Positions 1 through 64,000 of a DNA stretch of 64,000 nt are shown piece by piece (within the stretch, counting starts at the first letter, position 1; each line of letters starts with the position of its first letter). The stretch covers positions 992,001 to 1,056,000 of the forward strand of contig NC_009486.1 in assembly GCF_000016785.1 (NCBI RefSeq), in the 5' to 3' direction. The notes beneath the pieces are model-generated. The model ran no database searches and was not told where the DNA came from. It was given only the letters and a program-made list of their open reading frames with translations. The position numbers were made by a program, and so were the translations under genes. Source of the stretch: Thermotoga petrophila RKU-1 (lineage in GTDB: Bacteria; Thermotogota; Thermotogae; Thermotogales; Thermotogaceae).

Positions 1-915
1 CCAGTTGTTGAAGCTTCCCGCAACGTAAGCCTCGGAAGCTTCTGGCTTTCTAACAACGAAGACGACAAAACTGTCTTCCACGCTGAGTCCTTCTTTCAGC
101 TCGGATTTTTCAACCTCTTCTGGTCCGGCTTCTGCGGTTTCTTGATGAGCGACTTCGGGTGCTTCTTCTGAAGTCTCTTCTTGGACAGTTTCCTCGATGG
201 GAGATTTTACCTTCAGTTCTCCGTTTTCTTCGTAAACTTCGAAAACGCCGTTCTTTCCTCCAAAGCCGTCATCGACAAAGGCAAAGGCGTTGGGGTCAGT
301 CACCCATTCCTCACCGTTCACAACGAACTTGTATTCATACACTCCAGGACCAAGTTCAAGTACTCCTTCCCACCAACCATCTTCGAGTGGATACATCTCT
401 ATCTCTTCTGCGTTCCAGTTGTTGAAATTTCCAGCTATGGTTACGAATTCCGCTTCGGGATTGTAGTATCTGAGAACCACTATACCGTCTTCGACAAAGA
501 TGGTGTCTTCCCTGTCGGGATTGGGCTCGTATTTCTTTGATTCTTCTTTCTTCTGAGGACCAACGATGAAAAGCTCTCCGTCTTTTTCCACCAGTGTGAA
601 TATTCCGTTGTAGCCTCCGAAACCATCGTCCACGTATCCGGGTGCGTTGGGATCTTCTTTCCACGTAGTTCCATCTATCACGTATTTGTATTGATACGTT
701 CCGGGTTCGAGTTCGAGCTCTGCTCTCCAGAGACCGGGTTCCACTTCTTTCATTGGAAGCGCAGTGGGATTCCAATTGTTGAAAGTTCCTGCGAGATACA
801 CCACCTTGGCTCCTTCCCACTCGAAGGTGAAAATCACTTTTCCGTTTTCTACAAAGACATCAGAAAATACGAAGACACTCAGCAAAAGCACAGAGAGAAT
901 GAGAAGTTTTTTCAT
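1..915 (-). CDS. Exported protein of tandem CBM48/AMPK-type glycogen-binding modules (3' end beyond window)
   Basis: The reading frame is open from the ATG at 915 to the window edge, giving 305 residues without a stop. Residues 1-18 form a signal peptide (MKKLL followed by a hydrophobic core). Two complete modules of about 85 residues follow, and a third begins at the edge. Each carries the AGxFNNWN strand typical of CBM48/AMPK-type glycogen-binding domains, and the first two also share DPNA..DDGFGGxNGxF. A Glu/Ala-rich linker separates modules 2 and 3. No catalytic motif is visible. An AAGGAGGTG ribosome site (924-932) overlaps the stop of the upstream beta-barrel gene, so it is the last visible gene of the amyA operon. 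Its likely role is binding starch or glycogen outside the inner membrane; this is inferred from the modules and context. Confidence 0.8.
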   Translation of the reverse strand, partial: MKKLLILSVLLLSVFVFSDVFVENGKVIFTFEWEGAKVVYLAGTFNNWNPTALPMKEVEPGLWRAELELEPGTYQYKYVIDGTTWKEDPNAPGYVDDGFGGYNGIFTLVEKDGELFIVGPQKKEESKKYEPNPDREDTIFVEDGIVVLRYYNPEAEFVTIAGNFNNWNAEEIEMYPLEDGWWEGVLELGPGVYEYKFVVNGEEWVTDPNAFAFVDDGFGGKNGVFEVYEENGELKVKSPIEETVQEETSEEAPEVAHQETAEAGPEEVEKSELKEGLSVEDSFVVFVVRKPEASEAYVAGSFNNW

Positions 916-930
916 ACCTTAGACACCTCC

Positions 931-2073
931 TTACCACCACGTCGAATATTCAAGAGAGATTTTCTTGACAAAGTTTATCTGGCTGGAGAAATCGCCATCG
1001 CCAAGAGAGAGTTTGAACTCGGACTTTTCATCCGTGAACTTCAGCTCGTAGTAGGCTGTGTAAGCCTTTGTGTAGAGAGTATTCAGATACTGCCACTTGG
1101 CGAAAAAGTTGACACTGCCGAAGTTTTTCCACAGTTCCGCGTAGAATACCTCACCCATCGCGCTTGTGGAATCGTGGGCTGGTTTGCCGAACTTGTAAGA
1201 GATCTTTCCATTGAAACCGATGAAGCTGAAGTTCCTACCAACTTCCATTCCGAAGTCATCCCAGTTGAGAATGTCAGAATCGAATTTTGTTCCTTCCTTC
1301 CAGACCTTGAACCAGACATCGCCGGAAGAGTACTCGACACCGTATTTGGGAGTTTTCGATGTGAACTTGTAATCAAAAAAGAGCTTGAAGTTGCCGAATG
1401 TCGTCCAGAGGTTCGCGAGTATCTCACCTTCGAGATCGTTGTCGTTCACGTAGTCACAGTAGTCAAGGTGTGTTTCTGAACCTACTCCGGTGAGTTTCAC
1501 TCCGTGTTTCCAGTCTGCGGTTGAAATACCAAACATGTAGAAGAAATTGTTTGATCCTATCTTTTCCTCGTTCTCATAGCTCACGCCGAATTCTCCAAAA
1601 TACCTAAGGTCTGGTTCCCAGTTGAAATCGAAGTACATGTCGTTCACTGTGGAGCGTTTCCCGAGCATCGCGCTGAAGTAGAAATTCGAAAGATTTCCTC
1701 GGTACTGGAGATAAGAAACATCTCCTGTGGTCACACCTCTGAAACCGAAAAGCTCAATTTCAAGTCCATTTCTAGAGTCGTTGAAGCTGTAGATTCCAAG
1801 CCAGTCACCTGTAGATCCAAAGACTCTATTGTAGTAGGCTTTGAGATCCACCAGGTCTGTATCGAGGGCGATGTATCCGGAGTCGAGTTTCAAATCTTTG
1901 GTTGTGAAATCGCCGGAAAGACTGTTCCCCGAGAGGTACAGCTCAGTGTAGCTGGATCCGCTCTGGTTTTCCAGATCGTAGGAGTAACCCACCTTGAGAG
2001 AACCCGTTGGCGAAAAGGAGAACACGTAAGAAAACGCAAGAAGACACATTATCAAAACAGCGAGTTTTTTCAT
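931..2073 (-). CDS. Predicted outer-membrane (toga) beta-barrel, putative maltodextrin porin
   Basis: The 380-residue product starts at an ATG preceded by GGTGAGG, not at the in-frame codon seven residues upstream. A cleavable signal peptide (MKKLAVLIMCLLAF...) is followed by a sequence with alternating hydrophobic/polar residues throughout, many Tyr, Trp, Phe and Gly, repeated Asp/Asn-rich turns, no transmembrane helix, and a C-terminus ending in aromatic residues (...YSTWW). This is the composition of an outer-membrane beta-barrel. I recognise no named family. It lies between two carbohydrate-binding-type proteins in the amyA operon, so a porin for malto-oligosaccharides released at the surface is plausible but inferred. 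An adhesin-like or purely structural barrel is the alternative. Confidence 0.7.
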   Translation of the reverse strand: MKKLAVLIMCLLAFSYVFSFSPTGSLKVGYSYDLENQSGSSYTELYLSGNSLSGDFTTKDLKLDSGYIALDTDLVDLKAYYNRVFGSTGDWLGIYSFNDSRNGLEIELFGFRGVTTGDVSYLQYRGNLSNFYFSAMLGKRSTVNDMYFDFNWEPDLRYFGEFGVSYENEEKIGSNNFFYMFGISTADWKHGVKLTGVGSETHLDYCDYVNDNDLEGEILANLWTTFGNFKLFFDYKFTSKTPKYGVEYSSGDVWFKVWKEGTKFDSDILNWDDFGMEVGRNFSFIGFNGKISYKFGKPAHDSTSAMGEVFYAELWKNFGSVNFFAKWQYLNTLYTKAYTAYYELKFTDEKSEFKLSLGDGDFSSQINFVKKISLEYSTWW

Positions 2074-2083
2074 ATTCCTCACC

Positions 2084-2737
2084 TCACTCCACATAGGCTT
2101 GAAGTGTGCTCGTTTTCGGATCGAATTCTATGACGAAAGTTCCGTCTTTGTCCGCGGTGAAGGTGGCGTTTTTACCGTATCCGGCTTCGTAACTGGTTCC
2201 ATCGAACTGTTCTTCGTAAGGAGTCCAGTCGGTGTTTCTTGCGATTTTGTATTGTATCGTTTCACCGGAAGAGACGGTGCGGCCTGTGTTCAAAACAAAC
2301 TTTCCATCTTGGTAGGTCATCTCTTCGAGCGTCCAGTTGTTGAAATCTCCGGCGCAGTACCAGGGAGGTGTTTCTTTCTCAGAGTCTCCCACTCCCTTTG
2401 CTGTGTCGTTTTCCATCAGGTTCGGTGTTGCGTATATGGTGACGGTGGCTCCAACGAGCTGTTTCCACAGAGGAATCTCGGAAGTGGTCTTCACTGGTTT
2501 TCCGTTTTCAACAACCACAACCTGATACCAGGCGATGTCATTTTCAAAGCTCAAAACGGAAGAAGGAAGCTCCAGGGTGTAGAAATCACCCTGAAGCGCC
2601 ATTTTGTATTCGGAGCTCGGCACACCGTTTGAGAAATCTCCAACCACATAAACACCGTCCGGGAGCTTTATATTGAGCAGTGTCATACATCCAGAAAGAA
2701 ACGTAATCAGTAAAAGAGCTGGGATTATCTTTTTCAA
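2084..2737 (-). CDS. Lipoprotein with CBM48-like module
   Basis: A TTG start at 2737 is chosen because GAGGAGGTG lies six bases upstream; the GTG three codons earlier sits inside that ribosome site. The resulting MKKIIPALLLITFLSGC is a textbook lipoprotein signal with Cys17 as lipidation site. The 217-residue protein has an N-terminal strand-rich part (YVVGDFSNG) and a second module with WYCAGDFNNWTLEEM, the AGxFNNW strand shared with the CBM48-like protein at 1-915. No enzymatic motif is seen. It is inferred to be a starch-binding lipoprotein anchored beside AmyA, functionally comparable to SusE/SusF but not obviously homologous. Confidence 0.75.
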   Translation of the reverse strand: MKKIIPALLLITFLSGCMTLLNIKLPDGVYVVGDFSNGVPSSEYKMALQGDFYTLELPSSVLSFENDIAWYQVVVVENGKPVKTTSEIPLWKQLVGATVTIYATPNLMENDTAKGVGDSEKETPPWYCAGDFNNWTLEEMTYQDGKFVLNTGRTVSSGETIQYKIARNTDWTPYEEQFDGTSYEAGYGKNATFTADKDGTFVIEFDPKTSTLQAYVE

Positions 2738-2750
2738 GGAGATCACCTCC

Positions 2751-4101
2751 TCAGTTCACTTGGAGAAGATAGAGATTCGTGAAAGTATCAGAGTCATTCC
2801 ATTCGTCGGCATTATCAATTGTAGAATCATCATCAGGAATGCTGTCTACAGCTGAACCACCGCCTCCTGTTATCCAGACAATCAGGGCCACGTCCTGTTT
2901 TCCTCCTATAGCGCTCCATGGAATCGCTATCTCCATCGTCTGAAGACCGTCTGTTGTGTCCCCTGTGTGGGCAAACGTTCCGGAAACATCACTTATTGAT
3001 ATAATCCCAGTCCGATCCAGTCCATATGCAGAAATTGTCGCTAGTCACGCCAGAACCTCCACTCCACCAGAAATAGATCTCGTAGTCCACAGCGTATCCA
3101 GCGTCGAAGTTTATCTTTCTTCCCCACGCATCGCTGTCTCCAGTGTAATAACCACCAGGTTTTGTATCGATTCCTATTCCGTATGCAACATCCCAGGATC
3201 CAGAGTTTTGAGTATCAAATCCTATGTAAAGATACGTTGCATCGTATGTCACATAGAGCTGGTACAGATCTGCTCCATTTCCTCCACCAGGATTTGTGCT
3301 TGTTGCAACGGGAGTTCCAAGATCACTCAAATCTCCATCTACGGTTATCGTAGCTGTGGGTTGTGGAGCGGGCTGTTCTTCACTTGGAGTAGGTTCTGTC
3401 TGATTTATCTCTTCTGTCACATTACCTTGGCTGTCACACACAACGAAATTCACAACAGGTGCTGGCTGTGGAATACCACCATTTTCCGCCGAATCGTGGT
3501 CTGGCTGATTTGGATAGAAGTCTCCTACCCACTGATTTCCGCCACCCGTTCCACCGCTGATGGCGAAGACAGCTTTCACCTGGTTAACTTGTTCGGAGAT
3601 TGGGATCTTGAGTTCTGCTATTGTAGATCCAGTTCCAAACTGGGCGGTCACTTGGTCGGTGATATCTGTGAGGCTTCCATCCTGAGACACTCTCCAGACT
3701 TTGTATTCGTTGCTCTGATTCACTTCAACGATGAGATCTATGTCGCCGTTGGGGTTTGTGAAGTTTCTGTTTCCATCGTTCAAACCCGTGTAGGAGACTG
3801 TCTGAGCTCCGGTCACACCGACAAGATCGATCAAAACAAGAAAGACATTAACGTTTCCATCGCCTCCTATCACATATTCACCGGCGATGTAGATGTTTGC
3901 ACCATCGAAGAGCAAACCTGCCTTCAAAAGCTCGTTGTCAGCTCCCCATTTGGAATCATCTGCTGCGTCTTCCTTGATCTTGCTTCCCCAGTCGCTGAGA
4001 GAACCATCGGTGGTGACCATATCTTTGACGACAGGTGGTGTTCTCAGACATCCGTAAAGAACAAGAGATAAGACCGCCAAAACCAGGAAGAGTTTTTTCA
4101 T
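2751..4101 (-). CDS. Lipoprotein with two DOMON/CBM9-like modules, frameshifted near 2995
   Basis: The ATG at 4101 follows GGAGGTGCGAAA. Residues 1-18 are a lipoprotein signal ending LVLYGC. One module begins near TTDGSLSDWG and a second near ITVDGDLSDLG, with the YLYIGFDTQ and DYEIYFWW strands of DOMON / glucodextranase-C / CBM9-like domains; a Pro/Glu/Gln linker separates them. The main frame stops after ...DWDYINK at about 2989. The neighbouring frame continues without a stop through GTFAHTGDTTDGLQ and MEIAIPWSAIGG, a typical end of such a module, to 2751. One surplus base in the AATAAG stretch near 2993-2998 would explain it. As sequenced, the product is a 370-residue protein lacking the last strands. 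The function is probably binding of starch or its products. Confidence 0.75.
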
Positions 4102-4113
4102 TTTCGCACCTCC

Positions 4114-5781
4114 TCACTTTTTGAAAATGTACGCTTTCATGGGATCCACAGTGAAGGATTCACCCGCTGAAAAAGACACGTTTGACTCGTTCCAGATGAA
4201 GTTTTCAAAATCTACCTCGAGAATCATCGTCATGTTTTCTTCAAAAGTGAAGCTGTTTTGCCAGACTGGATCCGGATTCAAGACCACCAACAGCTTTTCG
4301 TTGGAGGATTCTCTGTAGAACGCTATGAGGTTTTTCCAGTCCCTGAAGATCGTTTGATCTCCATTCAAAATGGCGTCGTGATCTTTTCTGAAGTTGAGAA
4401 TGAATCTGATGAAATTCAAAAGACTCTTCGGATCGTTTTCCTGTTCTTCGACGGAGAAGCCATCGTAAGGATCGTCATAGATACATCCGTCAACATCAGC
4501 GTTTCCAAAGGTTATCCCCGCGTTTTTGTAGACTTCCTTTGTCCAGAAGGTTTGACCTTCTCCTGTACCGCTTGCGTACCACTGCATCGGCTCTCTCACC
4601 GGCTCGTCATATACAGGACCGTGCCACTTGAAACCTCTCGTTCCAATTTCACCGCCGTAGTAGATAACAGGAGATCCTTTCAGTGTGAATATCAGAAAAT
4701 ACCAGAGAGCAGCACGTTTTTTGATGAACTCGTAGTCGGACTCGGAGAACTTTTTGTAATGTTCTTGAAGATGGGAGAAGAACCTGTGGAGATCGTGATT
4801 CTCAAGAAACAGGAAAGACTCCTCAACCCAGTTGTTTTCTATCATTCCATCCTGCCCTTCTGGGTAGTTCCTTATACTGTACATGAGGGCGAAATTGAAA
4901 ACGGGAATTGGATATAGAGAAAGATCGTACGTGTTTCCGCTGAACACCTCTCCCACAAGTATGGCATCGGGCTTTTTGGAAAGCACATAATCTCTGAACC
5001 ATTCAAAATATTCGGCCGACTCCTGTATCCCATCGTCCCAGGACCAGCCATATATGTGCTTTGCAGCATCTATTCTGAATCCATCAACACCTTTGGAAAT
5101 CCAGAAATCCACGATTTTCTTTACTTCTTCTCTCACTTTCTGACTGTCGTGGTTCAGATCCGGCATGTTATAGCCAAAAAGTCCGAAATACCAGACTTTT
5201 TGACCCTTTGAGTTGATCTTCCAGTGCCAGTGATCCTGACCAGAATGATCTTCAAGACTCATTATGTAGTAGTCCCAGTACGGAGAGCTGGTCGTGTTTT
5301 CCACGGCGTCTTTGAACCAGGGATGCTCATCGGATGTGTGGTTGATCACGAGATCCATTATTACCTTTATTCCGTTCTCATGGAGCACCTGGATCATGTT
5401 TTCGAGATCTTCCATGGTGCCGTAGTCTTTCTCGACGTTGTAGTAGTCTGTTATGTCGTATCCATGGTATGAAACAGCCTCGTTGAAGGGCATAAACCAC
5501 ACAGCGTCAATGCCGAGTTTCCTCAGATAGTCAACTTTCTGAGAAACACCGTTTATGTCTCCCACACCATCTCCGTCGCTGTCGTAAAAGGAGCGAATGA
5601 AAATTTCGTAGACGACGGGGTATTTTACTTCATTAATAGAAAGGTTGGAGGCTGAATCACCTGTGTTTGTGCTGTTTGAATGTGGATTACTTGAAACGAG
5701 GGATTGACTCATAGACGTTTGAAAGCAGGAGGTGAGGAAGAGTAAAAATACCAGAGCAAGCAGTAAAAAAGTCTTCTTCAC
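4114..5781 (-). CDS. amyA: Surface lipoprotein alpha-amylase, GH13
   Basis: The GTG at 5781 is preceded by GAGGAGTGGAGG and gives a 555-residue protein. Its N-terminus (VKKTFLLLALVF...LTSC) is a lipobox with Cys19, fitting the lipoprotein AmyA described in T. maritima. GH13 motifs in order are a calcium loop DSDGDGVGD (67-75), DLVINH (region I), GFRIDAAKH (nucleophile Asp238), GEVF (acid/base Glu278) and ENHD (Asp330). It hydrolyses internal alpha-1,4 bonds of starch outside the cell. It heads a leftward operon with two more lipoproteins, a beta-barrel and a CBM protein, all separated by 10-20 bases. A consensus promoter lies at 5844-5872. Confidence 0.96.
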   Translation of the reverse strand: MKKTFLLLALVFLLFLTSCFQTSMSQSLVSSNPHSNSTNTGDSASNLSINEVKYPVVYEIFIRSFYDSDGDGVGDINGVSQKVDYLRKLGIDAVWFMPFNEAVSYHGYDITDYYNVEKDYGTMEDLENMIQVLHENGIKVIMDLVINHTSDEHPWFKDAVENTTSSPYWDYYIMSLEDHSGQDHWHWKINSKGQKVWYFGLFGYNMPDLNHDSQKVREEVKKIVDFWISKGVDGFRIDAAKHIYGWSWDDGIQESAEYFEWFRDYVLSKKPDAILVGEVFSGNTYDLSLYPIPVFNFALMYSIRNYPEGQDGMIENNWVEESFLFLENHDLHRFFSHLQEHYKKFSESDYEFIKKRAALWYFLIFTLKGSPVIYYGGEIGTRGFKWHGPVYDEPVREPMQWYASGTGEGQTFWTKEVYKNAGITFGNADVDGCIYDDPYDGFSVEEQENDPKSLLNFIRFILNFRKDHDAILNGDQTIFRDWKNLIAFYRESSNEKLLVVLNPDPVWQNSFTFEENMTMILEVDFENFIWNESNVSFSAGESFTVDPMKAYIFKK

Positions 5782-5843
5782 AACCTCCACTCCTCTTTTC
5801 GAAACATTCCACAATCAATAAATTAACACAAATCCGTCTGTTT

Positions 5844-5872
5844 ATATTAACACCCAATTCACAACGTGTCAA
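5844..5872 (-). promoter_or_regulatory. Promoter of the amyA operon
   Basis: On the minus strand TTGACA (5867-5872) and TAATAT (5844-5849) are spaced by exactly 17 bases, a near-perfect sigma-A promoter. The bases just upstream of and into the -10 read GAATTGGGTGTTAA, almost the same as at the divergent malE promoter (AAATTCGGTGTTAA), suggesting one regulator for both. Confidence 0.85.
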
Positions 5873-5927
5873 TAGGGTTAACGGAATTTCGATATTTCTG
5901 AATGAAACGGTTGATGAATAATTTAAA

Positions 5928-5971
5928 AACACCGATTCGAATCCAGATTGACATCACGAAAATTCGGTGTT
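5928..5971. promoter_or_regulatory. Candidate operator repeats in the amyA-malE intergenic region
   Basis: AACACCGA (5928-5935) and its exact reverse complement TCGGTGTT (5964-5971) flank the malE -35 element. A 10-base palindrome GATTCGAATC (5934-5943) overlaps the first arm. The second arm runs into the -10 box. The placement suits a repressor that controls maltodextrin genes. No regulator gene lies in the window, so its identity is unknown. Confidence 0.5.
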
Positions 5972-5976
5972 AAAAT
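5948..5976 (+). promoter_or_regulatory. Promoter of the malEFG operon
   Basis: TTGACA at 5948-5953 and TAAAAT at 5971-5976 with a 17-base spacer make a near-consensus sigma-A promoter. It leaves a leader of about 55 bases before malE. Confidence 0.85.
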
Positions 5977-6039
5977 CCTTAGTGAAACATTTTGTGAATT
6001 TTCTGACAGTAAACTCTTTGTAATCCAAAGGAGGTGTCT

Positions 6040-7221
6040 ATGGTGAAGAGACTGCTCGTTTTAATGCTTGTTGTGGTTTCTGCCCTTGTGTTAGCACAAA
6101 CAAAGCTCACCATCTGGTGTTCCGAAAAGCAGGTTGACATCCTCCAGAAACTCGGGGAAGAATTCAAGGCAAAGTACGGAATCCCTGTTGAAGTTCAGTA
6201 CGTTGATTTTGGAAGCATCAAATCCAAATTCCTGACGGCGGCTCCACAGGGACAGGGTGCAGACATCATTGTTGGAGCGCACGACTGGGTAGGAGAACTC
6301 GCCGTCAACGGTTTGATCGAACCCATTCCCAACTTCTCTGATCTGAAGAATTTCTATGACACGGCTCTCAAAGCTTTCTCTTACGGTGGAAAACTCTACG
6401 GAGTCCCGTACGCCATGGAAGCGGTTGCTCTCATCTACAACAAGGACTACGTTGATTCTGTTCCTAAGACCATGGACGAGCTCATAGAAAAAGCAAAACA
6501 GATAGATGAGGAATACGGAGGAGAAGTCAGAGGTTTCATCTACGATGTCGCCAACTTCTACTTCTCTGCGCCGTTCATTCTGGGTTACGGAGGATACGTC
6601 TTCAAGGAAACACCTCAGGGACTCGACGTGACAGACATTGGACTCGCGAACGAAGGAGCAATCAAAGGTGCGAAACTCATAAAGAGAATGATCGATGAAG
6701 GTGTTCTCACCCCGGGTGACAACTACGGAACGATGGATTCCATGTTCAAAGAAGGTCTCGCGGCTATGATCATCAACGGACCTTGGGCTATAAAATCTTA
6801 CAAAGACGCGGGTATAAACTACGGAGTTGCTCCCATTCCTGAGCTCGAACCGGGTGTTCCTGCCAAACCATTCGTTGGTGTTCAGGGATTCATGATCAAC
6901 GCCAAGTCTCCAAACAAAGTGATCGCCATGGAATTTCTCACGAACTTCATTGCGAGAAAAGAGACCATGTACAAGATATACCTCGCAGATCCAAGACTTC
7001 CTGCAAGAAAAGATGTCCTCGAACTCGTCAAAGACAATCCTGACGTTGTTGCGTTTACCCAGAGTGCTTCCATGGGAACACCGATGCCAAACGTGCCGGA
7101 AATGGCTCCTGTCTGGTCTGCCATGGGAGACGCTCTCAGCATCATTATCAACGGACAGGCCAGTGTCGAAGATGCTCTCAAAGAGGCTGTGGAAAAAATC
7201 AAGGCACAGATAGAAAAATAA
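6040..7221 (+). CDS. malE: Maltose/maltodextrin ABC transporter, substrate-binding protein
   Basis: The ATG at 6040 lies five bases after AAAGGAGG; an in-frame GTG at 6034 falls inside the ribosome site and is rejected. The 393-residue product has a signal peptide (MVKRLLVLMLVVVSALVLA) without a lipobox Cys, so it should be a free periplasmic protein. The mature part starts TKLTIWC and carries extracellular solute-binding family 1 features such as AMEAVALIYNKDYV and INGPWAI. It delivers maltodextrins to MalFG. It corresponds to MalE2 of T. maritima by its neighbours. A hairpin after the gene (7247-7270) may favour MalE over the permeases. Confidence 0.95.
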   Translation: MVKRLLVLMLVVVSALVLAQTKLTIWCSEKQVDILQKLGEEFKAKYGIPVEVQYVDFGSIKSKFLTAAPQGQGADIIVGAHDWVGELAVNGLIEPIPNFSDLKNFYDTALKAFSYGGKLYGVPYAMEAVALIYNKDYVDSVPKTMDELIEKAKQIDEEYGGEVRGFIYDVANFYFSAPFILGYGGYVFKETPQGLDVTDIGLANEGAIKGAKLIKRMIDEGVLTPGDNYGTMDSMFKEGLAAMIINGPWAIKSYKDAGINYGVAPIPELEPGVPAKPFVGVQGFMINAKSPNKVIAMEFLTNFIARKETMYKIYLADPRLPARKDVLELVKDNPDVVAFTQSASMGTPMPNVPEMAPVWSAMGDALSIIINGQASVEDALKEAVEKIKAQIEK

Positions 7222-7246
7222 TTCGAAGTGCTATCATTAGTCAAAG

Positions 7247-7270
7247 AAGAGGGGGACTTTTCCCCCTCTT
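7247..7270 (+). terminator. Intra-operon hairpin between malE and malF (attenuator)
   Basis: AAGAGGGGG (7247-7255) pairs perfectly with CCCCCTCTT (7262-7270) around a six-base loop. It is followed by only four T residues counting the end of the stem, so termination is probably partial. This arrangement is common downstream of binding-protein genes. Confidence 0.7.
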
Positions 7271-7297
7271 TTAAAAATTCAGGGAGGTCTGATCGCT

Positions 7298-9031
7298 GTG
7301 AAAGGGCTTCTCAAAATCTTTCTGATATTGTTTCTCGCTGTATTCAACTCAGGAATGGTATGGGCAGGAATTTTCCTGCTTCAAAATTCTTATTATGAAC
7401 TTGGAATCGTTCTTCTCACGCTTCTCGTACTCATAGATTACTTCATTTTCAATCCGAAGGCTTACCCTTACAGATACACCATTCCCGCTTTGATATTACT
7501 TTTTGTGCTCGTTCTCTATCCTATATATTTCACTGTGAAGGTTGCGTTCACCAATTATGGAACAGGACACCTCATGACGAAACAAGAGGCCATCGAGAGA
7601 ATTCTTTTCGACCCAAATTACACTTATGTTCCAGAGAGCGCTGAACCTGTTGAATACATGGTCTTCTCCGTGTTCGATGGTCTGAATCCTACCGAGGATT
7701 TTGTTGTTCTCTTCGAGAAAGATGGGAACATCTACATCGCGGAGCGCCCCGTTGTCGCAAAGAGGAGTGGGAAAGAAGTCCTTTTGAGAGAGTCAACTCT
7801 TTTTCCCGTGAAGGATGGAACCGCCGAAGTGAATGGAAAGGTTTATGAAATAGTCCCCTGGCCCGCTTCCATAAAAGAGGTGAACGCCGTCTATTCAGAC
7901 GGTAAAATTTACAAACCGCTTTACTCACCTGAAGAGGTTTCCCTGAAGAGGTACGAACCTTTCTTCAAGGTAAATGTGGTTCAGAAGTATCTCAACAGGG
8001 CGGAGTTTTGGCTCGAGGATCAAAGTTACATGTTCAGAATAGGTGAAAATGGGGAATGGAACTTTTATCCAGTGAAGAGGATTTACTCTCTGTCTTTCGA
8101 AGAATCCCTCGAAAACGGAAGGATAACAACGAAACTTGTGGTGAAAAACAATCTCACTGGAAGGCATCTCGTTGAGAGAGAAGGTGCTTTTTACGATTAC
8201 GATGAAAATGGAAGAGAATTTTTCGTGATTGGATACATGGAATACATTGGTTTCAAGAACTTCTCCAGGATATTCACCGATCCGAAGATCGCTGGTCCTT
8301 TTTTCAAGGTTTTCACCTGGACGTTCACCTGGGCTGCTCTCAGTGTTCTTTTCACGTTCGCGATAGGTCTTTCCCTCGCTCTTGTTCTGAACGATAAAAC
8401 ACTGAAGGGAAAGAACGTGTACAGGACGTTACTCATTATTCCATGGGCTGTGCCAGCTTTCATTTCCGTTCTCGTCTGGAGAAACGGAATGTTCAACGAG
8501 ACTTATGGAATTCTCAACCGATTTGTTCTTCCGTTCTTGGGATTGGATCCGGTGAAGTGGTTCAACGATCCGTTCTGGGCGAAGGTTGCCGTTCTCACCG
8601 TCAACACGTGGCTGGGATTTCCGTACATGATGGCCGTCTCACTCGGAGCTTTGCAGAGCATTCCAGAGGAGCTCTACGAAGCCGCTGCGATCGATGGAGC
8701 TGGAAAATGGAGGAGATTCTGGACCATCACGTTTCCGCTTCTGATGACCACTGTGGCTCCTCTGTTGGTCGGAAGTTTTGCTTTCAACTTCAACAACTTT
8801 GTGAACATATACCTGCTCACCGGTGGAGGTCCCGCGATGCCCGGAACCACGACCCCTGTTGGTCACACCGACATTTTGATCTCATACGTTTACAAGCTCG
8901 CTTTTGAGGGAGGAAGGGGACAGGACTTCGGTTTTGCCAGCGCCATATCCATCATTATATTCTTCCTCGTTGGTGGAATCAGCTTCGTGAACTTCAAACT
9001 CTCTGGTGCGTTTGAAGAGGTGAGTGAATGA
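7298..9031 (+). CDS. malF: Maltose/maltodextrin ABC transporter permease MalF
   Basis: The GTG at 7298 is preceded by GGGAGG. The 577-residue product has N-terminal membrane segments, a large extracytoplasmic region (roughly residues 85-330, matching the P2-type domain of MalF), and a C-terminal six-helix permease core. The EAA loop EELYEAAAIDGAGKWRRF contacts the ATPase. It is longer than the 514-residue E. coli MalF. It ends in a four-base ATGA overlap with malG. No malK is present here, so the ATPase must be encoded elsewhere. Confidence 0.94.
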   Translation: MKGLLKIFLILFLAVFNSGMVWAGIFLLQNSYYELGIVLLTLLVLIDYFIFNPKAYPYRYTIPALILLFVLVLYPIYFTVKVAFTNYGTGHLMTKQEAIERILFDPNYTYVPESAEPVEYMVFSVFDGLNPTEDFVVLFEKDGNIYIAERPVVAKRSGKEVLLRESTLFPVKDGTAEVNGKVYEIVPWPASIKEVNAVYSDGKIYKPLYSPEEVSLKRYEPFFKVNVVQKYLNRAEFWLEDQSYMFRIGENGEWNFYPVKRIYSLSFEESLENGRITTKLVVKNNLTGRHLVEREGAFYDYDENGREFFVIGYMEYIGFKNFSRIFTDPKIAGPFFKVFTWTFTWAALSVLFTFAIGLSLALVLNDKTLKGKNVYRTLLIIPWAVPAFISVLVWRNGMFNETYGILNRFVLPFLGLDPVKWFNDPFWAKVAVLTVNTWLGFPYMMAVSLGALQSIPEELYEAAAIDGAGKWRRFWTITFPLLMTTVAPLLVGSFAFNFNNFVNIYLLTGGGPAMPGTTTPVGHTDILISYVYKLAFEGGRGQDFGFASAISIIIFFLVGGISFVNFKLSGAFEEVSE

Positions 9032-11529
9032 TGGTGAGAAAAAAGAATAGATGGCTCACGCATGTTCTTCTAACACTTCTTGTTGTTGTGGTTCTCTTCC
9101 CCATCGTTTGGGTTGTTTCTACCTCTTTCAGGAGGGATGAGGCCGCTTTCTCCCCGAAGCTCTTCTCATCCCGGCTCACCATTCAGCACTACAAGGATCT
9201 GGTGGCGCCTGAGAAGAATCTTCCCGTCCTCATACAGGAGATGCAGAGCCTTGTTTCCAGAGTGAAACCTTTTGACAATGTTTCTAGAGAGAAAGCGGAC
9301 CGTCTCGTCGAAGATCGAATTAGAAGATTTGAAAATTACCTCGCCGAAACGAAGAAACTTTTGGAAGATGTCAATGCGAGAAATTCGAAAATAGAAGAGG
9401 CTCTTTCTCAAAAGTTCTCCGATGTTTTGTCTTACACAAAAGATGTTCTGGAAGAGGCAAAGAAATTGACTCAGGAGCAGATGGATAAAACCCCATTGCC
9501 CGATTCACAGAGGATCGCTGTTGCACTCTATGAAAGATTGAAAGGCAAAAGCTTTAGAAGTGCTGAATTTCAGGCTTTGAAGGACGTGATCGAGAAAGTA
9601 GTGGGTTACAGCGTTGAGAATCAGGACACTCTGAACGATGCTCTTTCTGAACTTGGACTGGTTTACGAGAAAGAGGTAGGAACGTTCATGAGAGAGATCG
9701 AAAAACTCAATGGTGAAATTGAAACCCTTCAGAGGGAAATAGCCACCCTCAAGAAACAGAAGGAAACCCTTGAAAAAGAAATCTTGGAAAAACAAAAAGT
9801 ACTCGAGGTTTTGAAGCCTGACATCGATTCCGTGAGCGAAGTTCTCGTCAAACTCAAAGATATGGTGCACAGTGTCAGAAACAGTAAAGTGGAAACTGCT
9901 TTCCCTTATGAAGACTCAAAATTGAAATCTTCACTCGAAAAACTCCTGTCCGAACTCAACACTCTCTACAACAAAATCTCTGCTTTTTCAGATCTTTCGG
10001 ATCTCTCAGAAAAGATCTTTGCCATGAAGAGTTCTTTAGAAGAGATAAACAATGTGGTAAGCGAAGATGGTGACATTTCCAAGAAAGCCCTCTATGGAAG
10101 CTTTGTTCAATCCTTTGAAGAAACGGTTCCTATTGTTGAAGGAATCGTAGAGAAAGTGAGCGACGGAATTGACGATTTCGTTCAAAAGATAAAGGATTTG
10201 AAGAATATAGAAAACGAATTCATAGTACTCGAAGCAAAACTCGATGGCCTAGAGAAAAGCTTGAACAATGTGAGATCCTCCCTCTCTGAGAAAGAGAAAG
10301 AAATTTCTTCGGCGAAGATGTATCTGGATCTCAAGATCTTCAACCATCAGATCCAGAGCAGAATAGATTCCCTTGAAGATATAGAATCGTTTAATAACGC
10401 TGCACAAATGAAACTTCTTTCGATATATAGAACCCTCAGGGACTTTGTGAGCGGTTATGTATCAGAACACGGGGGAGACGATTTCATTGGAAAGATAAGA
10501 AAGCTTGCAACGAAACTTTCCTGGATAGAAGACTACAGAGATCTGAACAGACGGGTGGAAACGGGTTACAAAAACGCTCTGAAAATCGTTGAAAACGCAC
10601 AGAATATCCTCGATGACTTCAAAGAAAGTTATTCAAATCTTCTTGATCTTTCCTTCAAAGGACTTTACATCTCTTCTGAGCATCTTGAAATGCTGTACGA
10701 CCTCGTGAAGATGAACTTCGTTCAGGAAGTTCTCACGAACACAGCGGTGGCTTCGAGAAAGGCAGGAACTCTGATGGACACCATTCCTTTGAAGGAATTG
10801 AAGTCCGATCTCAAAAAGATCGATGGAGACCTCTACAGACTCGCGCAGATATGGGAGCAGAAGACGAAGCATTACTTCCTCAGATGGGTCATGAACTCGG
10901 TGATCGTCGCGGGCCTTGTTTCACTCATCACCACGGCTGTTTGTGCCTTGGCTGCATATCCGTTCAGCAGAATGAGATTCTGGGGAAGGCAGTACGGAAT
11001 CATGGCTCTCCTTCTCATTCAGATGTTCCCGGCCATCATGTACATGGTTGCGATATACGGTCTTTTGAAGCTCATCGGTCAGTTCCTTCCGTTCCTGGGA
11101 CTGGATTCCCTCGGAGGATTGATATTTGCCTACCTTGGTAACATAGCTTACAACATGTACCTCATAAAGGGATTCTACGACACCATTCCTTCGTCTCTAG
11201 AAGAGGCTGCTATGATCGACGGTGCAACCAGATTCCAGACCTTCTACAAGATAGTCGTTCCACTCGCTCTTCCGATCCTCACGGTCATAGTGATACTCAC
11301 CTTCATCGGGACGTTCAACGAGTTCGTCCTTGCAAGGATCATTCTTCAGGACGTGAAAAACTACACTTACGCTCTCGGCCTCTGGACGTTCTCAACGGGT
11401 GCTTATGAAACAGAGTGGGGCCTTTTCACGGCTGCCGCTCTCCTCGGTATGACACCGATGGTGATACTCTTCCTGTCCCTCCAGAAGTACATAGTGGGTG
11501 GACTCACGAAAGGATCGGTGAAAGGATGA
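9028..11529 (+). CDS. malG: MalG permease with a ~555-residue coiled-coil insertion
   Basis: The start ATG overlaps the malF stop (ATGA). Of 833 residues, only about 280 match a normal MalG. Helix 1 (about residues 6-34) and the segment [15 protein letters not shown] are followed by an insertion of roughly residues 58-613 before [15 protein letters not shown], where MalG homology resumes; the EAA loop [15 protein letters not shown] and the end [10 protein letters not shown] are canonical. The insertion is rich in Glu, Lys, Leu and Ser with heptad-like stretches ([20 protein letters not shown]), so it is a long coiled coil on the periplasmic side. It stays in frame and shares the codon style of the flanks, so it is not an assembly artefact. 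Its role is discussed in the findings. Confidence 0.93.
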
Positions 11530-12947
11530 TGTACCCGATGCCGTCTTGGGTTTACGACAGTGTCGTGTATCAGATCTTTCCAGATAGATTCTTCATCGGA
11601 AAGGGAAAAACGGTGGAAGACAAAAAGGATCTGTACCTGAAGCGGGGAGGAGTCATAGAGAAATGGGGAGTTCCTCCCCGCAAACTTCCCGGTGCTCAGC
11701 ACGTGAAGATCTTCTACGGAGGAGATCTGTGGGGAATAGCCGAGAAGGTCGATTATTTTGAAGAACTTGGAATCAACGTTCTGTACCTCACTCCTATCTT
11801 TTTGTCCGATACCAATCACAAGTACGACACAATCGATTACTTCAGAGTGGATCCACAGTTCGGTGGAAAGAGGGCTTTTCTGCACCTTTTGAGGGTTCTC
11901 CATGAGAGGAGTATGAAACTCATTCTCGATGGTGTGTTCAACCACGTTGGGAGTCAGCATCCGTGGTTCAAAAAAGCGAAGAAAAACGATCCAGAGTACG
12001 TGAACAGATTTTTCCTTTACAAAGATAGGCACAGATCGTGGTTCGACGTTGGAAGCCTTCCCGAGCTGAACGTGGAAGTCGAAGAAGTGAAGGAATACAT
12101 TTTGAAAGTTGTCGAGCACTACCTGAAACTGGAGATAGACGGTTGGAGGCTGGATTGCGGCCACGATCTTGGACCTACCGTCAACCTGTGGATCAACATG
12201 AAAGTGAAAGAGTTCTCAGCAGAAAAGTACCTCGTGAGTGAGATATGGACTTACCCGGCAGGATGGGATATGGTTGATGGTCTGATGAACTACAACTTCA
12301 GAAACCTCGTGCTGAGCTATGTGAACGGCGAGACGGATTCCATAGGTTTTCACCTGGAAAGAGCTTACAGGGAGACGAAGAACATATTCGGTTGCTGGAA
12401 CATGCTTGACAGTCACGACACCCCGAGACTCGCCACAATGGTTCCCGACAGAGACCTGAGAAAACTCGCTGTAGTTCTTCAGTTCACTTATCCCGGTGTT
12501 CCGCTCGTTTACTATGGAACAGAGATAGGTCTCACAGGTGGAGAAGATCCAGAGTGTCGTGCCACCATGGAATGGAACAGAGAGAAATGGGATGTTGATC
12601 TGTTCGAGTTCTACAAGAAGATGATCAGACTGAGAAGGACGGATCCAGGTTTGCGCTTTGGAGAGTTTGTCTTGCTGAACGACTCACCTCTCGCGTTTCT
12701 CAGAAAGGCTCCTCATCCTCTTCAAAACACCATCGTGGTGGTGAACCCAGGAGAAGAGAAGGTGCTGGTTCTCTCCATTCCCGACGGGAAAATTATGAAC
12801 ACCACTCCCCTTGTCGATGTGTTCAGCGGAGAAAGATTCCACGTTGACGGCGGGGTTGTGAAGCTTCCCCTTCCAGCGAGATCTTTCAGAATTCTCAAGC
12901 CCGAGGATCTGAGAGTGGGTAAGTACAGATTGTACAAGAGAGTTTGA
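11526..12947 (+). CDS. Cyclomaltodextrinase / neopullulanase-type GH13 hydrolase
   Basis: The ATG at 11526 overlaps the malG stop, giving 473 residues. No signal peptide is present, so it acts in the cytoplasm. GH13 signatures are DGVFNH (region I), GWRLDCGHD (Asp210 nucleophile), VSEIW (Glu239) and LDSHD (Asp298). The N-terminal N-domain of many cyclomaltodextrinases is absent; the protein begins directly with the barrel ([16 protein letters not shown]). It would open cyclodextrins and cut imported maltodextrins. A strong terminator follows. Confidence 0.92.
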
Positions 12948-12967
12948 AAAAATTCATTGAAGATTCC

Positions 12968-12998
12968 GGCTGGCTTCCGGCCAGCCTTTTAATTTTTT
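12968..12998 (+). terminator. Rho-independent terminator of the malEFG operon
   Basis: GGCTGGC (12968-12974) and GCCAGCC (12980-12986) form a GC-rich stem with a five-base loop, followed by TTTTAATTTTTT. Confidence 0.88.
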
Positions 12999-13000
12999 AA

Positions 13001-14524
<1,524 letters not shown>

Positions 14525-14533
14525 AAGGATCTG

Positions 14534-14556
14534 AAAGGGGCCTGAAAGGCCCCTTT
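14534..14556 (+). terminator. Hairpin terminator after aglA
   Basis: AAAGGGGCC (14534-14542) pairs with GGCCCCTTT (14548-14556) around TGAAA. The following bases are AT-rich (ATGTATAATATAAT) but lack a long T tract. Two TATAAT hexamers immediately downstream (14560-14565 and 14565-14570) may be -10 elements for the next gene. Confidence 0.7.
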
Positions 14557-14607
14557 ATGTATAATATAATGTGTTGAAAAATCCAAAAGAAGATAGTGGG
14601 GGAAAAG

Positions 14608-15200
14608 ATGAGTTCTCTTAAAAAAAAAAGAACTTTTCTGGAAGATAACAATAGCTCTTATCGTTGCATTTGTTGTGATATGTGTTCTGAGTATCTTTCA
14701 GCTTTACTTTTCCGGAATGAAAACTGCCCGCGATTTCATAAGAAACGTGAACAATACCGTGACGTCCTTCATAAACGGATATTTCAGAAAATTCTATGTT
14801 GTTGATGTTTTGAGCCGCATTCCTGAAGTACGATATGCACCTTATCTGACCGATGAGGAAAGACGAAAAGTGTTGGAAATCTACAGAATTTTCCAGGAGG
14901 CAGACAGAGATATATACTATCTGTACTCGGGATACGAGAATGGACTTCTTCTGATCAACGATTACGAACCCGCAGAAGGATACGATCCAAGAGTAAGACC
15001 CTGGTACAGAGCCGCCCTCGAATCCCGACCTAAACCCACCGGTGGGATTCCCTACAGGGAGTTCAAAACAAAAGAGCTTTTGTTTTCCGTGAGCAAGGTG
15101 ATCACGGACGACGAGGGAAACGTGACCGGTGTGATATCTGTTGAAACACTCCTGGAGAGACTTTTGAGTAATTTTCCTCATTCTTTTGATAACCATGAAA
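14608..15200 (+). pseudogene. 5' fragment of a Cache-domain membrane HD-GYP protein, disrupted
   Basis: The ATG at 14608 has GGGGGAAAAG upstream. After MSSL, a run of ten A residues shifts the frame. With nine or twelve, the frame would read into KELFWKITIALIVAFVVICVL, a transmembrane segment, and on through a Cache-type sensor domain with the signature YDPRVRPWYRAALE. The intact relative at 18614-20290 has the same layout (one helix, then YDPRKRPWYKAA). Coding similarity ends near GVISVETLLERLL (about 15175). After that the IS element begins, and the second helix, linker and first half of the HD-GYP domain are missing. It is clearly inactive as a regulator in this form. Confidence 0.8.
14620..14629 (+). 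repeat. Homopolymer A10 causing a frameshift
   Basis: Ten consecutive A residues directly follow ATG AGT TCT CTT. They put the start codon out of frame with the transmembrane/Cache coding sequence by one base. This could be a fixed mutation, a slippage site, or a sequencing error. Confidence 0.8.
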
Positions 15201-15226
15201 CTGTGACAGAACCCCAACCACGCAAG

Positions 15227-15248
15227 CTATTCCCCTTCAGGGGGATAG
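15227..15248 (+). repeat. Left-end subterminal hairpin of the IS
   Basis: CTATTCCCC (15227-15235) and GGGGGATAG (15240-15248) pair over nine positions with one T-G wobble and a TTCA loop. The core (TCCCC-loop-GGGG) resembles the right-end hairpin at 16896-16920. Such hairpins are the single-strand recognition sites of Y1 transposases. Confidence 0.75.
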
Positions 15249-15253
15249 GTTTG

Positions 15254-15282
15254 TTGTGGTGTTAATTATCTTATGATATAAT
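15254..15282 (+). promoter_or_regulatory. Probable tnpA promoter
   Basis: A perfect TATAAT (15277-15282) follows a weak -35 TTGTGG (15254-15259) with a 17-base spacer inside the IS left end. Confidence 0.45.
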
Positions 15283-15299
15283 TGAATGGGGTGATAGGT

Positions 15300-15689
15300 A
15301 TGCATATCAAGAAGACAAGGTGGAGTCATTATAATCTGAACTATCATTTTGCGTGGATACCTAAATACCGCAGAAAAATCCTGGTCGGCTCCATAGCTGA
15401 AGAACTTGAACGAATACTCCGCAACACAGCAAAACAACACGGAATAGAAATACTGGCCCTCTCTATTCAGCCTGATCATGTTCATTTGTTTGTATCGGCG
15501 CCTCCGAGATTTTCACCGGCTGAGATAGCAAACCTATTCAAGGGTGTTTCAGCGAGGAAACTGCTGGAGAAATTTCCAGAGCTTAGAACCAAAGAGGGCC
15601 TTTGGGCTCGAAGTTACTACGTTGGAACAGCCGGTAATGTTTCTGAAGAAACTATCAGGAGGTACATCGAGGAATGTCAAGACGTGTGA
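15300..15689 (+). CDS. tnpA: IS200/IS605 family transposase TnpA (Y1 HUH)
   Basis: The ATG at 15300 follows GGGGTGAT; an upstream in-frame TTG lies in the -10 box. The 129-residue protein has the REP/Y1 fold motifs: the HUH pair in QPDHVHLFVSAPP, and the catalytic Tyr in the GLWARSYYVGTAG segment. Length and motifs are intact, so it may be active. It would cut and rejoin single-stranded DNA at the IS ends. Its last 16 bases overlap tnpB. Confidence 0.93.
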   Translation: MHIKKTRWSHYNLNYHFAWIPKYRRKILVGSIAEELERILRNTAKQHGIEILALSIQPDHVHLFVSAPPRFSPAEIANLFKGVSARKLLEKFPELRTKEGLWARSYYVGTAGNVSEETIRRYIEECQDV

Positions 15690-16882
15690 TACGAACCTAC
15701 AAACTCGCTGTACCAGGACATTTGAATCAAATATGCGAAGAACTCAACCGCACAGCAGCAAGAATCTACAACAAAACGATGTCTCTTGTGCGAAAGATAC
15801 ACCAAAAGAAAGGCTTCTGGCTGTCCTGGCCTGCCGCAGACAAATACATCCTCCGCTGGGCAGAAAACATCAAAATCCACGTCCATTCAAAGCAGGCATT
15901 TGTTCAGCTCTACTTTCAAGCCCTCAAAGGGTACTTCAAAGCAGCCAAAAAGAATCAAGATGCAAAACCTCCCCACAAGAAAAAACGCTATCTGCCGTTC
16001 ATATGGAAAGAAAGCGCTGTAAAACTTCTGCCAGACGGTACCCTGAGATTGTCTTTGGGCAAAGAACGAGAACCATTTGTTGTACAAACACCTCTCAAAC
16101 CTCCCCTTCGCATCAAACAGGCAAGACTTGTCTTTGAAGATGGATACTATCTCCACCTTGCGATAGAGGTGGAGATTGAAGAGAAGAATGCTGGCTCTGG
16201 TGTTATGGCGGCCGACCTTGGAGTGCTCCGTCCCATCACGTGCTTTGATGGAAAAGAAGTCATCAGCTACCACGGAGGAGTCCTCAGCAGCACTCTTCGC
16301 TATCGAAACAAACGCCTTGCAAGTTTTCAGTCTGCCATAGCAGAGTGCAAGAAGGGATCAAGAAGGTACAACAAGCTTGTTAGTGCAAAGAAAAGAGCCC
16401 TGAGACGGCTCAGAAACCAGATCAACGACATCATGCACAAGATCACAAGCAGTTTCATCGGACTGTGCCTCAGAAAGCAAATCAGAACCATCGTGATAGG
16501 AGACGTCACAGGGATCAGAGAAAGAGCAGACTACAGCGACAACGCGAACCAGAAGATCCACCAGTGGCAGTTCAGAAAACTCATCGAGATGATAAGGTAC
16601 AAAGCAGAGCAGTTCGGAATCGAAGTGAAACTCATCTCAGAAGCGAATACAAGCAAGACGTGTCCTAACTGTGGTGCAAAGAACAATCCGAACGGAAGAA
16701 GATACCACTGCGAAGCCTGTGGTTTTGAGTATCACAGGGACGGAGTTGGAGCAATCAACATCTGGAAAAGGTATCCTGGCACAGGCCAGGTAGTAGCGGG
16801 CTTGGCCCCCGTCAGAGGTGTGAGGTTTCATCCACACCTCTGTGGCCATGGAGCATCTTTGGCTCCATGGAAGGTGGCCTGA
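15674..16882 (+). CDS. tnpB: RNA-guided nuclease TnpB of the IS605 element
   Basis: The 402-residue frame is complete. An N-terminal helix-turn-helix/WED-like part (MSRRVIRTYKLAV) leads to a RuvC-like nuclease: first Asp in AADLGV, second acidic position in VIGDVTGIRE, and a zinc ribbon CPNCGAK...HCEACGF followed by the third Asp in HRDGVGAINIW. The second RuvC motif has GD where many TnpBs have ED. After the zinc ribbon, the last ~35 codons look dictated by RNA hairpins. TnpB cuts empty donor sites using an omega RNA, helping the element persist. Confidence 0.92.
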   Translation: MSRRVIRTYKLAVPGHLNQICEELNRTAARIYNKTMSLVRKIHQKKGFWLSWPAADKYILRWAENIKIHVHSKQAFVQLYFQALKGYFKAAKKNQDAKPPHKKKRYLPFIWKESAVKLLPDGTLRLSLGKEREPFVVQTPLKPPLRIKQARLVFEDGYYLHLAIEVEIEEKNAGSGVMAADLGVLRPITCFDGKEVISYHGGVLSSTLRYRNKRLASFQSAIAECKKGSRRYNKLVSAKKRALRRLRNQINDIMHKITSSFIGLCLRKQIRTIVIGDVTGIRERADYSDNANQKIHQWQFRKLIEMIRYKAEQFGIEVKLISEANTSKTCPNCGAKNNPNGRRYHCEACGFEYHRDGVGAINIWKRYPGTGQVVAGLAPVRGVRFHPHLCGHGASLAPWKVA

Positions 16883-16928
16883 GAGCCACCAAAAGTCCCA
16901 TCCCCTTTAGGGGATTGGGAGGAGGTCA
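16775..16928 (+). ncRNA. Candidate omega RNA (reRNA) at the tnpB 3' end and right end
   Basis: Five consecutive perfect or near-perfect stems lie on the coding strand: CCTGGC/GCCAGG (16775-16790), AGAGGTGTG/CACACCTCT (16814-16841), CCATGGAGC/GCTCCATGG (16846-16870), GGTGGC/GCCACC (16873-16890, spanning the tnpB stop), and the bulged right-end hairpin (16896-16920). In IS605 elements the guide RNA scaffold ends at the right end and its guide is the flanking DNA. Here the flank encodes the IGKIAVPE segment of HD-GYP. Boundaries are inferred; no transcript data are available. Confidence 0.65.
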
Positions 16929-17349
16929 AATAGGAAAGATCGCTGTACCAGAACACATCTTGAACAAACCCGGAAAGCTCACAGATGAAGAATTCGAGGA
17001 AATCAAAAAACACTCCATCGTTGGTGCAGACATATTGAGGGAATATCCGGAGCTGTCCTTCGCTGTCCCTGTGGTTCTATACCATCACGAAAGGATGGAT
17101 GGTTCTGGATATCCTTTCGGTTTGAAAGATGGAGAGATACCGCTCCTTGCCAGGATTTTAGCGGTAGCGGATGTGTTCGACGCCCTTACCAGCGACAGGC
17201 CCTACAGAAAAGCTATGAAGCCAGAAGACGCTGTAGCTCTCATGAAGAAAATGCCTCTCGATCAAGAGGTCGTGGGAATCCTTGAAAAATATCTTTCGGA
17301 GTTTTTCAGGCTGAAACCTCAAGTTTCAAACCCGCGTAGCAATCCATGA
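16926..17349 (+). pseudogene. 3' fragment of an HD-GYP domain gene
   Basis: HD-GYP coding resumes just after the IS with IGKIAVPEHILNKPGKLTDEE, missing the His-Asp of HDIGK, and continues through YHHERMDGSGYPFGL and DVFDALTSDRPYRKA to a stop at 17347. The frame is open back into the IS right end (to 16867), but those residues are IS sequence. Because about 200 codons are missing relative to the 5' fragment, the two halves may derive from a deletion or from two different HD-GYP genes. Its 3' end overlaps the convergent hydrolase gene by 44 bases. Confidence 0.8.
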
Positions 17350-18073
17350 TTTTTCCGAGGAATTCTCTTTTGAAGATATCAACTGCTCTTTCACCCGTGC
17401 AGTGACAGGGGACCACGGTTTCAACTCCAAGCTCGTTGAAAACCTTCACGATTTTCTCTATCTCATCATCGGAAGATTTCAGAAGATGGAAGCCTCCCAT
17501 TACCATTTTGATGCGCTCGTTGAAGGTCTCCGCGATGTCGAGGAGAATGTTGTCGATCCCGCGGTGAGAACACCCAGTTATGACAACCAGACCTTCCTTT
17601 GTTCTCACAACCAGAGTCTGTTCGTCCTCGAAGAGATCTTTTCGCCTCTCACCGTTTCTCTCAACGAAGAAGTCTCCTGTGGGGACCTTTCCTCTCAGAT
17701 TCGCTGGTCCCAGAAGGAACATGTTTTTCCCGATCTCGGTGATCTTTTCGATCACGAGCTTCCCTGTGTTCTTCTTGAATATTTCATTCCAGTCGGCTCC
17801 TGCGTATCTTTCTCCGGAATACTTCGGATCCAGGGCTTCTTTTCTGAGCCACACTCTTTTTCCTGAAAGATACAAAAGACCCCCCGCGTGATCGTAGTGA
17901 CCATGACTGATGAGCACGTCCTTTGGAAGATCAATTCCCAGCTTTCGCGCGTTTTTGAGAAACACATCGGATTTCCCCGTATCGAAAAGAACGGAATCCA
18001 CAAGAACAGAAAAACCGTGTTCGCTTTCAAATCCATTTTGAGATGAATCATCACACAGAACGTGTATTCGCAT
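17306..18073 (-). CDS. MBL-fold metal-dependent hydrolase (COG1237-like)
   Basis: The ATG at 18073 lies six bases after GGAGGG; in-frame codons upstream have no such site. The 255-residue protein has the metallo-beta-lactamase metal motif SHGHYDHAGG, a second His in TGCSHRGIDN and a third in GGFHLL, plus PCHCTGE near the C-terminus. This pattern suits the COG1237 group, annotated as MBL-fold hydrolases related to the methanopterin precursor synthase (RFAP synthase-like). The substrate in Thermotoga is unknown. It is single, with the DUF5320 terminator just upstream. Confidence 0.85.
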   Translation of the reverse strand: MRIHVLCDDSSQNGFESEHGFSVLVDSVLFDTGKSDVFLKNARKLGIDLPKDVLISHGHYDHAGGLLYLSGKRVWLRKEALDPKYSGERYAGADWNEIFKKNTGKLVIEKITEIGKNMFLLGPANLRGKVPTGDFFVERNGERRKDLFEDEQTLVVRTKEGLVVITGCSHRGIDNILLDIAETFNERIKMVMGGFHLLKSSDDEIEKIVKVFNELGVETVVPCHCTGERAVDIFKREFLGKIMDCYAGLKLEVSA

Positions 18074-18095
18074 CTTTTTCCCTCCGCTCAAAAAC

Positions 18096-18119
18096 TGAAG
18101 GGGGTTGATACCCCCTTCA
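18096..18119 (-). terminator. Terminator of the DUF5320 operon
   Basis: TGAAGGGGG (18096-18104) and CCCCCTTCA (18111-18119) form a nine-pair stem. Read on the minus strand it is followed by GTTTTTG. It sits three bases beyond the DUF5320 stop. Confidence 0.8.
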
Positions 18120-18121
18120 TA

Positions 18122-18319
18122 TTACCACCAGCCTCTCCATCCTCTTCCATGTCTCCGGGCAAGGCCCATTCCAAATGGCCATCCTCTTCTCCATCCATAA
18201 CCAAAACCTCTCCACCATCTCCAGGGTCTTGCCCAGCTACCACCGAACCTGCACCATCCGAGACCTCTGCCCGTCATCGGCCCAAGTCCCATCGGGCCCG
18301 TTCCGTCGAGCCTCGGCAT
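18122..18319 (-). CDS. DUF5320-type small Gly/Trp/Arg-rich protein
   Basis: The ATG at 18319 (eight bases after AGGAAG) gives 65 residues beginning MPRLDGTGPMGLGPMTGRG, the hallmark of the DUF5320 family. The rest is rich in Trp, Gly and Arg. A GTG three codons upstream overlaps the preceding stop and is less likely. No function is established for the family; small DUF5320 proteins often sit near metal or redox genes in anaerobes. It is translationally coupled to the gene at 18325-18540. Confidence 0.8.
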   Translation of the reverse strand: MPRLDGTGPMGLGPMTGRGLGWCRFGGSWARPWRWWRGFGYGWRRGWPFGMGLARRHGRGWRGWW

Positions 18320-18324
18320 ACCAC

Positions 18325-18540
18325 TCACTTCCTGTTTTCAAGCTCTTTCAGTCTCTCTTCAACGTATCTGAGCTCTTCTTCCAGGTATCTTTTGTAATCC
18401 AGAAGCATTTCTTTTTTCTCTTCAGGAGAAGGTGGCACTGGAGGGTAATCGTAGTAAGCCCACCATGGCCCTCCTCCAAAACCGAATCCTCCTCGCCAGC
18501 CCCAGCCTTTTCTCCATCCGTATCCTCTGCCCCACCACAT
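18325..18540 (-). CDS. Small Trp/Gly-rich protein with C-terminal coiled coil
   Basis: The ATG at 18540 lies seven bases from GGAGGTG. The 71 residues split into a Trp/Gly/Arg-rich N-terminal half (MWWGRGYGWRKGWGWRGG) ending in a Tyr/Pro linker, and a charged helix (residues 39-71, PEEKKEMLLDYKRYLEEEL...) that should form a coiled coil. Many DUF5320 proteins carry such a helix after the glycine-rich part; here it is on a separate upstream gene. It is the first gene under the palindromic promoter. Confidence 0.75.
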   Translation of the reverse strand: MWWGRGYGWRKGWGWRGGFGFGGGPWWAYYDYPPVPPSPEEKKEMLLDYKRYLEEELRYVEERLKELENRK

Positions 18541-18552
18541 ATTCTCACCTCC

Positions 18553-18589
18553 TATATATGTATTTTACATATATATGAGGAAAAGTCAA
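18553..18589 (-). promoter_or_regulatory. Promoter with overlapping 23-base palindromic operator
   Basis: On the minus strand TTGACT (18584-18589) and TAAAAT (18562-18567) are 16 bases apart. Two perfect 10-base arms, TATATATGTA (18553-18562) and TACATATATA (18566-18575), separated by TTT, cover the -10 box. An AT-rich dyad overlapping the -10 is typical of ArsR/SmtB- or MarR-type repressors; which one is unknown. Confidence 0.75.
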
Positions 18590-18613
18590 GCTGTTTTCGA
18601 CTTCCAGCATCAC

Positions 18614-20290
18614 TTATTCACTGTATGTTTGTTCCCAGATTTCTTTGATCTTTTCGTGTTTTTCTCTGAAAATCTCGATCAGCTTGGGATGAAAATTTGA
18701 CGGTGAGGTTCTTCCATCTCCCTCGAGAATCACCCTGACGGCCTCTTCATGGGACAAAGCTTTTTTGTAAGGTCTTTCTGAGCGCAGGGCATCGTAAACA
18801 TCAACTATCTTGACGATCTGCGCTTCTATGGGGATCTCGTCGTCTTTCAGGCCGAATGGATAGCCCGTTCCGTCGTAGTTTTCGTGGTGGTAGAGGGCTA
18901 TGTTTCTTGCAACTTCCAGTTCTTTTCTGCCTGAGAGTAGCTCTCCACCCCAAATTGTGTGCTTCTTCATGATTTCCCATTCTTCTGCCGTGAGCTTTCC
19001 CTTTTTGTTCAAAATCTCCTTGGGGACCTTTATCTTTCCAATGTCGTGGAGCGGAGCGTACAGATATATTTTGTGAACAAGATCCTCATCGAGACCCATC
19101 TCTTCGGCGAAAAACTTCGACAGTTCCTGAACTCTTCTGACGTGGTTTCCAGTCGGCTCGTCGAAACCTTCCACAATATCCACCAGTTTGTAGGTGAAAA
19201 ATTCGTACGCTTCTTCGACAGCTCGGCTTTTTTCCTCTATCTCCTGTGCCATCTTTTGAAGTTCAGAGTAAGACGCTTCGAGCTCTTCTCTCTGGGATTC
19301 AATGATGGTGATCATATCGGAGACTTCATCGATGAGCTGGTTGATCTCCAGGATGTTTGAGGATACATCTCCAAGATCAAAGATTCTGGAACGCAGGTAC
19401 TCTTTTGAAGCTTTCGAGAACACTTCGAGTGGAATTCTGAGTTCCCTGTCGATCAACTTAGACACTTTTCGAACGATCGGGAAAGAAATAGCAAAAGCCA
19501 GTCCGATCACGTAGCCTAAGTGAAAGAGAGAATTCCTTAGAAAAGCAAGAAGCGGTACCTGGATCACAAAGATTGTGGACCCTGTTTTTCTGAAAAATGC
19601 AACACCAGACGCGTTTATCTTCGCACCGTAATCTCTTGTTTCAAAGTCTTCGGGATCGAGTTTCACATGGATCTCACCGTTTTGAAGAAGGATCGTTCCA
19701 TCCTCCGAGAGAACGTACATACCTGGTTGCAGAAGATCTTTCATCACTTTCTCCGGAACGATATCGATTCCAAGAACCCCAAGTAGATTTCCATGTTCAT
19801 CAAATATTGCTCTCGAAATAGCGAAAGTGACTACTCCAAGAATCCTGTGGGTGAAGGGAGGAGTAACCACAGCAGAGTCTGGGTTTTCGACAGCAGCTTT
19901 GTACCAGGGTCTTTTTCTCGGATCGTAATCAGGAGGAAACGTGTAAAGAGGATAGACGTAGTAAGTGCCATCCGGAGTGGCAAAGATGTGATAAACTGAA
20001 TAATACCCGAAATGTTCACGAATCAGCTTTAAAACCTCGAGGATCGTCCCAGGATTTTCAAAATCCTCTCTGTGGTCGGCGAAGAAATCGAGGACATCGT
20101 AATAGTGATCGATTGTCCTTTCCCACTCGTTCGAAACAAGGGTGATCTTTTCGAGCCAGTCTTTTTGGTCAATGTAGTAGGTTACTATAAAAACAAAAAC
20201 AGCTATCACGAACGATAGAAGAAAAATGAAAATCAGATTTTTCTTGTAAACAAAGCTTCTTATGATATCGCTCAATTTTCTCGGTGCCAC
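18614..20290 (-). CDS. Membrane Cache-domain HD-GYP phosphodiesterase
   Basis: A GTG at 20290 preceded by GAGGGGTGAT is chosen over upstream in-frame codons that would add 31 unrelated residues. The 558-residue protein has a helix (about 18-38), an extracytoplasmic Cache domain (YDPRKRPWYKAAVE), a second helix (FHLGYVIGLAFAISF), a coiled-coil linker, and an HD-GYP domain with HDIGKIKVP and HHENYDGTGYPFGLKDDEIP. All metal-binding residues of active c-di-GMP phosphodiesterases appear present. It would sense an external ligand and hydrolyse cyclic dinucleotides. The broken gene at 14608-17349 is its closest relative in this window. Confidence 0.92.
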   Translation of the reverse strand: MAPRKLSDIIRSFVYKKNLIFIFLLSFVIAVFVFIVTYYIDQKDWLEKITLVSNEWERTIDHYYDVLDFFADHREDFENPGTILEVLKLIREHFGYYSVYHIFATPDGTYYVYPLYTFPPDYDPRKRPWYKAAVENPDSAVVTPPFTHRILGVVTFAISRAIFDEHGNLLGVLGIDIVPEKVMKDLLQPGMYVLSEDGTILLQNGEIHVKLDPEDFETRDYGAKINASGVAFFRKTGSTIFVIQVPLLAFLRNSLFHLGYVIGLAFAISFPIVRKVSKLIDRELRIPLEVFSKASKEYLRSRIFDLGDVSSNILEINQLIDEVSDMITIIESQREELEASYSELQKMAQEIEEKSRAVEEAYEFFTYKLVDIVEGFDEPTGNHVRRVQELSKFFAEEMGLDEDLVHKIYLYAPLHDIGKIKVPKEILNKKGKLTAEEWEIMKKHTIWGGELLSGRKELEVARNIALYHHENYDGTGYPFGLKDDEIPIEAQIVKIVDVYDALRSERPYKKALSHEEAVRVILEGDGRTSPSNFHPKLIEIFREKHEKIKEIWEQTYSE

Positions 20291-20370
20291 ATCATCACCC
20301 CTCGATGTTCTTATTTTACTACACAAGACAGAAAGTACATCCCATTTTGGGGATTGGAATTCAATACATC

Positions 20371-20400
20371 TTGACATATCCATCTACGAAGTGTTATGAT
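20371..20400 (+). promoter_or_regulatory. Promoter of the cold-shock gene
   Basis: TTGACA (20371-20376) and TATGAT (20395-20400) are separated by 18 bases. The leader is only about 30 bases, far shorter than the long cspA leaders of enterics, so a cold-sensing RNA fold is unlikely. Confidence 0.8.
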
Positions 20401-20436
20401 TGATCAGTACCATCTTTTGTTAAGGAGGCATGTGTT

Positions 20437-20637
20437 ATGAGAGGAAAGGTTAAGTGGTTCGATGCCAAGAAGGGCTACGGATTCATTACAAAGGACGAAG
20501 GAGGAGACGTGTTCGTACACTGGTCAGCCATCGAAATGGAAGGTTTCAAAACTCTGAAGGAAGGTCAGGTCGTCGAGTTCGAGATTCAGGAAGGCAAGAA
20601 AGGTCCACAGGCAGCGCACGTGAAAGTGGTTCAGTAA
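20437..20637 (+). CDS. csp: Cold-shock protein (single CSD)
   Basis: The 66-residue protein is a canonical single-stranded nucleic acid-binding OB fold: RNP1 KGYGFITKD (residues 12-20) and RNP2 DVFVHW (24-29). A perfect AAGGAGG precedes the ATG. Monocistronic, with its own promoter and a terminator at 20649. It would act as an RNA chaperone in the cytoplasm. Confidence 0.96.
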
Positions 20638-20648
20638 AGAGACGAATC

Positions 20649-20674
20649 AGCCCCCGCCCGGGGGCTTAAATTTT
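20649..20674 (+). terminator. Terminator after the cold-shock gene
   Basis: AGCCCCC (20649-20655) and GGGGGCT (20660-20666) form a seven-pair GC stem with a four-base loop, followed by TAAATTTT. Confidence 0.75.
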
Positions 20675-20694
20675 CTTTCTCCACTTGATTTTTG

Positions 20695-20727
20695 GTCTCA
20701 CATATGGTACCATTTGGCATGTGAGAC
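20695..20727 (+). promoter_or_regulatory. Nested palindrome upstream of rpmE
   Basis: GTCTCACAT (20695-20703) and ATGTGAGAC (20719-20727) are perfect nine-base arms that enclose a second perfect palindrome, ATGGTACCAT (20704-20713). A possible promoter TTGATT (20685) / TACCAT (20708) would place the dyads over its -10. Alternatively the outer arms form an RNA hairpin in the leader. Confidence 0.55.
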
Positions 20728-20758
20728 GTAATAATATTCATGGAGAGGTGAGGACACG

Positions 20759-20974
20759 GTGAAAAAGGGAATACATCCAGAGATGAAGCTCGTAACTGTT
20801 AAGTGTGCGTGTGGTGCTGAGCACACTTTTTACACGACGGTTGACAATATAAGAATCGACGTGTGTTCTAACTGCCATCCGTTCTACACCTCCGGTGGAA
20901 AAGGTGGCGTTCTCATAGTGGATACGGAGGGTAGAGTGGAGAAGTTCAGAAGGAAGTACGGAGACAACTATTGA
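20759..20974 (+). CDS. rpmE: 50S ribosomal protein L31, zinc-binding form
   Basis: A GTG start at 20759 follows GAGAGGTGAGGA. The 71-residue protein starts [22 protein letters not shown] and keeps the C-x-C and CSNC zinc ligands of the C+ type of bL31. The typical [10 protein letters not shown] motif follows. No C- paralogue was seen in the window. The S1-domain gene lies 33 bases downstream and is probably cotranscribed. Confidence 0.96.
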
Positions 20975-21007
20975 GAGGCAATATCACTTTTGTGAGGAGG
21001 GTTTTTT

Positions 21008-21382
21008 GTGAAAGTTGGTGAACTTGTGAAGGGAAAGGTTTCTAAGATCGTGAAGTACGGAGCCTTCGTGGATATCGAAGGGGGGGAAAGAGGATTCATT
21101 CACATTTCCAAGATCTCCAAAAACTATGTGAAGAGAATCGAAGATTACCTTCACGAGGGGCAGGAGATATCCGCGAAGGTGATAGGAAGAGCCAGAAACG
21201 GCGGCTGGGAACTTTCCCTGAAAGATCTTGAAGAAGAAACACCAAAGACAGGTGAGAAATCTGAAGAAAAGAAAAATATGGATTTCGAGAAAAAGCTATC
21301 CAGATTCTTGAAAGAAAGCAGTCAGAAGCTTTCCGAATACAAGAAGAGACTCGAGAAAAAAGGCAGAAGAAGCGCATGGTAA
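21008..21382 (+). CDS. S1-domain RNA-binding protein
   Basis: The GTG at 21008 follows GAGGAGGG. Residues 1-72 are an S1 OB fold (GELVKGKVSKIVKYGAFVDI...GFIHISKIS), like YabR/general stress protein 13 and the C-terminus of PNPase. Residues 75-124 are a charged, probably helical tail with a basic end (KKRLEKKGRRSAW). It likely binds RNA or ribosomes. The gene ends in a bidirectional terminator shared with the convergent L,D-transpeptidase gene. Confidence 0.88.
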   Translation: MKVGELVKGKVSKIVKYGAFVDIEGGERGFIHISKISKNYVKRIEDYLHEGQEISAKVIGRARNGGWELSLKDLEEETPKTGEKSEEKKNMDFEKKLSRFLKESSQKLSEYKKRLEKKGRRSAW

Positions 21383-21384
21383 AA

Positions 21385-21416
21385 AAAGCGGGGGTAATCC
21401 CCGCTTTCATTTTTTT
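21385..21416. terminator. Bidirectional terminator
   Basis: AAAGCGGGG (21385-21393) and CCCCGCTTT (21399-21407) enclose GTAAT. There is a T run after it on the plus strand (21410-21416) and an A run before it (21381-21387), which serves as the T run for the minus strand. It separates two convergent operons. Confidence 0.88.
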
Positions 21417-22596
21417 AATAGATCCTTTCTGGAAATTCTTTATCTTCCTTCACCACCACAACTTCCGTTCCAACACCAGCGAAAGCGTCGATTTCTTCCA
21501 CATCTCTGTTGAACATCCTGATACAACCGTGCGAGATCCTTTTTCCTATTTCCCACGGTTTCGAGGTGCCGTGTATCGCATACGTGGGATCCGATAACTG
21601 CAGATACCTCGTTCCAAGTCCGTTGAGAGGGGTTCTGGGGGATATGTACTCCCCAAACCAGTAGAGGGCAGGATCTATCTCTTTTCTGAGAACCCAGTAA
21701 CGTCCCGGAGGTGTGGCGTCACTCCTTCCAAGGGCCACGGGATAAACTTTGAGCAGAACCCCATCGTAGTAAAGAGCGAGCTTAGATGAAAACAGATTCA
21801 CAACTATTGTGACTGGATTCTCCCGGAAATAGACCCTTCCGATCTTCAAAACCTGACCAGCCACTATCCTGTCGGGATCTTCCAGGCGGTTTATCAAAAC
21901 GATGTCTCCAACTCTCACACCGTATTGATTGGCTATGCTCCAGAGTGTTTCTCCTCTCTTCACAACGTGCTCGGCAAACACAGTGTAGTCGAAAGCGCCA
22001 TCTTCTCCCCTCATAGGTACCGCAACGCGTTTTATAACGTAGATTTCTTTCTTCAAGCTGAAGGTGTAACCGTATGGACCGTTGAAAGTAATTTCCAGTT
22101 CGTGCGCACCATCTTCGAGAAAGGACTTGAAGACGCAGATCCACTTCCCTTCCAGGTTGAAGAATCTGAATCTCTTTCCCTCCAGGTTTAACGAGACAGG
22201 TACCACACCTTCTGGAGACTGAATGAACACGTACACCAGAACTTCTCCGTTTTTTATGTCCGAGATCACTCTTGTTTCGGGTTTCTCCAGAGGTACCCTC
22301 AAAACCTGAGGTGCCACACGGTACATCCTCTTCCCGAAAGAATTCACACCTTCAACAATTGGAAAGAAGGGGCCTTCGAAATCCACCTCGAAGGTGTAAT
22401 CGCTGTTTTTCACTTTTTCAGGAAACACAAATCCCGCCGGGGAGTAGAGAAGAAAGGTCGTTATTTCTCCTTCGTAGAGTTTTTTTACGGAGAGAGTCAC
22501 GTGATCTTCAGAAACGCTCTTCAGTTCAAGAAGGTGATCCGCCAGCAAGGTTTGAAACAACATCAAGAATAATGCAAGCCACACGAATCTTGTCAT
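21415..22596 (-). CDS. LysM-containing L,D-transpeptidase
   Basis: The ATG at 22596, eight bases after AAGGAT, is preferred to one six bases upstream that is too close to the ribosome site. The 393-residue protein has a signal peptide ([19 protein letters not shown]), a strand-rich N-terminal region, a LysM repeat (HVVKRGETLWSIANQYGV...VLKIG), and a YkuD domain ending in the catalytic HGT...SHGCIRM with its Cys. It would crosslink peptidoglycan or anchor proteins to it in the periplasm. The start lies 71 bases inside the end of coaBC. Confidence 0.9.
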   Translation of the reverse strand: MTRFVWLALFLMLFQTLLADHLLELKSVSEDHVTLSVKKLYEGEITTFLLYSPAGFVFPEKVKNSDYTFEVDFEGPFFPIVEGVNSFGKRMYRVAPQVLRVPLEKPETRVISDIKNGEVLVYVFIQSPEGVVPVSLNLEGKRFRFFNLEGKWICVFKSFLEDGAHELEITFNGPYGYTFSLKKEIYVIKRVAVPMRGEDGAFDYTVFAEHVVKRGETLWSIANQYGVRVGDIVLINRLEDPDRIVAGQVLKIGRVYFRENPVTIVVNLFSSKLALYYDGVLLKVYPVALGRSDATPPGRYWVLRKEIDPALYWFGEYISPRTPLNGLGTRYLQLSDPTYAIHGTSKPWEIGKRISHGCIRMFNRDVEEIDAFAGVGTEVVVVKEDKEFPERIY

Positions 22597-23716
22597 CTTC
22601 ATCAATCCTTTTGATGAAACCGTCTCTTCCGTATATGTAGACCTCCACTCTGTCGGAAGAGAACGCTTTCCGGGCATCGTTCAGCACGAGCAAATCCAGA
22701 TTCTTCTCTCTCAGCTTTTTCACAGCGTTCTCTTCGAAATTTTCCACCTCAGCCGCGAATCCCACAAGAATCTGATTTGACTTTCTCTGTCCGAGTTCTT
22801 TGAGAATATCTTTTGTTCTTTCGAGATGGAGAACGAGATCGTTCTCTGTTTTCTTCAGCTTTCCTTCAAAGACCTTCTTCGGCCTGTAATCTCCCACGGC
22901 GGCGTTCATTATCACGATGTCTGTATCTTCGAATCTCTTCATCACCTCTTCGTACATCTCTTCAGCACTTTCTACTTTCACAAATTCATCCACATAGTAA
23001 GGTGGTTTCAAAGACGTTGGGCCGGATACAAGAGAAACACGAGCTCCCATCCTCTTTGCGACAGTTGCCAGCGCGTATCCCATCTTTCCTGAACTCGCGT
23101 TAGTGATGAACCTCACAGCGTCTATACGCTCTCTTGTTGGTCCCGCGGTGATAAGAACCTTTTTTCCGGCGAGCTTCTTTGGAAAAGTCAAAAGGTGTAC
23201 CGCTTCGACTATCTTTTCGTTTTCCGGATACCTTCCCTTTCCGACCTCACCGCACGCGAGATGGCCTTCTTCGGGTTCCACAACGAACCAGCCGTTGTTT
23301 TTTAGCTTTTCAAGATTCTCTTGAAACAGTTTGTTGCTGTACATACGGTAATTCATCGTGGGAACGAGAATCTTCGCGTCTTTATCAAAAGCGAGAGCGA
23401 CGAGTGTGAGAAGATTGTCCGCTATTCCATTCGCGATCTTTGAAATGGTGTTCGCGGTTGCGGGGGCAACAACGAGCACGTCTGCCGTTCTGGAAAGATC
23501 GGTGTGCGGGATCCAGCCATTCCTGACATCCATCCAGTCGTGGTACACAGAACAGTTTCCAACGGCAGAAAACACCACCGGAGAAATCATTCTGGTGGCG
23601 TCCGGCGTCATCACCACGTAAAGTTCATGTCCTTCTTTTCTCAACTTACTTGCCAGGTCCACGGCTTTGTATATCGCTATGCCACTGCTGACACCGAGTA
23701 TTATCTTCACCTTCAC
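22526..23716 (-). CDS. coaBC: Bifunctional phosphopantothenoylcysteine decarboxylase / phosphopantothenate-cysteine ligase
   Basis: The 396-residue protein has the flavoprotein decarboxylase half ([46 protein letters not shown], and the clamp Cys in [12 protein letters not shown]) and the CTP-dependent ligase half from about residue 185 ([32 protein letters not shown]). It makes 4'-phosphopantetheine in CoA synthesis. The GTG start overlaps the rpoZ stop (GTGA), so translation is coupled. Confidence 0.95.
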
Positions 23717-23952
23717 TTCACCTTCGGAATGAGCGCTTTCAGTATCTCCTCGTTTTTGATCCTGATGTAATTCAGGCTGAGCTCCATGAAGGCGATACTT
23801 ACAGGATTCTCATCATCTGTGATCACAAACGGTTTGGCGTATTCTCTGATCGCTTCCGCACGCTTTGCCACAACAACAGGTATAGCGTACTTGTATGGTA
23901 TCTTCTTCAACAGTTCATCGTACCTGAGATTGAACTTCACCATCTTTTCCAT
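23713..23952 (-). CDS. rpoZ: RNA polymerase omega subunit
   Basis: The 79-residue protein begins [21 protein letters not shown] and contains the omega signature ([17 protein letters not shown]). The gene lies between gmk and coaBC, the conserved gmk-rpoZ-coaBC order seen in many bacteria. The ATG at 23952 follows GGAGGTG by five bases and overlaps the gmk end by 16 bases. Confidence 0.92.
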
Positions 23953-24560
23953 CCTTTCACCTCCATCTTGAAGCGTTCTATCCTCTCTTGATTTCTGGTG
24001 ACTTTCGCTCTTTCGGACCTCACAATCGACATGACCATCTCTACAGCATCTTCGAGATTTTCGTTTATCACGATGTAATCGAACTCATCCATGAACATGA
24101 GTTCCCACTTGGCATTTTCGAGTCTTACAAGCACGTCCGCTTCTCTCTCCGTTCCCCTTTTGAGGATGCGCTCCCTCAGATCCGCATAGGATGGAGGAGC
24201 CACGTAAATGAACACCGCGTTTGAGTATTTCTTCTTTACCGAGAGAGCACCCTGAACGTCTATGTCGAGTACAACATCTTTTCCTTCATTGATATGAGAT
24301 TCCACAAAGGAGCGAAGGGTCCCATAGAGATGGCCGTGGACACGGGCCCACTCGAGGAACTCCCCTCTTTCGACGCGCTTCAAAAACTCTTCTTCCGTGA
24401 TGAAGAAATAATCCTTGCCATCCTCCTCGTGAGGGCGCTTCGGCCTTGTCGTGCAGGAAACGGAGAAAACTACGTTGTCCAGTCTTTTGAGAACTTCTTT
24501 GATTATACTGGTTTTCCCCGCACCGGAAGGACCACAGATGACGAAAAGCTGTCCTTTCAT
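23937..24560 (-). CDS. gmk: Guanylate kinase
   Basis: The 207-residue protein has the P-loop GPSGAGKTS (10-18), the GMP-binding [17 protein letters not shown] and the lid region [11 protein letters not shown]. It phosphorylates GMP to GDP. Start ATG at 24560; 11 bases separate it from the remA-like gene upstream. Confidence 0.96.
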
Positions 24561-24571
24561 TGGTCACACTC

Positions 24572-24850
24572 CTATTTTTTCGTTTCTCTCAATACTCTTT
24601 CTATCTCGTAGAAGTTCTCCATGAATCTCTGAGCGATCGTTTCCGGCTGGATGGCACTCAGAATGATATGGTTGCTGTCCGTGATGATGATCGATCTTGT
24701 TTTTCTTCCATACGTGGCATCAATGAGCTTTCCTTCAAGCTTCGCCTCGTCTTTCATCCTCTTCAAAGGAGAGGACTCGGGGTTCACGATAGCGATCACA
24801 CGGTCACCCGCTACCACGTTTCCAAAACCGATGTTGATCAGACCGTACAT
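24572..24850 (-). CDS. remA: RemA/DUF370 family regulator
   Basis: The 92-residue protein matches the DUF370/RemA family: [50 protein letters not shown]. In Bacillus RemA is a DNA-binding regulator of matrix genes. It sits upstream of gmk in the conserved yicC-remA-gmk-rpoZ order, where its general role is unclear. GGGGGAGAAAGT precedes the ATG. Confidence 0.9.
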
Positions 24851-24862
24851 ACTTTCTCCCCC

Positions 24863-25741
24863 TCACTCAACGTTCTGAATCTGCTCCCTGAACTGAGAAA
24901 CCAGTACCTTCCCCTCGAGAGCAAGGCTGGTTATCTCACCGGAGATAGACTTGGAAAGGATTGTGTTCAACTCCCTCAACATCTCCTGACCGAGAAAATC
25001 CAGATTCATTCCGACCGGCTCGTCACTTTCTATTAGCTCAAGAGCTCTTTTTATGTGACTTCTGAGCCGGGTGATCTCTTCTCTTATGTCGGCTTTGGTG
25101 GCCATGAAAGCCACGTGATTCTCCAGAATGTCTTCTTTCACGGAGACATCCTGTGGAAGGATCTTCTCCACTTCTTCCTTTATCTTTTCACGGTAAAGTG
25201 CAGGAAGCTGATCAGAGATTTTTTCTATTTCTTCAACTCGAGACGAAAGGTCTTCCAAAATCCTCTTCAGATCCGCACCTATTTTTTGACCCTCTTTTTT
25301 TCTTTCCTCAACGAGCTTTTCCAAGGCCTCTCTGAGAATGAGAACCAGATGGTTCCAGATATTTTCTATTTCCTCGTCTGAAAGCTCTATTCGAAAGACC
25401 TCTCTGAAGTTCAGAAGGTCTGAGAGTTTCACAGGTTCAGGAAGAGAAAGTTCCCCGACTATCTCATCGAGCATCGAATAATACGCCCTGACAACGTTTT
25501 TGTCTATTTCGAGCACCTTGGGAGGTTCCAGGAACTTCACCTGAACTCGAGTTTGGACTTTTCCTCTGCTCACGTACTCCTGAACGAGGTTGTTCAGCTC
25601 TATCTCTTTCATGGAAAGATACCCGGGCAGCTGGTTTATGATGTTCAGGCCTTTCGAATTCAAAGACTTCATCTCGACTCTGAACTGATAGGGACCAGAC
25701 ACCTTTTCAACTCTGCCGAAGCCGGTCATGCTTTTTATCAC
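24863..25741 (-). CDS. yicC: YicC family endoribonuclease
   Basis: The 292-residue protein starts with the family signature IKSMTGFGR and ends with the DUF1732 motif (LDFLGQEMLRELNTILSKS). The GTG at 25741 is eight bases after AGGGGG. YicC proteins are RNases that help degrade small RNAs. It is followed immediately by remA-gmk-rpoZ, a conserved cluster. Confidence 0.93.
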   Translation of the reverse strand: MIKSMTGFGRVEKVSGPYQFRVEMKSLNSKGLNIINQLPGYLSMKEIELNNLVQEYVSRGKVQTRVQVKFLEPPKVLEIDKNVVRAYYSMLDEIVGELSLPEPVKLSDLLNFREVFRIELSDEEIENIWNHLVLILREALEKLVEERKKEGQKIGADLKRILEDLSSRVEEIEKISDQLPALYREKIKEEVEKILPQDVSVKEDILENHVAFMATKADIREEITRLRSHIKRALELIESDEPVGMNLDFLGQEMLRELNTILSKSISGEITSLALEGKVLVSQFREQIQNVE

Positions 25742-25774
25742 CAGATATTCCCCCTTCTGGTTGAAATTATACCA

Positions 25775-26929
25775 TTATCGGCGATTATTTCCAGTTAAAT
25801 CCAGAAAACTGAGAATTTCTTCGATTTTCTTGAGGAAGTAATCCACTTCTTCCTCCGTGTTGTATTTGCAGAGGCTGATTCTGATGGCTCCCTGGGCAAT
25901 TCTCCTGTCTACCCCCATCGCATCCAGGACATGGCTCAATCTTTCGTCCTTGCTGGTGCAGGCCGATGAGGTTGAAACGTAAATACCATAGCCGGAGAGA
26001 AGATTCTGAAGAGTGGAACCTCTGATGTTCGGAAAAGAGACGGAGAGGGTGTTGGGAAGGGATATCTCCAGGGGAGTTATGATGTGGGCTCCCAGGTTCA
26101 TCAGACCCGATACGAGTTTGCTTCTGAGCTTTTCCATGTGTTTTGCTGCTTCGCTCAGCTCTTCAACGGCAATTTCCATAGCGCGGGCTGCTCCGACGAT
26201 TCCCGGAACATTCTGCGTTCCAGATCTGAGCCCTCTTTCCTGTCCACCGCCGTGTATGAGGGGTCTGATAGGAACTCCCTTCCTGATGTAGGTTATTCCA
26301 ACGCCTTTCGGTCCGTGAAATTTGTGCGCGCTGAAACTCGCGTAGTCCACTTCCAGTTTCTCGAGGGAAAATGGAATTTTCCCTATCGTCTGAACGGCAT
26401 CGACATGAACGAGGGCCTCTTTGTTCTTTTTCTTCACTATCCTAGTCACATCTTCAACGGGCTGGATAGTTCCCACCTCGTTGTTCGCAGCCATGATGCT
26501 GACAAGGAACGTGTCCTCATCTACAAGTTTTTCCAGTTCTTCCAGTTTCACAACACCTCTGGAATCAACGGGAACGTACTTCACTTTGAAACCTTTCATC
26601 GATAGATATTTCATCGTTTCGAGAACGGCTTTGTGCTCTATGAGAGTTGTGATGATGGTTCTTTTTCTTTTTTCGAACGTCTCAGCGACCGTTTTGAGAA
26701 TCCAGTTTATCGACTCCGTTGCACAGGAGGTGAAGAATATTTCTGAAGGTGAGACACCGAGTACCTTTGCCACCTTTTCTCTCGCTTTTTCCATGTGTAA
26801 ATTCGCCTCTATACCCATGCCGTGAGCAGAATTGGGATTTCCATACTTTTCGCGGTAGAAAACAATCATCTCTTCGAGAACCCGATCGTCCACCCTCGTC
26901 GTTGCGTTGTTGTCAAAATAAACCCTCAT
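25775..26929 (-). CDS. Cysteine desulfurase (NifS/IscS-like)
   Basis: The ATG at 26929 follows GAGGTGG and gives 384 residues, the length of the structurally known T. maritima NifS-like protein. Signatures are VYFDNNATTRVD at the start, the PLP lysine in SFSAHKFHGPKGVG, and the catalytic Cys in STSSACTS. It supplies sulfur for Fe-S clusters and for thiolation, and lies two genes below thiI, its likely partner in 4-thiouridine synthesis. ATGA overlap with plsC. Confidence 0.95.
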   Translation of the reverse strand: MRVYFDNNATTRVDDRVLEEMIVFYREKYGNPNSAHGMGIEANLHMEKAREKVAKVLGVSPSEIFFTSCATESINWILKTVAETFEKRKRTIITTLIEHKAVLETMKYLSMKGFKVKYVPVDSRGVVKLEELEKLVDEDTFLVSIMAANNEVGTIQPVEDVTRIVKKKNKEALVHVDAVQTIGKIPFSLEKLEVDYASFSAHKFHGPKGVGITYIRKGVPIRPLIHGGGQERGLRSGTQNVPGIVGAARAMEIAVEELSEAAKHMEKLRSKLVSGLMNLGAHIITPLEISLPNTLSVSFPNIRGSTLQNLLSGYGIYVSTSSACTSKDERLSHVLDAMGVDRRIAQGAIRISLCKYNTEEEVDYFLKKIEEILSFLDLTGNNRR

Positions 26930-27669
26930 TTCGACCACCTCGCTTTTAACTCTTCAACTCCCCTTTTCACGACCTCTTCCACGTATTTTCTGAGTTCTTC
27001 CTCGCTCGAAAACCCTTTCGGATCGACCGGCTCGTGTATCTTGAGAAAGACCTTCCCAGGAGTGAACGTCCATCTTCCCTTTGGAATCAGATGATAAGTT
27101 CCCCAGATGGAAACGGGAAGAACTGGAACACCGGTCTTCACAGCGATCATGAGGCTGTCTTTTTTGAAAGGAAGAACCTTTCCGTCCGGTGATCTCGTTC
27201 CCTCCGGAAAGACGATGAAGGTAACTCCGTTTTTGAGCTTTTCAATAGCTTCCCTGAGTGCTTTCACCGCTCTCCTCGGATTTTTCCTGTCAAGAAATAC
27301 ACCGTTCAGATATCTTATGTACCAGTTCACCCCCGGAATTTTTCTCAGTTCTTCCTTCGCTATGAACGCGCCTGTGGCAACGAAGCCGAGGATCAACGGG
27401 ATATCCATAAGGCTCTGATGATTCGCAACCACTATGAAATTTCTGTCCTTCGGAATATTTTCGCTGCCTTCAACTACCACATCAGAAAAAAGCCATGTGA
27501 AGGCTCTTTTCCCGAATTTTTCTATCTCCTTCAAAACGTACTTTCTGGCTTTTTCACGGTCTCTCATTAAAAATGATCTGAAAAGTACGAATCCCCCGTA
27601 AAAAACAATGTATACGGTGGCTATGAAGTAGAAGTACAGCGTCAGCAGAAGATCTCTGATTTTTCTCAC
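26926..27669 (-). CDS. plsC: 1-acyl-sn-glycerol-3-phosphate acyltransferase
   Basis: The 247-residue protein has an N-terminal membrane segment and the acyltransferase motifs NHQSLMD (HX4D, catalytic), FPEGTRS and the VPVLPVSIWGT block. It converts lysophosphatidate to phosphatidate at the inner membrane. The GTG start at 27669 follows GAGGTGATAGA and overlaps the thiI stop. Confidence 0.95.
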   Translation of the reverse strand: MRKIRDLLLTLYFYFIATVYIVFYGGFVLFRSFLMRDREKARKYVLKEIEKFGKRAFTWLFSDVVVEGSENIPKDRNFIVVANHQSLMDIPLILGFVATGAFIAKEELRKIPGVNWYIRYLNGVFLDRKNPRRAVKALREAIEKLKNGVTFIVFPEGTRSPDGKVLPFKKDSLMIAVKTGVPVLPVSIWGTYHLIPKGRWTFTPGKVFLKIHEPVDPKGFSSEEELRKYVEEVVKRGVEELKARWSK

Positions 27670-28823
27670 TCTATCACCTCGACTTTTCTGGAGGTGAACG
27701 CTTCTTCTTCGAGAACGGGAAGATCTGGAACCTGCTGTTCCAGCTTCTCGAGGATCGAGGGATGAGATCTCGTTGCAGGATTTTTCGGGGCGAAGAAGAC
27801 GCAGCTGTCCTGGTAAGGCTTTATAGAGATCTCGTAGGTTCCGATCTCTTTCGCCTTTTCGACGATCTCTGTTTTGTCGAAACCGGAAAGAGGCCTTATC
27901 ACGGGTCTTGTAGTCACGCTCTCTATAGACCAGAGGTTTTCCAGCGTCTGGCTCGCCACCTGTCCTATGTTCTCCCCCGTGTAAAAAGCAACCGCACCGG
28001 TTTCCTCTGCTATTTTTTCCGCTATTCTGAACATGGACCTTCTGTACATGATCAGCGAGTATTTGTCCGGTACGTTCTTTTTGACCTCAAGCTGCAGCTT
28101 TGTGAGATTCACAATGTGCAATCTCAAGGGATGACCTCCACTGAACTCCCTGAGAACTCTCAATATGTCTCTCACTTTTTCCACGGCCCCCTCCGATGTA
28201 AACGGAGGAGACACGAACGTGACGGACTCTATGAGAACTCCTCTTTTCAGTGCGTACCAGCCTGCCACAGGACTGTCTATTCCTCCAGAGAGAAGAAGAA
28301 CCGCTTTTCCTCCCGTTCCCACGGGAAGTCCACCGTAGCACTCCACCCTGTCTGTGAAAATCAGAACCCCTTCCGGTCTCACTTCCACCCCGAGAACAAA
28401 ATCCGGATTGTGTACATCAACGGAAAGTTCCTTGAAGTTTTTGAGTATCAAGGCACCGAGCTCACTGTTTATTTCGTATATACTTTTTTTGTATTCCTTG
28501 TAGGTCTTTTTGGCCTGCACCTTGAAAGTTCTGTAATTTCCTTTTTCCAGCTTTTCTTTCACCGCGATCAGTGAATATTTCTTCACTTCCTCGAAATCGT
28601 GACTCACCAGAAATCCTTTGCTGAAATTCTGAATTCCAAAGATTTTCTTCAGCTTGTCATCGAGTGTTACGTTTTCATCTATTGGAATGAGAAATCTTCC
28701 CCACTGTCTCTTCACCTTCATTCCGGTTACTCTCTCGATGTTTCTTCTAAGAGCTTCTTCAAAATCTTTTCTGTTCTTTCCTTTGAGACCTATCTCGGAA
28801 TATCTCACTATGTAAACTCTCAA
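27666..28823 (-). CDS. thiI: tRNA 4-thiouridine synthetase ThiI (THUMP + PP-loop)
   Basis: The TTG at 28823, six bases after CCGGAGGTG, is the start; the open frame upstream crosses the promoter region. The 385 residues comprise an N-terminal ferredoxin-like/THUMP part (YSEIGLKGKNRKDFEEALRRN) and a PP-loop ATPase (LLSGGIDSPVAGW). The C-terminal rhodanese domain of E. coli ThiI is absent, as in many bacteria and archaea. It thiolates U8 of tRNA with sulfur from a cysteine desulfurase, encoded two genes downstream. Confidence 0.94.
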   Translation of the reverse strand: MRVYIVRYSEIGLKGKNRKDFEEALRRNIERVTGMKVKRQWGRFLIPIDENVTLDDKLKKIFGIQNFSKGFLVSHDFEEVKKYSLIAVKEKLEKGNYRTFKVQAKKTYKEYKKSIYEINSELGALILKNFKELSVDVHNPDFVLGVEVRPEGVLIFTDRVECYGGLPVGTGGKAVLLLSGGIDSPVAGWYALKRGVLIESVTFVSPPFTSEGAVEKVRDILRVLREFSGGHPLRLHIVNLTKLQLEVKKNVPDKYSLIMYRRSMFRIAEKIAEETGAVAFYTGENIGQVASQTLENLWSIESVTTRPVIRPLSGFDKTEIVEKAKEIGTYEISIKPYQDSCVFFAPKNPATRSHPSILEKLEQQVPDLPVLEEEAFTSRKVEVIE

Positions 28824-28930
28824 CTCTTTCACCTCCGGATAAGATTTTAGCAGAAGAAACACAGAATTTGCCCTTTTTTGGTTTATAATGTAAAATGAAT
28901 ATGAACCGCAAGTTTCAGGAGGGATGGCTG

Positions 28931-30004
28931 ATGGCAGAACATATAATAACACTTGTCTTATCTGGAGAAAGGCTGGATGTTACCACTTCAACGCCTTTTG
29001 TTGTGGCTCTCAGGGATCTCCTCTACGAAGGAGACTGGGAACTCTTAAAAGAAGATATGAAGAAAAAAGAAAACATAATGAAAGAAGTACAAACCTGCGA
29101 AAAACTGGAGAAGGTGGTTCATCTCGATGAGACCGTTTATGAACCTCTCATCTTTCCCGAATTTCAAGAATGGCTCAGAGAAGAGAACATAACCCCAAAA
29201 GATTTCAAAAATGTCTCTCTCAAGGGTCTGTACGATCTTGCGCTGGAGTACGCTGATCGAAACCTTTACGATATAGCGCATGATATCATAAAGTTCATGC
29301 TCGACATAGACGAAAACTACGCTCCAGCCTACGAGCTGAAAGGCTCTCTTCTCGTTGAGCAGGGCAAGATAGAAGAGGGAATAAAATTCCTCGACAAGGC
29401 CGTGGAGATAGATCCCTGGCTGGTTCAAGCGTACGCCTCTCTTGGGGAAGCCTACTACAACCTGGGTGATTATGAGAAGGCAATTCATTACTGGGAAAGA
29501 GAACTGGAATACAATCCGAACGACAAGATCACATACTTCATGATCACGGAAGCCTACTATGAAATGAACCGCAAAGACCTCGCTGTGAAAGCGCTGGAGC
29601 GCCTTTTAGAAATCGATCCAGATAATATACCTGCCCTGTACCAGCTTTCGCAGCTTTACAGAGAACTCGGCAACGAAGAAAAGGCACGGGAAATGGAAGA
29701 GAAGATCATGAACTGTAAACCCAAGTATCCCACAGAATTAGAACCATGGGCTCGCGTGATGCTGAAACACGGAAGATACAAAGAAGTTGCCGAAGAGCTT
29801 GAAAAGATCGTTGAATCCTCTCCGCTGAACACCCTGGCACGGCTGCTCCTCGTGGTTCCCTATGTGAAACTCGGTCAAATCGATAAGGCGAGAGAAATCC
29901 TCGATGATATTGGACAGAACAATTTCTGGTATTATTATGGAAAAAAAGAGGTACTGGACGAACTTCTCACGGAGGAGGAAAAACGGGCTTGTGGTATCTC
30001 CTGA
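28931..30004 (+). CDS. Tetratricopeptide repeat protein
   Basis: The ATG at 28931 follows CAGGAGGGAT; in-frame codons 12 residues earlier lack a ribosome site. The 357-residue protein has no signal peptide. At least five TPR units occupy about residues 98-345 (for example AYASLGEAYYNLGDYEKAI and PALYQLSQLYRELGNEEKA). The N-terminal 95 residues are a separate acidic region. It is probably a cytoplasmic scaffold. The prepilin peptidase gene overlaps its end, so a link to type IV pilus assembly is possible. Confidence 0.88.
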   Translation: MAEHIITLVLSGERLDVTTSTPFVVALRDLLYEGDWELLKEDMKKKENIMKEVQTCEKLEKVVHLDETVYEPLIFPEFQEWLREENITPKDFKNVSLKGLYDLALEYADRNLYDIAHDIIKFMLDIDENYAPAYELKGSLLVEQGKIEEGIKFLDKAVEIDPWLVQAYASLGEAYYNLGDYEKAIHYWERELEYNPNDKITYFMITEAYYEMNRKDLAVKALERLLEIDPDNIPALYQLSQLYRELGNEEKAREMEEKIMNCKPKYPTELEPWARVMLKHGRYKEVAEELEKIVESSPLNTLARLLLVVPYVKLGQIDKAREILDDIGQNNFWYYYGKKEVLDELLTEEEKRACGIS

Positions 30005-30711
30005 CGTTCGTGATAGGCACCATAATTGGAAGTTTTTTGAACGTTGTCATATACAGATCTACGAAGGAGGATCTCAAGCTGTGGGATCCTCCTCATTCAT
30101 TCTGTCCTAACTGTAAAAGGAAAATAGAGTGGTACGACAACATTCCCGTTGTCAGCTACATTCTGCTGAAAGGAAGATGCCGGCACTGTGGATGGAGAAT
30201 CCCGATCAGATACCCCATCGTGGAGATCTCAACAGGGGTTTTGTTTCTGATAAATCGCGCCCTCATAAAAGATACCCTGCTGTTTGTATCTTCGTGCGTG
30301 ATTGCCTCTGCCCTCATCGCGATATCACTCATAGACCTTGAAACGTTCCTGATTCCGGATTACCTGAACTTTACCGTTCTGATCTTTTCCTTTGTGGTGG
30401 CCTTGAGAACCTCCTTTCTGGAACATTTGATCTCTTTTCTCATTGTGACAACCATATTTTTGGTTTTGAAAGTAATGTACAGAGACGGTCTGGGAGCAGG
30501 AGACGTGATCCTTGCGATGGGAATAGGCTTCCTCCTCCCACCAGTTCCTTCCATTTTTGCCATCTTGATCGCTTCAATTTCTGGAATACTCTATGCACTG
30601 ATCAAAGGAAAAGGTAAAATGGATATAAAAACGCGTATACCGTTCGGACCTTTCCTCGCCCTTGGAGGATACACTCTCTTTCTCATATCGTACGGAATGG
30701 GGTGGTTGTAG
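29989..30711 (+). CDS. pilD: Prepilin leader peptidase / N-methyltransferase
   Basis: A TTG start at 29989 is supported by GGAGGAGG upstream. The 240-residue membrane protein has the N-terminal GSFLNVVIYR motif, the cytoplasmic zinc tetrad CPNCKRKIEW...CRHCGW, and the catalytic aspartates in SLIDLETFLIPD and GAGDV. Both protease and methylase parts are present. It processes type IV pilins or pseudopilins. It overlaps the TPR gene and abuts the next gene without a gap. Confidence 0.95.
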   Translation: MWYLLTFVIGTIIGSFLNVVIYRSTKEDLKLWDPPHSFCPNCKRKIEWYDNIPVVSYILLKGRCRHCGWRIPIRYPIVEISTGVLFLINRALIKDTLLFVSSCVIASALIAISLIDLETFLIPDYLNFTVLIFSFVVALRTSFLEHLISFLIVTTIFLVLKVMYRDGLGAGDVILAMGIGFLLPPVPSIFAILIASISGILYALIKGKGKMDIKTRIPFGPFLALGGYTLFLISYGMGWL

Positions 30712-33080
<2,369 letters not shown>

Positions 33081-33117
33081 AAAAATGTTCATCAAGTATC
33101 GCAGGAGGTTATTGAAA

Positions 33118-34761
33118 GTGACGGAAAAAATGGAAAAACTCATCAATCTCCTCGAGATTTCTCTGGTTGTTCTCCTTTCCAGCTTCTCTTTTTTAGAAAT
33201 TCTCAAAGGCAACTTACTGTCCCTTGCCTACCCCTGCCTCGTTTTCGCCGTGTTTCTTTCCCTGTTTAGGCGAAGATGGTACAGAAATTTGAAGAATGAG
33301 ATGAACGAGAAGAGTGAAGAGATGTCTGCAATGAATCAAGAACTCACAGCGTTAAACCAGCAACTCACAGCCGTGAATCAGGAGCTGGAAGCCTCTTACG
33401 AAAGCCTTCAGATCCTCTCCACCCAGCTGGCCAGAATCATGGAAACCATGGGAGAAATGGATCTTGAGGTCGATCCTGTTCCTACTCTTGAAAGGATTTT
33501 TTACGATGTGAAGAAACTGGTAGAACCGCTGTCGGGACTCGAGTTGAAAAACTCACAGAGATCCATTGCTGTTGGTGAATTCACAGAAAATCTGCTCTAC
33601 AAAGAAGCCGGAAAGACATCCGCCAAGATCTTTGTAAGCAGAGAACTCGAAAGGGATGAAGAAATGTTCCTGAACTCCGTTCTGAATTTTTCCCTCTTTC
33701 TTCTGAACGCCCACGATTCGTATCTTGAGGTTATGAAGAACAGAGACACGCTCTCAAGGATGATCAGCTCTCTGGAAGAGGTTTTAGGTGTTTCAAGAAG
33801 AACAGAACTCATAGAGAAGATACTACACTATTTGAAAGACATGTTCCCCGGCATCGTGCTGTCGTCCGTTTCTCTTCTCGAAGATGGAAAAATAAAAACC
33901 TTCTTTCTGAAAAACGGCCAGATCGAGGTGGTCAATCTCAAAAGAGGTATCGTGGTAAAGGCTTTTGAAACAAAGAAAGATCTTTTCGTGAACGATGTGA
34001 GGGACTTCCCAGAATTTTACGATGTCACGAATGGAAGAACAAGATCCGCGGCCGCCATCTTCTTCGAGTACGAAAACACTCCCCTCGTCCTCGAAATTGA
34101 AAAGGATTCGGAAATCACTGAATACGAACTCTCATCCCTCAAAATGATGGCGAGAATCCTGGCGATCTTCTTCTCACGTTTGAGCCTCTACAGGAAACTC
34201 CGAAAAACCTTTTTCCAAACAATAGAAGCGTTCTCGTACGCGGTGGAGTTAAAAGATCCCTACACCAGCGGACACAGCCTGAGAGTCGCTGATTATTCAC
34301 AGGAAATAGCCAGAAGAATGGGTCTTCCAGATCAGGTGGTGGAGAGAATCAGGATAGCCGCTGTTCTCCACGATATAGGAAAGATAGGTGTCAAAGGTGC
34401 CATTCTCAACAAAACCTCTAAGCTCACAAAAGAAGAATACGAAGAAGTGAAGAAGCATCCAGAACTCGGTGAAAAACTGATCAGCAAAATCGAAGACTTC
34501 TCCGATATAGCGAAGATAGTGAGACACCATCACGAATGGTACAGCGGTCAGGGATACCCGGATGGACTTCGCGGGGAAGAAATACCGTTGGAATCGAGGA
34601 TCATCGCCATAGCTGACGCATTCGATGCGATGACCAGCGACAGACCGTACAGAAAAGCCATGGATAGAAAAACAGCCCTCGAAATTCTTCGCAGAAACGA
34701 GGGATCCCAGTGGGATCCTGAAATTCTGAAGATCGCCTTAGACTACTTCAGCGGACTCTGA
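33118..34761 (+). CDS. Membrane-anchored GAF-like HD-GYP protein
   Basis: The GTG at 33118, nine bases after AGGAGG, gives 547 residues. Two N-terminal hydrophobic segments are followed by a coiled coil with a repeated Asn/Gln pattern (NQELTALNQQLTAVNQELEA), a GAF-like region, and a C-terminal HD-GYP domain with GHSLRVADYS, HDIGKIGVKGAILN and a variant HHHEWYSGQGYPDGL. Most HD-GYPs have HHExxDGxGYP; here Ser-Gly-Gln replaces Asp-Gly-x. Metal-binding His residues remain. Its 3' end overlaps the convergent HAD gene by 14 bases. Confidence 0.9.
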   Translation: MTEKMEKLINLLEISLVVLLSSFSFLEILKGNLLSLAYPCLVFAVFLSLFRRRWYRNLKNEMNEKSEEMSAMNQELTALNQQLTAVNQELEASYESLQILSTQLARIMETMGEMDLEVDPVPTLERIFYDVKKLVEPLSGLELKNSQRSIAVGEFTENLLYKEAGKTSAKIFVSRELERDEEMFLNSVLNFSLFLLNAHDSYLEVMKNRDTLSRMISSLEEVLGVSRRTELIEKILHYLKDMFPGIVLSSVSLLEDGKIKTFFLKNGQIEVVNLKRGIVVKAFETKKDLFVNDVRDFPEFYDVTNGRTRSAAAIFFEYENTPLVLEIEKDSEITEYELSSLKMMARILAIFFSRLSLYRKLRKTFFQTIEAFSYAVELKDPYTSGHSLRVADYSQEIARRMGLPDQVVERIRIAAVLHDIGKIGVKGAILNKTSKLTKEEYEEVKKHPELGEKLISKIEDFSDIAKIVRHHHEWYSGQGYPDGLRGEEIPLESRIIAIADAFDAMTSDRPYRKAMDRKTALEILRRNEGSQWDPEILKIALDYFSGL

Positions 34762-35350
34762 TGAACTTCATCCCCAACTTTTCACACACTCCATCGTTCA
34801 ATTCGTCGTCCCCGTACATAACACAGTCTTCCGGAGAAACTCTCATCTTTTCACATATCTCGAGGTAGTACCTCGGATCTGGCTTGCAAAAATGGAAGCT
34901 CTCCATGTCCGTTATCAAGTGAAAATCGTCTTCTGACAATCCAATCCAGTTCAGTCGCTTCAAAATAGCGATTCTTGGAAAGACAGGGTTCGTTGCCAGA
35001 ACAACCTTCCCTTCTTTTTCCTTCTCTTTCAGAAGATCCACTATCTTCCTCACAGGTTTAACCGTATCTTTGAGCGAATCGAAAAGTTCGCTTTCATAAA
35101 ACTCCATGAAGAGTTCTTTCCATTTCTCTGCACACTGTGACGTTCTCTTTCCAAGGCATTTCATGTATCTCTCCAGATTGGTTGATCCATCGGGATTCCT
35201 GGTTATTTCCTCCACACAGCCAAGAACCAGCTCTGGAGAGATCGAAACACCTCTATCTCTGAAAAAAGAAGTGAGTTTCTTAAAATATTTCTCTGCGAAC
35301 CCGTTGTCTTCGGCCAGTGTGCCGTCGTAATCGAAAAGGAAAATTCTCAC
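34748..35350 (-). CDS. HAD-superfamily hydrolase
   Basis: The GTG at 35350, six bases from GGAGGG, is chosen; the ATG two codons earlier abuts the ribosome site. The 200-residue protein shows all HAD motifs: nucleophile DYDGT near the N-terminus, ATNP (motif II), KPD (motif III) and YGDDELNDG (motif IV). A helical C1 cap lies between motifs I and II. A small-molecule phosphatase; substrate unknown. Confidence 0.9.
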   Translation of the reverse strand: MRIFLFDYDGTLAEDNGFAEKYFKKLTSFFRDRGVSISPELVLGCVEEITRNPDGSTNLERYMKCLGKRTSQCAEKWKELFMEFYESELFDSLKDTVKPVRKIVDLLKEKEKEGKVVLATNPVFPRIAILKRLNWIGLSEDDFHLITDMESFHFCKPDPRYYLEICEKMRVSPEDCVMYGDDELNDGVCEKLGMKFIRVR

Positions 35351-35420
35351 ACTCATCCCTCCTTTTTAACTATCCTAACACTGGTTCGATGATAGAATCT
35401 TTAACGGGAGGTGACCGGTT

Positions 35421-36791
35421 CTGGAAAGAGAAACCATCGGAATAAAACTTCTGAGAGGAGATCCCAGAAAAGCCATAGTGAAACTCTCAATCCCCATGAT
35501 GCTTGCCATGTTAGTTCAGACGATTTACAACCTGGCCGATGGTATTTGGGTTGCGGGACTGGGGCCTTATGCGCTGGCAGCGATAGGATTGTTCTTCCCT
35601 GTTTTCATGGTGATCATCTCCCTCGCCGCAGGTATAGGGGTTGGAGCGAGTTCGGTGGTGTCCCAAAAGATCGGAGAAAGAGACAAGGAAGGAGCAGATA
35701 CCGCGGCTTCTGTTTCCATCCTGCTTTCAATCGTCATTGGTTTTTTGAGCATTGCTGTTATCCTTCCCTTTATTTCTGACATCCTCAGTTTCGCGGGAGC
35801 TCAGGGGGAAACTCTCAGACTGGCCCTCGAGTATTCGGTGATCCTCGTGTATTTCATTCCCCTTATCATGTTCAACAACGTAGCAAACGGTGTTTTCAGA
35901 GGTGAGGGAGACGCGAAAAGAGCGATGGTGGCCATAACTATAGGTTCCCTTCTGAACATAGGTCTGGATCCCGTGTTCATCTACGTCTTCGGTATGGGGG
36001 TCAGAGGAGCAGCGTACGCCACCGTAGTATCAATCGCTGTTTCTTCCCTTCTGATTGCGTACTGGATGTTTTTCAAGAAGGACACGTACGTATCCTTCCG
36101 TTTGAAATGGGATGGAGAAATTCTGAAGAGAATATTGAAGATCGGTATTCCGGCTTCCCTGGCGCAGGCCTCGATGTCGGTGGCGATCTACGTGCTCAAC
36201 GTCTTTGCGGTGAGGGCAGGAGGAGACTACGGAGTTGCGGTTTTCACGAGTGCGTGGCGTGTTATAAATTTTGGGACTGTCCCGCTCATCGGAATGGCCA
36301 TGGCCGTGACATCCGTTACAGGTGCCGCTTTTGGTGAGAGAAACGGAGAAAAACTCGAAACGGCACATCTCTACGCCGTGAAACTCGGATTTTTCGTAGG
36401 GCTGGCAGTGATGTTCACAATCTTGATTTTTGCCCCATACATCGCTAGGCTGTTCACTTATTCTCAGGAAGGTGAAAAATTATACAGCGATCTGGTGAAA
36501 GCCCTCAGAATCCTGAGTCTTTTTCTTCCAGGTGTTCCATTTGGAATGTTCACCTCCTCCATGTTTCAGGGAGTGGGTCAGGGACTCAAAAGTCTGATTG
36601 TCACCATCATGAGAACTGTGATTATGCAGGTTGTCTTTTCGTGGCTGTTCGTCTTCGTTCTGAGAATAGGACTTGTGGGAGTCTGGTGGGGCATAGTCCT
36701 TGGAAACGCCACATCGGCTTTCATCACTTTCAACTGGGGAAGGTTCACAGTGAAACACCTCAAAAGAAATTTTCAGAAAAACATCGTATAG
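35421..36791 (+). CDS. MATE family efflux transporter, apparent CTG start
   Basis: The frame encodes 12 helices with the typical MATE beginning LLRGDPRKAIVKLSIPMMLAMLVQTIYNL. The first ATG/GTG/TTG in frame is the GTG at 35478, which would delete the conserved LLRGDPRKA segment and lacks a good ribosome site. A CTG at 35421 lies seven bases after GGGAGGTG and restores that segment (456 residues), with an in-frame TGA just above. It would export drugs or metabolites with H+ or Na+. No regulator gene is adjacent. Confidence 0.85.
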   Translation: MERETIGIKLLRGDPRKAIVKLSIPMMLAMLVQTIYNLADGIWVAGLGPYALAAIGLFFPVFMVIISLAAGIGVGASSVVSQKIGERDKEGADTAASVSILLSIVIGFLSIAVILPFISDILSFAGAQGETLRLALEYSVILVYFIPLIMFNNVANGVFRGEGDAKRAMVAITIGSLLNIGLDPVFIYVFGMGVRGAAYATVVSIAVSSLLIAYWMFFKKDTYVSFRLKWDGEILKRILKIGIPASLAQASMSVAIYVLNVFAVRAGGDYGVAVFTSAWRVINFGTVPLIGMAMAVTSVTGAAFGERNGEKLETAHLYAVKLGFFVGLAVMFTILIFAPYIARLFTYSQEGEKLYSDLVKALRILSLFLPGVPFGMFTSSMFQGVGQGLKSLIVTIMRTVIMQVVFSWLFVFVLRIGLVGVWWGIVLGNATSAFITFNWGRFTVKHLKRNFQKNIV

Positions 36792-36802
36792 GAGGGGTTT
36801 GA

Positions 36803-37186
36803 ATGCTCAAGTTGGAGGCCAATTATTCTACGATCGAGAAGATCGTTCTGAAAAGCACCGAAGGATTTTCTCAATTCTCACTTTCGAAGGAGGATGAAAA
36901 CCTTAAAGTGAAACTGAAGCACGGTTCCTTCCCTTTTTCCCTGTCGGTGAAAGTCAAAGTAGTATCGACGCAGAAAACACCCGATGATCCCATCATCCTG
37001 AAAGTAGGTGTGCCCTCTTTCCTAATGGAAATGCTGAAAAGCAGAATAGAGCGAGAAGGACTGGAAGTTCACGGGAACGAGATTCACATCTACCCCAAAA
37101 AGATAGCAAGATTTCTCGAGGATCTGATCGTATCGAGATTGGAATTCGAAGACGACAGAGTGATACTTCACCTCGAGGAGGTCTGA
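36803..37186 (+). CDS. Conserved-looking hypothetical protein
   Basis: I do not recognise this 127-residue protein. It has no signal peptide or membrane segment. It looks like an alpha/beta fold: strands (FSLSVKVKVVST, GLEVHGNEIHIY) alternate with helices (PSFLMEMLKSRIERE, ARFLEDLIVSRLEF). AGGAGGGG precedes the ATG by six bases. It begins 11 bases after the MATE gene and overlaps the convergent sulfatase gene by 19 bases. Confidence 0.75.
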   Translation: MLKLEANYSTIEKIVLKSTEGFSQFSLSKEDENLKVKLKHGSFPFSLSVKVKVVSTQKTPDDPIILKVGVPSFLMEMLKSRIEREGLEVHGNEIHIYPKKIARFLEDLIVSRLEFEDDRVILHLEEV

Positions 37187-38949
37187 TCCTTGGCGACCTT
37201 CTGCAGAGGCTGACAGTTTCTGAGGATGAAGTATCTGGAAGCCTCTATTTGCTGTATGGCCTTTACATAGCCATCTAAAAACTCCACGTACCTTTGAGGA
37301 GTACCATTTTTTCTGTCGACAGCCAAACTCTTATCCAGTCTACCGTCCCATGAGACAATGAACACTCGGTTGTCGTCTATGAAAGATCCGTCCGGAACGT
37401 GATATCTCAAAGCAGCAAAACCATGTTTCGCGTTCAGAAGATCCTGCCCCATGAAGAAACCTTCTCTGTAATTTATTCCCATCACGTTCAGGATCGTGGG
37501 AAGAAAGTCTATCTGTCCTCCAGGGATGTTGACCACCCTACGAATGTTCTCTCCAGGGATGTGGATAGCAAAGGGAATATTGAGGGCGATTTCGAAAGAA
37601 AATTCTCTATCCAGGATCTCGGGTATCTTCGTTTTGACTTCCCTGTTGAATGGATACAGGCCCGCGTGGTCACCGTAGAGAACGATCACAGAGTTTTCGT
37701 AGAGGCCAGCTCGTTTCAATTCATCAAGAAAAACACCGAACGCTTCATCGGCGTAATGTATAGCCTGCAGATAGTGTCCAACGATGGTATCTGATATGTC
37801 TTCAGGAAGTTCGAGTTTTCTGTGCTCTTCAGGAATAACAAAGGGAGTGTGACTGGATATAGTTATCAAAAAAGCGTAGAAGGGTTGTGGATAGTTTCGC
37901 AGTTTCTGAACAGCCTGCTTGAAGAAAGAAACATCTGCCAGTCCCATCCCGAAAACCTCATCCTGTTGGAAATCTTCAAGACTCACGAATTCATCGAAAC
38001 CGATATGTTTGTAAACCTCTTCTCTGTTCCAAAACCAGCCAACGTTTCCATGAAACGCTATTGTGTGATAGCCGTTTTGTTTCATAATTCTGGGCAAAGC
38101 AGGAAGGTTTATCACGGGGTACTCTTCATAGACCACACTGTCTCCCAGTGTGTGAAGAGAGGTGTTCACAACAAACTCGGCGTCGGCTGTGTTCCCGCTC
38201 CCCACCTGCTGGTAGCAGTTCGAGAAATAGACGGTTCCGGAGTCTCTCAAAAATGAATTTATGTTCGGCGTGATCTCTTGCCCGTTCACTTCAAGACCGA
38301 TCACGAAATTCTGCAGCGATTCCATCTGAACGACTATCACGTTTTTTCCTTTTCCTATTCCAAAGAGGATTTTTTGAGAGGGTTCAGCTGTTTCACTTCT
38401 AACGGAAGAAACCGCCAAATCGTTGTTTTCTTCTTTCTTGTTCACAAAGAGATTGATGATGTCCTGAACGTGATAATCAAAAACACCGTATCTGTTGAAG
38501 ACAAACTTCGACTGCAGATTCTGAGAGGTGTGGACGGCACCGAGAAAGGTGAAAGACAGAACCAGGACAAAAAGCGATGACAGAGAAAACGTTCGCTTCG
38601 TATTTTCTTTGAAGAAGAACCACACAAAAGGAAGATCTGCCACAAAGAGAAGAGAGTACAAATCGATGAAGTACTTGATTTCACCGCCGAGATCTCCCAC
38701 CTGAGGAAGCAGAACTACTTCCTTAATGGATGGAAGGTTTCCAAAGTTCTGAAAGTAAAGAAAATCAACGAACAACAGAAGGGAGAGCACCGTGTAAAGA
38801 AGCTTGTGCCCTCCCTTAAAAACCAGAAGCAGCAACATCAACCATCCTGCGGTACTGAAAACAACGGAAACGCTGAAAGAACTCAAAGTAGGTACGTAGA
38901 AAAGAACGATCTTTGCTGCCAGAAAAACTATCAGAAGATAGTCGCTCAT
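37168..38949 (-). CDS. LtaS-like membrane sulfatase / phosphoglycerol transferase
   Basis: The 593-residue protein has five predicted N-terminal helices and a C-terminal alkaline phosphatase-like domain. Catalytic features match LtaS: Glu in VVQMESLQN, Thr nucleophile in GSGNTADAEF, and Asp-His in YGDHAG, with a further His in HTPF. The family transfers phosphoglycerol to lipid or glycan acceptors outside the membrane. Lipoteichoic acid is not expected in Thermotoga, so the acceptor is unknown. One base separates it from the upstream PPIC-type gene. Confidence 0.9.
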   Translation of the reverse strand: MSDYLLIVFLAAKIVLFYVPTLSSFSVSVVFSTAGWLMLLLLVFKGGHKLLYTVLSLLLFVDFLYFQNFGNLPSIKEVVLLPQVGDLGGEIKYFIDLYSLLFVADLPFVWFFFKENTKRTFSLSSLFVLVLSFTFLGAVHTSQNLQSKFVFNRYGVFDYHVQDIINLFVNKKEENNDLAVSSVRSETAEPSQKILFGIGKGKNVIVVQMESLQNFVIGLEVNGQEITPNINSFLRDSGTVYFSNCYQQVGSGNTADAEFVVNTSLHTLGDSVVYEEYPVINLPALPRIMKQNGYHTIAFHGNVGWFWNREEVYKHIGFDEFVSLEDFQQDEVFGMGLADVSFFKQAVQKLRNYPQPFYAFLITISSHTPFVIPEEHRKLELPEDISDTIVGHYLQAIHYADEAFGVFLDELKRAGLYENSVIVLYGDHAGLYPFNREVKTKIPEILDREFSFEIALNIPFAIHIPGENIRRVVNIPGGQIDFLPTILNVMGINYREGFFMGQDLLNAKHGFAALRYHVPDGSFIDDNRVFIVSWDGRLDKSLAVDRKNGTPQRYVEFLDGYVKAIQQIEASRYFILRNCQPLQKVAKDQTSSR

Positions 38950-38950
38950 T

Positions 38951-40696
38951 TCATTCTCCTGTCGATGTAGAAGGTGTAGATTCTTCTGATGCTTTCATGG
39001 CTTCGAGAATTGATTCCACCTGATTGTAGGCAGACTCGTAATCCATGAAATTTGGATCGATTTTTTTCATCTCATCAAGGTAATACTTCGCAGACGTGGG
39101 ATCGTTCAGTGCAAGGCTCATATCGTAGAGCATGTAATAAGAGTCGAGACGTATGCTGGTAGAAGCGTCCGTTGCATTGGCCACTGTGTAGAGACCGAGA
39201 AGAACCCCAAATATCTGGTTCGGATCGTAGGTTCCAGTTGACAGATAAGGTTTGATTTGATTGTAAAGATTGGCGTAATAGTTGTACTTGATGTTTATGT
39301 CGTTGGGGTGCAAGCGGTACGCGTATTCCAGTACATACGTGGAAGACGGGTAGTTCTCGTAAAGATAATCCACAACTGCTCTTTTTTTGTTTTCCAACTC
39401 TGCTTTTTTCTTTTCAAGCTCTTCTTTTCTTGCGTCGACTTCCTCGATCGAAAGTTTCCCGTACTTCTTTATAAGATCCTCATCTGGTTCCTGAGAATTT
39501 TCAAGCGCTGTTCTGTACTGAGTCAATTCGGCTATCTGTTTGGTGAGTTCCTGGATCTTGCTGTCGGAGAGAAGGACGAAGAGAGATTTCAGCTCATCAG
39601 ATGTTTCTGTTACCAGGTTTTCTCCCTGGAAGAGAAGGTTCGCCAGTTTTCCGTAGAGGTCTTCTTCGTTCTTGAAGTACTTCCACCAGTATTCAAGAAC
39701 CTGATCGTTGAACGCGTACGATAGATTTTCTTCCTTCATGAACTCTTCCAACCACTTCTGGAATTTTTCCTGTTCCAGCTTCGTTTTCACATCACTGTAC
39801 GCGTCGCTGTTCTCGAAGGCGTTGAAATCTGTGAGAACCGAGGAAGTCTTCACCCTGAACACGTACCACTGATCGAGGAAAAAGAACGGTCCAACAATCG
39901 AACCTGGAGTGGCACTGAACAGAGCCGTGTCTATTTCATCCGGGAAAATCCCCCTTGTAGCGTTGGAAAAAGGTTGAACAGTAACATTCATACTGGAAGC
40001 TGCTTCATCGAAACCCACCTCACTTGCTTTTGCAATGAACCCCTGAGCCGTGGAACTGCTGTCGAACGACACAGCTTCTATGTCAACTCTGTCGTACTGC
40101 TTCTGAAGGTCTTCCTTGTTTTCCTCGAAATATTTCTTTATTTCATCCTCGGTGACAACTCCCACTTTTTCCTGAACCTTCTTGATGGTGAGCTGAACTC
40201 GAATTTGAGGCTCCAGGTAGTTCTTCTCGTAGTTCGAAAGACTTCCGTACGTTCTCTCTATCCGGTTGAGCTGATTTTGATCGTTCTTTATTGTTTGGAT
40301 AACGTTGTTCACTTCCTGGTTGATTTCTTTCTTGGAAGGCTTTATGTCGTTCTTTTCCGCATAGTAAAGAACCACTTTCTGCTGGAGAAAGACGTCCGCT
40401 ATCAGAGCTTTGAGTCTGGGTTCCTCAAAAAGTGGATCTAGAGATATGATCTGATAAGAACTCAACAGGTTGGAGTAATAGTCGTTCACTTCCCACGGCA
40501 TGAGCCAATAGGTGGAATCGTTCAAAGCCGTTCCGTCTTTTGTGATGTAAGCGAGACTCTGTTCGAGGGTGTATTTAACGTTGTTCTGGGTGTTTCTGAG
40601 GTTGATCGACACCGACCACCAGATCATACCCGCCACGAACGCAATGGCGACTGCCCAGATAATAACCCCTTGCCACTTTTTCATCCATTTTCTCAT
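38951..40696 (-). CDS. Membrane-anchored SurA/PpiC-like chaperone
   Basis: The ATG at 40696 is eight bases after AAGGAGGG. The 581-residue protein has one N-terminal membrane anchor ([19 protein letters not shown]), a SurA/PpiD-like chaperone region (residues 75-200), a degenerate parvulin-like domain (about 205-280), a coiled coil ([19 protein letters not shown]), a TPR-like C-terminal half and a Ser/Thr-rich tail. It probably assists folding of exported or toga proteins. The start overlaps the lysS stop by four bases. Confidence 0.82.
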
Positions 40697-42201
40697 TCTT
40701 CAAACCCTCCTTCGAATTCCGCCTCTTCTTCCTCGAATTTTTGGGGTTTCACAATTGGGAAGGGAATCACATCCCTTATTGTGGGGGAATCTGTGATGAA
40801 CATGAAGAGCCTGTCAAGACCGATTCCCAGTCCTCCCGTGGGAGGCATTCCATACTCGAGGGCCCTCACAAAATCGAGATCCATCATGTGTGCTTCTTCG
40901 TCCCCCTCTTCTCTCATTTTCGCCTGTTCGAGAAATCTCTGGTATTGATCAACGGGATCGTTCAGCTCACTGAACGCGTTCGCGATCTCCCTTCCAAATA
41001 TGATGAGTTCGAACCTTTCCGTGAGTCTAGGATCCTCTCGGTGTCTTTTGGCAAGAGGGGAAATCACCACAGGATGATCGATTATGAAGGTGGGATTCAC
41101 CAGTTCTTCTTCCACCAGATCTCTGAGTTTATCTATGAGGTGTGCTCTGTTCTTTATTTCCAGTTCCACTCCATATTCTTCGAGCTTCTTCAACAACACT
41201 TCATCGGGATCTTCGAGGATGTCCACCCCGAGTTTTTCTTTGAGAAAGTCTCTCATTCTCACTCTTTTCCAGGGTGGTGTGAAGTCTATCTCCTTGCCCT
41301 GGTAGGAGATTTTCAAGGTGCCGCATGTTCTTTTCACAACTTCCACTATCAGTTCTTCAGTGAGATCCATCATATCGTTGTAATCCGCGTAAGCCTGGTA
41401 GATTTCTATGCTGGTGAACTCGGGACTGTGTTTGTAAGATATTCCTTCGTTTCTGAAGTTCTTTCCTATCTCGTATATCTTCTCAAAACCGCCGATGATC
41501 AACCTCTTCAGGTAAAGCTCCGGTGCGATTCTCAGATACATATCTATATCAAAAACGTTTAGGTGGGTCACAAAAGGTCTCGCTTCCGCACCACCTGTGA
41601 CGTAATGGAGGATAGGCGTTTCCACCTCGATGAATCCCCTGCTGTTGAGAAATTCCCGTATCACTTGAACAGCCTTGAAGCGCTTTCTGAACCTCTCAAT
41701 AGCCTCGTCGCTTACGATGAGTTCGAGGTACCTCTGCCTGTATATGATTTCCTTATCTTTTATGCCGTGCCACTTCTCGGGCAAGGGACGTAGAGCCTTA
41801 CTCAGAAGCGTGTATTCTTGAACGTAAATGGTCAACTCTCCGGTTTTGCTTTTGAACGGAAAGCCTCTTACTCCTATAAAGTCACCTATTTTGACGTGTC
41901 TTTTGAAGAGATCCATTTTTTCCTTTCCAACAGAATCTGCCCTTACGTAAGCCTGGATTCGACCTGTGTCATCTTTCATGTGAAAGAAGGCCGTCTTTCC
42001 ATGGTGGCGTATCGACATGACTCTCCCTGCGAAAGAGAGTTTTTCAGATTCAAGAACTTCTCCAGCTTGGAGATAGTCGTACTTTTCCCTTATTTCCCTG
42101 GCAGTGAGTTCTTTTTCGAATTTGTAAGGATATGGCTCTATACCCATGGAACGAAGTTCCTGTATCTCATTGAGTCGTTGTTCTTTGAACTCTTTTAACA
42201 C
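40693..42201 (-). CDS. lysS: Lysyl-tRNA synthetase, class II
   Basis: The 502-residue protein has an OB-fold anticodon domain and class II motifs: motif 1 around [21 protein letters not shown], motif 2 [18 protein letters not shown], and motif 3 GLGIGLDRL. Start is GTG at 42201 after GGAGGTGG. Charges tRNA-Lys in the cytoplasm. Thirteen bases downstream of greA in the same operon, an order also seen in Firmicutes. Confidence 0.96.
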
Positions 42202-42214
42202 ACAACCACCTCCG

Positions 42215-42685
42215 TTACTTGTTCATTACCGCCATCACCTGATAACGCTGAACGCCACTGGGAGCTTTTACCTTTACCACATCTCCCACCTTTCTACCGA
42301 GAAGGCTTTTGCCCAGTGGAGAGTCGGAGCTCAGTTTTTGAGCGAAAAAGTCCGCTTCCTGAGGTGTGACGATTCGAAACTTGTGTTCTTCACCGGTATC
42401 CAGGTTCTTTATAACAACCCATTTCCCCAGTGTAACCTCGTCGCTTTCCTCAGAATCTTCTATGATCTCTGCGTTGCTCAGGATCTGTTCGATCTCCATG
42501 ATCCTGCTTCCAACACGTCCCTGTTCGTTCTTCGCAGCTTCGTACTCCGAGTTTTCCGACAGATCTCCGAGTTCTCTCGCTTCTTTTATTCTTTCAGAGA
42601 TCTCGTACATGAATTTCCTTTTCAGATCTTCCAGTTCTTTCTTCAGCTTCTCATAACCCTCACGGGTGAGACGGACTTTCTTCAT
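42215..42685 (-). CDS. greA: Transcription elongation factor GreA
   Basis: The 156-residue protein has the N-terminal coiled coil ([34 protein letters not shown] with the acidic tip) and the FKBP-like C-domain ending [11 protein letters not shown]. It stimulates transcript cleavage by backtracked RNA polymerase. ATGA overlap with nrdR. Confidence 0.96.
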
Positions 42686-43152
42686 TGTTCTTCGCCCTCC
42701 TTCTCTCTTTTTAGTTCTTTCACGATTTCCAAAAATTGATCCACTTCCCTGAAATCACGATAGACTGAAGCGAATCGTACGTAAGCAACCTGATCCAGTT
42801 TCTTCAACTCCTCCATAACCAGTTCTCCTATTCGTTTCGTTTCAACTTCGAAGGATCCTTCTTCTCTGAGTTTCAAGCAGATTCTGTTCACAGCTTCCTC
42901 GATCTGCTCGTAGGTGACAGGTCTCTTCTCACAAGCTTTTATCATACCATTTTTTATCTTTTCCCTGTCAAACTTCTCCCGCCTGCCATCCTTTTTTACA
43001 ACAAGAACAGGTGCTTCTTCGTATCTCTCGTAAGTGGTGAATCTTTTACCACAAGAAGAGCACTCTCTGCGTCTTCTGATAGCGGTTCCATCGAGAGTGG
43101 GCCTCGAATCAAGCACTCTTGTGTCCATCGAACCACAAAACGGGCACTTCAT
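42682..43152 (-). CDS. nrdR: Transcriptional repressor NrdR
   Basis: The 156-residue protein has the zinc ribbon [15 protein letters not shown]...CSSCGKRF and an ATP-cone domain ([16 protein letters not shown]). It represses ribonucleotide reductase genes according to the (d)ATP state. ATGA overlaps on both sides with whiA and greA. Confidence 0.96.
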
Positions 43153-44036
43153 TTTACATCACCAAACCTTTCAGCTATTTTGATAATTCTTTTCAGTTTC
43201 GAGTATATTTGAGATTTTGTGAGATTCAACTTTTTCCCCAGCTCTCTGAGTGAGAGCTCTTTGTTTTTCAATCGAACCAGGGCGACTCTTCTCAAATCTT
43301 CGGGTAAGTTTTCGAGTCCCATGTTCTCTTTTATAACCTCTATCGCACGTATCTGACGAGCTGTACTGTTGGCCGTTCTGATGGCGTTCGCTTCTATAAA
43401 GTTTACTGTTCTGTTCACATCACCGATCACTTTTCTTTCAGTGACGATTCGATCTATCTCTTCAAGCTTTCTCTGAACCCCTACGGCTTCGAGGAACACA
43501 AGAATATCCTTTATAGACTTTATATAAAGTTTTCTTGTATTCCTGAGTTCTACAATGCCTGCGTTTATGTTGAAGAAATCTTTCAAACTTTTCTTTGTGA
43601 GAGCGAGCGTTTCTTCCTCAAACAGATTGATTTCCAGATGATAATGATACCTTGGATTCGTCATGGATCCTCCGCTGAGAAACAACCCTCTCAAAAATGA
43701 AACAAATAGGGCTACGTCGAAGAACGGTTCTATCACCATGAAACTTTCCGAATACTCCGCGGTGATTTTTATGTACCTCTTCTTTATGTTGTGTGATTTC
43801 TCTACAATTATCTCCGAAACGGGTTTTGAGAGATACTTCATTAAATTCAAAAGCCGCCTCGAGGCGGCAAAAGAATGCAAAGAAAAAACGATATGCCTGC
43901 TCTTGACGTCCAGATCACCTCGCGCTTTTATGAAACCCAATAGTTCCGCTATAGCCTCATCACGACTTCCAAAAGGGACGTTCACGAGTTCCTCTTTTAT
44001 CTCCTCAGAGAAAGTTCGCCTCAAGAGGCTCACCAC
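43149..44036 (-). CDS. whiA: WhiA family DNA-binding protein
   Basis: The 295-residue length equals that of the structurally known T. maritima WhiA. The N-terminal two-thirds is a degenerate LAGLIDADG homing-endonuclease fold ([24 protein letters not shown]). The C-terminal part is a helix-turn-helix ([22 protein letters not shown]). WhiA affects cell division and development. It follows yvcK and rapZ, the conserved triad. Confidence 0.95.
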
Positions 44037-44974
44037 CTCGAAATTCTCTCTATCACATCCGCCAGCTTCACAGAGTCGTGTCTTATCTTTCTTTGACCAT
44101 CTGAGGGGTCAACTATCTCTACAAGAAAGGGCTCTGCCAGAATGGTGTTCTGTATGTTTTCAGCGTCGATCTCCACGAAATCGCTTCCCTCTTTTCTATA
44201 CCTTTCGAGCACCTCTTCAGAGGGCTTGCGGGTGTTCACCAGCACGAAATCCACGTTTTGCTCCAGGTACCTTTCGAGTTCTTTGACGTGGTCCGAAACC
44301 CTGTATCCTGTTGTTTCACCTGGCTGGGTCATGAGGTTACACACGTATATTTTCTTCGCTCTTGATCTTTTTATCGCATCCTTCACACCGTTTACGAGAA
44401 CGTTTGTGATGATACTCGTGTAGAGACTCCCTGGACCAAAGATGATGATATCGGCCCTTTCAATCGCCTCGAGGACTTCAGGAAGGGCATCGATCGGTCT
44501 ATCCAACCTGACTTCGACTATTTTTCCACCTTTTCTAACAATATTCGTTTCACCGATCACCTCTTCCCCATCTTCGAACTTCGCCACAAGTCTTGCGTGG
44601 TCTTCGCTCACAGGTAAGACTCTCCCCTTTATAGCGAGCACTCTCTCTAAAATTCTTATGGCCTCCGAGAAACTTCCTTCGATCTTGGTAAGAGCCGCTA
44701 TTATCAGGTTCCCCAGGCTGTGTCCTTTCAAAGATCCTTCATTGAAGCGATAGCTCATGAGCTTTGCAAGGAGGTCTTCGTCTTTTGCCAGAGCCACGAT
44801 GTTGTTTCTCACATCACCTGGAGGGGGTACGTTCAACTCTTTTCTTAACTTTCCGGAGCTTCCTCCCTCATCCGTGACTGAGACAACAGCGGTTATTTCA
44901 AAAGAATCGATGTTTTTCAATCCCTTCAAAAGAGTAGAAAGCCCCGTCCCTCCACCTACAGCAACCACATTCAC
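44030..44974 (-). CDS. yvcK: YvcK/CofD-like gluconeogenesis factor
   Basis: The 314-residue protein begins with VVAVGGGTGLSTLLKGLK, the nucleotide-binding signature of the YvcK/CofD-like family, and has FGPGSLYTSI. YvcK binds UDP-sugars and links carbon status to cell-wall synthesis. It sits between rapZ and whiA. GTG start. Confidence 0.94.
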   Translation of the reverse strand: MNVVAVGGGTGLSTLLKGLKNIDSFEITAVVSVTDEGGSSGKLRKELNVPPPGDVRNNIVALAKDEDLLAKLMSYRFNEGSLKGHSLGNLIIAALTKIEGSFSEAIRILERVLAIKGRVLPVSEDHARLVAKFEDGEEVIGETNIVRKGGKIVEVRLDRPIDALPEVLEAIERADIIIFGPGSLYTSIITNVLVNGVKDAIKRSRAKKIYVCNLMTQPGETTGYRVSDHVKELERYLEQNVDFVLVNTRKPSEEVLERYRKEGSDFVEIDAENIQNTILAEPFLVEIVDPSDGQRKIRHDSVKLADVIERISRW

Positions 44975-44977
44975 AGC

Positions 44978-45823
44978 TCACACCTTCTCTATATCTCTGT
45001 GCTTCTCAATGACCGTAAAACCTTCTCTTTCCAGCATTTCTTTCAGTCTATGTGTGATGTACACGGATCTATGTTTGCCACCGGTACATCCTATCCCTAC
45101 AGTGATTATCCTTCTTCCAGTCCTCTGATACTCTTCTATCGCTACCTTGAGTACTTCAAAGATCTTTTCGATGAACTCTTCCACCACCGGATAATTTTTG
45201 AAGTACGCTTCTACCTCGCTGTCCAACCCCGTTTTCGAAGAAAGTTCCGGTACGTAGTGTGGATTCGGAAGAAAACGAGCATCAAAAACGAAATCCGCGT
45301 CCATCGGGATTCCGTGTTTAAATCCGAAACTCATTATTCTGACAGAGGTTCCACCGGCTTGGTTCACGAGAAAATGCGCCAGGGTTTCGCGCAGTTGATG
45401 CGTGTTCATCCTGGTCGTATCTATAACAACATCCGCTATTTCCTTTATATGAGAGAGGATTTCCTTCTCTTTCTCTATGGCGTCTTCCAGCCCTAATCCG
45501 TCCTTTTGAAGAGGGTGTCTTCTTCTCGTCAGAGCGTATCTTCTTAGGAGTTCTTCCGTGGACGCCTCCAAAAAAATCACCAGAGCGTTCGTTTTCTCCT
45601 TTATCCTCTCAACCGTTGATATGGGATCTCCGAGGTGTTCGCTTCGCACATCAATAGCCATCGCCATCTTTTCGAGGTCAGAACTCATGAAGAGCTTCAA
45701 GAGTTCCTCCAGTATGTTACCGGGAACGTTATCAACACAGAAATACCCCAGATCCTCAAGAAAACCCATTGCAGTGGTTTTACCCGCCCCCGAAAGCCCA
45801 GATACAACGACTATTCTCTTCAA
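44978..45823 (-). CDS. rapZ: RNase adapter RapZ / YvcJ nucleotide-binding protein
   Basis: The 281-residue protein has a P-loop GLSGAGKT near residue 8 and the C-terminal domain with GFKHG, DARFLPNP and GCTGGKHRSVY. In E. coli it controls amino-sugar synthesis through small RNAs; in Firmicutes YvcJ affects competence. The TTG start at 45823 is preceded by GGAGGGTGATC and overlaps zapA by four bases. Confidence 0.95.
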   Translation of the reverse strand: MKRIVVVSGLSGAGKTTAMGFLEDLGYFCVDNVPGNILEELLKLFMSSDLEKMAMAIDVRSEHLGDPISTVERIKEKTNALVIFLEASTEELLRRYALTRRRHPLQKDGLGLEDAIEKEKEILSHIKEIADVVIDTTRMNTHQLRETLAHFLVNQAGGTSVRIMSFGFKHGIPMDADFVFDARFLPNPHYVPELSSKTGLDSEVEAYFKNYPVVEEFIEKIFEVLKVAIEEYQRTGRRIITVGIGCTGGKHRSVYITHRLKEMLEREGFTVIEKHRDIEKV

Positions 45824-46086
45824 GGTTTCCGATCACCCTCCCTGAGTATTTGAGAGAGTTTTTTCTTCAGATTTTTGATTCTCTCACTCATTTTCACGTT
45901 TTCGAGCACGGTGTTGGCCAACATGACGAACAGGATGTTATCTATCCCCACTTCATCGATGAATTCTTCGTACCGCTTGAAGTCTTTTTCTATTTTCTCT
46001 ATGGTTTGATTGACTATTTCCAGATCCTCATCCGTAACGAGATTGTACACTTTTTTTCCAAGTCTAACGCTTATTTTCTTCTTCAT
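45820..46086 (-). CDS. zapA: ZapA-like cell division protein
   Basis: The 88-residue protein starts MKKKISVRLGKKVYNLVTDE, a ZapA-type beta-hairpin head, followed by a helical coiled-coil tail. ZapA bundles FtsZ at the division ring. It overlaps the upstream coiled-coil gene by 23 bases, and its own end overlaps rapZ. Confidence 0.8.
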   Translation of the reverse strand: MKKKISVRLGKKVYNLVTDEDLEIVNQTIEKIEKDFKRYEEFIDEVGIDNILFVMLANTVLENVKMSERIKNLKKKLSQILREGDRKP

Positions 46087-46330
46087 CCTGTATCATCCCC
46101 TGATCGGTTGTGAGGGAGAGAAAACGCTGAATTTTCTCCACGAGTGTGTTCAGGGACCTTTTGTGTTGCTCGATGGTCTTTTCCAGTTGTTCCTTCTCCT
46201 TTTCTAAGTGAAGTACCCTCTCGTTCAACTGTTTCACCTTCGACCACAGTTCCCTATTTTCTTCTTTCAGCTTTCTGTAATCCTCTATCATTGAATCGAG
46301 AATCCTTTCAAGGTCCTCCAGTTCTTTCAT
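46064..46330 (-). CDS. Small coiled-coil protein upstream of zapA (ZapB-like)
   Basis: Nearly all of the 88 residues form one heptad pattern (LKEENRELWSKVKQLNERVL, KEKEQLEKTIEQHKRSL). No family is recognised by sequence; length, pure coiled coil and overlap with zapA suggest a ZapB-like partner. A gene-model artefact is unlikely because a GGAGGG ribosome site precedes the ATG. Confidence 0.7.
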   Translation of the reverse strand: MKELEDLERILDSMIEDYRKLKEENRELWSKVKQLNERVLHLEKEKEQLEKTIEQHKRSLNTLVEKIQRFLSLTTDQGMIQDEEENKR

Positions 46331-46350
46331 TTGTTTTCCCTCCTTCGTGA

Positions 46351-46926
46351 TTATATTAACACATCACGAATCGTTTTTATCACCAGGTTTTCAGGTACTT
46401 CAAGACCACGCAGCAGGATCTTTGCTCCCCTTTCGGTGTAGTTCATCTCAACGAGTTCCAGTCCTATCATCTCCGCAACTCTGAACACGTTGTTCAATTC
46501 CTGATAACCTATCTCCACTTCGAACTCTTTCATGAGCCTCAGCCTTCTCAGCTCTGCCCCCTTGACCGCCATCTCAGCAGCCGAAGAGTAAGCTTCTATG
46601 AGTCCACGAACACCCAGTTTCACTCCACCGAAATATCTTGTGACAACGATCGCTGTGTTCATAAGATCGTATTTTTTTAAAACCCCGAGAATGGGTCTGC
46701 CCGCCGTTCCACTCGGCTCACCATCGTCCGAACTGTGTTCAAGGATACCGTTTGGAGAGAAAATTCTGTAAGCCCAGCAGTTGTGAGTGGCATCCCTTTT
46801 CGAGACTTCTTTCAACTTCTCACGAAAGTCTTTCTCGTCCTTTATCGGAAAGATCGTGGCATAGAATTCTGATCTCTTAACGTTGATCCTTTCTGTGTGG
46901 GGTCTCACCACCGTCTTCCATTCCAC
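46351..46926 (-). CDS. yigZ: YigZ/IMPACT family protein
   Basis: The 191-residue protein has the UPF0029 signature DGEPSGTAGRPIL and the TRYFGGVKLGVRGL segment, with a C-terminal ferredoxin-like domain. Its relatives interact with translation factors or RNA; bacterial function is not settled. GTG start after GGAGG, 22 bases inside the end of murB. Confidence 0.9.
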   Translation of the reverse strand: MEWKTVVRPHTERINVKRSEFYATIFPIKDEKDFREKLKEVSKRDATHNCWAYRIFSPNGILEHSSDDGEPSGTAGRPILGVLKKYDLMNTAIVVTRYFGGVKLGVRGLIEAYSSAAEMAVKGAELRRLRLMKEFEVEIGYQELNNVFRVAEMIGLELVEMNYTERGAKILLRGLEVPENLVIKTIRDVLI

Positions 46927-47807
46927 CAGATTTCAACCTCCGTTTCCAGCTCCACACCGTATTTCTCTTTCACCTTTTTTCTCACAAACTCGATGAGTTT
47001 CATCACGTCATCGAAAGTGGCATTCCCTGCGTTCACAATGAATCCCGCGTGTTTTTCCGATATCTGAGCCCCTCCAATTCTGTAGCCCTTCAAACCTAAG
47101 GATTCTATGGCCTTTCCCACGTAGAAATCCTCTCTTGGCCTTTTGAACACACTTCCCGCACTTGGAAGATCGAGGGGTTGTTTCTCCAAACGCCTCTTTA
47201 TATAATCGTCCATCTTCGCTTTTATGACTTCTTTCTTTTCTCTTTTGAAACTCATCATCACACGTGTTATGATCGATTTCTCTCTTTTAAATGTACTGTC
47301 TCTGTAGCCGAAAAAAATCTCGTTCTTCGAAAGCCAGGTCCTTTTTCCATCTCTTAGAACCTCGACCGCTTCGACGAACTCCCCGATCTCTCCTCCGTAC
47401 GCTCCCGCGTTCATATAGATGGCTCCGCCCACGCTCCCCGGTATCCCGTACGCGAACTCCAGTCCTCCAAGCTCCGCTTCCATCAAAAATAGACAGAGTC
47501 TTTTCAGGGGAGTTCCACTTTCCACCAGTACCTTTTCTCCCTTTATTTCAATTTGATTCAGTCTTTCTGTTTTCACCACTGCGATGTCCAGATCGTCATC
47601 TTGAACCAGAAGATTCGTACCAAGTCCCATCATTTGAAACGGGACATCCCCCAGAACATTGATGGCTCGCTCCAGGGAAAAAACATCGTTTGGAAGGACA
47701 AGATATTTCACCCTTCCTCCGATTTTTATGCTGGTGTGGCAGGAAAGCTTTTCGAACATTCGCACGTCACAGCCTGTTTTGTAAAGGGATTCAAAGAGTT
47801 TGTCCAA
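46905..47807 (-). CDS. murB: UDP-N-acetylenolpyruvoylglucosamine reductase
   Basis: The 300-residue protein has the FAD-binding fold (HTSIKIGGRVKYLVLP, GLGTNLLVQD), GIPGSVGGAIYMNAGAYGGE, the YRDSTF segment, and SAGSVFKRP with the catalytic Ser. It makes UDP-MurNAc for peptidoglycan. A TTG start at 47807 follows AAGGAGGG. It heads the 12-gene leftward operon. Confidence 0.96.
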   Translation of the reverse strand: MDKLFESLYKTGCDVRMFEKLSCHTSIKIGGRVKYLVLPNDVFSLERAINVLGDVPFQMMGLGTNLLVQDDDLDIAVVKTERLNQIEIKGEKVLVESGTPLKRLCLFLMEAELGGLEFAYGIPGSVGGAIYMNAGAYGGEIGEFVEAVEVLRDGKRTWLSKNEIFFGYRDSTFKREKSIITRVMMSFKREKKEVIKAKMDDYIKRRLEKQPLDLPSAGSVFKRPREDFYVGKAIESLGLKGYRIGGAQISEKHAGFIVNAGNATFDDVMKLIEFVRKKVKEKYGVELETEVEIWWNGRRW

Positions 47808-47859
47808 AGATATCCCTCCTTAAACTCTATAGTATAATTTCAAACTGGGAGGTGTTGAC

Positions 47860-48891
47860 TTGAAAAATCTACTCGATCTTTCTTACGAAGAACTGATAAC
47901 CGAGATCACGAACCTGGGTCTCGAACGATACAGGGCAGATCAAATTCTGGACTGGATATTCAACAAAAAAGTGAACAACTTCGACGAGATGACAAACCTT
48001 TCGAAAAAGCACCGTGCTCTTTTGAAAGAGCACTTTTCTATTCCCTTCTTGAAACTCCTCGACAAGAAGGTTTCCAGAATAGATGGTACCACCAAATTCC
48101 TCTGGGAACTCGAAGATGGAAATACGATAGAATCTGTGATGCTTTTCCATCCAGACAGAATAACGGCCTGCATCTCAACCCAGGTTGGATGTCCTGTGAA
48201 GTGTATTTTCTGTGCCACAGGAATGAGTGGATTTGTGAGGAATCTCACCACAGGAGAAATCGTAGCACAGATCCTTTCCATGGAAAAAGAAGAGAAGAAA
48301 AAAATAGGAAACGTTGTGTACATGGGAATGGGAGAACCTCTTCTGAACTACGAAAACACGATAAAAAGCATAAGAACACTGAACCACAAAAAGATGGGAA
48401 ACATTGGTATCAGGAGGATCACGATTTCGACAGTTGGAATCCCTGATAGAATAATTCAGCTGGCCGAAGAAGGGCTCGACGTGAAACTCGCTCTTTCACT
48501 CCATGCCCCAACAAATTTCAAGAGAGATCAGCTCGTTCCTTTGAACAAGAAGTACTCCATCGAAGAGATCTTGAATGCGGTGAAGATCTATCAGAAAAAG
48601 ACGGGAAACCGTGTAACAATAGAGTACGTACTCATAAAGGGCATGAACGATGAGATAAGCGACGCAAAGAAGCTGGCTGAAATCCTGAAAAACATGAAGG
48701 TCTTCGTGAATTTGATCCCTGTGAATCCAACGGTGGAAGATCTGAAAAAACCATCGCGGGAACGACTGTTGACCTTCAAGAGGATATTACTGGAAAGCGG
48801 AATCGAAGCAGAAATCAGACGAGAAAAAGGTGCCGACATTGAGGCAGCCTGCGGTCAGTTGAGGTTGAAGAGAATAAAGTCAACATCATGA
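47860..48891 (+). CDS. rlmN: Dual-specificity RNA methyltransferase RlmN
   Basis: The 343-residue radical SAM protein has the CX3CX2C cluster motif in CPVKCIFCATG, the GMGEPLLNY segment, and the C-terminal catalytic Cys in AACGQL. It makes 2-methyladenosine in 23S rRNA and tRNA. A TTG start at 47860 follows GGGAGGTG. A TATAAT at 47833 may be its -10, without a clear -35. Heads a four-gene operon with ATGA overlaps. Confidence 0.95.
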   Translation: MKNLLDLSYEELITEITNLGLERYRADQILDWIFNKKVNNFDEMTNLSKKHRALLKEHFSIPFLKLLDKKVSRIDGTTKFLWELEDGNTIESVMLFHPDRITACISTQVGCPVKCIFCATGMSGFVRNLTTGEIVAQILSMEKEEKKKIGNVVYMGMGEPLLNYENTIKSIRTLNHKKMGNIGIRRITISTVGIPDRIIQLAEEGLDVKLALSLHAPTNFKRDQLVPLNKKYSIEEILNAVKIYQKKTGNRVTIEYVLIKGMNDEISDAKKLAEILKNMKVFVNLIPVNPTVEDLKKPSRERLLTFKRILLESGIEAEIRREKGADIEAACGQLRLKRIKSTS

Positions 48892-49502
48892 GAGTGTTTC
48901 TTGGAATAGTAACCGGCATCGTGGTTGGTGGGCTTTTCTTTTTGTTCGCAATGAAGCTTTATCAAAGTCAGTACAGCACGGTACCAGATGTTATCGGGCT
49001 TATCGGGATAGAAGCGTGTGAAAGACTGAGGACATCTGGGTTGTTTTGTGATGCGTCTTCTACTGAAACAGTAGTGGACACTTACCCCTGGGTTGGTTCA
49101 CGAGTGAAAAAGGGAAGAACGGTAAACCTTTACTATGAAAATCCCCAGAAAAGAACCGTGCCTCGTCTTTCACAGTTGAATCTCTCGGTCGCAGAAGAGA
49201 TCCTGAAGAGACTCGGATGGAATTACGAAACTGTTTACTTTCCTTTTGGCATTGAAAAAGACAGGATTCTTGCAACCTATCCGGAAGATGGGCAGGTCTA
49301 CAACGGAAAACTAATTCTTCTGATCGATACAGGTGAAAGAGAAAGCTATTTTCTGGTGGAAAATTTTGTGGGTAAAAAAGCGGATGAACTGAAGGACGAT
49401 CCCCGTGTTTTACTGTTTGGAACGGGTGATACGGTGGTGGCGCAGTATCCTCCAGAAGGCTCCATAGCAACGGAAGTTATTCTCATCCTTGGGGAGGAAT
49501 GA
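48888..49502 (+). CDS. Membrane-anchored PASTA-domain protein without kinase
   Basis: The 204-residue protein has one N-terminal helix (VFLGIVTGIVVGGLFFLFAM) and about three PASTA repeats (VPDVIGLIGIEACERLRTSG, VPRLSQLNLSVAEEILKRLG, FVGKKADELKDDPRVL). PASTA repeats usually follow a Ser/Thr kinase (PrkC/PknB) or penicillin-binding protein; here only the extracellular part is encoded. It lies between rlmN and rsgA, where Firmicutes have prpC-prkC-rsgA, so it probably derives from that cluster. Confidence 0.85.
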   Translation: MRVFLGIVTGIVVGGLFFLFAMKLYQSQYSTVPDVIGLIGIEACERLRTSGLFCDASSTETVVDTYPWVGSRVKKGRTVNLYYENPQKRTVPRLSQLNLSVAEEILKRLGWNYETVYFPFGIEKDRILATYPEDGQVYNGKLILLIDTGERESYFLVENFVGKKADELKDDPRVLLFGTGDTVVAQYPPEGSIATEVILILGEE

Positions 49503-50386
49503 GTTTGAGAAGAAGAGGAATAGTGGTGAGTTTTCACTCGAACATGGTAACGGTTGAAGACGAGGAAACCGGTGAAAGAATCCTCTGCAAACTGAGAGGA
49601 AAATTCCGTCTGCAGAACCTCAAGATATACGTTGGAGACAGGGTGGAGTACACACCGGATGAAACAGGATCCGGAGTCATAGAGAACGTGCTGCACAGAA
49701 AAAATCTGCTCACCAAACCTCACGTTGCAAATGTGGACCAGGTGATCCTTGTGGTGACAGTGAAAATGCCGGAAACTTCGACCTACATAATCGATAAATT
49801 TCTTGTTCTCGCCGAAAAAAACGAACTGGAAACGGTGATGGTCTTCAACAAGATGGACCTCTACGACGAGGCCGACCTGAAGAAAGTGAGAGAACTGGAA
49901 GAGATCTATTCTGAACTCTATCCAATCGTTAAAACCAGTGCGAAAACTGGAATGGGGATTGAGGAGCTCAAGGAATATCTGAAGGGAAAGATCAGCACAA
50001 TGGCCGGACTCTCCGGAGTTGGAAAAAGTAGCTTGCTCAACGCCATAAATCCGGGCTTGAAGCTTCGCGTGAGCGAAGTTTCAGAGAAACTCCAGAGAGG
50101 AAGACATACCACAACAACTGCCCAGCTCTTGAAATTCGATTTCGGTGGTTATGTGGTCGATACTCCGGGCTTCGCAAATCTGGAGATCAGCGACATAGAA
50201 CCCGAGGAACTGAAAAACTACTTCAAGGAATTTGGAGACAAACAGTGTTTCTTCTCAGATTGCAACCACGTGGATGAACCGGATTGTGGAGTGAAAGAAG
50301 CCGTGGAGAACGGAGAAATCGCAGAGAGTCGATACGAGAATTACGTGAAGATGTTTTACGAGCTTCTGGGAAGGAGGAAAAAGTAA
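49499..50386 (+). CDS. rsgA: Ribosome small subunit-dependent GTPase A
   Basis: The 295-residue length equals T. maritima YjeQ. It has an N-terminal OB fold, a circularly permuted GTPase order (G4 NKMD before G1 GLSGVGKSS and G3 DTPG) and a zinc motif with CFFSDCNHVDEPDCG. It assists 30S maturation. ATGA overlap with the PASTA gene and TAATG coupling to rpe. Confidence 0.97.
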   Translation: MSLRRRGIVVSFHSNMVTVEDEETGERILCKLRGKFRLQNLKIYVGDRVEYTPDETGSGVIENVLHRKNLLTKPHVANVDQVILVVTVKMPETSTYIIDKFLVLAEKNELETVMVFNKMDLYDEADLKKVRELEEIYSELYPIVKTSAKTGMGIEELKEYLKGKISTMAGLSGVGKSSLLNAINPGLKLRVSEVSEKLQRGRHTTTTAQLLKFDFGGYVVDTPGFANLEISDIEPEELKNYFKEFGDKQCFFSDCNHVDEPDCGVKEAVENGEIAESRYENYVKMFYELLGRRKK

Positions 50387-51048
50387 TGGCGAAAATAGCA
50401 GCTTCAATTCTCGCATGTGACCTTGCAAGACTGGCCGATGAAGTGAAAAGAGTGGAGGAGCACGTGGATATGATCCATTTCGATGTCATGGATGGTCACT
50501 TTGTTCCAAACATTTCCTTTGGACTTCCCGTTCTGAAAGCCCTCAGGAAAGAAACAAAACTTCCCATAAGTGTACATCTGATGATCACCAATCCCGAAGA
50601 TTACATCGACCGCTTCATAGAAGAAGGCGCAGATATGGTTGCCATCCATTACGAATCGACCTTTCATCTCCACAGGTTGGTCCATCGTGTTAAAGACCTT
50701 GGAGCACAGGCCTTTGTTGCCATAAATCCGCATACCCCCATCAATCTTCTTTCAGAGATCATAACCGACGTCGATGGTGTACTGGTGATGAGCGTCAATC
50801 CCGGTTTCTCTGGTCAGAGGTTCATAGCAAGGAGTCTTGAGAAAATAAGAAACCTGAGAAAGATGGTGAAAGAACTGGGACTGGAAACGGAAATCATGGT
50901 CGACGGCGGTGTAAACGAAGAGAACGCATCGATACTGGTTAAAAACGGTGCGACGATCCTTGTGATGGGATACGGTATCTTCAGAAACGACAATTACGTT
51001 GAACTGATAAAGAGCATCAAACAGGAAAGAGAGGAATCTGCTGACTGA
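50386..51048 (+). CDS. rpe: Ribulose-phosphate 3-epimerase
   Basis: The ATG at 50386 (shares one base with the rsgA stop) follows AAGGAGG and gives 220 residues. TIM-barrel motifs are SILACD, HFDVMDGHFVPN (metal His/Asp), HLMI, MSVNPGFSGQ and VDGGV. It interconverts ribulose-5-P and xylulose-5-P. Its end overlaps the convergent mutS end by 32 bases. Confidence 0.97.
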   Translation: MAKIAASILACDLARLADEVKRVEEHVDMIHFDVMDGHFVPNISFGLPVLKALRKETKLPISVHLMITNPEDYIDRFIEEGADMVAIHYESTFHLHRLVHRVKDLGAQAFVAINPHTPINLLSEIITDVDGVLVMSVNPGFSGQRFIARSLEKIRNLRKMVKELGLETEIMVDGGVNEENASILVKNGATILVMGYGIFRNDNYVELIKSIKQEREESAD

Positions 51049-53398
51049 ATCTGTTCGATTTTCCGTTTTTCTTCGTGTTGTTTTTAAAATTCCTCTCCAG
51101 AATTTCATAAGCTCTGTTTATGACCCTGTCGGGGATACCCGCTATCTTTGCGACCTCTATTCCGTAACTTCTGTCTGCCACACCGTCCACCACCTTGTGG
51201 GTGAATATCACGTTTTTGCCTTCTTCTTTTACCAGAATGGTTTTGTTCTGGACCTGCGGAAAGTGTTTTTCGAGTTCGGTGAGTTCTGTGAAGTGAGTGG
51301 CAAACAGCACCTTACATCCTCTCTTTATGAGTTCCTCTGAGATTGCCCAGGCTATGCTGACGCCGTCCTGGGTGCTCGTACCTCTTCCCACCTCGTCCAA
51401 GAGAACCAGGCTCTTTTCCGTTGATTTCAGCAGGATGAGTGCCATCTCGTTCATCTCGACAAGGAACGTACTTCTACCACCAGCGAGATCGTCTCTGGCA
51501 CCCATTCGCGTGAAAATCCTGTCGAACACGGGAAGAATCGCCTTCTGCGCCGGCACAAACGATCCTATCTGCGCCATGAGGGATATGAGACCCACCTGTC
51601 TGATGAAAGTGGACTTCCCGCTCATGTTGGGACCCGTTATTACCACAAACCTTCTCTCGTTGTCCATGTAAATATCGTTTTCAACAAAATTCTGTGTGAA
51701 CCTTTCAACGATCGGGTGTCTTCCCCCCTTGATCTCCAGCCTTCCTTCCGAAAAGATGGGTTTTGTGTAACTGTACAGGATAGCATCGTAAGCCAACGTC
51801 GAAAGCACATCGATCTTTGCCAGTTCCTCCGAGATTTTGAGGAGAATCTCCTTGTGCTTTTTCACCTCTTCGCATACGTTTTTGAAGAGTTCCTTTTCCA
51901 GTTCTTCTATTCTCTCCTTAGCGGCCATTATCTTTGTCTCGAACTCCTTCAATTCTGGTGTGATGAATCTTTCAGAATTGACGAGTGTCTGTTTTCTTTC
52001 GTAATCATCGGGAATCTTGTCCAGATTCGCCTTCGTCACCTCTATGTAGTAACCAAAGACCTGGTTGTATCCAACCTTCAACTTTTGGATACCAGTTCTT
52101 TTTCTCTCCTTCTCTTCGAACTCTTTGAGTCTCTCTTCGGCATGTTCCAAAAGATCCCTGTACTCGTCGAGTTCGGGTGAGAATCCTCTCTTTATAACTT
52201 TTCCCTCACCAGGGCTTCCCGCCGGGTCATCTTCAACGGCTCTTTGAAGCAGGTCAAGCAGTCTTTCCGGGAAGGCGAGGTTCTTGAACACACCGAAGGT
52301 TGAAAGAATTTCGTTCAGTTTCGGGATGATCTCCAGCGTCTCTCTGAGTGCCACCAGATCCCTGGGAACGGACCTGTTGTATTCCACCCGCGAAACGATC
52401 CGCTCCACATCCCTCACGTTCGAAAGAAGATCCCTCAACTCTTCCAGGTTCATTCTGTCACTCACCAGTTTTTCCACAGTCTCGAGCCTTTCTTCGATCT
52501 GTTTCCTATCGACCAGGGGGTGAAGAATCCATTTTTTCAGAAGTCGAGCTCCCATGGGGGTTTCCGTGTTGTTCAGCACATCGAAGAGGTTCTTTCCCCT
52601 GTCACCGGGGATCAACGAAAGATTTTCCACCGTCGCGGAATCGAGTATCATGTAATCTCTCTGGGAGATGAGAAGAGGAGGTTTCAGATTCAGTTCTTCC
52701 GTGATCATCGTGTACTTGACATACTTTATCAGCGCCGCAAGGGTCTTCAATGCAAGGGATGAGAGCTCGAAATGATGAATGTCTTTCAGATTGTAGGCTT
52801 TCTCCACTTCTTCCAGATCGGAGAAATACCACTCACTTATGGATTCTGTGTAAACACCCGGAAAGCGTTCTTTCAATGAAGGTTTCAAGTGATCTGGACA
52901 AACGATCTGGGAAATGGAGTAATTCTTCAGCAGATCCATCGTTTCCTGTTCGTCTGAACTTTCGTGAACCAGGACCTCACCTGTCGAGACATCGCAGAAG
53001 ATCGTACAGTACTGTCCTTTCTCTTCTGAGACAACGGCCATGTAGTTGTTCGTTTCACTGAGAAACTCATCTTCTAAGATGGACCCAGGGGTGACAACGC
53101 GTGTGACTTCCCTTCTGATCAGCTTCTTCGACTTCGAAGGTTCCTCCATCTGGTCACAGATCGCCACCTTGTATCCCGCTTCGACGAGCTTTTTCAGGTA
53201 GGAGTTCAACGCGTGGTATGGAATACCTGCCATGGGGGCATCCTGTCTTCTCGTGAGGACTATGTTCAAAACCTTTGAAACGATCTTCGCGTCTTCGAAA
53301 AACGCCTCGTAGAAATCTCCCAGACGAAACAGCAGAATGGAATCTTTGTACTGTTCTTTTATTCTCAGGTACTGTTCCATGAGGGGAGTTACCTTCAC
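51017..53398 (-). CDS. mutS: DNA mismatch repair protein MutS
   Basis: The 793-residue protein has the mismatch-binding motif GDFYEAF near residue 28, a Walker A GPNMSGKSTFIRQ, Walker B LVLLDEVGRGTST, and the C-terminal helix-turn-helix end. Start is GTG at 53398, overlapping the GNAT gene stop (GTGA). No mutL lies in the window. Confidence 0.97.
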   Translation of the reverse strand: MKVTPLMEQYLRIKEQYKDSILLFRLGDFYEAFFEDAKIVSKVLNIVLTRRQDAPMAGIPYHALNSYLKKLVEAGYKVAICDQMEEPSKSKKLIRREVTRVVTPGSILEDEFLSETNNYMAVVSEEKGQYCTIFCDVSTGEVLVHESSDEQETMDLLKNYSISQIVCPDHLKPSLKERFPGVYTESISEWYFSDLEEVEKAYNLKDIHHFELSSLALKTLAALIKYVKYTMITEELNLKPPLLISQRDYMILDSATVENLSLIPGDRGKNLFDVLNNTETPMGARLLKKWILHPLVDRKQIEERLETVEKLVSDRMNLEELRDLLSNVRDVERIVSRVEYNRSVPRDLVALRETLEIIPKLNEILSTFGVFKNLAFPERLLDLLQRAVEDDPAGSPGEGKVIKRGFSPELDEYRDLLEHAEERLKEFEEKERKRTGIQKLKVGYNQVFGYYIEVTKANLDKIPDDYERKQTLVNSERFITPELKEFETKIMAAKERIEELEKELFKNVCEEVKKHKEILLKISEELAKIDVLSTLAYDAILYSYTKPIFSEGRLEIKGGRHPIVERFTQNFVENDIYMDNERRFVVITGPNMSGKSTFIRQVGLISLMAQIGSFVPAQKAILPVFDRIFTRMGARDDLAGGRSTFLVEMNEMALILLKSTEKSLVLLDEVGRGTSTQDGVSIAWAISEELIKRGCKVLFATHFTELTELEKHFPQVQNKTILVKEEGKNVIFTHKVVDGVADRSYGIEVAKIAGIPDRVINRAYEILERNFKNNTKKNGKSNRFSQQIPLFPV

Positions 53399-53829
53399 CG
53401 TTTCACCACCTTCACCATCCTCACGTGTGGAATGTTCGCTTCATAGAAGGGCTCTCCTTCCGCTCTGTAACCGAGCCTCTCGTAGAACTCTCTCACCTGG
53501 ATCTGAGCGTTCAAAACGATCTTTTGAACTCCCTTGGGAAAAAGCTCCCTTTCTATGTTTTCCATGAGGAACCTTCCGTATCCCTTTCCTCTTTCTTCTT
53601 TCAGAATTGCCACGCGTTCTATCTTGAACGTTCCGTCATCGATCTTTCTTATCCTTGCAGTCCCTATGAATTTTCCTTCTTTTTCAAGAAGCACGTGAAC
53701 GCTCGCAGAATCTTTCCCATCGAGTTCTTCTTCCTCGGGGACTCCCTGCTCTTCGACGAAAACCTCCCTTCTGATGTTCAAAGCTTCTCTCAGGAGTTCT
53801 TCGTCGTTCTCAAAAAAGATCACCTTCAT
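53395..53829 (-). CDS. GNAT family N-acetyltransferase
   Basis: The 144-residue protein has the acetyl-CoA motif ERGKGYGRFLM and the FYERLGYRAEGEPFYEANIPH end characteristic of ElaA-like GNATs (IRREVFVEEQGVP at the N-terminus). Substrate unknown. It is the first gene of the mutS unit. Confidence 0.9.
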   Translation of the reverse strand: MKVIFFENDEELLREALNIRREVFVEEQGVPEEEELDGKDSASVHVLLEKEGKFIGTARIRKIDDGTFKIERVAILKEERGKGYGRFLMENIERELFPKGVQKIVLNAQIQVREFYERLGYRAEGEPFYEANIPHVRMVKVVKR

Positions 53830-53893
53830 CTCGAATCACCTCTCAGGATATTTTAACCCCGGGTGATAGAATCTTCAGGAGGAGGTGAAAATT

Positions 53894-55072
53894 ATGAGAA
53901 GCTTGTTGTTTCTTTTATTCGCATCGACAACGATCTTTGCAGCACCCGTTCTCATTCTTTTTCAGGACAGTGCGATCCTCATGGAAAGTTTATCCGTGAG
54001 CGGTACAGAAACCATCTCCGTTCCTCAGGGATGGGACGTGATGGATGTAATCGGAGCAAAAAGCTGGTACGTGGTTTCGGAAAAAGAACCTTCCTGGGAA
54101 GAAATTATAAAAGGAAAAACCGTCAAAGCGGTGGACGAACCTCCCTCACAGTTCGAAGTGATAAGTACTTCTCCTCTCGTTTTGAAAAAAGACACGAAGT
54201 ACTACATCTACAACTCCGCGTTGAAAAAGTGGCTTGTTCTGGAATACGAAGAACCCCAGATCGGTCGGAAACTCGTGATGAACGGGCAGGGAAAGGTAAC
54301 TTTGCTTCTGCGTTCCTCAGGAAGCTGGAACGTCAGGTACTATCTCTTCGAAGATACTCTCACAGGAAACGCCTTTCTATCGGTCTCTGGTGTGGAAAGC
54401 GCGGATGTTTTTTTAATTTCCAGGCCCGCTGGGGAAACTTCCATTTGGAAAGGGATGTACCTCAGCGTTTCGGCCTCAAGAGAAATGCCCGAAGAACACG
54501 AGTCTGAGGAAGTCAAGGTTTATCACCTCGGCAAGTTGAAAGATCTGGACAAATCTCCTGTCGTGAATCTCATAGAAACGAATCTGTCCGACGCTGACGA
54601 GTACTACTCGTACTCTTTTGCAGTGAATGACTCGAGTTTCGATTATCAGAAAACCACCTTCACGAGAAGTTTCAAGACTCCTGTGGATCTTCCGGGAGGC
54701 ACGGTGAGCATATTCTCTAACATTTCCGGTGTGGATATAATGATCGGGGAAACAAGCATCCCCGACACTCCGAAAAACTCCCTTCTGGAGCTTCCCGTAA
54801 CGGACTCCTGGGACGTTCGCGTGAGAGGAGAGATTCTGGACGAAAGAAACTACAAAGACACATACGAATACGAAAGGACTTGGAGAGTGACCGTTCAGAA
54901 CCTGAACGAAACAGAATCGAAGGTGAGAATCAACGTCTACGGAAATATGCTGAGACTGCTCAGATTTTCCATCAAACCGTTGAAAGAAACTTCAGACCAG
55001 CTTGCTTTTGAACTGATCGTTCCGGCCAATTCAGAAAAGGAATTCGAATTCACAATGAGAAGCGGGTGGTGA
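53894..55072 (+). CDS. Exported DUF4139-like protein
   Basis: The ATG at 53894 lies six bases after GGAGGTG. The 392 residues have a signal peptide (MRSLLFLLFASTTIFA) and a strand-rich body. The C-terminal half (PGGTVSIFSN, ELPVTDSWDVRVRG, YEYERTWRVTVQNLNETE, PANSEKEFEF) resembles DUF4139/mucoidy-inhibitor proteins. No enzyme motif. A periplasmic or sheath-associated protein of unknown function. Confidence 0.7.
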   Translation: MRSLLFLLFASTTIFAAPVLILFQDSAILMESLSVSGTETISVPQGWDVMDVIGAKSWYVVSEKEPSWEEIIKGKTVKAVDEPPSQFEVISTSPLVLKKDTKYYIYNSALKKWLVLEYEEPQIGRKLVMNGQGKVTLLLRSSGSWNVRYYLFEDTLTGNAFLSVSGVESADVFLISRPAGETSIWKGMYLSVSASREMPEEHESEEVKVYHLGKLKDLDKSPVVNLIETNLSDADEYYSYSFAVNDSSFDYQKTTFTRSFKTPVDLPGGTVSIFSNISGVDIMIGETSIPDTPKNSLLELPVTDSWDVRVRGEILDERNYKDTYEYERTWRVTVQNLNETESKVRINVYGNMLRLLRFSIKPLKETSDQLAFELIVPANSEKEFEFTMRSGW

Positions 55073-55075
55073 ATA

Positions 55076-55942
55076 TTGGCGAGAGCACTTCTTAGTTTAC
55101 TATTTGTCTCGTTCATCTGGGGATCAACATTCCCCATACAGAAGATCGTACTGGTGGGAGTCTCTCCCACCTTTTATATCGCCGTTAGATTCTTCATCGC
55201 AGCACTGGTTTCTTATTTTCTATTTGGAAAGGGGAACGTCAAGTACGGATCGATCCTTGGAACACTCCTGGGAATTGCCTATACCACACAAACGTGGGGA
55301 CTCACGATCACCACCTCCACGAAGAGCGGTTTCATCACATCGATGTACATCGTTTTCGTTCCGGTCTTTGCGTATCTTCTGGAGAGAGAAATTCCAACGA
55401 TATTCCAGATCGTTTCCTTTTTTGTCGCAAGCCTGGGACTTTACATGATCTCAGGTGGAATCAAAGGCTTCAACTTCGGGGACTTTCTCACCTTGATCTG
55501 TGCGGTGAGCTTTGCCTTGCACGTTGTCCTGATAACGATGTTCTCAAAGCGAGTCAAAGAAGTGGATCTCCTCTTTCCACAGTTTCTGGTAGTGGGGATT
55601 TTGAACCTGATACTGAATGTTTTCTGGAAGAACTGGAACTTCACACTCCCAGCTGTTGGAAGTGCTGTCTTCACCGCTCTTGCGGCCACCATTCTGGCCA
55701 TCTACCTTCAGGCAAAATACCAAAAAGCGCTTGGAAACAACGTGTCTGCGATTGTTTTCCTGGGAGAACCTGTTTTCGCAGCAGTTGTTTCTTATTTCAT
55801 GCTGGGCGAGACGATGGCAGGGAAACAGCTTTTAGGGGCAATCCTCCTTTTGATCTCCATGGTGTTTTCCAGTCTGGAACGTGTTAAAATAGTTCGTGAA
55901 GCGAACCAAAAGGGGAGGGATGAGTGTGAAGATTCTCTTTAA
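55076..55942 (+). CDS. DMT superfamily (EamA) transporter
   Basis: The 288-residue protein has ten hydrophobic helices in two EamA repeats (LLFVSFIWGSTFPIQK; FLGEPVFAAVVSYFMLGE). TTG start at 55076, three bases after the previous stop. It probably exports an amino acid or metabolite. The end overlaps the amidohydrolase start by 17 bases. Confidence 0.9.
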   Translation: MARALLSLLFVSFIWGSTFPIQKIVLVGVSPTFYIAVRFFIAALVSYFLFGKGNVKYGSILGTLLGIAYTTQTWGLTITTSTKSGFITSMYIVFVPVFAYLLEREIPTIFQIVSFFVASLGLYMISGGIKGFNFGDFLTLICAVSFALHVVLITMFSKRVKEVDLLFPQFLVVGILNLILNVFWKNWNFTLPAVGSAVFTALAATILAIYLQAKYQKALGNNVSAIVFLGEPVFAAVVSYFMLGETMAGKQLLGAILLLISMVFSSLERVKIVREANQKGRDECEDSL

Positions 55943-57080
55943 AAACGCCACGGTCTTTCCCATAACTTCCAGACCCTTCAAAGGAGATGTGCTTGTCTCG
56001 AACGGAAAAGTGGAAAAGTTGGGAGAAAACATAGAAGATCCCGACGCGGAAATCGTTGATCTGACGGGAAAATTCCTGTTTCCTGGTTTCATCGACGCGC
56101 ACTCCCACATCGGGCTCTTTGAGGAAGGAGTAGGGTACTATTACAGTGATGGAAACGAAGCTACGGATCCCGTCACACCGCATGTGAAAGCACTCGATGG
56201 TTTCAATCCGCAGGATCCGGCCATAGAGCGGGCTCTTGCCGGTGGAGTCACATCCGTGATGATCGTTCCTGGAAGCGCCAACCCGGTGGGTGGACAGGGA
56301 AGTGTGATAAAGTTCAGGTCCATAATTGTGGAAGAGTGCGTTGTGAAGGATCCCGCAGGTTTGAAGATGGCGTTCGGAGAAAATCCAAAGAGGGTCTACG
56401 GTGAGAGGAAACAAACTCCTTCAACGAGAATGGGAACAGCGGGAGTGATCAGAGACTACTTCACTAAAGTGAAGAATTACATGAAGAAAAAGGAACTCGC
56501 CCAGAAAGAAGGAAAAGAATTCACCGAAACCGACCTGAAAATGGAAGTCGGCGAGATGGTCCTCAGAAAGAAGATTCCTGCCAGAATGCACGCCCACCGA
56601 GCGGACGACATCCTCACCGCCATCAGAATAGCAGAGGAGTTCGGTTTCAACCTCGTCATAGAACACGGAACGGAAGCGTACAAGATTTCTAAGGTGCTAG
56701 CGGAGAAAAAGATACCCGTCGTTGTGGGACCACTCCTCACCTTCAGAACAAAGCTGGAACTGAAAGATCTGACGATGGAAACTATCGCAAAACTCCTGAA
56801 AGATGGGGTTCTTATAGCCTTGATGTGTGATCACCCGGTGATTCCTCTCGAGTTTGCAACCGTTCAGGCGGCAACTGCCATGAGGTACGGTGCAAAGGAA
56901 GAAGATCTGCTGAAGATCCTGACGGTGAATCCTGCTAAGATCCTCGGCCTCGAAGATAGAATCGGTTCCATTGAACCTGGAAAGGACGCGGATCTTGTGG
57001 TCTGGAGCGGACATCCGTTCGATATGAAATCCGTGGTGGAAAGGGTTTACATAGACGGAGTGGAAGTCTTCAGAAGATGA
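55926..57080 (+). CDS. Amidohydrolase (imidazolonepropionase-like, COG1228)
   Basis: The GTG at 55926, six bases from GGAGGG, is the start; the ATG two codons earlier abuts the ribosome site. The 384-residue protein is a metal-dependent TIM barrel: metal motif DAHSHIGL, HAHRADDI, EHGTEAYK, and the metal Asp in MCDHPV. It ends with VNPAKILGLEDRIGSIEPGKDADLVVW, typical of the superfamily. Probably a deaminase or dipeptidase-like hydrolase; substrate unknown. Confidence 0.88.
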   Translation: MKILFKNATVFPITSRPFKGDVLVSNGKVEKLGENIEDPDAEIVDLTGKFLFPGFIDAHSHIGLFEEGVGYYYSDGNEATDPVTPHVKALDGFNPQDPAIERALAGGVTSVMIVPGSANPVGGQGSVIKFRSIIVEECVVKDPAGLKMAFGENPKRVYGERKQTPSTRMGTAGVIRDYFTKVKNYMKKKELAQKEGKEFTETDLKMEVGEMVLRKKIPARMHAHRADDILTAIRIAEEFGFNLVIEHGTEAYKISKVLAEKKIPVVVGPLLTFRTKLELKDLTMETIAKLLKDGVLIALMCDHPVIPLEFATVQAATAMRYGAKEEDLLKILTVNPAKILGLEDRIGSIEPGKDADLVVWSGHPFDMKSVVERVYIDGVEVFRR

Positions 57081-57103
57081 GGGGCCTCAGATCACGAGGC
57101 CCC
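57081..57103. terminator. Hairpin between convergent amidohydrolase and fabG genes
   Basis: GGGGCCTC (57081-57088) and GAGGCCCC (57096-57103) form a perfect eight-pair stem with a seven-base loop. It directly follows one stop and contains the fabG stop. There is no T tract, so it may act on both strands as a processing or collision site. Confidence 0.55.
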
Positions 57104-57827
57104 CATCTATTCCTATCACCTGTCCTGTGACGTAACTCGACTCGTCCGAAGCGAGGAAGAGTATAACCTGCGCCACCTCTTCTGGTTTTCCAAACCTCCC
57201 AAGTGGTATCCTTGAAAGGGCCGCTTCACGTGCTTTTTCTGGAAGTTTTTCGGTCATGGGCGTTTCTATGAACCCGGGTGCCACAGCGTTCACTCTGATG
57301 TTTCTTCCAGCGAGTTCCTTCGCCCACGTCTTGGTCATTCCTATTACTCCTGCCTTCGACGCCGCGTAGTTCGTCTGACCGGGATTCCCGTATATTCCAA
57401 CGACAGAGGAGACGTTCACGATCGAACCGTTCCTCTGTTTGATCATGTAGGGCACCACCATCTGAGTCACGTTGAAAACACCCTTCAGATTCACGTTTAT
57501 TACCGCATCCCAGTCTTCTTCTTTCATCCTCACAAGAAGCGCATCCCTTGTTATTCCCGCGTTGTTCACCAGAACATCAATCCGGCCGTACTTTTGAACG
57601 ACTTTTTCCACGACTTCCTTTATTTGATCTCTGTCGGTCACATTCAAAATGTAGGGATCGACTTTTCCCGGGAGTCCTTCTGCTTCTTTCACAAGAGAGT
57701 CGAGATTTTCTTTCGAGATATCGCCAGCGATCACTGTGGCGCCTTCCTGCATGAAAAGAAGAGTGGTGGCTTTTCCTATCCCGCTTGCAGCCCCTGTGAT
57801 CAGACACACCTTTCCTTCAAGTCTCAT
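57087..57827 (-). CDS. fabG: 3-oxoacyl-[acyl-carrier-protein] reductase
   Basis: The ATG at 57827 follows AAGGAGG; 246 residues. It is a classical short-chain dehydrogenase: GAASGIG cofactor loop, NNAG, catalytic Ser in NVSS, YAASK (Tyr-x3-Lys), and PGFIETPM. Assigned to FabG by overall similarity; other SDR substrates cannot be excluded because no fab genes are adjacent. Confidence 0.88.
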   Translation of the reverse strand: MRLEGKVCLITGAASGIGKATTLLFMQEGATVIAGDISKENLDSLVKEAEGLPGKVDPYILNVTDRDQIKEVVEKVVQKYGRIDVLVNNAGITRDALLVRMKEEDWDAVINVNLKGVFNVTQMVVPYMIKQRNGSIVNVSSVVGIYGNPGQTNYAASKAGVIGMTKTWAKELAGRNIRVNAVAPGFIETPMTEKLPEKAREAALSRIPLGRFGKPEEVAQVILFLASDESSYVTGQVIGIDGGLVI

Positions 57828-57916
57828 GAACGTACCTCCTTGTGTTTTTTCTAATTGTATCATGAAATCGGTTCAAGCAGTATAATGAAGATAGAGAGAA
57901 CACTGTCACAGGAGGG

Positions 57917-59038
57917 ATGAACATAAACAAAATAAGAGTAGATGAAGTTGTAAGAGATAGAGATAAAATCATCGCCATTTCAAGAACAAGCCCTTTCTAT
58001 CCGGATGGAAAGGGAGGGCAACTCGGAGATAGAGGAAAGATCGGCCCCGCAAACGTTCTGAAGGTGAAGGAAAAAGATGGCTACATCCTCCATTATCTGG
58101 ATACTCATCTCGAACCAGGTGAGTACGAGTACAAAATAGACCTTGTCAGGAGAAGAGACATCGCCTGTCAGCACACCGCTCAGCACATCCTCTCAGCCGC
58201 TTTTCTGAAAGTGGCCGATCTTGAAACGGTGAGTTTCCTCATGGGAGAGAGGGTCTCCACCATAGATCTGAACGCTCCGTTCGTTCTCGAAGATGTTCTG
58301 GAAGAAGCTGAGGATCTGGCCAACGAAGTGGTGAGAAGCTGTGAGAGAGTTGAAATTCTCGAGATAGAAAAAGAAGAAGCAGAGAAAATGAACCTCAGAA
58401 AACTGCCCAATGTGGAAGGAAAAGTCAGAGTGGTGAAGATAGGAGATTTCGATGTCACCGCCTGCGGAGGGTTTCATGTAGAAAACACTGGAGAAATCGG
58501 TCTGATAAAGATCGTGGACACGGAGAAGGTGAAGAAGGTGCTAACAAGGATCTATTTCGTTGCAGGCGATCGAGCCCTGAAAGATTACAGAGAAAAAGAT
58601 AAACTCTTGAAGTCACTCTCCAGAGTGCTGACCACATCCACAAAGGAACTCCTGAAGAGAGCAGAGAACCTTCTCGAAGAAGTCAAAGAGAAGAGTGCAA
58701 AGCTCGACAAACTGTCGGAAAAGTACGCCGAGATTCTCTCAAAAGTAGCAGAACCAGAAAAGATCGGAAAGTACTATCTGTATCACTTCTCTGGAACTCC
58801 AGAGGAAATGAAGTACTTACCCAAGTTCCTCGCAGATCGCAAAGACACAATCGTTCTTTTAGAGCATCCTGACCGGGTAGAGATCGTTTCGAACTGGATA
58901 GATTGCAGAAAGATCTTCGAGAAATTGAAAGAACAGTTGAACATAGAAGGCGGATCGAGCCAGAAGAGGGCTGTGATAACAGCAAACTCCACTTCGAGAA
59001 TCGTTGAAAAATTGAGGGAGATATTGAAATGGTTCTGA
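57917..59038 (+). CDS. AlaX-type alanyl-tRNA editing protein with C-terminal extension
   Basis: The 373-residue protein has the editing-domain zinc motifs HTAQH (in CQHTAQHILS) and CGGFH (in TACGGFHVENTGEIG), preceded by the beta-barrel part of AlaRS class II editing proteins (FYPDGKGGQLGD). Residues about 225-280 are a coiled coil and the C-terminus resembles DHHA1/C-Ala. It would deacylate Ser- or Gly-tRNA-Ala. The ribosome site GGAGGG directly abuts the ATG at 57917, an unusual spacing. A TATAAT at 57881-57886 is the likely -10. Confidence 0.9.
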   Translation: MNINKIRVDEVVRDRDKIIAISRTSPFYPDGKGGQLGDRGKIGPANVLKVKEKDGYILHYLDTHLEPGEYEYKIDLVRRRDIACQHTAQHILSAAFLKVADLETVSFLMGERVSTIDLNAPFVLEDVLEEAEDLANEVVRSCERVEILEIEKEEAEKMNLRKLPNVEGKVRVVKIGDFDVTACGGFHVENTGEIGLIKIVDTEKVKKVLTRIYFVAGDRALKDYREKDKLLKSLSRVLTTSTKELLKRAENLLEEVKEKSAKLDKLSEKYAEILSKVAEPEKIGKYYLYHFSGTPEEMKYLPKFLADRKDTIVLLEHPDRVEIVSNWIDCRKIFEKLKEQLNIEGGSSQKRAVITANSTSRIVEKLREILKWF

Positions 59039-59823
59039 ACTTTGTGGGCACCGGAACCCTCACGAGGTTTTTTCTTGAGTGTTTGAAAGATCGGTGTGAA
59101 ATAGGATACATCCTGTCCCGCAGTATAGATAAGGCTCGAAACCTTGCTGAAGTTTACGGGGGAAAAGCTGCCACGATAGAAAAGCACCCTGAGTTGAACG
59201 GTGTGGTCTTCGTTATCGTCCCGGACAGATACATAGAAACGGTGGCGAACCACTTGAATCTCGGAGACGCTGTTTTGGTACATTGTTCTGGATTTCTCTC
59301 GTCGGAGATTTTCAAAAAGAGTGGAAGAGCATCGATCCACCCGAACTTTTCTTTTTCCAGCCTCGAAAAAGCCCTTGAAATGAAAGACCAGATCGTCTTT
59401 GGATTGGAAGGAGACGAAAGAGGTCTCGCGGTTGTGAAAAAAATCGCAGAAGAGATCTCCGGAAGGTACTTCGTGATCCCTTCGGAAAAAAAGAAAGCTT
59501 ACCATCTCGCCGCTGTCATCGCTTCGAATTTCCCGGTGGCACTTGCCTATCTTTCAAAGAGGATATACACTCTTCTTGGTCTGGATGAACCGGAACTCCT
59601 CATTCACACCCTGATGAAAGGTGTGGCGGACAACATAAAGAAGATGAGAGTGGAATGTTCTCTGACAGGCCCTGTGAAAAGAGGAGACTGGCAGGTGGTA
59701 GAGGAAGAGCGCAGGGAGTACGAAAAGATCTTCGGAAACACCGTGCTCTACGATGAGATTGTGAAGCTGCTCAGGGAGGTGGCAGAAAGTGAACGTCGAG
59801 AAGCTCAAGAAGATGAAAGGTAA
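59029..59823 (+). CDS. Rossmann-fold DUF2520 / F420-dependent-oxidoreductase-like protein
   Basis: The 264-residue protein starts NFVGTGTLTRFFLE, a dinucleotide-binding loop, continues with YILSRSIDKARNLAE and has the DUF2520 C-terminal helical domain (AYHLAAVIASNFPVALAYL). It resembles ketopantoate reductase-like enzymes. Located directly before panB with a 35-base overlap, it might supply the reductase step of pantothenate synthesis, but this is inference. Confidence 0.85.
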   Translation: MVLNFVGTGTLTRFFLECLKDRCEIGYILSRSIDKARNLAEVYGGKAATIEKHPELNGVVFVIVPDRYIETVANHLNLGDAVLVHCSGFLSSEIFKKSGRASIHPNFSFSSLEKALEMKDQIVFGLEGDERGLAVVKKIAEEISGRYFVIPSEKKKAYHLAAVIASNFPVALAYLSKRIYTLLGLDEPELLIHTLMKGVADNIKKMRVECSLTGPVKRGDWQVVEEERREYEKIFGNTVLYDEIVKLLREVAESERREAQEDER

Positions 59824-60601
59824 GGAAAAGATCGTGATGGTCACCGCGTACGATGCTCCCAGCGCCAGAATCGCGAGAGATGCCGGCATAGATGTCATTC
59901 TCGTTGGAGACTCCCTTGGAAACAACGTTCTCGGGTACGAAAACACGATTCCCGTAACTATGGAAGAAATGCTGATACACGTGGCAGCCGTGAAAAGGGG
60001 AGCCCCAGACGCTTTCATAGTAGCAGACATGCCTTTCCTTTCCTACCAGACTTCCGTGGAAAAAGCTGTGGAGAACGCTGGGAAGTTCTTGAAGGTCGGT
60101 GCGAATGCCGTGAAAATAGAGGGTGGAGAGGAATTCGGTGAGCTCGTTCAAAAACTGGTCGAAAGCGGTATTCCGGTGATGGGCCACATAGGCCTCACAC
60201 CTCAGTTCGTGAACCGTTTCGGTGGTTACAGAGTCCAAGGAAAGACGGAAAAAAACAGAGAATACCTCTTGAGGAGCGCCAGGGAGCTTGAAAAGAGGGG
60301 GGCTTTTGCTATCGTTCTGGAGCTCGTTGTTGAGGAAGTCGCTAAGGAGATCACCGAAAGCGTCTCCATTCCAACCATTGGCATCGGTTCAGGCCGTTTC
60401 TGTGATGGTCAGGTTCTCGTCTGGCACGACCTTCTCGGTCTGAATCCGGACTTCGCACCTCGCTTTTCCAAGAAATACGCAAACCTGTACGAAGTCATAT
60501 TGAAAGCTTTGCAAGAGTTCAGAAGAGAGGTAAAAGAGGGTCTGTTCCCCACCGAAGAACATTCATTCACAGATAAATCCAAAGGAGGTGTGTCTTCATG
60601 A
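59789..60601 (+). CDS. panB: 3-methyl-2-oxobutanoate hydroxymethyltransferase
   Basis: The 270-residue TIM barrel has metal-binding VGDSLGN, the KIEGG segment, GHIGLTPQ, and the catalytic Glu in VLELV. GTG start after GGGAGGTGGC. It makes ketopantoate for pantothenate. Together with coaBC elsewhere in the window it serves CoA synthesis. The stop overlaps the Omp-alpha start. Confidence 0.96.
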   Translation: MNVEKLKKMKGKEKIVMVTAYDAPSARIARDAGIDVILVGDSLGNNVLGYENTIPVTMEEMLIHVAAVKRGAPDAFIVADMPFLSYQTSVEKAVENAGKFLKVGANAVKIEGGEEFGELVQKLVESGIPVMGHIGLTPQFVNRFGGYRVQGKTEKNREYLLRSARELEKRGAFAIVLELVVEEVAKEITESVSIPTIGIGSGRFCDGQVLVWHDLLGLNPDFAPRFSKKYANLYEVILKALQEFRREVKEGLFPTEEHSFTDKSKGGVSS

Positions 60602-61809
60602 AGAAGCTTCTGGTGTTCGTTCTGATGCTTGGAGCATTCGTCGGAATTTCACAGCAGTTCAAAGACGTTCCCGTCAACCACTGGGCCTACGAAGCGGTAA
60701 TGGAGATGTCAAAACTCGGTGTTCTCACTGGAATGCCGGATGGAACGTTCCAGGGTAACTCCTACCTCACCAGGTATCAGGCAGCGGTGGCGTTCTACAG
60801 ACTCTACAACATACTCAAACAACCTTCTGCGGACGTTTCCGGACTGATAAACAAGGTCTCTACTCTCGAGGATCTCGTCAGCACAGCTTTGATGAAGGTT
60901 CAGAACCTATCTGACAATTTTGGGGGAGTAACGTCCGATCTTGAAACTCTCAAGAACGATGTGGCGAACTTGAAAGCCACTCTCGTTGACCTCAAAAACC
61001 TCAGAGTCGAAGTCATGAGTCAGGTTCAGAGTCAGTCAGATGAACTCCAGAGCCTGGATGCTAAAGTGAACGAAGCGCTTTCGAAAATCGCCGCTCTCGA
61101 ATCCAAACTTTCGGGGGACTTCGTGAACAAAGACTACGTCGACAGCAAGATCGCCCAGACCGTCTCGAAACTGAGCGATCTCGAAGGAAGGCTCTCCGCC
61201 GTTGAGACGAAAACGGCGAACCTTGAGGCACTAGTGAGAAATTCCGAGGCTTCTCTCAAAGATTACGTGGAAAAAACTCTCAAATCCTACACAGATACTC
61301 TCGATCAGAAACTCTCCGAACTCTCTGCCAGTGTCGAGAAAAACAACACCGCTCTGTCTGGAGAGATAGGAAACCTCAAGGTGCTCGTCTCCAAACTCCA
61401 GAGCGACCTTGAAACTCAGCAGAAGACGGCAAGAGCTCTCGATGCTCGTGTGAGCGTTCTTGAAGGTCAGATCACGACCGTGAACAGCCGTGTTGAGAGT
61501 CTGGAAAAGAGAGTTTCTCAGGTGGAGTCGGCAGTTGACAAGGTGAACTCACTCGAAAGAAGCATGGGAGCAGTCACAGCAAGAGTCACCAAAGTCGAAG
61601 AAGAAGTTAAGAATCTCAATCAGAGTAACGCAGAACTCTCCCAGAAAGTTGACGAGGTCGTCTCTTCGAAACCATGGATGGAAGATGTAAACAGCGTGAG
61701 CGCCACCCTCAGCAAGAAGATCTCCGATGTTCAGACCATGGCCCTTGCGGGTGTCGCCATCGGAATCGTCGGTGTGATAATCGGTTTTGTGATGGGAAGT
61801 GGCAAATGA
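60598..61809 (+). CDS. Omp-alpha: SLH-domain coiled-coil spacer of the toga
   Basis: The 403-residue protein has a signal peptide (MKKLLVFVLMLGAFVGIS), an SLH domain (FKDVPVNHWAYEAVMEMSKLGVLTG to residue ~78), about 295 residues of uninterrupted heptad coiled coil, and a C-terminal membrane helix (ALAGVAIGIVGVIIGFVMG). This is the layout of Omp-alpha of T. maritima, which bridges peptidoglycan and the outer sheath. The ribosome site AAAGGAGGTG is strong. A strong terminator follows. Confidence 0.95.
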   Translation: MKKLLVFVLMLGAFVGISQQFKDVPVNHWAYEAVMEMSKLGVLTGMPDGTFQGNSYLTRYQAAVAFYRLYNILKQPSADVSGLINKVSTLEDLVSTALMKVQNLSDNFGGVTSDLETLKNDVANLKATLVDLKNLRVEVMSQVQSQSDELQSLDAKVNEALSKIAALESKLSGDFVNKDYVDSKIAQTVSKLSDLEGRLSAVETKTANLEALVRNSEASLKDYVEKTLKSYTDTLDQKLSELSASVEKNNTALSGEIGNLKVLVSKLQSDLETQQKTARALDARVSVLEGQITTVNSRVESLEKRVSQVESAVDKVNSLERSMGAVTARVTKVEEEVKNLNQSNAELSQKVDEVVSSKPWMEDVNSVSATLSKKISDVQTMALAGVAIGIVGVIIGFVMGSGK

Positions 61810-61828
61810 TCTCCTTTTTCAGAGAAGA

Positions 61829-61853
61829 AAAGGGGGCGCAAGCCCCCTTTTTT
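61829..61853 (+). terminator. Strong terminator after the Omp-alpha gene
   Basis: AAAGGGGGC (61829-61837) pairs with GCCCCCTTT (61842-61850) around a GCAA tetraloop and runs into six T residues. Confidence 0.92.
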
Positions 61854-61905
61854 GTTCGAGTGGTATAATTTTTTCAAGAAAAAGAAAAACAGAAGAGGTG
61901 GAAAG

Positions 61906-62910
61906 GTGAGTGAATTTCTCACACCTGAAAGGACCGTTTACGACTCTGGTGTACAGTTTCTAAGGCCCAAAAGCCTCGATGAATTCATTGGTCAGGAAAA
62001 CGTGAAAAAGAAACTCTCCCTCGCTCTCGAAGCAGCGAAGATGAGGGGAGAAGTACTCGATCATGTCCTCCTCGCAGGACCACCGGGACTCGGAAAGACT
62101 ACCCTTGCACACATAATCGCCAGCGAACTCCAGACGAACATCCACGTTACGAGCGGACCGGTTCTTGTGAAACAGGGAGATATGGCCGCCATCCTCACAA
62201 GTCTGGAACGGGGAGACGTTCTCTTCATAGACGAAATACACCGATTGAACAAAGCAGTGGAGGAGCTTCTTTACTCTGCCATCGAAGACTTCCAGATAGA
62301 CATCATGATCGGAAAGGGTCCGAGTGCGAAGTCCATCAGGATAGACATCCAGCCTTTTACGCTCGTTGGAGCCACGACGAGAAGTGGTCTTTTGAGTTCT
62401 CCTCTCAGAAGCAGGTTTGGTATCATCCTCGAACTGGACTTCTACACTGTGAAAGAACTGAAGGAAATCATAAAAAGAGCGGCCAGCTTGATGGACGTTG
62501 AAATAGAAGATTCAGCAGCAGAGATGATCGCGAAAAGATCGAGAGGCACACCGAGGATCGCTATAAGACTCACGAAGAGAGTGAGGGACATGCTCACGGT
62601 GGTAAAGGCAGACAGAATCAATACCGATATCGTTTTGAAGACCATGGAAGTGTTGAACATAGACGCCGAGGGGCTGGATGAGTTCGACAGGAAGATTCTG
62701 AAGACGATCATAGAGATTTACAGGGGAGGACCCGTCGGATTGAACGCCCTCGCCGCTTCACTCGGTGTGGAAGCGGACACTCTGAGCGAAGTTTATGAAC
62801 CTTACCTCCTCCAGGCGGGATTTCTCGCCAGAACTCCAAGAGGAAGGGTCGCCACTGAAAAGGCTTACAAACACCTGAAGTACGAAGTCCCGGAAAACCG
62901 TCTCTTCTGA
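61906..62910 (+). CDS. ruvB: Holliday junction branch migration helicase RuvB
   Basis: The GTG at 61906 after AGAGGTGGAAAG gives 334 residues, the length of T. maritima RuvB. Walker A is GPPGLGKTT, Walker B FIDEIHRL, sensor 1 GATTRSG, and arginine finger region SPLRSRFG; a winged helix ends the protein. A TATAAT at 61863 could be a -10 but has no -35 at the right distance. No ruvA or ruvC lies nearby. Confidence 0.97.
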   Translation: MSEFLTPERTVYDSGVQFLRPKSLDEFIGQENVKKKLSLALEAAKMRGEVLDHVLLAGPPGLGKTTLAHIIASELQTNIHVTSGPVLVKQGDMAAILTSLERGDVLFIDEIHRLNKAVEELLYSAIEDFQIDIMIGKGPSAKSIRIDIQPFTLVGATTRSGLLSSPLRSRFGIILELDFYTVKELKEIIKRAASLMDVEIEDSAAEMIAKRSRGTPRIAIRLTKRVRDMLTVVKADRINTDIVLKTMEVLNIDAEGLDEFDRKILKTIIEIYRGGPVGLNALAASLGVEADTLSEVYEPYLLQAGFLARTPRGRVATEKAYKHLKYEVPENRLF

Positions 62911-62921
62911 GGTGATCTCCC

Positions 62922-63611
62922 ATGGGATTGAAAGAAAACCTCGAAAGGGTTCTCAACAGAATGAAAAACGCTGCTCTTCGAGCAAACAGGGATCCCTTCG
63001 AAGTGAGGCTCGTAGTCGCTTCAAAATACGCCAGCGTCCAGCAGATGGAAGAACTCGTGTTCCTTGGTATCAGAGAGTTCGGAGAAAACAGAGCGCAGGA
63101 TCTCGTCAAAAAGAGCGAATATTTCAAGGGCAAACCCATCATCTGGCACTTCATTGGAAGAATACAGACGAACAAGGTGAAATACATCGTACCGAGATGT
63201 GAACTGATCCACTCCGTCTGGAGGGAAGAGGAGCTGAAAGAAATAGAAAAAAGGGCAGAAAAACTTGGGAAAATCCAGAAGATTCTCCTTGAGGTGAACG
63301 TCTTCAAAGAAGAAACGAAGGCCGGGCTTCTGGTCGAAGAAGTGGAAGAGTTCTTGAAACTCTGTCAGGAATTCCCACACGTCGAAGTTCTCGGCTTTAT
63401 GACCATGGCTCCCTACGCTGAAAACCCCGAAGAAGTTCGGTGGGGTTTCAGAACTCTCAGAGAGCTAAGGGACGAGCTCGCCAGCAGGTTCAACGGGAAC
63501 GTGAAACTCAAGGAGCTTTCCATGGGCATGAGCAACGATTTCGAAGTAGCGATAGAAGAAGGAGCAACCATGGTGAGGATTGGAAGCGCCATATTCGAAG
63601 GAGGGAAGTGA
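62922..63611 (+). CDS. yggS: YggS family PLP homeostasis protein
   Basis: The 229-residue protein has the PLP lysine in VVASKYAS, GENRAQ, HFIGRIQTNKV, and SMGMSNDFEVAIEEGATMVRIG. It binds PLP and maintains vitamin B6 and amino acid balance. GAGGTGATC precedes the ATG; yggT starts one base after its stop. Confidence 0.94.
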   Translation: MGLKENLERVLNRMKNAALRANRDPFEVRLVVASKYASVQQMEELVFLGIREFGENRAQDLVKKSEYFKGKPIIWHFIGRIQTNKVKYIVPRCELIHSVWREEELKEIEKRAEKLGKIQKILLEVNVFKEETKAGLLVEEVEEFLKLCQEFPHVEVLGFMTMAPYAENPEEVRWGFRTLRELRDELASRFNGNVKLKELSMGMSNDFEVAIEEGATMVRIGSAIFEGGK

Positions 63612-63908
63612 ATGTTCGTGATAGCCAATCTGCTCAGATCGATCGCGGTGGTTCTGAGAACGTTCATATACGTGGAGATTGTGTCCATCGTTGTCTCTGC
63701 GATCTTCAGCTGGACCACACCTTACTATTATCACCCTGTAAGAAGGTTCTTTGATGCTTTATCTTCGATCGTTTTGAATCCTATTCGACGCGTTGTGCCT
63801 CCAATAGGTTCTGTTGACATATCTCCTATGATTGCCATCTTCATTCTCATGTTCCTGGACGGTTTCCTCGTACAGACCCTCTTCGATCTGGCGGTGAGAC
63901 TTTCATGA
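63612..63908 (+). CDS. YggT family membrane protein
   Basis: The 98-residue protein has two hydrophobic helices and the family motif NPIRRVVPPIG. YggS and YggT are adjacent in many bacteria, often near cell-division genes. ATGA overlap with the next gene. Confidence 0.9.
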   Translation: MFVIANLLRSIAVVLRTFIYVEIVSIVVSAIFSWTTPYYYHPVRRFFDALSSIVLNPIRRVVPPIGSVDISPMIAIFILMFLDGFLVQTLFDLAVRLS

Positions 63909-64000
63909 AAATCGCCATTCTTTACAGAGAAGAGCGAGAAAAAGAGGGAAAATTCCTGAAAGAAAAGATTTCAAAAGAACACGAAGTAATCGAGTTCGGT
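63905..64000 (+). CDS. nadK: NAD kinase, 5' end only
   Basis: Only 32 residues (MKIAILYREEREKEGKFLK...) lie in the window. The start matches the first strand of ATP-NAD kinases, and the gene order yggS-yggT-nadK agrees with Thermotoga. The catalytic GGDG motif lies outside, so the identification rests on the N-terminus and context. Confidence 0.7.
   Translation, partial: MKIAILYREEREKEGKFLKEKISKEHEVIEFG

Follow-up and report, generated by a model that had tools for sequence, protein, structure and literature searches.

Type VII ABC transporters such as MacB carry a helical periplasmic stalk between TM1 and TM2, on an ABC fold that differs from that of the type I importer MalG, and we know of no type I ABC importer with a periplasmic rod comparable to the one described below. 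In 2008, the MalG1 and MalG2 proteins of Thermotogales were described as having a hydrophilic region of ~500 aa between TM1 and TM2, which was called unique and whose function was unknown (PMC2246101). The mal2 operon of T. maritima was reported to transport maltose and trehalose (PMC2246101). The existence of the insert is not new, since the 2008 study already described it; the novelty appears to lie in its rod shape, its constant reach and its passage into another phylum. We found no literature on the structure of the insert, in a search that covered mostly sources other than subscription journals.

Here we analyze a long malG gene in a window of 64,000 nucleotides, the whole stretch of DNA studied, from Thermotoga petrophila RKU-1. 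A hairpin fold of the insert, a conserved base, a near-constant length of the returning arm, and a single origin with later transfer are well supported.

The malG gene and its interrupted homology

In the window, malG follows malE and malF, and its start overlaps the end of malF by four bases. The genes, and the parts of MalG that belong to the permease proper, are the following:

6034..7221, + strand: MalE, substrate-binding protein with a non-lipidated signal peptide (PF13416/PF01547)
7298..9031, + strand: MalF, partner permease, intact, 577 aa (PRK10999 MalF, 391.8 bits vs a cut-off of 392)
9028-11529, + strand: MalG, 833 codons, ATG start
9049..9144, + strand: TM helix 1 of MalG, residues 8-39 (AlphaFold2 helix; aligns with E. 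coli MalG 10-60)
10876..11526, + strand: permease core of MalG, from TM2 to the C-terminus, residues 617-833 (PF00528, PRK10998, 2r6g_G)

The homology of the protein to MalG comes in two pieces, residues ~5-56 and 616-833, with ~560 residues between them. The original prediction placed this interruption at the periplasmic loop, and the positions of TM1 (8-39) and of TM2 onward (from 617) bear this out. The best NCBIfam model was PRK10998 MalG (E=4e-71, best stretch 616-833), with a score of 239.9 bits vs a cut-off of 261, presumably an effect of the insert, which interrupts the match at the N-terminus. Alignment with E. coli MalG (2r6g_G) returned the pieces 5-56 and 618-833, the N-terminal one being weak on its own (12.9 bits), and PF00528 (BPD_transp_1) matched the core with 54 bits vs a cut-off of 26. 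PF00528 together with the MalG-specific similarity defines a CUT1, MalG-type permease core, and the binding protein and MalF genes that adjoin malG define a CUT1 operon. The order malE-malF-malG is common to most homologous long-MalG loci with readable neighbours, and MalE is soluble and adjoining in the long-MalG loci where malE is readable.

The insert in the window has 559 residues and corresponds to the ~500-residue hydrophilic TM1-TM2 insert that marks the long MalG proteins (MalG1/MalG2). A paralogue is found elsewhere in the genome of 1,823,511 bp (G000:C1:1546322-1548787), with 44% identity over 831 residues. Pfam gave no family above cut-off over the ~560-residue insert; the matches seen there (Thoc5, TMF and others) were below cut-off and are considered coiled-coil noise. 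Homology of the insert to another inserted permease of the same genome was rejected, as only the core matches.

Fold and reach of the insert

ILMVF residues make up ~32% of the insert, and their pattern has its peak at 104.5 degrees per residue, where the power is 0.83 vs a shuffle maximum of 0.49. Outside two stretches of strong canonical 7/2 periodicity, about 200-280 and 365-420, the insert is helical but irregular. The proposed coiled coil of ~555 residues is correct in that a helical or heptad pattern is well above chance, but a uniform coiled coil of that length is ruled out, as strong 7/2 periodicity is confined to those two stretches. The hairpin also has breaks and a mid-rod element, and its arms are therefore not single straight runs of 275 residues.

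AlphaFold2 was run on the window MalG with 38 homologues, and the shape was read from the helix list. The pLDDT over the insert was mostly 85-95, with a pTM of 0.62 that denotes moderate global confidence, and the helix breaks are mirrored about residue 319-320 (i+j~640). The membrane-proximal base is made of residues 57-86 and 544-612, and the hairpin proper extends over about 87-543. The parts of the insert are:

9178..9258, + strand: N-side base, residues 51-77, conserved (short AlphaFold2 helices 51-59 and 65-77)
9286..9981, + strand: outgoing hairpin arm, residues 87-318 (AlphaFold2; paired by coevolution to the returning arm, i+j about 630-636), with predicted helices 87-128, 130-154, 160-171, 179-192, 199-261, 263-285 and 297-318
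9982..9987, + strand: predicted hairpin tip, residues 319-320 (AlphaFold2 loop; close to half the coevolution antidiagonal sum)
9988..10656, + strand: returning arm, residues 321-543 (AlphaFold2; aligned length near-constant across clades, see below), with predicted helices 321-346, 356-449, 457-481, 485-496 and 499-543
10657..10863, + strand: C-side base, residues 544-612, conserved, holding W609/K612 (AlphaFold2 helices 551-585 and 589-609)

An alignment of 100 long MalGs (Neff about 62-71) was analyzed for coevolution. Antidiagonals in the region of i+j 627-639 are prominent, most of all when the alphabet is reduced; the full alphabet also brings out another band, near i+j 538. When the arms were taken apart, the base peaked at i+j 629-633 and the distal arm at 633 with all sequences, and when the set was limited to inserts of 500-580 residues the distal arm peaked again at 633, while the base arm did not on MI. 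Against heptad-block permutation the antiparallel signal reached z 3.97 in the distal and 3.47 in the base arm (p=0.0005 each), for a register band (627-643) that was chosen after the AlphaFold2 breaks and a first scan were known. A parallel pairing of the arms is ruled out by z values of 0.48 (distal) and -1.05 (base). A blind helix-pair scan found a mid-rod pair at i+j 631 (p 0.03), a distal pair at 634 (p 0.01) and, less strongly, a base pair at 636 (p 0.09); two further pairs, T1-D and T1-G, misfit the hairpin.

AlphaFold2 and coevolution are not fully independent, because the same sequences feed both. A single hairpin is well supported because coevolution gives the same antiparallel register in both arms. 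Mirrored predicted helices and antiparallel coevolution in each arm, with 7/2 periodicity only in parts, are what an antiparallel hairpin should present, and the insert very probably forms a hairpin rod that leaves the membrane and comes back, as originally proposed. A compact helical bundle, which had been named as the outcome that would contradict this, was addressed by the same structure prediction: the mirrored helices (a helix list, not coordinates) and the single antidiagonal argue against a bundle as the whole fold. Foldseek whole-model matches beyond permeases (MukB, SMC) had an rmsd over 30 Angstrom and reflect merely long helices.

From base to tip, the helical residues of the outgoing arm are 87-154 (67), 160-192 (26 helical), 199-285 (86) and 297-318 (22). 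At 0.148 nm per residue they add up to about 30 nm when all lie in one line, or to about 25 nm should the mid-rod elements 155-198/450-498 be a bulge or elbow, so that the rod, with a small membrane offset included, would reach at most about 25-32 nm. A reach of 41 nm, from ~275 residues per arm, had been expected on the assumption that every residue lies in one straight arm; even a fully straight rod does not attain it, since about 100 residues belong to the base and others to loops or a mid-rod bulge. In the model, bends at 155-198/450-498 could shorten or angle the rod.

The returning arm has 201-226 aligned residues in every tabulated clade, while most inserts total 474-661, and in the alignment the extra residues of the longer inserts lie mostly in the outgoing arm at 155-285. 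A Mesotoga homologue of 923 aa, modelled separately (pTM 0.58), has the same helices at the base and the same long one in the returning arm (461-550), with extra helices 182-222, 229-241 and 250-272 in the outgoing arm; its extra ~90 residues apparently form a side module. Insert length is thus not equivalent to reach, since the returning arm is constant and the additions are mostly in the other arm, and from alignment and models the reach looks roughly constant across clades.

Conservation is highest at the base, with 2.3 bits on the N-side (57-86) and about 2 bits on the C-side, where W609 is invariant, and falls to 1.2-1.5 bits in shaft and tip. The least conserved region of the insert is 286-355, around the tip (1.21 bits vs 1.97-2.32 at the base).

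Distribution and history of the insert

Among 103 Thermotogota genomes surveyed at a match threshold of 1e-40, 99 gave a match and four did not. A long MalG frame, counted from the table, is present in 96/103, a few of them broken by contig ends; two genomes have a short MalG only, and in one the gene is cut at a contig edge. Insert lengths cluster by family (family names inferred) at about 508-534 residues (Fervidobacteriaceae 520-534), 543-559 (Thermotogaceae and Pseudothermotoga), 583-602, 645-652 and 657-661 (Mesoaciditogaceae), with one outlier of 363. The insert was also found in six of seven Dictyoglomota genomes, two closed ones among them, with 473-474 residues, and most of these also keep a short MalG; it occurs in 1/50 Atribacterota genomes. 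Long permease frames in Acidobacteria, Anaerolineales and Egibacteraceae read as stop-to-stop overhangs, not inserts. Plasmid-borne MalGs with the insert were likewise rejected: none of the 979 matching records covers 80% of the query, and in the 60 matches listed little more than the permease core is aligned.

A quick tree built from the core alone, with the insert left out (218 columns, simple model, several weak forks), placed all long MalGs in one clade (SH-aLRT 99), with the Dictyoglomota and Atribacterota sequences nested among Thermotogales near Thermotoga. This clade and the nesting indicate that the insert arose once in Thermotogota and was transferred later to Dictyoglomota. The Atribacterota long MalG is regarded as transfer or misbinning.

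Possible roles of the rod and comparison with known systems

We prefer to see this MalG as an ordinary CUT1 importer subunit that would have a length-constrained mast built into its TM1-TM2 periplasmic loop, namely one hairpin of two antiparallel helices (about 87-543, turning at a tip near 319-320) that is set on a conserved base (57-86 plus 544-612). The rod would stand upright from the membrane, beside the docking site of soluble MalE, and with its about 25-32 nm would end well before the toga; its base would touch the MalE/MalF side. Its job would be mechanical, to fix the position of the transporter relative to the wall or a crowded periplasm, and/or to keep a column open for MalE, and a specific bond to an outer-membrane protein would form no part of it. 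We consider the general picture, a periplasmic mast of constrained length on the side where MalE docks, to be about evenly balanced between right and wrong, and propose its use as a spacer or positioning element only tentatively. If true, the mast as a ruler would tie the architecture of the transporter to the peculiar wide periplasm of Thermotogota in a way that can be tested. With its arms, base and tip delimited, the hairpin lends itself readily to the design of deletions, crosslinks and swaps of length. The envelope itself does not require a mast, because other sugar permeases in the same cell lack one (8/11 MalG-like permease frames of this Thermotoga have 268-310 aa and no mast) and short and long MalG coexist in Dictyoglomus, which offers a natural comparison of mast and no mast in one cell.

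The mast, mainly through base and lower shaft, might bind MalE, raising its local concentration over the transporter and offsetting dilution in a very large periplasm. The conserved base at the expected docking place of MalE, the soluble MalE encoded next door in the loci examined and the ballooning of the toga at the poles (PMC3387000) agree with such a role. We hold it to be unlikely, however, as the shaft surface shows no conservation, other binding-protein importers of Thermotoga have no mast, and MalF, whose periplasmic loop is a contact for MalE in E. coli, retains a large loop of its own (PMC2246101).

It is more doubtful that the hairpins of adjacent transporters bundle and so cluster the importers. 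MmpL5, with hairpins modelled as a six-helix barrel, is a precedent (PMC12501195), but type I importers hold one MalG per complex, an ILMVF content of about 32% fits a two-helix core, and no sign of a further partner was found.

Improbable, too, is a mast that, perhaps extended by MalE or a wall partner, bridges cell body and toga and docks a porin or another outer-membrane protein, with sugar passed from porin to MalE to MalFGK; such a bridge would be a physically continuous sugar route over the ~50 nm periplasm. The original prediction had proposed that the permease may span the periplasm to contact the toga, perhaps the porin of the divergent operon. Omp-alpha, which is credited with the ~50 nm toga separation (PMC3387000), is present in the window as stated there (60598-61809, 403 aa, SLH domain), the insert is found together with Omp-alpha-type spacers in both Thermotogota and Dictyoglomota, and the genus Thermotoga has a barrel gene divergent to malEFG. 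Against this, the estimated 25-32 nm is less than the ~50 nm that a periplasm-spanning connector of the Omp-alpha/SlpA type should cover, and the insert has no end anchor of that kind: it has no Pfam domain above cut-off, and both its ends are MalG transmembrane helices. The comparison of insert length with toga spacing suggested earlier, with Omp-alpha frame length (stop-to-stop frames, best matches only) as the measure, gave a Spearman coefficient of -0.08 in 66 genomes and 0.0 for family medians, which rules out matched lengths. The divergent barrel was found in 33/103 Thermotogota genomes, vs 96/103 for long MalG, and is thereby ruled out as a general partner; the tip, moreover, is the least conserved part. 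In Mesoaciditogaceae, which have inserts of 657-661 residues, no Omp-alpha was detected at 1e-8, a sequence search that can miss such proteins. Homologues in species without a toga, also named as counter-evidence, gave a mixed result: the insert does occur in Dictyoglomota, but its bearers there encode an SLH/coiled-coil protein as well, and in one of them this protein, of 620 aa (L223:13432-15294), has an apparent barrel and is encoded about 6 kb downstream from the long malG. No clean refutation follows. Because Dictyoglomus has this protein, the co-occurrence of long MalG with a spacer-held wide envelope survives as a weak correlation.

Least probable is a largely neutral elongation kept by descent with the base alone useful, which would suit the fast drift of shaft and tip and the sister permeases that do without an insert, but the near-constant returning arm, the antiparallel co-variation and the retention in 96/103 genomes indicate selection on the rod.

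The positioning mast that we prefer can be compared with several described systems. Mycobacterial MmpL5/MmpL4 likewise have an antiparallel coiled-coil hairpin in the periplasmic part of an inner-membrane transporter, but they are RND exporters with a 196-residue insert of ~13 nm, modelled as a trimeric tube, in an unrelated context (PMC12501195). Omp-alpha and SlpA, from Thermotoga and other deep-branching diderms, likewise form long coiled coils in the periplasm; they differ in being parallel homo-oligomers, fixed to the wall by SLH domains and with no transporter part (PMC3387000, PMC9388160). E. coli MalG of MalFGK2 (2r6g_G) has the same core (617-833) and TM1, with about 45% identity over the core, and the same malE-malF-malG order, whereas in its short TM1-TM2 loop about 25 residues separate the aligned pieces, against the about 560, rod-forming residues of Thermotoga. 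Finally, the Thermotogales MalG1/MalG2 are the same proteins as those analyzed here; the earlier description offered no structure and considered the region absent from other MalGs (PMC2246101), whereas our results point to a hairpin that is found phylum-wide and in Dictyoglomota.

Intact malF2 and other inserted permeases

The partner permease gene malF2, directly 5' of the long malG, is intact in the window (7298-9031, 577 aa), whereas an authentic frameshift has been reported in the T. maritima copy (PMC2246101). Another sugar permease of the same genome carries its own insert of more than 400 residues between TM1 and TM2, which has no similarity to the MalG insert, and an 816-aa relative with a like layout is encoded in a Mesoaciditogaceae-like genome (locus L215). 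One Thermotogota genome (G004) has a MalG insert of intermediate length, possibly a natural short mast.

Locus L005:1495-3600 (Thermotoga genome, G000:C1 about 299448), minus strand: 701-aa sugar permease with its own insert
Locus L049:848-2137 (genome G004): MalG with an insert of about 363 residues

A possibly interrupted sensor / HD-GYP gene

Judged from sequence only, two transposon-like ORFs sit between the apparent halves of a sensor / HD-GYP gene (window 14675-17349), an arrangement that suggests disruption by an IS200/IS605-type insertion.

14675-15265 and 16867-17349: apparent gene halves
15282-15689: ORF resembling a small Y1-type transposase
15674-16882: ORF resembling a TnpB-like protein

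Neighbours of the long malG in other phyla

Next after the long malEFG, both in Dictyoglomus and in one Atribacterota genome, comes a gene resembling those for GH53 endo-galactanases; the importer's substrates there may therefore be galactan fragments instead of maltose.

L073:8358-9860 and L223:7335-9185 (L223, Dictyoglomus locus): GH53 endo-galactanase-like gene
L223:13432-15294, about 6 kb downstream of the long malG: SLH / coiled-coil / apparent beta-barrel protein gene

This last gene, from a D. thermophilum-like genome, encodes a protein that combines SLH, long coiled-coil and apparent beta-barrel regions and resembles the Omp-alpha or SlpA-type connectors.
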